Source of the DNA: Halodesulfovibrio sp.
Lineage (GTDB): Bacteria > Desulfobacterota > Desulfovibrionia > Desulfovibrionales > Desulfovibrionaceae
Direction of reading: 5' to 3'
DNA: 34,439 nucleotides
Assembly: GCF_015482765.1 (NCBI RefSeq)
Contig: NZ_JADMLB010000020.1
Span: 1 to 34,439 of the forward strand
Shown: in pieces, positions 1-34,439 of the stretch
Position numbering within the stretch: the first letter of the stretch is position 1
Layout of the letters: the number at the start of each line of letters is the position of its first letter
Translations under genes and position numbers: made by a program
The notes under the pieces: model-generated
Databases searched by the model: none
Told to the model about the DNA's origin: nothing
Seen by the model: the letters and a program-made list of their open reading frames with translations, nothing else

Positions 1-1
1 G

Positions 2-880
2 CGTGGTGATATCCACGACTTCTACACCCCTGATGGAGCAGCTGCACTTACTCCTAAGATGCATGACTTCACCAAGGGTAAACTTGTTCTTAACATTGCA
101 GAAACACCTTACAAATGTCCTGTTGCTCCGCTTGAATTCCTTTACATGGCAGACGACTTCTTCAAGAAGCGCGGCGTTCGTGACAACATTGAAATCGAAC
201 TCGTTACTCCGCTTACCGGTGCTTTCACCAAGTCCGTAGCGAACAGAATCCTCGGTGGTCTCTGTAAAGAAAAAGGTATTAACATCGTACCTAACTTTGT
301 TCTTGATAGCGTTGACACCAAGAACAAAGCACTTGTTGACGTAATGGGTGAAGAGATCAACTACGACTTGCTCGTATCTATCCCACCAAACTTCGGCCAG
401 CAGGTTCTTGAAGATTCCGGTATCGGTGACGCAATGTGCTTCGTACCAACAGATAACCACACTCTCAAAGCTGAAGAGCACGAGAACATGTACGTTATCG
501 GTGACGCAACCAACGTTCCAACTTCTAAAGCTGGTTCCGTTGCTCACTTTGAGTGCGACATCATCTGTGAGAACCTTTTTGCTGAAATCAACGGTAACGC
601 ACCGCACCACAAATTTGATGGTCACTCTAACTGCTTTATCGTAACCAGCCTTGAAAAAGCTTCTCTCATTGACTTTAACTACGAAACTGAGCCGCTTCCA
701 GGTAAGTTCCCACTTCCAGGTGTAGGTCCGTTCGATCTTCTCGGCGATACTCGTATGAACTACTACGGCAAGCAGATGTTCCGCTGGGTTTACTACAACC
801 TCATGCTGAAAGGTCACGAGCTTCCGTTTGAGCCAAACATGTACATGGCTGGCAAAATCGACGTTCGTAAAAACAAATAG
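2..880 (+). CDS. SQR-like FAD-dependent oxidoreductase, 5'-truncated
   Basis: The reading frame is open from base 2 to the stop at 878-880, so the gene begins before the window and the N-terminal FAD-binding Rossmann fold is missing. What remains resembles the C-terminal two thirds of sulfide:quinone oxidoreductase-like flavoproteins: an HDFYTPDGA segment near the left edge, a KCPVAPLEF segment whose Cys (codon 116-118) sits where this family keeps a redox-active cysteine, and the flavin-contacting VIGDATNVPTSKAGSVAHFE stretch near 500-560. Members pass electrons from sulfide or a related donor to quinone at the inner membrane face. The substrate cannot be fixed without the N-terminus. The DUF1641 gene starts 11 bases downstream, a pairing that recurs with SQR-like genes, so the two are probably one operon. 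No membrane segment is visible in the part seen. Confidence 0.8.
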   Translation, partial: RGDIHDFYTPDGAAALTPKMHDFTKGKLVLNIAETPYKCPVAPLEFLYMADDFFKKRGVRDNIEIELVTPLTGAFTKSVANRILGGLCKEKGINIVPNFVLDSVDTKNKALVDVMGEEINYDLLVSIPPNFGQQVLEDSGIGDAMCFVPTDNHTLKAEEHENMYVIGDATNVPTSKAGSVAHFECDIICENLFAEINGNAPHHKFDGHSNCFIVTSLEKASLIDFNYETEPLPGKFPLPGVGPFDLLGDTRMNYYGKQMFRWVYYNLMLKGHELPFEPNMYMAGKIDVRKNK

Positions 881-891
881 CGGAGCCTACT

Positions 892-1497
892 ATGACCAAC
901 GAAGAACTCATCTTGGCTCGCCTTGAGGCCATGGAAGAAAAAATCAGCATGATGCACAGTCGCGCTGAGACCATGGCTGAACTGGGAGCAACAGTAACCC
1001 CGATTATGCGGGACACTCTTCATAACGTGATGCTGGGAGAGCTAGATTCCCTCCAGCACCGCTGTGAACTTGATGACCTCTCTGCCCTGCTGAAACGTTT
1101 TGTTATGAGCGTTCGCAACATTACATGGGCACTTGAGCGTCTTGATGACCTCGTAGACATCTGGGCTCTTACTGAGCCAATGATTAAGCCTACTTTCCTC
1201 GCTGCCATCGGCAAGTTCCAGGAACTTGATGAAAAAGGTGTATTCAAATCTATGAATGCTCTTGCAGAATCAATGGGCAAAATCACCGAACAGTACTCAC
1301 CGGAAGAAATCGGCCGTATGGGCGATGGTCTGGTAGTACTTGCCGGACTCCTTGAAAAAATGGGCGACGCAGATCTCGAAAATGCTCAGCCTGTCAGCCC
1401 GCTTGGTATGGTTGGAAAACTCCACTCCAAAGAATCCAAGCAGGCACTCGGTCTTGTTATGGAACTCGTTGCTGCTCTTGGCAAAGAAAAAGCATAA
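892..1497 (+). CDS. DUF1641 family protein, probable partner of the SQR-like enzyme
   Basis: This 201-residue protein starts at an ATG preceded by GGAG and lies 11 bases after the upstream flavoprotein. It is largely helical and soluble-looking, with no signal peptide or membrane segment. The central LERLDDLVDIWALTEPMIKP region and the C-terminal region with VSPLGMVGKL resemble DUF1641 proteins. DUF1641 has no established biochemical role. Members are often encoded beside sulfide:quinone reductase-like flavoproteins or formate dehydrogenase genes, which suggests an accessory or assembly role. That role is inference from context only. The family assignment is from remembered sequence character rather than a profile search. 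Transcription should end at the strong hairpin 25 bases after the stop. Confidence 0.7.
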   Translation: MTNEELILARLEAMEEKISMMHSRAETMAELGATVTPIMRDTLHNVMLGELDSLQHRCELDDLSALLKRFVMSVRNITWALERLDDLVDIWALTEPMIKPTFLAAIGKFQELDEKGVFKSMNALAESMGKITEQYSPEEIGRMGDGLVVLAGLLEKMGDADLENAQPVSPLGMVGKLHSKESKQALGLVMELVAALGKEKA

Positions 1498-1521
1498 TAA
1501 GCTGCTACAATATCGAATTAG

Positions 1522-1554
1522 AAAGCCCTCTGCGCAAACAGAGGGCTTTTTTTA
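1522..1554 (+). terminator. Rho-independent terminator of the SQR-like/DUF1641 operon
   Basis: An 11-bp perfect stem (AAAGCCCTCTG at 1522-1532 with CAGAGGGCTTT at 1539-1549) closes a 6-base loop and runs into a T tract. It begins 25 bases after the DUF1641 stop. Confidence 0.93.
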
Positions 1555-1589
1555 TTATCCGCGTCCTTCCCCTCAATATAGCGTTTTTC

Positions 1590-1760
1590 AAATTCCTACA
1601 CTTTTAGTAGGAAAAAGGTTGAATCAAATTTTTCTATGCTGTAACGTTGGTTCCATAGAATGAGTTTTTAGAATTCACTTCTTGAATCCTGACAGGCGAT
1701 GTGTGTGCGCCATCAGTGAATTCCTACTAGTTTCGAACATTTTTTTGTTCGCTGCGCGTG
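1590..1760. other. Intergenic stretch packed with inverted repeats
   Basis: No gene is seen here. Four inverted repeats follow each other: TTCCTAC/GTAGGAA (1593-1599/1607-1613), TTCTATG/CATAGAA (1632-1638/1654-1660), a long one with GAATTCAC/GTGAATTC outside (1671-1678/1716-1723) and TGA-GGCG/CGCC-TCA inside (1690-1698/1708-1715), and CGAAC/GTTCG (1734-1738/1747-1751). The nonamer AATTCCTAC occurs at 1591-1599 and again at 1719-1727. None has the look of a classical terminator. They could be operators, an untranslated RNA or remnants of a small repeat element. Confidence 0.4.
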
Positions 1761-1781
1761 TCGATATTTTTTTGCGTTTAT

Positions 1782-1814
1782 ATCATACTTGTGGAGTATG
1801 ATTTAGTGTATAAT
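1782..1814 (+). promoter_or_regulatory. Promoter with overlapping inverted-repeat operator
   Basis: A perfect TATAAT stands at 1809-1814, placing a start site near 1820-1821. No good -35 hexamer is seen at the right distance. That region is instead covered by the inverted repeat ATCATACT (1782-1789) / AGTATGAT (1795-1802) with a 5-base spacer. A poor -35 with a palindrome on top suggests an activator or repressor site. The operator role is inference. Confidence 0.5.
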
Positions 1815-1820
1815 CAGATA

Positions 1821-1880
1821 GTGCAATGGTGATGGCTACTTCCCCATTGCACACGTTCATCTTTCAGATTGCCCAATCTG
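1821..1880 (+). promoter_or_regulatory. Structured 5' leader: 5'-terminal hairpin plus second hairpin
   Basis: GTGCAATGG (1821-1829) can pair perfectly with CCATTGCAC (1844-1852), and CAGATT (1865-1870) with AATCTG (1875-1880). If transcription starts near 1821, the mRNA would begin inside the first stem. A 5'-terminal stem of this kind is known to stabilise some bacterial messages. The ribosome binding site follows at 1901-1906. Confidence 0.5.
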
Positions 1881-1913
1881 TCTATGAGCACGCTCAAACA
1901 GGAGGTAAGGGAA

Positions 1914-2096
1914 ATGGTACAACCGAAAACTGCTAACTGTCCTAAAGATTGGAATGACCTTTGGGAACCACAGAACAAAGAACGTTGGATTAAAAAAGCT
2001 GCCGAACGTATGAACAATACAGAACGTGCAAGTGAAGAGATTGCTGCTAATAAACCAATGGATTGGGATATGTGGCAGCCTTGCAAAAAAAGGTAA
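1914..2096 (+). CDS. Small Trp-rich protein with duplicated DW-D-W-P motif
   Basis: This is a 60-residue protein of unknown function. The ATG at 1914 is chosen because GGAGGT (1901-1906) lies 7 bases before it; the in-frame TTG at 1869 has no such site and falls in a hairpin. The protein has five tryptophans (13, 17, 25, 51, 54) and two cysteines (9, 57). Two near copies of one motif flank a charged helical middle: DWNDLWEP at 12-19 and DWDMWQP at 50-56, each next to a cysteine (Cys9 before, Cys57 after). No signal peptide or membrane segment is present. It stands alone between its own promoter and a 14-bp hairpin, so it is probably a monocistronic regulated unit. I do not recognise the family. 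Good signals and clean framing make it likely to be real. Confidence 0.75.
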   Translation: MVQPKTANCPKDWNDLWEPQNKERWIKKAAERMNNTERASEEIAANKPMDWDMWQPCKKR

Positions 2097-2104
2097 TAAT
2101 TTTC

Positions 2105-2138
2105 TAAGATCCTTCTGAGACAGGTCAGGAGGATCTTA
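2105..2138 (+). terminator. Stem-loop closing the small-protein transcript
   Basis: A 14-bp stem with one G-T wobble (2105-2118 with 2125-2138) and a 6-base loop starts 9 bases after the stop. The T tract that should follow is poor, so it may end the message by another route or protect a processed 3' end. Confidence 0.6.
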
Positions 2139-2140
2139 CA

Positions 2141-2441
2141 TATTCTCTCCCAGCCCTCCCCCCCCTCATTGCCCTTTCAAAGGCACGGTCTGCATACTTT
2201 TCTTGACCATCCTCGCATGTTATGTCATAGCACACATCCGCTTTGCGAATGCGGTGAATTGATCCGGAATTATACATCCAATCCGGAAACAAACTCTTTT
2301 CTATCAACAGCAACAGCTGACCGGTAAAGATTACACTGCTTTTTTTCGCTATTGCTGGATTTATTATTCATTTTCGTTGATACTAACGCTGTTTTGCAGG
2401 CGACAATGTTACCGCCTTTTTAACTTGCTGAGAGATAGTTT
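2141..2441. other. Intergenic region upstream of the Nif3-like gene
   Basis: No convincing gene is seen. A 62-codon minus-strand frame (2313-2125) starts at TTG without a ribosome binding site and runs into the hairpin of the previous unit. Near the right end, AGGCG (2398-2402) and CGCCT (2413-2417) form a short stem followed by TTTT, a weak terminator-like element about 20 bases before the next start. No clear promoter was found. Confidence 0.35.
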
Positions 2442-3440
2442 ATGAAAACAGCCGATCTTATCAAAAAAATTGAAGAAACAGCCATTCTTTGTGGGGCAGC
2501 CACTTGGGATAACTGTGGTATTCAGGTTCCTAGCCCGAAAAACGATGTTCAAAAAGTCGCTCTGGCACTTGATCCAACTCAAGAAACCATAAAGCAGGCA
2601 ATTGCACATGGTGCCGACTTTGTACTTACGCACCACCCTCTGGTTATGAAGCCTCGATACATGAATAAACTGGATGCACATTTTTCTATTGTATCAGCGC
2701 TTATTAAATATGACATGTGCTTATACAGTGCACATACATCGCTTGATGCAAATCCTGAGGGTCCTGCCGGATGGCTGGCACGAACGCTCGAGTTACAGAA
2801 CTGCAAACTGCTTGGATCCTCATGCACTTTTGAGCCTGAAGCAGTAGCTTTTTCAACAAAGCACAATATTGCAGAAAAAATTACAGCGTGGGAAAAACAC
2901 CCGCATATTCACAGTGTTCGTTCTGTTGAACAATTAATCAACGTAACATATAATAAAGAACACCGTGCAGCAGTGTTAGCCCTGCTTGCGGCAGACCTTG
3001 ATGAGCTGCCTATTTTTATACCATCCTCACCTGATGCAGACTCAAAGAGCCTTGGCTTCGGCACTATAGGCACTTTGCCAAAACCTGTATCTTTTGGCAT
3101 ATTCGCTGAGCAGCTTGCCTCAGTGGTAAATCGTGATTATTGGGTAAAAAGCGGACCTGTGCCGGAAACAGTAAAGACTGTTGCATATTGTACTGGCTCC
3201 GGTAGCGATTTTGCCCCGAAAGCGTTTGCTATGGGTGCGGATGTATTTATTACAGGCGATGTCAAATATCACGCGGCACTGGACACAACCGGATGCATAC
3301 TTGATGTTGGACACTTCAGCCTTGAAGAAGAAATGATGCGTCAGTTTGCGTTGCAACTTGCAAGCGAACTGAAAGATCTCGAAATATTTTTCCTGCCTGC
3401 GCAGGATCCTATGCGTTTGATTGGCCCATTCGCAGAGTAG
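2442..3440 (+). CDS. Nif3-like dinuclear metal centre protein
   Basis: This 332-residue protein belongs to the Nif3/YbgI family (DUF34), often named GTP cyclohydrolase I type 2-like although the cellular role is unsettled. The metal ligands expected in the family are all visible: His64-His65 in LTHHPLV, Asp102 in SAHTSLDA, and His291 with Glu295 in DVGHFSLEEE, the H-x3-E pair near the C-terminus. The insert between roughly residues 125 and 230 matches the longer family members that carry an extra CutA/PII-like middle domain; YbgI itself is about 250 residues. It should be a soluble cytoplasmic oligomer. The zinc-ribbon gene follows 56 bases later, an adjacency I recall from other genomes. The ATG start has only a weak GAGAG site before it, but the N-terminus fits family alignments. 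Confidence 0.9.
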   Translation: MKTADLIKKIEETAILCGAATWDNCGIQVPSPKNDVQKVALALDPTQETIKQAIAHGADFVLTHHPLVMKPRYMNKLDAHFSIVSALIKYDMCLYSAHTSLDANPEGPAGWLARTLELQNCKLLGSSCTFEPEAVAFSTKHNIAEKITAWEKHPHIHSVRSVEQLINVTYNKEHRAAVLALLAADLDELPIFIPSSPDADSKSLGFGTIGTLPKPVSFGIFAEQLASVVNRDYWVKSGPVPETVKTVAYCTGSGSDFAPKAFAMGADVFITGDVKYHAALDTTGCILDVGHFSLEEEMMRQFALQLASELKDLEIFFLPAQDPMRLIGPFAE

Positions 3441-3496
3441 CAAATTTCACAGTTTCGGTGAGTCCGAATTTTTATGGTTTTCAGGAGGAAAAAACC

Positions 3497-4252
3497 TTGA
3501 GCCTGTATTTAAAGCAAATCGAGCAGCTTGTTGCATTGCAGCTTGTTGATGATGAAATCCTTGGTATCACCAGCGAACTTGATGAAGCTCCAAAAGAAGT
3601 TGAAGCTCTTCAAGAACGCTTTGATGCGCTTGAAAACCAGCGCAACCGCTTCCTTGAGAAAATTGACCACCTCAAGGCACAGGAGAAACGCATCAACACT
3701 GAAATCGAAAGCGATGCTCTTAAAGTTAAGAAAAGCAAGTCCAAGCTCATGCTTGTTGGTAACACTAAAGAATACCATGCAATGATGCGCGAAATGGACA
3801 ACCTTGAAAAGCTTAACCGCCTTCGTGAAGAAGAAAAGCTTGCTCTTGGTGAAGAACTTGATCGCCAGCAGATGGCTGTTTCTGACATGGATGAGCGCTA
3901 CAGCATCATCAAAGAAGACTTGGAAGAAAAGAAAACCAGTCTTAAAGAACGTGTTGAAGAAGCAAACAAAGTTCTCGAGAAGTTAGATAAAAAACGCAAC
4001 GTTGCAGGTAAAGAAGTTCCTACTCCTATCCTCAACCGTTACGAATTTATCCGCTCCCGCTTGGACAACCCTGTTATTGTTTCTGTTAAAGAGCAGATCT
4101 GCAACGGTTGTCACATTGCGATTCCACCTCAGAGCTACATTGAGCTTCAGAAAGGTCATCAGATCCTCAGCTGTCCAAACTGCCAGCGCCTGATCTACTG
4201 GTCTGAGCACTTTGAAAGCGAAGCAGACAAAGCTGCAGCTGAAGAAGCATAA
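3497..4252 (+). CDS. Coiled-coil protein with C4 zinc ribbon (DUF164/CdsZ-like)
   Basis: The protein is 251 residues if started at TTG 3497, which has AGGAGG (3483-3488) 8 bases upstream. The GTG at 3458 in the same frame has no comparable site and would add 13 unlike residues. Residues 15-175 form a long charged coiled coil. The C-terminus carries a C4 zinc ribbon with CNGC and CPNC pairs, then IYW. This is the layout of the zf-RING_7/DUF164 family, thought to bind nucleic acid or ribosome-linked partners. The function is not firmly established. The gene lies between the Nif3-like gene and rnpB, and may be cotranscribed with both since no clear promoter for rnpB was found. Codon use is strongly biased, as in well-expressed genes. 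Confidence 0.85.
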   Translation: MSLYLKQIEQLVALQLVDDEILGITSELDEAPKEVEALQERFDALENQRNRFLEKIDHLKAQEKRINTEIESDALKVKKSKSKLMLVGNTKEYHAMMREMDNLEKLNRLREEEKLALGEELDRQQMAVSDMDERYSIIKEDLEEKKTSLKERVEEANKVLEKLDKKRNVAGKEVPTPILNRYEFIRSRLDNPVIVSVKEQICNGCHIAIPPQSYIELQKGHQILSCPNCQRLIYWSEHFESEADKAAAEEA

Positions 4253-4262
4253 AACATATTTT

Positions 4263-4622
4263 GGAGTTGGACAGGTTATCGTCGCGCACAATTGTGCGGG
4301 GAGGAAAGTCCGGGCTCTAAAGGGCAGAGCGCTGGGTAACGCCCAGGGGGAGTGATCCTCGGAGAGTGCCACAGAAAGCAAACCGCCTGCAGTTTACTGC
4401 CGGTAAGGGTGAAACGGTGAGGTAAGAGCTCACCAGGTACCATGGTGACATGGTAGGCTAGGTAAACCCCGTTCAGAGCAAGACCAAATAGGAAAACAGT
4501 TACGACCGGCCCGGTCGTTGTTTTCGGGTAGGTTGCTTGAGGTTATGAGTAATCATAATCCTAGACGAATGATAACCGCCCTCTTCGGAGGGAGACAAAA
4601 CCCGGCTTATCGTCCTGACTCC
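4263..4622 (+). ncRNA. rnpB: RNase P RNA, bacterial class A
   Basis: This is the catalytic RNA of ribonuclease P, which trims the 5' leader of precursor tRNAs. Conserved segments appear in the right order: GAGGAAAGTCCGGGC at 4301-4315, GTGCCACAGAAA near 4367, GGTAAGGGTGAAACGGTG near 4402, and ACAAAACCCGGCTTAT near 4595. The ends were set by the P1 helix, where GGAGT..GGAC (4263-4271) pairs with GTCC..ACTCC (4612-4622). The length of about 360 nt is normal for class A. It begins 10 bases after the zinc-ribbon gene and ends just before a strong terminator. Confidence 0.96.
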
Positions 4623-4629
4623 ATATTTT

Positions 4630-4658
4630 AAAAAAAGGGTGCATCGCACCCTTTTTTT
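4630..4658 (+). terminator. Terminator of rnpB
   Basis: GGGTGC (4637-4642) pairs with GCACCC (4646-4651) over a 3-base loop, flanked by seven A on the left and seven T on the right. The stem could extend through the A/T arms and could work on both strands. Confidence 0.92.
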
Positions 4659-4661
4659 ATA

Positions 4662-4670
4662 TGCTATACT
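4662..4670 (+). promoter_or_regulatory. Extended -10 promoter of ispDF
   Basis: TGCTATACT (4662-4670) is an extended -10 element (TG-n-TATACT) lying 3 bases after the T run of the rnpB terminator. No good -35 is visible, which is usual for this promoter class. The start site would be near 4677, giving a leader of about 33 bases with AAGGAA before the ATG. Confidence 0.5.
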
Positions 4671-4709
4671 TTTTCATCACTACCATTCAGAACATGTAAG
4701 GAATTTCCA

Positions 4710-5891
4710 ATGCATTGTTGGTCCATCATTCTTGCCGCCGGCTCAGGCACCCGACTCTCATCAGCCACTAACGGCGTAAAAAAACAATTTCTTGAATGGA
4801 AAGGTGCTCCGCTTTTTTGGCACTCCGCAATCACATTCTCTCATACAACACGAATGCGCGGCCTCATCTTCGTTTTTCCTGAAGAAGATATAGAAGAGGC
4901 GACAACCACGCTGAAAAACCTTGATTTCGGCCGACGCCTTGGCTTGCCATGGAAAGTTGTTTCAGGTGGTTCCCGCCGCCAGGATTCGGTTTATAATGGT
5001 CTTCAGGCACTTCCTTCCCAATGTACACATGTTTTTGTGCACGACTCTGCACGTCCTTTCTTCTCTGCAAAACTTGCAAACACACTTTTGGACTCTCTGG
5101 AAAACGAGAACCAAGCCGTCATTCCTGCCATTCCAGTTACTGACACCATAAAAGTTGCAGAAGCAAACAGCATCAGCCACACCCTTGACCGCTCTACACT
5201 CAGAGCATGTCAGACTCCGCAAGGTTTTGAGAAAAAACTTCTCGTGGAAGTTCATGAAAGATGTCGTGAAGAAGGATGGGAAGTTACTGATGACGCTTCC
5301 ATCGTAGAACAAGCTGGTCAACCAGTTGTTTTTGTTGATGGCGAAGTAACAAACAGTAAAATCACAACTCCGGAAGATTTAACGATGATTGAATCAAAAC
5401 AGATTTCTATACCCGTGCCTGTTACCGGATGGGGATACGATGTGCACAGCTATGGTGAAGGACGACCAATGAAACTCGGAGGTATTCCGATTCAAGGTGC
5501 TCCGGAAGTTGTTGCACATTCTGACGGCGATGTGTTGCTCCACGCTCTTTGTGACGCCCTTCTCGGCTGTATGGGCGAAGGGGATATTGGAGAACACTTC
5601 CCAGATTCTTCCGAAGAATTTGATAATATTTCTAGTGGCGTTTTGTTGAACGAAGTCTATGACAAGTTTCTCAAACGCGGCTACCGGTTAACTAATGTTG
5701 ATTTAACCATTATTGCTCAAGTTCCCCGACTTGTTCCTTGGAAACCGCAAATCAAAAAAAATATCTGCCGAATGCTTAAACTCAATACTGATCAAGTAAA
5801 TGTAAAAGCTACGACAGAAGAAAAACTTGGTTTTACTGGTGAGAAAAAAGGAATCAAGGCTGTAGCTGCTGTTATGGCGCTTCGAAGTTAA
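4710..5891 (+). CDS. ispDF: Bifunctional IspD/IspF of the MEP isoprenoid pathway
   Basis: This 393-residue fusion carries two enzymes of the non-mevalonate pathway. Residues 1 to about 230 are the MEP cytidylyltransferase, shown by AAGSGTRL (9-16), NGVKKQF (21-27), HDSARPF (111-117), RACQTPQGF (165-173) and TDDASIVE (193-200). Residues 236-393 are the cyclodiphosphate synthase, with the metal ligands Asp244 and His246 in YDVHSY, HSDGD at 270-274, His278, and GDIGEHFPDSS at 291-301. Each half looks complete. The fusion joins two non-consecutive steps (CDP-ME kinase acts between them) and is known from alpha-, epsilon- and some deltaproteobacteria. The gene appears monocistronic. The enzyme is soluble and cytoplasmic. 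Confidence 0.96.
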   Translation: MHCWSIILAAGSGTRLSSATNGVKKQFLEWKGAPLFWHSAITFSHTTRMRGLIFVFPEEDIEEATTTLKNLDFGRRLGLPWKVVSGGSRRQDSVYNGLQALPSQCTHVFVHDSARPFFSAKLANTLLDSLENENQAVIPAIPVTDTIKVAEANSISHTLDRSTLRACQTPQGFEKKLLVEVHERCREEGWEVTDDASIVEQAGQPVVFVDGEVTNSKITTPEDLTMIESKQISIPVPVTGWGYDVHSYGEGRPMKLGGIPIQGAPEVVAHSDGDVLLHALCDALLGCMGEGDIGEHFPDSSEEFDNISSGVLLNEVYDKFLKRGYRLTNVDLTIIAQVPRLVPWKPQIKKNICRMLKLNTDQVNVKATTEEKLGFTGEKKGIKAVAAVMALRS

Positions 5892-6211
5892 CCGACGAAT
5901 AAGATACCATTAGAAACAACTTTATCATTTCATAAAACAGAATTCATAGAAAGATTCTTCTAATAAACGCATTGTCTTTCTATTGTGCGATGAAGTTTTT
6001 TCTTTCGACACCGGAAATATAAAACGCCTGAGGTCTGCACCGCTCTCACAAGTGCAACCATCAGGCGTTTCTTTTTGTATTGACGGCTAAGGCCTCAACT
6101 TATCTATGCTAAAATTTTACCCTGTTCTCAACAAAGACTAAACATCAAATGAGAAAACAAACTCACTGATGATTACCAATCACGCGAGAGGTCAGCGCAC
6201 ATAACACAACA
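5892..6211. other. Convergent intergenic region between ispDF and the CgeB-like gene
   Basis: No gene is seen. It holds a loose ATTAGAA/TTCTAAT inverted repeat after the ispDF stop, the two-stem terminator described separately, and two copies of GAGGTCAGC near the right end, one of them inside the 3' end of the CgeB-like gene. Confidence 0.4.
6022..6076. terminator. Bidirectional terminator with nested stem
   Basis: AAACGCCTGA (6022-6031) pairs with TCAGGCGTTT (6061-6070) and is followed by CTTTTT. Inside, TGCAC (6036-6040) pairs with GTGCA (6052-6056). On the minus strand the same stem is followed by TTTTATATTT, so it can end both the ispDF and the glycosyltransferase transcripts. Confidence 0.75.
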
Positions 6212-7228
6212 TTATGAGGTCAGCTCAGAAAGTAACGTCTTCATCCGGTGATCATACGTATGTTTTGCCAACACCAACTTCTGTGCATTTCGAGCGTATT
6301 CCAAACGAGAGTTTCGATCATCTACAAACTCTGTTAATTGCTCGGACAGCTCCTCTGCTGACTCAAATATGACAAGCTCTTCATAAGAAAACATTCCTTC
6401 CATGAGCATCCGCTTATCCACGAGTTGAAAACCACCACAGGCTGCAATGGCAAATGTTTCCAAATTAACCGCATCACCGGAGCCTATATCTGGTGAATGC
6501 AAGTTTACAATCACAGCCGCATCTCTATACAATGCTTTACGCTCAGATCTGGTGAGTCTTCCCAAGCTTCCCTGATAATAGGGGACAAACTGCTCGTATG
6601 CATCCCAACCATCTCCCCAGAGAACCATCCCTCTATCAATATGCTTCGTTAAAACATTGGCAAGTTCATCACTGGCATCGCCAAGTACAACGATCAGATC
6701 CTCAGCAGCTGTATGCGTACTCACAGGCGTACAGCACACTCCATTTGCAGCAAACGGCAAATACACAGGAGTGTGACCAAGAACTGAAAGCTCACTAATA
6801 AATGGTTCATGCTGAATAGTGGCAACAACATCGTATCCCTCAACAAGCTTACGCCAAAAAGGAAACGTTCCATACTCTTCAGTCATCCAGAGAACAGTTG
6901 TGATGTCCTGTTTCTGCATTTCTTTTCGAATAGAGGAATTAAGGGGCGATTGAGGAAACGCAAGCACGTACTCAATATCTTGGCATTCAACTACTGCCAA
7001 AATGGATTGCGCTATTAAATCTATTGCCCGACCTGAAAATACATCTTGCTGTTGCACGCCAATAGGTAACCGCTGCAGCGCAGAACACATGGAAAACCAT
7101 GCCGAGGAATCGAATAAAACAACCGTGTGCCCTAAACGCTTCAAGGCTTCTTCACACCCGGTAACAACACATGCTGAGGAGCCATCCAACGGAGGTACAA
7201 TAAGAAATTTTTTCATTGAACTAAACAT
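6212..7228 (-). CDS. CgeB-like glycosyltransferase
   Basis: This is a 338-residue soluble protein of the CgeB/DUF3880 glycosyltransferase-like type. The N-terminus (MKKFLIVPPLDGSS) is the first strand of a Rossmann-like half. The C-terminal half has GSLGRLTRSERKALYRDAAVIVNLHSPD and the IAACGGFQLVD segment typical of GT-B proteins of this group, where the nucleotide-sugar binds. The donor and acceptor sugars cannot be told from sequence. The ATG at 7228 is chosen because GAGGAGG stands 6 bases upstream; a second ATG at 7216 gives the more usual N-terminus but lacks its own site. The start overlaps the stop of the upstream GT9-like gene by 8 bases, so translation is probably coupled. In related bacteria such pairs decorate LPS or flagellin. 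Confidence 0.7.
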   Translation of the reverse strand: MFSSMKKFLIVPPLDGSSACVVTGCEEALKRLGHTVVLFDSSAWFSMCSALQRLPIGVQQQDVFSGRAIDLIAQSILAVVECQDIEYVLAFPQSPLNSSIRKEMQKQDITTVLWMTEEYGTFPFWRKLVEGYDVVATIQHEPFISELSVLGHTPVYLPFAANGVCCTPVSTHTAAEDLIVVLGDASDELANVLTKHIDRGMVLWGDGWDAYEQFVPYYQGSLGRLTRSERKALYRDAAVIVNLHSPDIGSGDAVNLETFAIAACGGFQLVDKRMLMEGMFSYEELVIFESAEELSEQLTEFVDDRNSRLEYARNAQKLVLAKHTYDHRMKTLLSELTS

Positions 7229-8453
7229 CTTCTTCCTCCTCTGCCACTAAGCAATTCGGCATCAACCAGTCCTGTTCTGCATAAAAATTCTCACGCCCAG
7301 CTAGTACTGTTTTGCTTATTTTTGTAATACCAAGGAATTCCGATGCAATCCCACGAAATGCCAACCGTTCCTCGGCATGTTTTTCTGTACCAAAAACTGG
7401 CATGTAGGTAACGCCGACTTCATCCAGCATTGAGACGTACCCTGTAACAAACTCAGGATACTCACTATCGATCTTACCAGCCAAAAATCGCTGCAATTTT
7501 TCCTCACCAAAAACATGCATACAAACAAAATTTTCAGCACAATCCTTTACGGGTACGCACGGGGCACAAGCGACATCTGACTGCCAGACTTTATGTCCCA
7601 GCCCGTAGGGGCCATTTTCCATACACCATGCTGAAGAATGAAAGAATGCATTAACGGGAGTACCCAAGTGAGCAGCTAAATGCATCAAAGGTGATTCAGG
7701 TGTCACCAACATGTCTAGACTGGCTATTAATTCTGCATCTTCTTCAAATGTTGATTCAAAACAACGAATAACTGTTTTTGCGGCAACAGAGCTCTTTAAG
7801 AAGGGTAACAACTCAGTTACAAGAGGCTCGTCAGCACTTTCTCCGAATAAAACAACATCTGTTTCACGACTCGCCGTACAGACGGCATTAATACAGCCAG
7901 CCAGCACAGCAATGGGTAAAACACGGCCAAACTCATCACGTAACACAATCCCAATCCCTCCGCCCTTACGCATAGCAATCGGATTAACTGTATGTGATGG
8001 AACAGGGAGTGAAACAAGGTGCGCCCATACATCCATTGTATTCAAAAAACGCTTACGTCCTTGTACACGAGAGTTACAGGTTAACCACTGGCTTCGAAAA
8101 CTACGCCCTTGCTTCTCCCAATGACCATATGTTCTGTCCACTGACATCATGGAGGCAAGCACTAAACTCTTTTTTGAATCATGCAGGTTGTATACGGCAG
8201 CAAAGTGATTTTCTGAAAAGAAAACACGAAGAGAGTCTTCGACAAATTCGGTCGAAGTATCAATCAAATGCAGCGTAACATCTGGATAAAGATAGCTGGC
8301 CGCTGAAGCAAAAGGAGCAGGGACACATAGATGGACATCTGCCTGCCCGCGGCACAACGAAAGGATAAGACGTTTTGTCTGAAGTAAGTCTGACAACGTA
8401 CCTAGTTGGATCACACAAAATTTTTTCATAGTACTACTGGAACTGTTTTTCAT
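7221..8453 (-). CDS. Glycosyltransferase family 9 (heptosyltransferase-like) protein
   Basis: This 410-residue protein resembles ADP-heptose:LPS heptosyltransferases (GT9, GT-B fold). It starts with a Rossmann strand, MKKFCVIQLGTLSDLLQTKR. The clearest family signature is in the C-terminal half: DMLVTPESPLMHLAAHLGTP, then a WCMENGPYG segment, matching the GT9 nucleotide-sugar site. A group of cysteines (CAPC, then DCAENFVC) follows, as in several GT9 members. Two start codons are possible, 8453 and 8429; neither has a good ribosome binding site, and the second begins at the family-like MKKF. The gene is divergent from the precorrin-2 dehydrogenase and overlaps the CgeB-like gene. An LPS-core or flagellar glycosylation role is inference. 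Confidence 0.75.
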   Translation of the reverse strand: MKNSSSSTMKKFCVIQLGTLSDLLQTKRLILSLCRGQADVHLCVPAPFASAASYLYPDVTLHLIDTSTEFVEDSLRVFFSENHFAAVYNLHDSKKSLVLASMMSVDRTYGHWEKQGRSFRSQWLTCNSRVQGRKRFLNTMDVWAHLVSLPVPSHTVNPIAMRKGGGIGIVLRDEFGRVLPIAVLAGCINAVCTASRETDVVLFGESADEPLVTELLPFLKSSVAAKTVIRCFESTFEEDAELIASLDMLVTPESPLMHLAAHLGTPVNAFFHSSAWCMENGPYGLGHKVWQSDVACAPCVPVKDCAENFVCMHVFGEEKLQRFLAGKIDSEYPEFVTGYVSMLDEVGVTYMPVFGTEKHAEERLAFRGIASEFLGITKISKTVLAGRENFYAEQDWLMPNCLVAEEEEDV

Positions 8454-8574
8454 AACGTGACCATTCTGTATTCATGCAACGAACAAGGGGCTTTTAAAAA
8501 AAAGCCAAAGTGACACTTTCTTATTGCAAGGGATTAGACTTGTTTTTTCATGAATGACTTACCAAAAGCAGCAT

Positions 8575-8603
8575 TTTACAAGATGAAGCACACACTATAT
8601 AAG
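8575..8603 (+). promoter_or_regulatory. Near-consensus sigma70 promoter of the hem cluster
   Basis: TTTACA (8575-8580) and TATAAG (8598-8603) each match consensus at five of six positions and are exactly 17 bases apart. The predicted start is at about 8609-8610, on or beside the ATG of the precorrin-2 dehydrogenase, so the message would be leaderless. Confidence 0.6.
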
Positions 8604-8609
8604 ACAGGT

Positions 8610-9299
8610 ATGCGCTATTATCCTCTTCTATTAGACCTTCATGGTAAGCACTGCCTTATCGTAGGGCTCGGCAAAGTCGGCCAGCGAAAGCTTGCCACAC
8701 TTCTTAAAGCAAATCCTGAACAAATTACGGTTCTGGACACCTTTGCTTTTAATGAAGTGACGGACAAGGACTTACGTACACTTCTTGATAGTCCACTTGT
8801 TTCCTACGCCCAGCGGAGTTTTGAAGCAAGCGATGTTACAGGTAAAATGCTTGTTTTTGCATCAACCGGAAGCCGTGCGGTTAATAACGCAATTGCCAAA
8901 GCATGTGCAGAACAGAATATTCTTTGCAATGTGATAGATGATCCTTCAGCAGGGTCTTTCACTGTTCCTGCGCATATTGAAAAAGGCGATCTATTGATCA
9001 CCCTTTCCACAGGAGGAGCAAGTCCGGCTCTTTCCCGTAAGATAAAAAGGGAGCTTGAAAAACAAGTCGGCGACAAATACGCCCCTGTAGTCAAGCTCTT
9101 GGGACGGATTCGTCCATTGATACTTGAACTGGCAAATGATACTGCACAGAACACAGCCGTGTTCCGCAGCGTAGTTTCATCTGACATTGCAGAAGCAATT
9201 CAGAATAAAGATCGAACCGCGGCTGAATCTATTTTACGGTCTACCCTTCCGGTGACACTGCATTCTAACATAGGAGCGTTACTCCATGAGCTCATTTGA
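8610..9299 (+). CDS. Precorrin-2 dehydrogenase (sirohaem synthase, Met8p/CysG N-terminal type)
   Basis: This 229-residue enzyme oxidises precorrin-2 to sirohydrochlorin with NAD+. It has the N-terminal NAD site (MRYYPLLLDLHGKHC then VGLGKVGQRKL, residues 18-28) and the STGGASPALSRKIKRELE helix that follows the NAD domain in Met8p and CysG. It lacks the methyltransferase half of full CysG. Upstream in-frame ATGs at 8550 and 8583 are open but have no ribosome binding site, and homologues begin at about MxYYPL, so 8610 is preferred. The gene overlaps the hemX-like gene by 14 bases and heads a cluster with hemA. In sulfate reducers the product feeds sirohaem for sulfite reductase and the sirohaem-based haem route. 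Confidence 0.85.
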   Translation: MRYYPLLLDLHGKHCLIVGLGKVGQRKLATLLKANPEQITVLDTFAFNEVTDKDLRTLLDSPLVSYAQRSFEASDVTGKMLVFASTGSRAVNNAIAKACAEQNILCNVIDDPSAGSFTVPAHIEKGDLLITLSTGGASPALSRKIKRELEKQVGDKYAPVVKLLGRIRPLILELANDTAQNTAVFRSVVSSDIAEAIQNKDRTAAESILRSTLPVTLHSNIGALLHELI

Positions 9300-10104
9300 G
9301 CTATTCTCTATTGTCGTCGTTACGTTGTATTGTCTGGGTGCCTTAACCGTTTTTACCGGCTCTATTGTAAAAAGCCCCAAGCTGAAGCAGCTGTCAAATG
9401 CCCTGACCATTATCGGCTTCGGATTACACACAATTCTGCTCGGGTATGCCATGGCACTTAACGGATGGGCACTGCCTTCCGGTTACTATATCTCCATGCT
9501 CTCATGGAGCCTGTTGCTTATTTACTTTTTTATGTGGTGGCGATTCAAACTTTCTTTTTTATCGCTTACCGCTTCCCCATTAGCATTAGTGCTTTTTATT
9601 GGTTCATTTCATGCTAAGGGTGCCTCACAATTGCCAAAAGCCTGGTCTGGTGCTTTCTTTGGATTGCACATCGGAACTCTATTTTTAAGTTTCGGCTTGC
9701 TTGCCATGGCATTTGGGGCTGGAATTTTGTTCACACGGCTTGAAAAGAAAATCAAATCAAAAGAGCCTCTTAGTGAATTTGAAAAAGAACTGCCTGCACT
9801 CACCACTTTTGACAAAGTTAACCAACTTGCTGTAGTTGCCGGTTTTCCTTTGTACACAGTTGGTCTAGTTACCGGATTCATCTGGGCACGAATTGAATGG
9901 GGCAGAATACTTAGCGGTGACCCGAAGGAAATTGTTTCCCTCGGCGTCTGGTTTGTCTACGCCTGGCTGTTCCATCAAAGACTCGTTATGGGATGGCGCG
10001 GTCGCAAGGCAGCGCGTGCAGCTATTTGGATATTTAGTATCTGCATGTTCTCGTTAATTGGCATTAATATCTTTACACCAACACACCATAGCTTTCTTCA
10101 GTAA
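9286..10104 (+). CDS. HemX/CcsA-like cytochrome c assembly membrane protein
   Basis: This 272-residue integral membrane protein has about eight hydrophobic segments. The signature lies near the C-terminus: WARIEWGRILSGDPKEIVSL, followed by VWFVYAWLFHQR. That is the tryptophan-rich WxxxWxxDPKE..H-R region of the CcsA/CcmC/HemX haem-handling family, slightly degenerate because one Trp is replaced. HemX proteins next to hemA influence glutamyl-tRNA reductase levels in some bacteria, while CcsA proteins deliver haem to apocytochromes. Sequence alone does not separate the two roles. The ATG is preceded by AGGAG at a spacing of 10 and overlaps the end of the precorrin-2 dehydrogenase. hemA begins 5 bases after its stop. 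Confidence 0.85.
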   Translation: MSSFELFSIVVVTLYCLGALTVFTGSIVKSPKLKQLSNALTIIGFGLHTILLGYAMALNGWALPSGYYISMLSWSLLLIYFFMWWRFKLSFLSLTASPLALVLFIGSFHAKGASQLPKAWSGAFFGLHIGTLFLSFGLLAMAFGAGILFTRLEKKIKSKEPLSEFEKELPALTTFDKVNQLAVVAGFPLYTVGLVTGFIWARIEWGRILSGDPKEIVSLGVWFVYAWLFHQRLVMGWRGRKAARAAIWIFSICMFSLIGINIFTPTHHSFLQ

Positions 10105-10109
10105 TCAAT

Positions 10110-11417
10110 ATGGATCGCGATATTTATCTCATTGGTCTTAACCATAAGACCGCCGGTGTTGAAGTCCGCGAAAAATTCGCTCTTACAGACTGTAAACATC
10201 TTGAAGAAGGCGTTGTGCCTGTTGAAGGATGTATCAAAGAAGCACTTACGCTTTCTACCTGTAACAGAGTAGAATTACTCGTTGTTGCGGAAGGCGAAAA
10301 TGCCATTGACCACGTACTTGAATGCTGGGCAAAAGCTCGCAACCTTCCGGTTGAAGAGCTGGCTCCGTACGTCTACAAACATAAAGGGTTGGATGCTGTC
10401 ACTCATCTGTTCACAGTTGCAGCAAGCCTCGACTCTTTGGTCATCGGCGAGCCACAAATTCTTGGACAGCTTAAAGATGCCTACCATGACTCTGTTGATA
10501 AAAACACAACAGGAGTTGTGCTTAACAGACTACTTCATAAAGCATTTTCTGTTGCAAAACGTGTCAGAACTGAAACCGGTGTCGCTTCAAGCGCAGTATC
10601 CATCTCCTATGCCGCTGTTGAATTAGCGAAACGCATTTTTGGCGACATGAGCGAACACAGTGCGATGCTAATCGGTGCCGGTGAAATGGCAGAACTTGCT
10701 GCAACACACTTGCTCAACAACGGCATCAGTAAAGTGTATGTTGCAAACCGTACATTCTCACGCGGTCAGGCTCTCGCAGAACAATTCAACGGGGAAGCAA
10801 TACCTTTCGATCAACTGTTTGAGCAGCTTGAAAAAGTTGACATCATCATTTCCTCTACAGGTGCACACGAAGCCGTCATCCGTGCTAAGGATATTAAGCA
10901 GGTTCTGAAAAAACGTAAGAACCGTTCTATGTTCTTTATTGATATTGCAGTACCTCGCGATATTGACCCTGACGTTAACGGATTGGATAACGTTTACTTA
11001 TACGACATTGATGACTTGAAAGAAGTTGTTGAAGAGAACCTTGCGCAGCGTCAGGAAGAAGCCAACAAGGCACGCAGGATTGTTGAATGTGAAACCGTCA
11101 CTTTTAATAAGTGGCTTAAATCTCTCAATCTTCAGCCAACAATTGTTGACCTTATCGACAGAACTGATGCAATCATGGAAGAAGAGCTGGCTAAAACGCT
11201 GAAGCATATTCCAAACGCTACTCCAGAAATGGAAATGCACCTGCGCGAAATGATTAATTCCATTTCGAAAAAGGTAAACCATGAACCTATCAGCTTCCTG
11301 AAGCGACGCTACGAGGAAGAAGAAGCCGGAGAACGATATATTGATATCACCCGGCGCATGTTCAATCTGGATAGAGATAATGTGACCGAAAAAGCGCACC
11401 CTCATCGTAGACGCTAA
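10110..11417 (+). CDS. hemA: Glutamyl-tRNA reductase
   Basis: This 435-residue enzyme reduces glutamyl-tRNA(Glu) to glutamate-1-semialdehyde with NADPH, the committed step of tetrapyrrole synthesis. The catalytic cysteine is Cys51 in LSTCNRVE. His-Lys of GLNHKTAG (9-16) and the GEPQILGQ segment are family hallmarks. The NADPH domain holds AMLIGAGEMAELAATHL, and the C-terminal dimerisation helices end with the highly charged HPHRRR tail. Length is normal. It follows the hemX-like gene by 5 bases, so the start is probably translationally coupled. With the precorrin-2 dehydrogenase it brackets the early tetrapyrrole pathway. Confidence 0.97.
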   Translation: MDRDIYLIGLNHKTAGVEVREKFALTDCKHLEEGVVPVEGCIKEALTLSTCNRVELLVVAEGENAIDHVLECWAKARNLPVEELAPYVYKHKGLDAVTHLFTVAASLDSLVIGEPQILGQLKDAYHDSVDKNTTGVVLNRLLHKAFSVAKRVRTETGVASSAVSISYAAVELAKRIFGDMSEHSAMLIGAGEMAELAATHLLNNGISKVYVANRTFSRGQALAEQFNGEAIPFDQLFEQLEKVDIIISSTGAHEAVIRAKDIKQVLKKRKNRSMFFIDIAVPRDIDPDVNGLDNVYLYDIDDLKEVVEENLAQRQEEANKARRIVECETVTFNKWLKSLNLQPTIVDLIDRTDAIMEEELAKTLKHIPNATPEMEMHLREMINSISKKVNHEPISFLKRRYEEEEAGERYIDITRRMFNLDRDNVTEKAHPHRRR

Positions 11418-11468
11418 TTTGTTAAGGCAGCTCATTTCTAACGCTGAACTGAAAGGAACTACTCTCAC

Positions 11469-11804
11469 ATGCGACTTTACCTGCTCGAAGATTTTACCGG
11501 TGAACAAATTCAGGCGATTAAAAAACGGTTAAACGACATGGAACTTACTGGTGCTATGGAAGGCATCTACTGGCTCCCATGTCCGCACAACCTGCTCTCC
11601 GATGTTCAAAAAGAGCATGCTGCAGAATGCGGACCGCACTGTCTAGCCGTTGAGATTGAAGGCTCAACTCTTCGTCTTGAATTATTAGTTCGCGCACGTA
11701 ATAAACTACGCTGTGAGTGTGTCTCTTATGCTTCAGAAGAGCTGCGTGCACACATGATCAAATACATTGATGACATGTTGTTAGACTTGGATATCTACGT
11801 ATAG
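11469..11804 (+). CDS. Conserved-looking small Cys/His-rich protein of unknown function
   Basis: A 111-residue soluble protein starts 51 bases after hemA with AAGGA about 12 bases before the ATG. It has no signal peptide or membrane segment. Eight potential metal ligands are grouped: Cys38-x-His40, His50, Cys54-x2-His57-Cys58, and Cys82-x-Cys84. The N-terminus (MRLYLLEDFTGEQIQAIKKRL) looks like a beta-alpha unit, and the C-terminal helix ends in acidic residues. I recognise no family. The pattern suggests a metal or iron-sulfur site, but this is inference, since cysteines could be structural. The position between hemA and tilS suggests cotranscription with the hem genes. Codon use agrees with its neighbours. 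Confidence 0.75.
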   Translation: MRLYLLEDFTGEQIQAIKKRLNDMELTGAMEGIYWLPCPHNLLSDVQKEHAAECGPHCLAVEIEGSTLRLELLVRARNKLRCECVSYASEELRAHMIKYIDDMLLDLDIYV

Positions 11805-11827
11805 GTAACTCTGCTGCTAAACTAGCT

Positions 11828-12847
11828 ATGAACAACCAAATTCCGTCGAAATTACAAGACCTCAATCCCAAGGCTGCTCATCTCTGTCTTGGGATTGAGA
11901 ATTTTATCACAAGCAAGCTTTCTGTCTCTTTAAAAAAAAGGACCATTTTGCTTGCTCTTTCCGGCGGTGTAGATTCCACATCTTTACTTATCATCCTGTC
12001 ATGTTTAGCTAAAAAAAATAATTTCTCTCTTCAGGCCGCACATTTCAATCATCAACTGCGCCCTGAGGCTCCTCTTGAAGAAATGCACGTCCGCAAGCTC
12101 TGCGAATATCTCAGCATCCCCCTGAGAACCTCTTCCCAAAATGTTGCACAATATGCTTCACAACATAAGCTAGGAATCGAAGAAGCAGCACGTCTACTCC
12201 GCTATTCCTTTCTAAAAACAGTGAAAAACGATATTGGCGCAGACTGGATAGTAACAGGACATCATGCAAATGACTTAGCAGAAGACATTGTCATGCGCCT
12301 GATACGCGGAACGGGGTGGCCAGCCCTAGGAGGAATGGAAGGAAAATGTAATAATCGCAGAATATTACGACCACTTCTTGCAACCTCTAAAGAGACACTC
12401 ATACGCTTTGCACAGGGCTGCTCGCTTACATGGTGTGAAGATACTTCAAACAAAGACCAAAATTTCCTACGCAACCGCGTAAGATCACAAGTTATCCCAT
12501 TGTTATGCAAAGAGAACCCTGCCTTTCTTGATGCAATTACATCTCTTTGGGAGCTTGCACAGATTGATACCGATCACTGGAAGGCTACAATTGAGCAACA
12601 CCTTGAGAAGACTGACTTAGCGACACCGAAGCTGCTCAAAGAAGACCTTAAAACGATGTCAAAAGCCACAAGGCTGCGCGTATACAAAGCTATTCTCGAC
12701 AGCATGGGCAACGGTCAGCCCCTTCAACACAACCTGCTTGCGCTGGATGCAGCGTGGCAAGCGAATGTTGGAGGTAAAACAGTGCAATTCCCCGGTAATA
12801 AAATTGCCACTATTCGAAAGGGTGCTATTTGTTTTAGCTACCGATGA
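11828..12847 (+). CDS. tilS: tRNA(Ile)-lysidine synthase
   Basis: This 339-residue protein is an N-type ATP pyrophosphatase. The P-loop SGGVDS is at residues 45-50, and AAHFNHQLRPEA and TGHHANDLAEDIVMRLIRGTG are the further TilS motifs. The enzyme attaches lysine to C34 of the CAU-anticodon tRNA(Ile), changing it to read AUA and to accept isoleucine. It is at the short end of the family and the C-terminal tRNA-binding domain is reduced, ending in FPGNKIATIRKGAICFSYR. No strong ribosome binding site precedes the ATG. It lies 23 bases after the Cys/His protein and upstream of adk, which has its own promoter candidate. Confidence 0.95.
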   Translation: MNNQIPSKLQDLNPKAAHLCLGIENFITSKLSVSLKKRTILLALSGGVDSTSLLIILSCLAKKNNFSLQAAHFNHQLRPEAPLEEMHVRKLCEYLSIPLRTSSQNVAQYASQHKLGIEEAARLLRYSFLKTVKNDIGADWIVTGHHANDLAEDIVMRLIRGTGWPALGGMEGKCNNRRILRPLLATSKETLIRFAQGCSLTWCEDTSNKDQNFLRNRVRSQVIPLLCKENPAFLDAITSLWELAQIDTDHWKATIEQHLEKTDLATPKLLKEDLKTMSKATRLRVYKAILDSMGNGQPLQHNLLALDAAWQANVGGKTVQFPGNKIATIRKGAICFSYR

Positions 12848-12870
12848 TTATTTATTTTATCTCTCTGCGA

Positions 12871-12911
12871 TTGACAGACGTTACAGCCTGCTGTATTTCA
12901 TTTGTGAAATA
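12871..12911 (+). promoter_or_regulatory. Candidate adk promoter with overlapping hairpin
   Basis: A perfect -35 TTGACA (12871-12876) is 17 bases from TATTTC (12894-12899), a weak -10. The -10 lies in the inverted repeat TATTTCA/TGAAATA (12894-12900/12905-12911), directly before the AAGGAGG ribosome site at 12918-12924. The predicted leader is only about 25 bases. Confidence 0.5.
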
Positions 12912-12930
12912 AATGACAAGGAGGAATGAG

Positions 12931-13605
12931 GTGAACATTCTCATTTTTGGACCAAACGGCAGTGGTAAAGGTACTCAGGGCGCACTCATTAAGAAAAAGT
13001 ACGATGGCATGGCTCACATTGAGTCCGGTGCTATCTTCCGCGCACACATCGGCGGCGGAACTGAGCTTGGCAAAAAAGCTAAAGAATACATCGACCGCGG
13101 TGACCTCGTACCTGACGAAATCACCATTCCTATGGTTCTTGAAACTCTGAAAGTAGACGGTGCTAAGGGCTGGCTGCTTGACGGTTTCCCACGCAACATG
13201 GTTCAAGCTGAAAAACTGTATGAAGCTCTTAAAGCTGAAAACATTAAGCTTGACTACGTTGTAGAAATCCTTCTTCCTCGCGAAGTTGCTAAAAACCGCA
13301 TCATGGGTCGTCGTCTTTGTGAAAACGACAACAACCACCCTAACAACATCTTCATTGAGCCTATTAAGCCAAACGGCGACGTATGTCGTGTCTGTGGCGG
13401 TGCTCTTTCTGCTCGTGCAGACGATCAGGACGAAGATGCAATCAACAAACGTCACGACATCTACTACAACACAAGTGACGGCACTCTTGCTGCAGCGTAC
13501 TTCTACAAAGATCTCGCAGCAAAAGGCGAAACAACATACATTGAGCTTGATGGTGAAGGTTCTATTGAATCCATCAAAGACACCCTCATCTCCAAGCTTT
13601 CCTAG
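12931..13605 (+). CDS. adk: Adenylate kinase with metal-binding LID
   Basis: This 224-residue enzyme interconverts ATP, AMP and ADP. The GTG at 12931 is the start because AAGGAGG (12918-12924) lies 6 bases before it; the ATG at 12913 sits upstream of that site. GPNGSGKGTQG (7-17) is the P-loop, LLDGFPRN (82-89) the AMP/core segment, and GRRLCENDNNH opens the LID. The LID carries Cys130-X5-His136-X15-Cys152-X2-Cys155, the spacing reported for the zinc/cobalt-binding adenylate kinase of Desulfovibrio gigas (129/135/151/154). That is a strong lineage clue. Codon bias is strong, as expected of an abundant protein. A terminator follows directly. Confidence 0.96.
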   Translation: MNILIFGPNGSGKGTQGALIKKKYDGMAHIESGAIFRAHIGGGTELGKKAKEYIDRGDLVPDEITIPMVLETLKVDGAKGWLLDGFPRNMVQAEKLYEALKAENIKLDYVVEILLPREVAKNRIMGRRLCENDNNHPNNIFIEPIKPNGDVCRVCGGALSARADDQDEDAINKRHDIYYNTSDGTLAAAYFYKDLAAKGETTYIELDGEGSIESIKDTLISKLS

Positions 13606-13626
13606 TATATCGTACTACTATGCGAA

Positions 13627-13657
13627 GCCCCCTTGTCTAACGGCAGGGGGTCTTTTT
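13627..13657 (+). terminator. Terminator of adk
   Basis: CCCCCT (13628-13633) pairs with AGGGGG (13645-13650) and is followed by TCTTTTT. It starts 22 bases after the adk stop. Confidence 0.85.
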
Positions 13658-13766
13658 ATTTGTACAGAACAATCAAAAAACAAATTCACCTTATACTGTG
13701 TCTTCTTCACACCCGTTCGGTAAAGTTAAGAGTGTTATCTTTTGACCATAGTTTCGGGAGCGAAAA

Positions 13767-15716
13767 ATGACTCGTACAATCTATCAAATATTTCTATCAG
13801 CTACTCTTATCCTGCTGCTGGGTTTCCAGTCTACAGCGTATTCAAGCGACATGATGGATAACCCGCTTACTCCGCCAAACACCTTTACCCCGCAGGCGAC
13901 ACTTACAAGTTATCTTGATAACATTACAAAGGCATTTGCCATTCTCCAAGAAGCATTTGTTCTTGATATGAATTCCTCACGAATTTTTACTCATACACCT
14001 GAAGTTCTAAAACTACAGGAAGAGGCAAATTTGTATTTTCAAAAGGCAATTGACTGCCTTGATCTATCTAAAATCCCAGAAGTATACCGTGAAGAATATT
14101 CAAAAGAGGTTGTGATCCAACTTAAAGAAATATTGGATAGAATAAATCTGCCCGACCTCGGCATGGTGCCCGCCGGTAATAATCTTGGGCGAAAAGAAAT
14201 ACCTTTCTGGAGAATCCCCAAGACACCAATTGAAATGGTGTTAATCACGGAAGGGCTAAGAAATGGAGAATACCTATTCAGTGCTGAAACCGTAGGTAAG
14301 ATTCCAGAGCTATACGAAATGGCGAAACGTCTTCCCTACAAAACCCATGATACGGAAGACTTTTTCCAGTTCTATATATCAACCCCGGGCAGCCTGCTTC
14401 CACCAAAGTGGTTTCACTTCATTCCTGCATGGATGTCTTCTGAAATCTATTATGGCGAAACCCCATTTCAATGGCTGATGCTCGCCCTTTCATTTATATT
14501 TCTCGTAACATTTGTAGGAACAACATATAGAGTTTGCAGCCATAGAATTGATCCGGATCGCCCTATTCTTTCAGATTTTTACAAACTCACTCTCCCCCTT
14601 CTTCTTACGGGACTTGCATATTTGCTGATGTACTTTCTTGAAAGTATCGTCAACCTTTCCGGTGCCACATTGTATTACACTACGGGCATACTGGATGTCA
14701 TAAAATGGTTAAGTGCTGCTTGGGCGATTGTTGTCGGCGCAAGCCTCGCCGCAAACATTTTTATAGCAAGTCCAAACGTAAACCCCCAATCAATTGATGC
14801 AAGTCTTATTCGCACGGTTGCATACTTAAGCAGTATATTCATGGCAATTTGTGTGCTCTTTTATGGAGGATCAAACTTAGGACTTCCACTTATTCCAATT
14901 GTTACTGGCTTTGGTGTGATAGGCCTTGCAGTTTCTCTTGCTGCCAAACCGACAATTGAAAACATCATTGGTGGATTGACACTCTTTGCCGATCGTCCAG
15001 TGCGTATCGGTGAATATTGTGCCTTTGAAAATCAATGGGGAAAAGTTCTTCATATCGGTCTGCGCTCAACCCGAATCAGAGCCGGAGACAGAACTGTAAT
15101 CTCTATTCCAAACGCAATCTTTTCCCAAATGCAGCTCGTCAATATATCACTCCGAGATTTATACCGCTTCAATGAGTACATCCATATTCGTCAAGAAACT
15201 TCAGGCACGCAACTTAGGTGGATTTTAGCAAAGATCCGCGAAATGTTGGTCGCACACCCAGAAGTACTTTCAAAGTATCTTTACAGAGTAAAATTTGACT
15301 CATACAGCGAGCATGCACAAACCGTACGAGTGTGCACCTTTATTAACGGTAATCTTGGATGGGAGGAGTACCTTGATGTACGCCAAGACCTTCTTTTCAG
15401 GATAGGTGAAATCATACGAGAGGCCGGCACTGATTTAGCATACCCGTCTCAAACGATTTACCTTGCCCGTGACAAAAAGAGTCTTGCTCCTACAGAAAGT
15501 GTGCTTAACGATATGAAACAAAACGATACAGAGTACCCTTATCCAAACACTTCAGAACAACGTTATGATGAACTGCTGGACAGATTAAAATACCCACCGA
15601 CGTCAGAAGAAGATTTCGAAGGATTACCGCTCGAAGAAAAAAAAGAGGACTTACCTGAAACTTCAGAAGAAGATGAAGACGATAAAAAAGAAACAGTGAA
15701 GGTAATGAGTCGATAA
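13767..15716 (+). CDS. MscS-family mechanosensitive channel
   Basis: This 649-residue protein is a large member of the small-conductance mechanosensitive channel family, which opens when membrane tension rises and releases solutes. Residues 1 to about 25 are a signal peptide. About 200 periplasmic residues follow, then roughly five hydrophobic segments from residue 231. The pore-lining helix and beta domain are at about 380-460: GFGVIGLAVSLAAKPTIENI, ADRPVRIGEY, and a GLRSTRIRAGDRTVISIPN stretch typical of MscS. The last 60 residues are a highly acidic cytoplasmic tail rich in Glu and Asp. GGGAG precedes the ATG. The gene converges on trkA-trkH and shares a terminator with it, so two osmotic systems stand side by side. 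Confidence 0.92.
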   Translation: MTRTIYQIFLSATLILLLGFQSTAYSSDMMDNPLTPPNTFTPQATLTSYLDNITKAFAILQEAFVLDMNSSRIFTHTPEVLKLQEEANLYFQKAIDCLDLSKIPEVYREEYSKEVVIQLKEILDRINLPDLGMVPAGNNLGRKEIPFWRIPKTPIEMVLITEGLRNGEYLFSAETVGKIPELYEMAKRLPYKTHDTEDFFQFYISTPGSLLPPKWFHFIPAWMSSEIYYGETPFQWLMLALSFIFLVTFVGTTYRVCSHRIDPDRPILSDFYKLTLPLLLTGLAYLLMYFLESIVNLSGATLYYTTGILDVIKWLSAAWAIVVGASLAANIFIASPNVNPQSIDASLIRTVAYLSSIFMAICVLFYGGSNLGLPLIPIVTGFGVIGLAVSLAAKPTIENIIGGLTLFADRPVRIGEYCAFENQWGKVLHIGLRSTRIRAGDRTVISIPNAIFSQMQLVNISLRDLYRFNEYIHIRQETSGTQLRWILAKIREMLVAHPEVLSKYLYRVKFDSYSEHAQTVRVCTFINGNLGWEEYLDVRQDLLFRIGEIIREAGTDLAYPSQTIYLARDKKSLAPTESVLNDMKQNDTEYPYPNTSEQRYDELLDRLKYPPTSEEDFEGLPLEEKKEDLPETSEEDEDDKKETVKVMSR

Positions 15717-15757
15717 AAAAAAGCCTGATGAGTTATAGCTCATCAGGCTTTTTTTTA
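15713..15757. terminator. Shared bidirectional terminator of mscS and trkH
   Basis: A perfect 12-bp stem, AAGCCTGATGAG (15721-15732) with CTCATCAGGCTT (15739-15750), has a 6-base loop and runs of A and T on its flanks. The T run overlaps the trkH stop codon (15755-15757 on the minus strand). One hairpin therefore ends both transcripts. Confidence 0.93.
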
Positions 15758-17203
15758 TTTTTTCCAAAACTCAGGAACAAAAAGAATAAAGACCGTATAG
15801 ATTTCCAAACGCCCTAGAAGCATACAAAGGGTCAAAACCCACTTTGCAAATGCCGGTAAATGAGCAAAGTTTTCGGCCGGTCCAACAGACCCCAACCCCG
15901 GACCAATATTCCCTAAACACGCCACTACCGCAGCAAAAGAGGTGAGAACATCAAGCCCTGTTGCAGAAAGCAGAAAACCGGAAAGAACAAACACAGCCAA
16001 ATAAATTACGAAAAAACCAAGCACGCCGGACATAACACTTGCCTGAACAGTTCGCCCGCCAAGCTTAATATGCTTAACAGCTCTTGGGTGAACAAGCCTG
16101 AACAGTTCATGGTAGCCCTGCTTTAATAGCAGTTGAAGGCGCATACATTTCATACCGCCACCGGTTGAACCGGCACAACCACCAAGAAACATCAGGAAAA
16201 GCAATAACGCTTGAGCCAATGGTGCCCACTGCTCATAATCAGCCGTCGCGAAACCGGTTGTCGTACAAATTGAAACAACCTGAAAAGCTGCATACTGAAG
16301 GGACGACGCAAAGGAATCATAATTTGAATCATACACCGTAAACGTGATGATCGCGGTAAATAAAACAATTATGATTGTATAAAATCGAAACTCAGAATCC
16401 TTCCAAAAACACTTGGCATCGCCTGCCAGAGCCCTGAAATGCAGAGAAAAGTTTGCACCAGCGATAAACATAAAGATTGTGATAACCCAATCAATATATG
16501 CGCTGTCATAATAGCCTGCAGAAGTATTCTTAGTTGAAAAACCACCTGTAGCCATTGTACCGAAGGTGTGACAGATGGCATCAAACAAATCCATCCCGCC
16601 AAACATCAACAATACACAGAGCAAGAAAGAGAAAAGAACGTATACCTTCCACAATGCAGCAGCAGTATCTTTAATACGCGGCTTCAATTTGTCCGGCACA
16701 GGGCCGGGCACTTCAGCTTTGTACAACTGCATACCACCCACCCCTAGAAAAGGAAGAATGGCCAAGGAAAGGACAATAATTCCCATCCCGCCTAACCAGT
16801 GAGTTAAACTACGCCACATAAGAAGGCTTTTTGCGACAGATTCAATATCTGTCATGACGCTGGAACCCGTGGTAGTAAAACCGGAAATTGATTCAAAAAC
16901 GCAGTCAGTCCATGTTGGAAAAACATTTCCGAAGTAGAACGGCAGAGCACCTGCTAAGCCGGCAGCAAGCCAACCCACAGCTACAATTGCCATCCCTTCT
17001 CTATGGTTCATCATGAGTTTTTGTTTTGGACGGAACATCAAAAAAAGAGCAGCCCCACTCCAAAGAGTAACCACGGTTGAAAGCAACAGCGGGATCAAGC
17101 CCTCATCCTGATAATACAACGCCCAGCCAATAGGAAAGAACATCGTGAGACCAACAGCCCCAAGCAATGCTCCTATAATATAAAGGCAATATGTTACTCG
17201 CAT
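15755..17203 (-). CDS. trkH: Potassium uptake channel subunit TrkH
   Basis: This 482-residue integral membrane protein forms the ion path of the Trk potassium system. It has about ten hydrophobic stretches arranged as four M1-P-M2 repeats. The glycine filter residues are visible in ISGFTTTGSSV, GTMATGGFST, ICTTTGFATA and CLGNIGPGLG. SLTHWLGGMGI and the GGCAGSTGGGMK segment are also family motifs. The start is 7 bases after the trkA stop, so trkA and trkH form a tight operon with the regulatory subunit first. The length matches the TrkH/KtrB range. Expression should depend on the structured leader before trkA. Confidence 0.95.
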   Translation of the reverse strand: MRVTYCLYIIGALLGAVGLTMFFPIGWALYYQDEGLIPLLLSTVVTLWSGAALFLMFRPKQKLMMNHREGMAIVAVGWLAAGLAGALPFYFGNVFPTWTDCVFESISGFTTTGSSVMTDIESVAKSLLMWRSLTHWLGGMGIIVLSLAILPFLGVGGMQLYKAEVPGPVPDKLKPRIKDTAAALWKVYVLFSFLLCVLLMFGGMDLFDAICHTFGTMATGGFSTKNTSAGYYDSAYIDWVITIFMFIAGANFSLHFRALAGDAKCFWKDSEFRFYTIIIVLFTAIITFTVYDSNYDSFASSLQYAAFQVVSICTTTGFATADYEQWAPLAQALLLFLMFLGGCAGSTGGGMKCMRLQLLLKQGYHELFRLVHPRAVKHIKLGGRTVQASVMSGVLGFFVIYLAVFVLSGFLLSATGLDVLTSFAAVVACLGNIGPGLGSVGPAENFAHLPAFAKWVLTLCMLLGRLEIYTVFILFVPEFWKK

Positions 17204-17210
17204 ACAGTAC

Positions 17211-18608
17211 CTACACGGATTGCAACGTTACTAACAGAGCTTGTTCAACTCGTGCAACGTTTTCCGGAGTAGTCAGAATAATGATGCGGTCATCAGGATG
17301 GATCACACTGTCACCACTTGGGATAATCACTTCTCTTCCACGCATGATACCGATAACAAGCGTACCTTTCGGGAAAGGAAGATCTTTAATTGGCCTGCCT
17401 ACAATTTCTGAATTATTTTCGGCAATTGCCTCTAATGCTTCAGCACCTTCACCGCTGATGGATACGGAAGAAAGCACCTTACCCTGACGAACATACTGCA
17501 AAATAGAGTTAACCGCAGATAATCGAGGTGACACCGAATGGTCAATACCAACAGCCTTAATCAAAGGCTGGTACGCCAACTTGTTCACACGGGTAACGGT
17601 CTTTTTCACACCCATATTTTTAGCAAGCAATGAAGTGAGAATATTCGTTTCTTCATCAGATGTAAGGGAGATAACAACATCCATCTCTGCAATATTTTCT
17701 TCCTGCAGAAACTCCTGATCCGTCCCGTCACCACAAAGCACAAGGGGAGCATCAAGTTTTTCGGCTAAAACACTGCATCGATCTGGGTTAGAGTCCACGA
17801 TCTTTGTATGAATGCCTTTTTTCTCGAAGAGAGAGGCAAGACGGAAACCAATGTTGCCGCCACCAATAATAAACGCGTTCTTAATAGGATCAAGACTACG
17901 TCCGCACGCATTGCGAACAGACTCAATACTTGTGTCCTTACATACGAAGTACACTATATCGTCTTGCTGTATTCTATCGCTACCACCTGGAATAATGAGG
18001 GCGTCATTACGTACAATGGCAGCAATAATAACGTCTTTATCAGGCACAACGCTTCGAAAGTTCATCAATGTTTGATCAAGAAGCGGGCCATGCCCCATAC
18101 GAACACCAATCAGTTTGATCTTACCTGCTGCGAACTCGTTATAGTCAACAGCACCCGGCATAGATAACAAACGATCGATACTCTTAATAACTTCAACTTC
18201 AGGGTTGATAATAGCAGAAATATTGAGAAGATTTTCTGAAAGCTCTTTACTGTATCCACTGTATTCTTCATTACGAATACGTGCGAGCTTCTTTGCGTTT
18301 GGCGCAATAATATTCGCGAACAAACAGGCGATAATGTTGACTTCATCGCTGTCAGTCACTGCCAGAAAAATATCTGAATCAGCAGCGCCAGCATTTTTTA
18401 GCACTTCTGGACTGGAACCAGAACCAAGAATGGTCTGCACATCAAGAACCTCTGAGATTCTTCGCAGCGCATTTTCATCCTGATCAATCACAACAACCTG
18501 CTTATGTTCCTGAGCAAGTCTGTGTGAGATATGATAACCAACTTCGCCAGCTCCGACGATAACAACTTTAAGCTGGTCAACCTTAGGTTCCCGATGGAAT
18601 AAACGCAT
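17211..18608 (-). CDS. trkA: Trk potassium regulatory subunit TrkA
   Basis: This 465-residue cytoplasmic protein gates TrkH. It is a duplicated RCK protein. The first nucleotide-binding half has VVIVGAGEVGYHISHRL with the acidic strand end VVVIDQD, and the second has AFIIGGGNIGFRLASL with KIVDSNPDRC. Each half is followed by a TrkA_C domain (LIGVRMG.. and IVGRPIKDLPF..). The ATG at 18608 is preferred, with GGGAG 11 bases upstream; the longer frame from TTG 18626 begins inside that site and adds six residues. Ligands in the family are NAD(H) or ATP/ADP, which adjust potassium uptake to energy state. The gene is first in the trkA-trkH operon, behind a leader of about 215 nt. Confidence 0.95.
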   Translation of the reverse strand: MRLFHREPKVDQLKVVIVGAGEVGYHISHRLAQEHKQVVVIDQDENALRRISEVLDVQTILGSGSSPEVLKNAGAADSDIFLAVTDSDEVNIIACLFANIIAPNAKKLARIRNEEYSGYSKELSENLLNISAIINPEVEVIKSIDRLLSMPGAVDYNEFAAGKIKLIGVRMGHGPLLDQTLMNFRSVVPDKDVIIAAIVRNDALIIPGGSDRIQQDDIVYFVCKDTSIESVRNACGRSLDPIKNAFIIGGGNIGFRLASLFEKKGIHTKIVDSNPDRCSVLAEKLDAPLVLCGDGTDQEFLQEENIAEMDVVISLTSDEETNILTSLLAKNMGVKKTVTRVNKLAYQPLIKAVGIDHSVSPRLSAVNSILQYVRQGKVLSSVSISGEGAEALEAIAENNSEIVGRPIKDLPFPKGTLVIGIMRGREVIIPSGDSVIHPDDRIIILTTPENVARVEQALLVTLQSV

Positions 18609-18630
18609 AAAGAGAGTAACTCCCAAAAAC

Positions 18631-18822
18631 GTGAGACATAAAAAAAGTTAGGGGCATACGCCCCGAATTAGTGACCACTTGAAGATACCTGCCACTAAAA
18701 ATGTCTCACAGCTAATTGAAATCTCAACAGCATAACAAGTGCACACACCACACCTTTTACACTGCATTGAAACAGACGTAACAATTACATCAGCACTTTT
18801 TATTGGAAGGTATCTTGGTCAA
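18631..18822 (-). promoter_or_regulatory. Structured trkA leader: candidate riboswitch or attenuator
   Basis: Read on the minus strand, the leader opens with GACCAAGATACCT (18820-18808), which pairs with AGGTATCTT (18690-18682) and, after a 5-base bulge, GGTC (18676-18673). That is a 13-bp closing helix around about 115 nt. Inside, AAGTGC (18798-18793) can pair with GCACTT (18742-18737). A compact terminator follows at 18664-18640. Then ATGTCTCAC (18639-18631) is the exact complement of GTGAGACAT (18709-18701) inside the enclosed region, so it could form a competing long-range helix. I recognise no known riboswitch class, and the c-di-AMP (ydaO) consensus is not evident. The ligand, if any, is unknown. 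Confidence 0.5.
18640..18664 (-). terminator. Intrinsic terminator inside the trkA leader
   Basis: On the minus strand GGGGC pairs with GCCCC across a GTAT loop (18664-18651), followed by TAAC and seven T (18646-18640). It lies about 32 bases before the trkA start, so it would stop transcription before the gene unless it is prevented from forming. Confidence 0.7.
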
Positions 18823-18828
18823 TAAAAA

Positions 18829-18857
18829 AATTTACCAGATTCAAGATACAACATCAA
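18829..18857 (-). promoter_or_regulatory. Promoter of the trkA leader
   Basis: On the minus strand TTGATG (18857-18852) and TAAATT (18834-18829) are 17 bases apart, each matching consensus at four of six positions. The start would be near 18822, two bases before the closing helix of the leader. It lies just past the rpsT terminator. Confidence 0.5.
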
Positions 18858-18886
18858 CCAAGCAGAGTAATTGAAAAAAAGGAAAG

Positions 18887-18918
18887 AAAAAAAGCCCGCT
18901 TGAAAGCGGGCTTTTTTT
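18887..18918 (-). terminator. Terminator of rpsT
   Basis: GCCCGCT (18894-18900) pairs with AGCGGGC (18905-18911) over a TGAA loop, with seven A and seven T on the flanks. On the minus strand it starts 21 bases after the rpsT stop. It is symmetric and could act on both strands. Confidence 0.93.
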
Positions 18919-18938
18919 GAAAAGTCAAGCAGGACAGA

Positions 18939-19205
18939 CTAGGCTTTAATGCCAGCAACAGCCTTGCTCAGACGGGAGATCTTGCGTCCAGCGGTTTTCC
19001 AATGGATAACGCCTTTACCGGCTGCTTTATCCAGAATACCGTTAGCTACGCGGAGAGCTTCCTGAGCTTTCGCCAGATCTTCTTCGAGTACTGCTGCGCG
19101 AACGTCTTTAACAACGTTACGTACGCGAGTTTTCATTGCGCGGTTGCGTGCAGCACGCTTAAGGGACTGACGATGTCTCTTGATGGCAGATTTATGGTTA
19201 GCCAA
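18939..19205 (-). CDS. rpsT: 30S ribosomal protein S20
   Basis: This 88-residue, very basic protein is S20, a primary 16S rRNA binder in the body of the small subunit. [20 protein letters not shown] at the N-terminus and the [21 protein letters not shown] segment are diagnostic. Translation starts at a TTG codon, 6 bases after an excellent GGAGGAAA site. Escherichia coli rpsT also uses UUG, where the weak codon takes part in autogenous control, so the same may hold here. The gene stands alone, with its own terminator and a TTGACA element upstream. Confidence 0.97.
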
Positions 19206-19275
19206 GGTAATTTCCTCCAGAACTATATGGTAGTAAGATTCAAAATAAAGACCTTACTGGAACACGGGAAATAGC

Positions 19276-19304
19276 TCATTACGCGCATAGCTGCGCACTG
19301 TCAA
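19276..19304 (-). promoter_or_regulatory. Candidate rpsT promoter
   Basis: A perfect TTGACA on the minus strand (19304-19299) is 17 bases from TAATGA (19281-19276), a poor -10. The spacer is GC-rich (GCGC-ATAGCT-GCGC on the plus strand). GGGAAAT/ATTTCCC (19266-19272/19308-19314) flanks the whole element and could fold on the plus strand before a T run. Confidence 0.4.
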
Positions 19305-19348
19305 CTCATTTCCCATTTTTTATCAATGTATCCCAGCAAACAAACAGA

Positions 19349-21439
19349 CTACATCTGCAATGCAGAGAAGTCCGCAAGACGGCCAAGCTGCTGTACAAGA
19401 GCACTCAGCAAATTCAATCGGTTTGCACGAACTTTCTGATCGTCGCACATAACCATTACATTATCAAAGAACGCATCAACAGCTGGACGAAGCTCAGCCA
19501 ATAACGCGAAGAGTGCGTCAAAGTCTTCTTCAGCCCAAAGCTGTGCAAATTTAGGCGCTACATCTTCGAGTGCCTTTGCAAATGCCTTCTCTGCGTCATT
19601 TTCAAATAAAGCAGCATCGTATGTTCCACTCAGCTCAACGCCGGCTTCACTACCCTGCTTACGGATAATATTTGCAGCACGCTTGAAGGTAAGAACAGCC
19701 TGATCAAAGCCCTCGCCTTTACTGTAAGCAGAAAGAGCTTTCAAACGGGCATCTGCTGCCCATACGTCATCAGAATCTGCCGCAAGAACAGCTTCAACCA
19801 ACAGGGTCTCATAGCCTTTGCTGGTAAAGTAGTTCTTCAAACGCTGAGCAAAGAATTCATTCAACTTTGTGAGTGCTTCCTTCTCTTCAAGCTTCCATGC
19901 AATACCTTCGTAGCGTTTCTGAGCAGCAGCAAACAGCTCTGATGCAGAAATACGAAGGTGTTTTTCAATAATAATACGAGCGATACCAAGACAGCAACGA
20001 CGTAAAGCATACGGGTCTGCTGCACCGGTAGGAATCATACCAAGCCCGAAACAACCTGCAAGTGTATCAGCTTTGTCAGCCATAGAAACCAAAGCACCAC
20101 CCATTGTGGAAGGTACTGGAGAATCAGGACCAGCTGGCAAATATTGTTCTGCAATAGCCTGAGCTACTACTTCTGTCTCACCTTTGCGGGATGCATAGAT
20201 GCCGCCCATAATACCCTGAAGGCTGTCAAACTCGCCAACCATTTCAGAAACAAGGTCAGCCTTACAAATGCGGCCTGCACGTTCAGCATCAGTTGCAATT
20301 TCAGGAGCAACCTTTGCTGCAACTTCAGCACAAAGACCGGAAATACGGCGAGTTTTATTCCCCATGCTGCCCAATGGAGCAAGGAAAATAACACTGTCGA
20401 GCTTTTCCAACCAAGTATCGATGTCGACTTTAAGGTCTGTGTTCCAGAAGAAGCGACCATCTTCAAGACGAGCACGAAGTACACGTTCCCAACCTACTTT
20501 TACAACTTCCATTTCATTAGGAGTTGTGTTGAGCACTGTCAGGAAGTGCGGCAATAAATTACCTTGTGCATCTTCAACACCAAAACTCTTCTGGTGGCTC
20601 TGCATGCTGGTTAATAATGCCTGACGAGGCAATTCAAGGAAGGAAGCATCAAAATCACCAAGACAGGCGATTGGATGCTCTACAAGCCCTTGAACTTCAT
20701 CAAGCAAACTGTCTTTCCAGATAATACGACCACCCGCTTTTTCAGCGAGAGCATTACCTTCTTCAATAATTTTTGCACGACGCTTTTCAGCAGAAAGTAC
20801 TACAGCACATTTCTCTTCGATTGTTGCGTAGTAGTCGGCAGCATTTGCCACAGCAAAGGGACCAGCGGCATGAACGCGGTGACCGTATGTTTCATTGCCA
20901 GACTGAAGTTCAGCAACTTCAAATGGTACAACTGCATCGTCAAGCATTGCCAGCACCCAGCGAACTGGACGGGCAAAAGTAAATTCCTGATCGCCCCACT
21001 TCATTTTCTTTGCAAATGGAAGGTGTGCAATCAACTCAGGACAAAAAGCTGCAAGCAGGTCAGCAGTTTTTGCGCCACCCATTTTTTTACGCACTGCAAG
21101 GTATTCACCTTTATCAGTTTCAAGGCGGAATGCATCTGCAAGGTCTACACCCTGAGTTTTCGCAAAACCGGCAGCAGCTTTGGTCGGATTACCGTCAGCA
21201 TCATAAGCGATACGAACAGGAGGGCCCGGAATTACTTCTTCACTCTCTTTCTGAACCTGAGCAATGTCGTAAACCATAACAGCAGCACGACGAGGGGTTA
21301 CATGCGATTCTACCTTATCAAATTCCACATTGGATTCTTTGAGAAAGCTAGAAAGGCGAGTAATTAATTCTTTCTCCAACCCCTTTTGAAAACGGGCGGG
21401 AAGCTCTTCTGTGCCGATTTCCAAAATAAATAAGGACAT
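19349..21439 (-). CDS. glyS: Glycyl-tRNA synthetase beta subunit
   Basis: This 696-residue protein is the beta chain of the bacterial alpha2-beta2 glycyl-tRNA synthetase. It recognises tRNA(Gly), while the alpha chain holds the active site. The N-terminus MSLFILEIGTEELPARF is diagnostic. YGHRVHAAGPF, LPRQALLTSMQSHQKSFGV, the HD-like KADLVSEMVGEFDSLQGIMG segment and DPYALRRCCLGIARI follow in family order, and a DALR-like anticodon-binding domain ends the protein. The length is normal. The start lies 18 bases after the glyQ stop with AGGAAG upstream, so glyQ and glyS are cotranscribed. Confidence 0.97.
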   Translation of the reverse strand: MSLFILEIGTEELPARFQKGLEKELITRLSSFLKESNVEFDKVESHVTPRRAAVMVYDIAQVQKESEEVIPGPPVRIAYDADGNPTKAAAGFAKTQGVDLADAFRLETDKGEYLAVRKKMGGAKTADLLAAFCPELIAHLPFAKKMKWGDQEFTFARPVRWVLAMLDDAVVPFEVAELQSGNETYGHRVHAAGPFAVANAADYYATIEEKCAVVLSAEKRRAKIIEEGNALAEKAGGRIIWKDSLLDEVQGLVEHPIACLGDFDASFLELPRQALLTSMQSHQKSFGVEDAQGNLLPHFLTVLNTTPNEMEVVKVGWERVLRARLEDGRFFWNTDLKVDIDTWLEKLDSVIFLAPLGSMGNKTRRISGLCAEVAAKVAPEIATDAERAGRICKADLVSEMVGEFDSLQGIMGGIYASRKGETEVVAQAIAEQYLPAGPDSPVPSTMGGALVSMADKADTLAGCFGLGMIPTGAADPYALRRCCLGIARIIIEKHLRISASELFAAAQKRYEGIAWKLEEKEALTKLNEFFAQRLKNYFTSKGYETLLVEAVLAADSDDVWAADARLKALSAYSKGEGFDQAVLTFKRAANIIRKQGSEAGVELSGTYDAALFENDAEKAFAKALEDVAPKFAQLWAEEDFDALFALLAELRPAVDAFFDNVMVMCDDQKVRANRLNLLSALVQQLGRLADFSALQM

Positions 21440-21457
21440 CTCAATTCTTCCTATGGA

Positions 21458-22339
21458 CTAATCGTTATTTTTTGCAGGCATCAACGGGTAACCAAGCTCT
21501 TCACGCTGCTGTGCGTACAAACGGGCAACAGCAGAAGCAAGAGCACGTACACGACCAATGTAGCCGGTACGCTCTGTAATGGAAATCGCGCCACGGGCAT
21601 CAAGCATGTTGAAGGTATGTGAACACTTCAAACAGTAGTCATATGCAGGAAGCGGAAGTCCGTTCTCACAAAGCTGCTTACACTCTTTTTCAAACATATT
21701 GAAAAGTTCAAGAAGCATTTTTGGATCACTGTGTTCAAAGTTGTACTTTGACATTTCCACTTCGTTCTGGTGGTAAACCTGACCGTATGTCACTGTGTCG
21801 TTGTACATAAGATCGTACACAGATTCTTTTTCCTGCAAGTACATGCAGATACGCTCAAGACCGTAAGTAATTTCTACACTTGTAGGGTGAAGATCAATAC
21901 CGCCGACCTGCTGGAAGTACGTAAACTGAGTTACTTCCATGCCATTCAGCCAAACTTCCCAGCCAAGCCCCCAAGCACCGAGGGTTGGAGATTCCCAGTC
22001 ATCTTCAACAAAACGAATGTCGTGTGCGGCAGGATCAATACCTAAAGCACGCAAGCTATCGAGATACATTTCCTGAATATTATCAGGAGAAGGCTTTAAA
22101 ATAGCCTGAAACTGGAAATAGTGCTGCAGACGGTTAGGGTTTTCACCGTAACGACCGTCAGTAGGACGACGGGAAGGCTCTACATAAGCTGCCTTCCATG
22201 GCTCCGGACCGATAACACGCAAAAATGTTGCGGGGTTAAACGTACCGGCACCGCACTCGATGTCGAACGGCTGCTGCAATACACAGCCCTGTTTGGACCA
22301 GAAGTCCTGCAGGGTGAGGATAACGTCTTGGAAGTTCAT
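21458..22339 (-). CDS. glyQ: Glycyl-tRNA synthetase alpha subunit
   Basis: This 293-residue class II synthetase subunit carries the glycine-activating site. [20 protein letters not shown] and [20 protein letters not shown] are the opening signatures; the motif 2 region is [20 protein letters not shown], followed by RLQHYFQFQ. The C-terminus has the [22 protein letters not shown] segment usual for GlyQ. It pairs with glyS directly downstream and follows recO by 68 bases. That gap holds AGGGGA before the ATG, a small CGGC-ATAA-GCCG hairpin and the GAATA/TATTC repeat. No T-box or other aminoacyl-tRNA-sensing leader was seen in it. Confidence 0.97.
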
Positions 22340-22407
22340 GTTGTTCCCCTGAATACTATATTCTCTACACGGCTTATGCCGAGTTGTTGTGGTAACTTTA
22401 TGTTCCG

Positions 22408-23145
22408 CTAAACGCGTCTAAACATTCCGTTTTCCCAGGAAAGACCTATATGATATTGGATAAAACCGTCAATAGCTCTTGAAATCTCTTTACGAGCCTT
22501 TACTGAAAGCTGAAGCTCTGTCCAACGAAGCGGAGAATTTTCCTGCACAAATCGCAAAGCGTCAAGAGATTCCTTACTTAATCTGAACCTTGGGCCTTGC
22601 GTTCTTGCACATGCTGCACAAGTCAGCACCCCCTCTTGAACATGAAAAACCGGATATTTCAAAGAATTAGAGCAAACCTGACACACATGTAACTCAGGAT
22701 TATACCCTTGATCGAAAGCAAAGCGTGCTCGAAAAAAAATCGGCCATAACTTGTCCAACGAATCCGCTTCGTTCAATAACACCAGCATTTCAGAAAAAAG
22801 GCTATAGGCAGCAGGGGCACCTTCAAAAGATATACCCATTGCTTCCATAAATTTTTGGCAGTTCACTGCTAACCCGAGCCGTTCATGGCTGACACGAAGG
22901 TTATCCGGAGAGTCCATCAATGTCCCCTCCTCCAGTGAAAAATATGTTGCGAGCTTACTGCCTTTTACTCGAAACAACACGCGGTTTAAATGATCCAGAC
23001 ACCCGCAAAAACGCCGTCTGCTTCGACACCCGCCAAAAGCGAATGCATTCATAATTCCACGTGTGGGAGACAAAAAGCGGACCCATAGGTCCGCTTCTTT
23101 AAATCTTCCAATACGGAGGATAATAACTTTTTCAGTAAATTCCAT
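22408..23145 (-). CDS. recO: DNA repair protein RecO
   Basis: This 245-residue protein acts with RecF and RecR to load RecA on gapped, SSB-coated DNA. The N-terminal OB fold begins [22 protein letters not shown]. The C-terminal helical region holds a C4 zinc site, Cys155-x2-Cys158 and Cys176-x2-Cys179, as in many RecO proteins. The basic cluster [13 protein letters not shown] (38-50) is the usual GxRxxRR region. The gene starts 5 bases after the stop of the RodZ-like gene and precedes glyQ, an order recalled from other deltaproteobacteria. The length is typical. Confidence 0.93.
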
Positions 23146-23150
23146 CAGAG

Positions 23151-24095
23151 CTATGAAGCGGTAATATGTACTGTACGTACCTTACCATCTGCACCGTTAA
23201 AGGAATAAGGAGTGCCATCAAGGGTCAAGGAAATCCCACCGGAATTGCCTAAGCGCAAGGAGAGGTTTTTAGGAAATTTTACAGTGTAACCTTGTCCGTT
23301 ACGAAGTAAAAATTCTTTACGAGTAAAGTCATCTCCAGTCGCTTCAACCCAGCAATCAGCAGTTGCTTCAATACGTAACGTGCGCATTACAGCTTGCTTT
23401 TTATCTTCTGTCGCCTTGATTTCAACAGTCTCTTCTGCTGTTTTTTGTTCAACAACATCAGAAGGCGCAACGACTGGTGCCGCCGCAACGCTAGGAGTCT
23501 TGTTTTCAACAACAGGCTCTGTTGCAGGCGCTTCCACCTCTGAGGTAGAAGGCTTTGCTTCCTCAGCCACCTCTATCGCCTGTTCCTGTACTGCTGGTTG
23601 CTCAATCGGGGCAGTTTCAACAGCAGGTGCAGCGGGCTCTACCTCAACAGTCTCAACTTCTGCAGATGACTGTTGAACTGGAACCTCTACGGTAGCTTCT
23701 TCTGTACCAAGCAGGGCAGTACCGGATTGCATATAAAAGTAGCCCGCCACAGCGAGACCCACAATCAACAATACAATAATAATGAGCTTTACCGGACAAC
23801 CTTTTCTCTCCCTTCGGGAAATAACAGGCTCGGCAACTTCTTCCTCAAGCTCGTCTTTATACGCAACATCTACAATTGCACCAAGCTCTTCAGGATCAAG
23901 CCCTAAAACCATTGCATAGCTTTTAACAAAACCTTTTACATACACTGCATGAGGCAGCTCTGATTTAGTACCTGATTCTATAAATGCAAGCGTGCGCGGT
24001 GCCAATTTAATGCGTTCAGAAAGTTCATTGAGGGATAAACCTTGACGTTCACGTTCTTCACGCAACAGGGTTCCGAGCTCCAGCATTTCAGACAT
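23151..24095 (-). CDS. RodZ-like transmembrane helix-turn-helix protein
   Basis: This 314-residue protein has the RodZ layout. Residues 7-70 are a Cro/cI-type helix-turn-helix (LREERERQGLSLNELSERIK, then LPHAVYVKGFVKSYAMVLGL). Residues 102-122 are a single membrane helix. Residues 130-225 are a Pro/Ala/Glu/Val-rich periplasmic linker, and the last 85 are a DUF4115 domain. RodZ links MreB to the cell-wall elongation machinery and sets rod shape. The ATG at 24095 is chosen because GGAGGT ends 4 bases upstream; a GTG at 24107 lies inside the same region. The low-complexity linker produces long antisense frames that are not genes. It sits 12 bases after the SurA-like gene, within an envelope-linked operon. 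Confidence 0.88.
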   Translation of the reverse strand: MSEMLELGTLLREERERQGLSLNELSERIKLAPRTLAFIESGTKSELPHAVYVKGFVKSYAMVLGLDPEELGAIVDVAYKDELEEEVAEPVISRRERKGCPVKLIIIVLLIVGLAVAGYFYMQSGTALLGTEEATVEVPVQQSSAEVETVEVEPAAPAVETAPIEQPAVQEQAIEVAEEAKPSTSEVEAPATEPVVENKTPSVAAAPVVAPSDVVEQKTAEETVEIKATEDKKQAVMRTLRIEATADCWVEATGDDFTRKEFLLRNGQGYTVKFPKNLSLRLGNSGGISLTLDGTPYSFNGADGKVRTVHITAS

Positions 24096-24107
24096 CTGTA
24101 CCTCCAC

Positions 24108-25040
24108 TTACAGTCGGACGTCTACGACTGCATTATTACGCAGTTTTTCAGCGTATTCTTTAAAGCTTGCTTCAAGACGTGGTGCTCTCAGCTTCGCTTC
24201 AATTTGCTGCGCCACTTCATCAAGCGGACGCAATGAGCCTTTAGTCTTACTGTGCAATTTAATAAGTGCTTTTGAAGATCCAAGGGCAAGAACGTCAGAT
24301 ACGGAACCATCTTTCATTCCTTCAACAGCTGCAAGCATCTGTGGAGAAACATCCTTTTTACCAAGTTCACCAAGGTATCCGCCCTGCTCTTTACCTGGAC
24401 CTACAGAATATTTTTGAACTGCTTCTTCAAATGAAATCTTACCTGCAGAAAGTTCGCTACGGACATCCGCAGCATCAACAGCAGGGTCAAATACGAGCAA
24501 GCTAACTTCTACTTTTCCATCTGCTTCAAACTCTGCACGATGTTCATCATAAAAACGTTTGATCTCATCTTTTGTGATCACAACTTTACGACCAACCATT
24601 GCACCGAGAAGACGCTGACGAATAATAGAAACTCGCACTCGTTCTTTCACAGACTCAACAGTGAGTCCTTCATTTACAATCTGCTCTTTTGCTTTTTCAA
24701 GAGTTAAGCCGCGCTGCTGTGCCAGCTTTCGCAGCTCATTTTCAATCTCTGCCTCTTCAACGGTAATACCGCGACGCTCAGCATCCTGCAAAAAGAGTTT
24801 TTCAGAAACCACGTTCTCAAGAACTGTCTTTAAAACAGATTTAGCTTTCGGGCTTTCTGCATATTTTGGATCAAGCACTCCGGCCTTTTTTAATTCCGGA
24901 ATTGCCAACTGTTTCAAATCATACAGTGTTACAATTTCACCGTTCACAACAGCGGCAATCTTATTAACTAACTGCTCAGCATGAACAGGTGCAGCGAACA
25001 TAACAACAGCTGCCAGCGCAAGTAACAATCTGGAGGCCAT
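24108..25040 (-). CDS. Periplasmic SurA-like peptidyl-prolyl isomerase
   Basis: This 310-residue protein has a signal peptide with cleavage near Ala21 (APVHA then EQ). A SurA-type N-terminal chaperone domain follows (VNKIAAVVNGEIVTLYDLKQL), then one parvulin domain at about 170-275 (VEVSLLVFD, ISFEEAVQKYSVGP, GGYLGELGKKDVSP). SurA helps outer-membrane proteins through the periplasm. E. coli SurA has two parvulin domains and is longer, so this is the single-domain form. It lies upstream of the RodZ-like gene and 176 bases after a second, lipoprotein relative, and appears to have its own promoter region at 25115-25191. Confidence 0.88.
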   Translation of the reverse strand: MASRLLLALAAVVMFAAPVHAEQLVNKIAAVVNGEIVTLYDLKQLAIPELKKAGVLDPKYAESPKAKSVLKTVLENVVSEKLFLQDAERRGITVEEAEIENELRKLAQQRGLTLEKAKEQIVNEGLTVESVKERVRVSIIRQRLLGAMVGRKVVITKDEIKRFYDEHRAEFEADGKVEVSLLVFDPAVDAADVRSELSAGKISFEEAVQKYSVGPGKEQGGYLGELGKKDVSPQMLAAVEGMKDGSVSDVLALGSSKALIKLHSKTKGSLRPLDEVAQQIEAKLRAPRLEASFKEYAEKLRNNAVVDVRL

Positions 25041-25114
25041 ACTTTTCTCCCAATATAGGTGATAAACATCTGCACACCACAGCTCCCCTCGTAGTGCGCG
25101 AGTTCTTACTTCTT

Positions 25115-25191
25115 GGGTCTGTATTATCTTTTACGCAATTATGCAATAATGAGAAAAATCAGACCCGCTAACGTAAACAAAAATTGTTTAC
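25115..25191 (-). promoter_or_regulatory. Control region of the SurA-like/RodZ-like/recO/gly operon
   Basis: A perfect inverted repeat GTAAACAA-AAA-TTGTTTAC lies at 25173-25191. Downstream on the minus strand, GATAAT (25128-25123) is a good -10 with no clear -35. GGGTCTG (25115-25121) and CAGACCC (25160-25166) flank the -10 as a wide inverted repeat. A start near 25116 would give a leader of about 75 bases. Operator roles are inference. Confidence 0.4.
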
Positions 25192-25216
25192 AGCATTTAT
25201 CAATTTAATTTCAAGG

Positions 25217-26242
25217 CTATGGATCAGAGGGTTTGCCAACTTCAGAGGCTGGCTCCCGATACGGCTCTTCCTCCACCTCTTCTTGTTTCGCAGAAGAAGT
25301 AGATAAAACCTGCTGGTTATTACTGTCATTCAATTTTTGAGCAAGCAGTGGAGTAACTTCTATTTTTGTTTCTGCAACCTGCTTTTCAAGCCACCCAACA
25401 AAAGCATCGTTCATTTTCCGGTCAATCAAAACACGTTCGATGACCGAATATGCTTGTGAAGGCCCAAGTAATTTTTCAGGAAGTACTGCCAACAACACAA
25501 GTTGTTCAAAGCCGTAAGCCGTCATTGAAACGTTACTGCTACTTTTCGTGTCCATCTGCTGCAGCATAGATGCCCACTGAACCGGTAAACGGTCTTTTTT
25601 CAACTTGAGTTCTCTAACAGTAACTTCTGAGCCAAAGCTCTCAACAACCTTCTTCCAATCTTCCGCCTTCTCCAAAAGATAAGAAGCCCGCTGCACTTTC
25701 TTTCTATCATTCCCCTTCACAAGCAAAACATGCACTCGTTCCGGAATGTAGAACTCTGAGAGATTCTCTTTGTAATAACGTTCTGCCTCTTGGTACGTAA
25801 GAGACACAGTAGGACGCAGAACGTCATTAAAGAACATTTTCATTTCCATATGACGTTTTAAAAACAAGCGCCACACTGCAATATCAATATATTCTTCCGT
25901 CAACGTTCTTTCAAAAAGATCGTCAGGATAATCAGCTCTGATAGCAGCTTCTTCTTTCTGAACATCTTCCGCGGAAACACTGAGACCTTCTTCTGCTAAT
26001 GCATGACTGATCAGCTTATGAACAATAAGTTCTGAGAGTACATTTCCATACTCAGCACTTAATGCGTCAACAGAAGGGACAATACCAGAGACCCAGCCAA
26101 GATTATTTAAATCGTAGCGAGCCTCCAGCTCTTTGAGGTAGATAGGTTCTCCATTAACCCGTGCAACAACACCTTTTTCTTCCGGATGCTGCGTACAAGC
26201 AGTGAGAACAAGAACAATCAGCAAAAATATGAGTCGACGCAT
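25217..26242 (-). CDS. SurA-like parvulin lipoprotein
   Basis: This 341-residue protein starts with a lipoprotein signal peptide. The lipobox is LTAC with Cys16 as the lipidated residue; the following TQHP has no Asp at +2, which favours outer-membrane sorting if Lol rules apply. A SurA-N-like domain (VVARVNGEPIYLKELEARYD) and a degenerate parvulin region (FYIPERVHVLLVKG, then EQLVLLAVLPEKLLGPSQAY) follow. The isomerase site looks weak, so it may act as a chaperone only. The C-terminus is polar and acidic. It begins 10 bases after the mfd stop and is therefore in the mfd transcript. It is a likely paralogue of the next gene downstream. Confidence 0.8.
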   Translation of the reverse strand: MRRLIFLLIVLVLTACTQHPEEKGVVARVNGEPIYLKELEARYDLNNLGWVSGIVPSVDALSAEYGNVLSELIVHKLISHALAEEGLSVSAEDVQKEEAAIRADYPDDLFERTLTEEYIDIAVWRLFLKRHMEMKMFFNDVLRPTVSLTYQEAERYYKENLSEFYIPERVHVLLVKGNDRKKVQRASYLLEKAEDWKKVVESFGSEVTVRELKLKKDRLPVQWASMLQQMDTKSSSNVSMTAYGFEQLVLLAVLPEKLLGPSQAYSVIERVLIDRKMNDAFVGWLEKQVAETKIEVTPLLAQKLNDSNNQQVLSTSSAKQEEVEEEPYREPASEVGKPSDP

Positions 26243-26252
26243 TCGTTACCTT

Positions 26253-29200
26253 TTATGCAGTTACAAGAGGTTCAAGTTCTTTTTTCAGTATAGCAAGGCG
26301 GGTACGCAAATCATCGTCCCCTTTCAAACGTAATTCTAATGTTGCAGGTGGTGTAAGCTTTGCGCGATCAATATTCTCGTTCACCCACCCTACAAGCAAC
26401 GCCGGAGAAATGACATCTGCATTCTCTGCCCATGTAAGGCGTACTTTGTCACGCAAAATATCTGCACGCTCAACCTGTATAGCCATAAGGAAACGTTTGA
26501 ACTCAAGAACGCCAAGGAAGCTCACAAGTTCTGGCGGCAAGGCACCAAATCGATCCCGAATCTCAAGCTCAACATCCTGCATATGAACAAGGTCAGTAGC
26601 AGAAGACAATGCTTTATAAAATTTAAGACGCTCTTTTCCATCCGGAATGTAAGATTCAGGGATATGCGCATTAATGCCGAGATTAATTTCTGTCTCAACA
26701 ACAACACTCTCTTTCTCACCTTTCAGACGTTTCACTTCGGCTTCAAGCATTTCAAGGTACATATCAAGACCAACACGAGCCATTTGACCGGACTGTGCTT
26801 CACCAAGGATATTACCCGCTCCGCGCAAGCGCAGATCTTCCATTGCAACTCTGAAACCAGCTCCAAGGTAGTCAAGCTCCAAGATAATACGGAGTCGTTT
26901 ACGAGCGGGAGCAGGCAGCTTGTCCAAGTTGTTAACAACAAAAACGGCATGCGCCTGACGGTCTGAACGCCCGACTCTACCACGCAACTGGTAAAGCTGC
27001 CCAAGTCCGAACATCTGAGCCTGATCGACAATCAGCGTATTCGCGCGTGGGAAATCAAGACCGGACTCCACAATTGAAGTACACACAAGAACATCAAGCT
27101 CGCCATGCCAAAATTGATGCATTGTTTCTTCAAGATTCTTTTCAGACATCCGGCCATGCGCCATACCGATACGAGCGTCAGGAACGAGTTCCCGAACATA
27201 TTCAGCAACGCGCTCCAATCCTTCGACACGGTTATATACCCAAAAGACCTGACCGTCACGAGCAAGCTCACGCTCAAGAACGCCTTTAAGTTCCTGCGCA
27301 TCTCTTTCAATCAACGCAGTTTGAACAGGCTTACGCCCTACAGGAGCAGTCTCAATGACTGAAAGTTCACGAACGCCGGACATAGAAAGCTGCAATGTTC
27401 TTGGAATCGGCGTTGCGGTCAACGTCAGTACATCAACATTCCGCTTCAACTTTTTAAGCTTTTCTTTATGGCGGACACCAAAGCGCTGTTCTTCATCAAG
27501 AACAAGGAGACTAAGATTTGGCAAATCTACGTCATCAGATAAAAGTCGATGTGTACCAATTAAAATATCAATTTGACCACGTGCAGCAGCAGACAGGACT
27601 TCTTTCTGACGGCTCTTCGTAACAAATCGGCTCAACAGCCCAATATGAACTGGGAATCGCGACAAGCGGCTTTTGAACGTCTGATAATGCTGCTCCGCAA
27701 GGACAGTGGTAGGACAAAGTAATGCCACCTGCTTTCCTTCACAGGCAGCTCGGAAAGCCGCCCGGATGGCAACTTCAGTCTTCCCAAAACCAACATCACC
27801 ACAAACAAGTCTATCCATTGGCTCCGGCTTCTGCATGTCATCAAGGACATCTTGAATTGCCCGAGCCTGATCCGGAGTTTCTTCAAACCCAAAGGAGGCT
27901 TCAAATTCTCTATACAACTCATTGACAGGGCCATAGGAAAACCCTTTTGCAATCCTTCGCCACGCATACATTTCCATGATATCATGAGCAATTTTTTCAA
28001 TTGCCTTACGGGCTTTGGACTTACTTGCCTGCCATGCAGCACCGCCAAGTTTATCTAATGGTGGTGTTGCACCGTCGGGACCTTTAAAAAGCTGAATGAG
28101 CGACAGTCTGTCTACTGGAAGATAAAGTTTATCCTCTCCTGCATATTGCAATAACAAAAAGTCGTTCGAAACATCTCCGAGATCTAACCGGTGAAGTCCA
28201 CCAAAGGTAGCAATACCGTAATCTCTATGAACAAGATGAGCACCGACTTTAAGATCATCATAATCTTTTAAACCGGAAAAAGCGCCGGAACGCGCTCTGC
28301 TTTGCCGTTCGACTTTTGGCTGAAGTACATCTTCACCAAGCAGCAGAATGTTGTCCCACTCAAGTTCAATCCCGCGCCTGAAAGATGAAACAAGGGCAAA
28401 CAGCCCTCTCTCTTTAGGGGCATAGCACATATGCGGCATCAAGCCGTCTTGCTCTGCCAGTGTTAAAAATTTCTTTCGACTACGATCGGTGGCGAAACTC
28501 AACACAACTTGACGCTTCTCTTTGATCCACTCCCGAAGTCGGGCAACTAATGTGTGCCACGGGCGTTCTGCGTCTTCCGGTCTTTGGAAGATATCCTGAA
28601 AGGCCCCATAACTACGTTCTTGTAGCGTAGAGCCTTGAACCTCTACGCCCATTTTTAATTCTTCAAAGTGTGCTCTTCGAGCTTTCTGCCATACAGCACC
28701 AGCGGCATCTGCAGCACGCAGCACGGTACTCACAGGTTGGCGAACGCCATTTTCTTGAGCCTGCTCATCTAAAAAAGTAATCCAAGCACGCTCAGACTCT
28801 TCCAAAGCCTCATTCATGCCGCCTTCAGACGGTAGAATGTATATGGCATTCTTCGGCAGCCAGCTTTCAAGAAAGCTTGAATTTTTATAAAAACATCCCG
28901 GAAGAAACGTGTAATCACCGTGTTGAGCAGCATGTTGCAGCGCAGAGGCCTGTCCTTCTGCCAACACACCATCTGACTCCAACTTTTTCCACCAGACAGA
29001 TGCCTGAGCTACATTCGAGTCATTTAAAACTACCGGAGCAGCAGGAAGCAATACTAACTCTTGTATATTGCCCCGAGACCGCTGAGAAGTCGGTTCAAAA
29101 AGCCGTATTTCTTCAAGAAGATCTCCAAAAAACTCCATGCGAATAGGAAGCGTGAAACCGGGACAGAAGATATCGAGAATATCCCCGCGCAACGCAATTT

Positions 29201-29714
29201 CACCTGGCTGAGTAACTAGTGGTACACGGGTATACCCCCATTCCACGGCCTGCTCTATAATAAGATCAGGGCCAGTCTCATCACCAATAGTCAGTAATAA
29301 TTCATTGTGGTCAAAAATATCTTCAGGAGGCAGTGCGGGCAGAAAATTATCTATGGAAAGAAGTATACCTTGCGCTGAACGCTTTAGTCCCAGACCATAC
29401 AAGCTTGCCATGCGGGTAGCCCAACGCGACTTACCGTACGTTCCTGCTGGGTGCTGTGGAATAGTAATCCACTCATCATCCCATTGCGGAGTTGCTAAGG
29501 GCGCAGGTCCTCTGGAACAAGTTGGAGTAAACAGACGTAACAAACCGTTCAGTTCCGCAAACTCTTTCGCGTCACGTGCGATAACCACCACGTTCTCACC
29601 CCTGTCACGCAAAGTACGCGCAAGCCGAGCCTGACTGGCAGGTCCACTGCGCGCTACATGAACAACGGCATCTTTTTCATTCTGGATTTTTCTGACTAGT
29701 TCAGAAAACAGCAC
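26253..29714 (-). CDS. mfd: Transcription-repair coupling factor
   Basis: This 1153-residue ATPase frees RNA polymerase stalled at DNA lesions and recruits UvrA. Domains in order are a UvrB-like N-terminal module (1-380); the CarD-like polymerase interaction domain near 485-560 (LKVGAHLVHRDYGIATFGG); the RecG-like translocase with Walker A CGDVGFGKTE near 640, DEEQRFGVRHKE near 738 and LTATPIPRTL; the YQLRGRVGRSDRQAHA helicase motif VI; and the TRCF C-terminal domain. The start is GTG with GGGAG 9 bases upstream. Length is normal. It follows the cheW terminator by 36 bases, and the lipoprotein gene begins 10 bases after it. Confidence 0.97.
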   Translation of the reverse strand: MLFSELVRKIQNEKDAVVHVARSGPASQARLARTLRDRGENVVVIARDAKEFAELNGLLRLFTPTCSRGPAPLATPQWDDEWITIPQHPAGTYGKSRWATRMASLYGLGLKRSAQGILLSIDNFLPALPPEDIFDHNELLLTIGDETGPDLIIEQAVEWGYTRVPLVTQPGEIALRGDILDIFCPGFTLPIRMEFFGDLLEEIRLFEPTSQRSRGNIQELVLLPAAPVVLNDSNVAQASVWWKKLESDGVLAEGQASALQHAAQHGDYTFLPGCFYKNSSFLESWLPKNAIYILPSEGGMNEALEESERAWITFLDEQAQENGVRQPVSTVLRAADAAGAVWQKARRAHFEELKMGVEVQGSTLQERSYGAFQDIFQRPEDAERPWHTLVARLREWIKEKRQVVLSFATDRSRKKFLTLAEQDGLMPHMCYAPKERGLFALVSSFRRGIELEWDNILLLGEDVLQPKVERQSRARSGAFSGLKDYDDLKVGAHLVHRDYGIATFGGLHRLDLGDVSNDFLLLQYAGEDKLYLPVDRLSLIQLFKGPDGATPPLDKLGGAAWQASKSKARKAIEKIAHDIMEMYAWRRIAKGFSYGPVNELYREFEASFGFEETPDQARAIQDVLDDMQKPEPMDRLVCGDVGFGKTEVAIRAAFRAACEGKQVALLCPTTVLAEQHYQTFKSRLSRFPVHIGLLSRFVTKSRQKEVLSAAARGQIDILIGTHRLLSDDVDLPNLSLLVLDEEQRFGVRHKEKLKKLKRNVDVLTLTATPIPRTLQLSMSGVRELSVIETAPVGRKPVQTALIERDAQELKGVLERELARDGQVFWVYNRVEGLERVAEYVRELVPDARIGMAHGRMSEKNLEETMHQFWHGELDVLVCTSIVESGLDFPRANTLIVDQAQMFGLGQLYQLRGRVGRSDRQAHAVFVVNNLDKLPAPARKRLRIILELDYLGAGFRVAMEDLRLRGAGNILGEAQSGQMARVGLDMYLEMLEAEVKRLKGEKESVVVETEINLGINAHIPESYIPDGKERLKFYKALSSATDLVHMQDVELEIRDRFGALPPELVSFLGVLEFKRFLMAIQVERADILRDKVRLTWAENADVISPALLVGWVNENIDRAKLTPPATLELRLKGDDDLRTRLAILKKELEPLVTA

Positions 29715-29750
29715 TCGTCACTGCTCCCGCATTTTTTATTAACCACACTG

Positions 29751-29786
29751 AAAAAAGCCGCCAGCCCTAAGGAAGGCAGGCGGCTT
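29751..29786 (-). terminator. Terminator between cheW and mfd
   Basis: GCCGCC (29757-29762) pairs with GGCGGC (29779-29784), with an inner GCC/GGC pair after an A-A mismatch. On the minus strand it runs into six T. It sits 51 bases after the cheW stop. Confidence 0.88.
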
Positions 29787-29836
29787 TTGCTTCTCGAAAA
29801 AGTTACTACGATACCCGTAGCAGCCTTATGGAAAAA

Positions 29837-30313
29837 CTACATTTGTCCAAGCACATCGAGATCTTCATTAGAAAGCAAACGATCAAGATCAAGCAAAATA
29901 AGTAAGCGATCCTGAAGTTTACCAACACCACTGATGTACTCAGATTCCATACCTGCAACAACAGCCGGAGGCGGCTCAACCGTGCCTGCTGGAATACGCA
30001 GCACCTCGGACACGGAATCGACGACAAACCCGACAATCATGTTGTTGATTTCGATTACAATGATTCGGGTGTGTTTGTCATGCTCTTTGGAGCTAAGCCC
30101 GAAACGCCTTCTAAGGTCAATGATTGGAATCACTTTACCTCGAAGGTTAATTACCCCCTCAACAAAATCCGGAGCTTTTGGCACTTTAGTGATTTCCATA
30201 GTACGAATAATTTCCTGTACTTTAAGGATATCAACACCAAATTCCTCTTCACCTATACTAAAGGTGACAAGTTGCATCAGCTCGTCATCCTGCTTCTTCT
30301 GAGGCTCATTCAT
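29837..30313 (-). CDS. cheW: CheW chemotaxis adaptor
   Basis: This 158-residue protein couples chemoreceptors to the kinase CheA. The CheW fold is plain: QLVTFSIGEEEFGVDILKVQEI, the conserved KVPKAPDFVEGVINLRGKVIPIIDLR segment that faces CheA and receptors, and VDSVSEVLRIP. The longer open frame upstream (to 30400) is not used, because AAGGAG stands 9 bases before the ATG at 30313 and the family begins there. No other chemotaxis gene is in the window, so this is an orphan cheW whose receptor and kinase partners lie elsewhere. It has its own terminator, and the divergent 75-residue gene starts 202 bases away. Confidence 0.95.
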   Translation of the reverse strand: MNEPQKKQDDELMQLVTFSIGEEEFGVDILKVQEIIRTMEITKVPKAPDFVEGVINLRGKVIPIIDLRRRFGLSSKEHDKHTRIIVIEINNMIVGFVVDSVSEVLRIPAGTVEPPPAVVAGMESEYISGVGKLQDRLLILLDLDRLLSNEDLDVLGQM

Positions 30314-30515
30314 ACAGAACAACTCCTTGCTTTCCCGAGCAGCGTAGTACGGGAAAAATTTAGTGAATCGACATATACCTGTTCTCACAATCCAAAGCAA
30401 CTACAGGACGATACCACCCCCCATAAAAGCGGTTGTAAAAATACACAGTGTTGGATAGTATAACATCGCTCAAAAGCAATTGAGTACAACGCTATCCGCG
30501 AGGAGTACCAAATTG

Positions 30516-30743
30516 ATGGCGAACATCTTACCATTCCCTGAAGAAACGCCGCTTGCCATGCAAATTAAATCACTTGGCGACGAGGAACTTCTTGATTTCT
30601 GGGAAGAAACACAATTTCTTGAACGCTTTCTGAAAGAAGGCACTCCTGTGCAGAATCAAGATTCAATGCAATATGAAAAACTGATTCTACAGGAGCTTCA
30701 GCTGAGATCATGCAGGCGCTGTGCCGCTACTGCTCAACTATAA
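30516..30743 (+). CDS. Small protein of unknown function, 75 residues
   Basis: The start is ATG 30516 with AGGAG (30501-30505) 10 bases upstream; an in-frame frame extends back to 30480 but without such a site. The protein is acidic in the middle (LGDEELLDFWEETQFLERFL) and ends in a basic CRRC pair (LRSCRRCAATAQL). No signal peptide or membrane segment is present. I recognise no family. A good ribosome site and a strong terminator 16 bases after the stop support a real gene. It is divergent from cheW across 202 bases that include CTCAA/TTGAG and a TATACT -10 on the minus strand, so cheW and this gene may share a control region. Confidence 0.6.
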   Translation: MANILPFPEETPLAMQIKSLGDEELLDFWEETQFLERFLKEGTPVQNQDSMQYEKLILQELQLRSCRRCAATAQL

Positions 30744-30758
30744 AGATTTTTCCTAAAG

Positions 30759-30796
30759 AAAAACCCTGCCGTTGAATCCTCATCGGCAGGGTTTTT
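30759..30796. terminator. Bidirectional terminator between the 75-residue gene and ugd
   Basis: A 13-bp perfect stem (AAAAACCCTGCCG at 30759-30771 with CGGCAGGGTTTTT at 30784-30796) has a 12-base loop. A and T runs on both sides make it work for both converging genes. Confidence 0.92.
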
Positions 30797-30846
30797 CTTT
30801 TCTTAAACTTTATCACTACCACTCTTAGACAAGTGGCCTTTTTCAG

Positions 30847-32181
30847 CTACTCAGCTTTACGTCCAACGCAGAAATACGCAAAACCTTTTTCTGCCATTGT
30901 TGCAGCATTGTACAGGTTACGTCCGTCAAACAAAATTGGAGCTGTCAGCTGCTCTTTGACACGATCAAAGTCCGGAGTGCGGAACTGATGCCACTCTGTA
31001 ACAACCATCAGAGCCTGCGCTCCCTCAAGAGCCTCATATTGCTCATCAACAATCTCCACGAGATCATTGTCAGCAAAACGTTCCTTCACTTTTTCACCGG
31101 CAACCGGATCAAACGCGCGAATTCGCATACCTTTTGAGGTCAGCTCTTCGATAATGGCTAATGAGGCAGCCTCACGGGTGTCGTCTGTATTCGCTTTGAA
31201 AGCAATTCCCCACAGAGCCAATGTTTTTCCTTCTACTCCACCCTGTGGTTCAAAGTATTCAACAAGACGCTCTGCCATACGTTTTTTCTGACGTTTATTT
31301 ACGTTATCCACAGCTTCAAGAAGCTCTGGGGTGTATTCATACTGATGTGCAGTATGGATCAACGCTTTTACGTCCTTAGGGAAACAAGATCCACCGTAGC
31401 CTACACCCGGATAAATGAACTCATACCCAATGCGGTGGTCAGAGCCAATACCGGTACGAACGTCACGAACGTCTGCGCCAACGCGCTCACAAATGTTTGC
31501 AACTTCGTTAATAAAGGAAATCTTTGTAGCCAGCATGCAGTTTGCTGCATATTTGGTCATTTCTGCGCTACGCACACCCATTACAATAAGTTTTTCGCGA
31601 CTACGGGCAAAAGGCGCATACAATTCGCCAAGGACGGCAGCTGCATTTGCATCATCTGTACCTACAATAACACGATCCGGCTTCATAAAGTCATTCACCG
31701 CGTCCCCTTCCTTGAGGAACTCAGGGTTGGAAACAACTGTGAAGTCAATAGACACGCCGCGCTTATCCAGCTCTTCCTGAACAAGAGAGCTTACAAAATC
31801 AGCAGTACCTACAGGCACTGTAGACTTATCTACAATAATTTTCGGAGTAGTCATCACCGCACCGATCTCGCGTGCAACCTGCTCAACATAACAAAGGTCG
31901 CAAGAACCATCATCGCTTGAAGGGGTACCAACGGTAATAAAAACAACGTCGCACTTTTCAATGCCTTCTTGAAGGCTGGTTGTGAAGGTCAAACGCTTTT
32001 CTGCATAATTGCGCTGAACAAGCTCTTCTAATCCAGGTTCCCAAATATGGACTTGACCATTAGAAAGCATTTCAACAACGTCAGGATTTACATCAACACA
32101 TGTGATTGCATTTCCCATTTCTGCAAAGCAAGCTGCGCTTACAAGACCAACATAGCCAGTGCCGACAATACAAACGTTCAT
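30847..32181 (-). CDS. ugd: UDP-glucose 6-dehydrogenase
   Basis: This 444-residue enzyme makes UDP-glucuronate from UDP-glucose with two NAD+. The NAD site is MNVCIVGTGYVGLVSAACFAE with the acidic VDVN strand end. TVPVGTAD, NPEFLKEGDAVNDFMKPDRV, and the active-site YGGSCFPKDVKAL with Cys266 follow in family order, then GIAFKANTDDTREA. The product feeds capsule, exopolysaccharide or LPS sugars, but no such cluster is in view. CTGGAG lies about 8 bases before the ATG. The gene is transcribed away from pdxJ, with 338 bases of palindrome-rich DNA between them. Confidence 0.97.
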   Translation of the reverse strand: MNVCIVGTGYVGLVSAACFAEMGNAITCVDVNPDVVEMLSNGQVHIWEPGLEELVQRNYAEKRLTFTTSLQEGIEKCDVVFITVGTPSSDDGSCDLCYVEQVAREIGAVMTTPKIIVDKSTVPVGTADFVSSLVQEELDKRGVSIDFTVVSNPEFLKEGDAVNDFMKPDRVIVGTDDANAAAVLGELYAPFARSREKLIVMGVRSAEMTKYAANCMLATKISFINEVANICERVGADVRDVRTGIGSDHRIGYEFIYPGVGYGGSCFPKDVKALIHTAHQYEYTPELLEAVDNVNKRQKKRMAERLVEYFEPQGGVEGKTLALWGIAFKANTDDTREAASLAIIEELTSKGMRIRAFDPVAGEKVKERFADNDLVEIVDEQYEALEGAQALMVVTEWHQFRTPDFDRVKEQLTAPILFDGRNLYNAATMAEKGFAYFCVGRKAE

Positions 32182-32519
32182 AAAACGAACTCCAGTTCAT
32201 CCCTGCTGAGATGTCAGATTTCATATAATTTTCAAATTTCATGTAAATATGGACACACTCCTTACTGAGTTGTATCCCATGAGTCAATTATGTGCAGGTT
32301 TATGTCATTATCACATGTTTCTTGAAAAGATAATGACACATTAAAAACTCACACGAAACATGATACTTTTTTCACATACACTCAATACACTTTATGCATG
32401 AAGTTTATTGTAAAAGAGTGTATAAAAACTGTTGAGTCCGAAAAAACTATGTTTTCATTGTTCTCGACTTTATATAAAGTGATTAGATACATATGGGTTT
32501 ACTTATATGAGGAGAAGAT
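32182..32519. promoter_or_regulatory. Divergent control region between ugd and pdxJ, rich in palindromes
   Basis: No gene is seen in these AT-rich 338 bases. Inverted repeats: TGTCATTATC/GATAATGACA (32303-32312/32329-32338), ATACACT/AGTGTAT (32385-32391/32417-32423), the imperfect ACTTTATGCATGAAGT (32389-32404), and the perfect ACTTTATATAAAGT (32467-32480). The last two share their outer half-sites and could bind the same regulator. Promoter hexamers with proper spacing were not found for either gene. Confidence 0.45.
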
Positions 32520-33245
32520 ATGCCCGTTTTAGTAGTTAATGTTGATCATGTTGCAACCCTTAGGCAACAACGTTTAGGAATTGAGCCAGAACCGGTAACT
32601 GCTGCACATTTTGCAGAGCTTGCAGGTGCTCGCGGTATTATCATGCACCTTCGCGAAGACCGTCGCCATGTTCAAGACAGAGATATCGAACTTGTATCTC
32701 AGTGTCTTAACACCCGTTTCCACTTCGAGATGGCTGCAACCGAAGAAATGAAAGAAATTGCGCTTCGCATTAATCCATACATGATTTGTCTTGTACCGGA
32801 AAAACGAGAAGAACTTACCACAGAAGGCGGACTTGTCGTAGCCGGCCGAGAAGACTTTTTCCGTGAATACCTTGCACCGTTCCACGCAGCAGGTGTAAAA
32901 TCCAGTCTGTTTATCGAAGCCAGCGAAAAACAGATTGATGCAGCACATGCTTGTGGTGCTGAATATATTGAACTGCACACTGGTCATTTTGCAGACGCAA
33001 AAACTGAAGAAAAAATGCAGCTCGAACGTGACAAGATCATCAAAGGCGTAGCATACGCAAAACGTCTTGGTCTGAAGGTAAACCTCGGTCACGGCCTCAA
33101 CTACACCAACGTATACGAATTTGCTAATGTTCCGGGTATTGACGAGTACTCCATTGGACACTCTATTGTTTCCCGTGCCGTTCTTGTGGGTATGGATCGC
33201 GCTGTACGCGAAATGAACGACATCATCAGCACTTTTGCTGAATAA
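32520..33245 (+). CDS. pdxJ: Pyridoxine 5'-phosphate synthase
   Basis: This 241-residue TIM-barrel enzyme condenses 1-deoxyxylulose 5-phosphate with 3-amino-1-hydroxyacetone 1-phosphate to pyridoxine phosphate (vitamin B6). [13 protein letters not shown] (6-18), the [13 protein letters not shown] phosphate loop, [11 protein letters not shown], and [15 protein letters not shown] are all family signatures. GAGGAG at 32509-32514 stands 5 bases before the ATG. acpS starts 20 bases downstream, the usual pdxJ-acpS pairing, and nnr follows. IspDF in this window belongs to a pathway that shares deoxyxylulose phosphate with this one. Confidence 0.97.
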
Positions 33246-33265
33246 GAGTACAGTGGGGCTGCACG

Positions 33266-33640
33266 GTGATTGTCGGACTTGGTATTGATACTACAGAGCT
33301 GGATCGTATCCAAAAATCGTACGAGCGTCATGGCGAGCGATTTACTTCACGCATTCTGCATCCAAATGAAGCTGCTGTACTCCCTAAACATCCTGTAGCG
33401 TTTATTGCCGCACGGTTTGCAGCCAAGGAAGCTGCAGTAAAAGCACTCGGAACAGGATTCACACAGGGAATTCAATTTCAAGATATTGAAATTAAATCTG
33501 AAGCTTCAGGAAAACCTGTTTTGATTCTCCACAACAAGGCCGCAGAAATTGCAGATTCATTATCTGCCTCAAAGTACCACGTCAGTTTAACTCATGGCAG
33601 AGATACAGCTTCTGCTGTTGTTATTCTCGAATCGTTATAG
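33266..33640 (+). CDS. acpS: Holo-[acyl-carrier-protein] synthase
   Basis: This 124-residue enzyme moves 4'-phosphopantetheine from CoA to apo-ACP. The metal-binding Asp8 is in [12 protein letters not shown] and Glu55 in [16 protein letters not shown], both in the expected places. [16 protein letters not shown] closes the fold. The start is GTG with only a weak GGGG site, which suits coupling to pdxJ 20 bases upstream. Length is typical of the trimeric bacterial type. nnr begins 25 bases later. Confidence 0.96.
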
Positions 33641-33665
33641 TCATCATCCGTTCTACGGAGGCTCA

Positions 33666-34439
33666 ATGGTTTACATTCCACTGCCCACACCGGCAGAAAT
33701 GAACAGTTGGGATACTCAGGCAATCACCACCTACGGTATCCGTGAAGAAATTCTGATGGAAAACGCCAGTCGAGAAGCATTACACGTGCTTCTCGATCTG
33801 GCGGGTTCCGTCGCAGACAAACGCATACTCGTTTTTATGGGAAGTGGAAACAATGGTGGCGATGCAGCCGCAATTGCAAGACACCTTCACAATCTTGGTG
33901 CAAATGTACTCCTGCTTCATACCAAACCAATAAAAGCCTACCGCAAAACAGCAGGCTACCACTTTACTCTGGCTAGAGGCATCGGCACGCCCCATGCTCT
34001 ACTCACACAAAAAAGTGCGAATCGACTACTTAACACAGAGCGACCTGACATACTTATTGATGGGCTCCTTGGCACAGGACTACGTGGGACTTTGTCTCCC
34101 GAAAAAGAACACCTTATTACGTCAATGAATAAGATGGGCGAGGCAGCTTTTGTATACTCTCTCGATATCCCGTCAGGTCTTCACGGAACTCTTGGTACAG
34201 TATCTCCTGTTGCAGTTAAAGCTGATGCAACCGTAACTTTTGAAGCCGCGAAATGCGGACTCATGATGCCTGAAGCCAAACCATGGGTTGGAAAGCTCTA
34301 TACCCGCGCTATAGGTATTCCCACACAGGTGCAGGAAACACATCCAGCATCGCATTTAGGAATGACAGCAAAGATCCTTGAATTACGTCAACCGTTATCC
34401 AATGCAATGCATAAAGGGTCGGCTGGAAAAGTTCTCATT
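33666..34439 (+). CDS. nnr: Bifunctional NAD(P)H-hydrate repair enzyme, 3'-truncated
   Basis: The frame starts at ATG 33666 (GGAGG ends 4 bases upstream) and is open to the window edge, giving 258 residues. The N-terminal part is the YjeF_N epimerase, shown by TYGIREEILMENASREA, FMGSGNNGGDAAAIARHL, LIDGLLGTGLRGTLSPE and the catalytic-region SLDIPSGLHG. The final HKGSAGKVLI is the first strand of the ADP-dependent dehydratase domain. The protein is therefore probably the two-domain Nnr that restores NADH and NADPH after hydration damage. The second domain lies outside the window. It is third in the pdxJ-acpS-nnr series. Confidence 0.93.
   Translation, partial: MVYIPLPTPAEMNSWDTQAITTYGIREEILMENASREALHVLLDLAGSVADKRILVFMGSGNNGGDAAAIARHLHNLGANVLLLHTKPIKAYRKTAGYHFTLARGIGTPHALLTQKSANRLLNTERPDILIDGLLGTGLRGTLSPEKEHLITSMNKMGEAAFVYSLDIPSGLHGTLGTVSPVAVKADATVTFEAAKCGLMMPEAKPWVGKLYTRAIGIPTQVQETHPASHLGMTAKILELRQPLSNAMHKGSAGKVLI

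Follow-up and report, generated by a model that had tools for sequence, protein, structure and literature searches.

Riboswitches usually, though not of strict necessity, stand before several related genes or recur in many species. Those that sense c-di-AMP commonly act through a terminator, and translation-level riboswitches and RNA thermosensors are structured leaders in which alternative folds may cover or uncover the ribosome site. A c-di-AMP riboswitch controls the potassium uptake operon kdpFABC in Bacillus thuringiensis (PMC6488665), and the Na+ riboswitch (DUF1646 motif, PMC9337991) is a further cation-sensing leader; the terms trk and ktr are absent from the main text of the latter report. 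The leader analyzed here precedes trkA in Halodesulfovibrio. No report of it was found in a literature search by title and beginning of the abstract, among the matches listed, most subscription journals lying outside the search.

A preliminary description of this DNA had proposed a leader with a closing helix, a terminator and a competing helix, and had suggested a comparison with Rfam. In the window (the whole stretch of 34,439 nt that was analyzed), no Rfam 15 family exceeded its gathering score within the leader; the only match that did so was RNase P at 4263-4626, on the plus strand, a class A RNA gene. A permissive Rfam scan of 18550-18950 returned 57 matches, all below the cut-offs. The sole match lying wholly within the leader on its strand was mir-4703 (18.4 bits against a cut-off of 88), and other matches overlapped the rpsT terminator. 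The c-di-AMP consensus of the ydaO type had been reported as not evident, which held: RF00379 remained below the cut-off in the window and exceeded its gathering score in none of ten genomes of the genus, while B. subtilis and C. glutamicum, among 14 control genomes, matched. Two matches to the diadenylate cyclase domain were obtained in each of the ten genus genomes.

The trkAH unit and its upstream region

Ten Halodesulfovibrio genomes (G000-G009) were compared, with the trkA loci L001-L010. The near set, L001-L006, consists of the window's own locus and five others with TrkA proteins 94-100% identical (H. spirochaetisodalis TrkA is 94% identical to that of the window); in the distant congeners, L007-L010, TrkA is 69-70% identical. 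The trkAH unit and the sites that delimit it are as follows.

15755-17203, minus strand, same strand as trkA: trkH, potassium channel subunit (Pfam TrkH, 5.6e-82)
17211-18608, minus strand: trkA, potassium uptake regulator of 465 amino acids (Pfam TrkA_N, 1.2e-54; TrkA_C, 1e-27)
18829-18857, minus strand: promoter-like site TTGATG-17-TAAATT of the trkAH unit, recognized by sequence and kept in the six near species
18887-18918, minus strand: terminator after rpsT, dividing rpsT from the trkAH unit (14-pair stem with a T run directly after it, -19.5 kcal/mol)

The gene upstream of the leader, which we take from its sequence to be rpsT, apparently starts with TTG at 19205. Before and at this start (19200-19274, minus strand), 71 of the 75 bases, counted to the second codon, do not vary among the six near species, and the stretch is possibly a ribosomal-protein leader. 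A gene for an MscS-type mechanosensitive channel (13767-15716, plus strand) is convergent with trkAH. Elsewhere in the window, a single frame at 4710-5891 (plus strand) encodes a protein with IspD and YgbB (IspF-type) domains.

The promoter of the preliminary description is present as a promoter-like sequence. Its hexamers, TTGATG (18857-18852) and TAAATT (18834-18829, both minus strand), lie 17 nt apart, and TTGATG and this spacing were retained in all six near species, with TAAATT, TAACTT, TAACTT, TAAATT, TAGCTT and TAAATT as second hexamer in L001 to L006. However, only 8 of 12 positions agree with the consensus by hand count, and because this falls under the 9-of-12 threshold, the site is absent from the promoter scan list.

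Short reading frames in the leader were compared as well, as candidates for a leader peptide of an attenuator. Among frames of at least seven codons, none had a start common to all six near species. A 10-codon frame occupies the extreme 5' end of the leader in L001, L002 and L003 (starts TTG, ATG and ATG); the window copy, at 18790-18822 (minus strand), starts with TTG and ends TGC TGA. At this end, inspection by eye showed a frame of equal length with an ATT start in L005 and a 7-codon frame with ATG in L006. A frame beginning at an ATG inside hairpin H4 was seen in L001, L004 and L006. By the rule of the script, no ribosome-site motif lies upstream of the 5'-end 10-codon frame or the H4-ATG frame. 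The longest leader frame of L001 (39 codons, ATG at -159) was not matched in both start and length by any frame of the other five leaders.

Predicted folds of the leader

Folding predictions and comparison of the near leaders yielded the following elements, listed in the direction of transcription.

18808-18820, minus strand: 5' arm of helix P1, GACCAAGATACCT, from the minimum-energy fold; retained in L001, L003, L005 and L006
18792-18806, minus strand: 5' side of the P1 extension, CCA plus AAAAGUGCU, pairing with bases in 18706-18692
18775-18791, minus strand: hairpin H1, GATGTAA/TTACGTC, pairs kept with G-U exchanges
18721-18773, minus strand: P2, a 53-nt hairpin of diverged sequence, folded as a single hairpin in each of the six species
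18701-18710, minus strand: 5' arm of helix PX, TGTGAGACAT, 7 of 10 positions invariant, 92% conserved
18668-18698, minus strand: hairpin H3, TTAGTGGC/GTCACTAA, 87.5% of cells paired in six species
18651-18664, minus strand: hairpin H4, GGGGCGTATGCCCC, five pairs, all invariant in six species
18640-18646, minus strand: T run four bases after H4, seven T; TTCCTTT in L005
18630-18639, minus strand: 3' arm of PX, ATGTCTCACG, 8 of 10 positions invariant, 92% conserved
18612-18624, minus strand: hairpin GGGAG-UUA-CUCUC holding the presumed ribosome-binding GGGAG, 12 of 13 positions invariant

The 214-nt leader of L001 folds at -65.2 kcal/mol (z -3.96), and none of 200 shuffles was as stable. With 150 dinucleotide shuffles each, z was -4.02, -5.61, -1.10, -3.67, -4.08 and -2.11 for L001 to L006, the value for L002 being that of the part after its extra bases. 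No shuffle was as stable as L001, L002, L004 or L005, and 3 of 150 were as stable as L006. The L003 leader folded no better than shuffles (24 of 150 as stable), nor did the distant leaders L007-L010 (z -1.08, -1.43, -0.55 and -0.05; 150 shuffles each). The P2 segments are 53-59 nt long with a mean pairwise identity of 0.69 in six species, and z was -4.39, -4.25, -0.88, -2.19, -4.41 and -1.30 for L001 to L006. Among 500 shuffles, as good a P2 was reached by 0 for L001, 0 for L002 and 1 for L005, and by 15 for the weaker hairpin of L004; P2 was not better than shuffles in L006 (50 of 500) and L003 (102 of 500). In L003, L005 and L006 the H1 pairs are kept through G-U exchanges, with one mismatch in L005.

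P1 forms between GACCAAGATACCT (18820-18808) and the two strands AGGTATCTT (18690-18682) and GGTC (18676-18673), all on the minus strand. These strands were found where the preliminary description had placed them, and the minimum-energy fold predicted for the 214-nt L001 leader includes the pairing. P1, which carries most weight in that description, proves to be the less conserved helix. By inspection of the sequences, L004 lacks the 5' arm and has an altered 3' arm, and in L002 the 5' arm is mutated and displaced. P1 is thus absent or damaged in two of the six species, and therefore a P1/PX switch cannot be general. Across the four species that keep P1, 87.5% of the cells of the structure are paired. 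As free duplex, P1 was matched by none of 300 shuffles in L001, 6 in L003 and 9 in L005, and it was no better than shuffles in L006 (94 of 300 as good). A genus-wide P1 was considered and rejected: closing helices were seen by eye in L007-L009 (CCAAAG/CTTTGG, ACCAGA/TCTGGT), but shuffles paired as well in 107, 42, 53 and 121 of 300 cases for L007 to L010.

PX is formed by GTGAGACAT (18709-18701) and ATGTCTCAC (18639-18631) on the minus strand, which are exact complements, as had been claimed. A separated inverted repeat of at least 9 bp was found in 107 of 2000 shuffles of the L001 leader, so such a repeat is not rare alone; in our comparison of sequences, conservation is what lifts PX above chance. 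The PX pairing is kept throughout the six near species; 98.2% of PX cells are paired, in an alignment (A2) in which two bases of L002 are misplaced and leave gaps in pairs 9 and 10. For the whole PX-H3-H4 domain in six species 94.7% of cells are paired, a figure reached by 96 of 500 shuffles; slid versions of the domain have 30.6-54.7%.

Covariation, which the preliminary description had named as a check, is thin in the alignments of six (PX) and four (P1) sequences. PX carries one compensatory change, C-G to U-A in L004, and one double change was reached by 156 of 500 shuffles; the PX domain shows no double change in the four-species alignment. P1 carries three double changes, every one in L006, in a structure taken from the L001 fold, a choice that favours P1; at least three were reached by 17 of 500 shuffles, and slid versions gave 0 or 1. 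Two doubly changed pairs belong to the P1 extension, which stays paired in L006 while three pairs of the adjacent H3 are broken there. The case for PX is one of conservation of both arms rather than of covariation, as far as aligned sequences can tell.

The two folds draw on common bases. The P1 3' strands AGGTATCTT and GGTC sit in the loop and 3' arm of H3, and the partners of the P1 extension (18706-18692) overlap part of the PX 5' arm and part of H3; in the alignment, overlap occurs at columns 126-128, 131-132, 135-137 and 156-159. As P1 and PX/H3 use the same bases, they exclude each other, and the competing helices of the preliminary description are confirmed in this respect. This exclusion and the conservation of sequence and pairing were computed directly. 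The best fold contained P1 in L001 and L006 and PX in L002, L004 and L005; in L003, P1 was 0.5 kcal/mol better by minimum energy and the ensemble favoured PX. Both states were forced in L001, L003, L005 and L006, and P1 was not forced in L002 and L004, which are without the 5' motif.

GGGAG was mostly paired in five of the predicted ensembles (L001 and L003-L006) and about half open in that of L002. It was also largely paired in both forced states of L001, L003, L005 and L006, apart from the last two bases in L006 and one base in L005, which were open in the forced PX state. Therefore, no clean ON state is predicted, and the direction of control is unreadable from the energies. The single change in this hairpin, in L004, falls in the loop. 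A helix between the P1 5' arm and GGGAG was seen in the four-species consensus fold and, on reading the predicted pairings, when PX was forced in L001, L005 and L006; the registers differ and L003 is without it, and such an anti-ribosome-site helix is not claimed.

Conservation and distribution of the leader

Four-fold degenerate sites of trkA have a mean pairwise identity of 0.525 among the six near species, and unconstrained sequence has therefore diverged far. Relative to L001, the PX arms are each 92% conserved, H4 with the following TAAC 94% and the GGGAGTTACTCTC hairpin 98%, compared with 76% for the region between H1 and PX, 76% for H3 and 51% for the P1 5' arm (which L004 lacks); in this alignment L002 is represented by its last 190 bases only, so that the promoter, P1 and part of the H1 segments are scored as mismatched for it. 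Conservation to L001 is 94% over the 31-nt stretch that begins with the PX 3' arm and runs up to the start codon of trkA, and 26 of its 31 positions are invariant. L002 has about 200 extra bases within the leader (about 1121-1320 in G007), which in their own genome match themselves and two weak partial places only.

Two covariance models were used, R1 (PX-H3-H4, built from all six near leaders) and R2 (the whole leader, built from four). Of the ten genus genomes, six gave an R1 match ahead of trkA, with E values of 1.7e-19 to 6.6e-14; the four distant congeners gave none. Among 199 family genomes at E 0.1, it returned the six near leaders and one further match (L141 in G192, 28.1 bits, E 0.019) that was judged chance, with no TrkA-like frame nearby by eye. 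Nothing beyond the six near species was found by R1 in 297 class genomes at E 0.01 or by R2 in the 199 family genomes at E 0.01. The family and class sets overlap, contain the genus and are samples, and they were scored with stricter filters, so that weak relatives could be missed. An R1 match away from trkA (L140 in G009, 21.7 bits, E 0.64) and three R2 matches at E 0.70-0.80 were not counted. In L002, R2 gave a second, weak match (25.4 bits) at 1079-1269, over the 5' part of the leader and most of the extra bases; this match is possibly a diverged second copy of the leader. Since the same sequences built the models, most matches arise by construction, and the informative result of these searches is the absence elsewhere: there is one convincing place per genome, in six species of one genus.

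H4 and transcription termination

The preliminary description had read GGGGC/GCCCC with seven T as a terminator. The strings are present, and H4 is the sole instance of GGGGC-4-GCCCC in the window. The T run is less convincing: TAAC separates it from the stem in all six near species and it is broken in L005. As the seven T begin four bases past the stem, the label terminator is an interpretation, and from its sequence H4 is doubtful as one. H4 with TAAC occurs at zero mismatches once per genome in the six near genomes, before trkA, and at two mismatches in a few places elsewhere. In three of the six near species H4 is a perfect palindrome (GGGGCATATGCCCC), and among the ten genus genomes the exact palindrome is found only before trkA.

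The attenuation proposed at H4 is not supported. The PX 3' arm is transcribed after H4 and the T run; therefore PX cannot prevent termination at H4, and classical attenuation fits badly. P1 and H3 both end before H4. No conserved upstream antiterminator for the H4 arms was found in five leaders (L002 being left out), where the best upstream pairing amounted to -4.1 to -8.6 kcal/mol compared with -9.2 kcal/mol for H4, L005 coming nearest.

Discussion

Judged by its sequence, the trkAH leader is real, conserved, structured and lineage-specific, and its role as a cis-regulator is plausible. We propose, with a probability of roughly 0.55, that the minus-strand region between about 18824 and 18609 is the 5' UTR of trkAH and a lineage-specific cis-acting RNA that acts on the start of trkA translation or on message stability. 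Leader RNA would start from the TTGATG-17-TAAATT promoter. In one fold, the 5' end would be joined by P1 and its extension to the region of H3; the alternative would be a three-way domain of PX, H3 and H4, closed by PX and ending five bases before GGGAG. We infer that a change of fold in the cell would alter TrkA output, with transcription termination as the less likely level of control; the more likely site of action would be GGGAG, the presumed ribosome-binding sequence that lies five bases after PX. A cation, c-di-AMP or a protein may serve as signal.

Several other readings of the locus have to be weighed against this cis-acting 5' UTR. The leader might be a ligand-binding riboswitch of a new class, with P1, H1 and P2 as sensing domain and PX, H3 and H4 as output domain. 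Such an element would fit with a conserved structure ahead of a single operon, with folds that exclude each other and with the absence of an Rfam match over cut-off, and also with the diadenylate cyclase domains in genomes that yet have no known c-di-AMP RNA. In known riboswitches, the aptamer is usually the most conserved part. Here, the presumed sensing domain is less conserved, as seen in the P1 5' arm and the P2 region, and the element has a single convincing place in each of these genomes and none beyond the six species, which makes this reading unlikely. Its more specific form would be a new riboswitch class, young and restricted to this lineage, that chooses between P1 and PX, senses a cation or c-di-AMP and controls potassium uptake; this, too, we regard as unlikely. 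That H4 is a perfect palindrome in half of the near species and, like the ribosome-site hairpin, very conserved could instead mean that a regulatory protein recognizes GGGGCATATGCCCC or the PX arms in RNA or DNA and that the folds are incidental. Operators of global regulators are not confined in this manner to one place before one gene, although two-mismatch versions of the palindrome do occur elsewhere, and the change in L004 alters both PX arms as pairing predicts; a protein site is a similarly weak contender.

The two readings that treat H4 as the end of a transcript fare worse. For transcription to be attenuated by H4 and its T run under control of P1 or PX speak the invariance of the GC-rich stem in six species and the seven T nearby in L001. 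Against it stand the late T run with its TTCCTTT variant in L005, an upstream pairing that is weaker than H4 and not conserved in place, and the order of synthesis, in which the PX 3' arm follows H4; the rpsT terminator is moreover far stronger. We hold attenuation to be improbable. An independent small RNA that stops at H4, while trkA is reached by readthrough or from another promoter, would account for a promoter-like site of its own, the compact fold and the hairpin with T run. It would need the same weak terminator, however, and the strong conservation continues past the supposed end to the start of trkA; the scan lists no second promoter between H4 and trkA (it also misses the presumed main promoter). 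This reading appears very improbable.

If the cis-acting leader is as proposed, RNA control would join the protein and c-di-AMP controls of potassium uptake, in marine sulfate reducers. The leader would be a very young regulatory element, of which one close relative has lost one fold and another carries about 200 extra bases, and the close relatives would be a set of natural variants in which the importance of each helix could be examined.

Among known systems, the c-di-AMP (ydaO/yuaA) riboswitch RF00379 resembles the trkA leader in its position before a potassium uptake operon (PMC6488665). It differs in that the leader has no RF00379 match over cut-off in the window or in ten genus genomes, and its terminator mode fits badly on the trkA leader. 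The Na+ riboswitch (DUF1646 motif, PMC9337991) shares with the leader the character of a cation-sensing element that the leader may have, but no Rfam family exceeded its gathering score there. Translation-level riboswitches and RNA thermosensors differ from the trkA leader in that no clean ON state is predicted for the latter; they are like it in that its alternative folds, too, may bury or expose the ribosome site.
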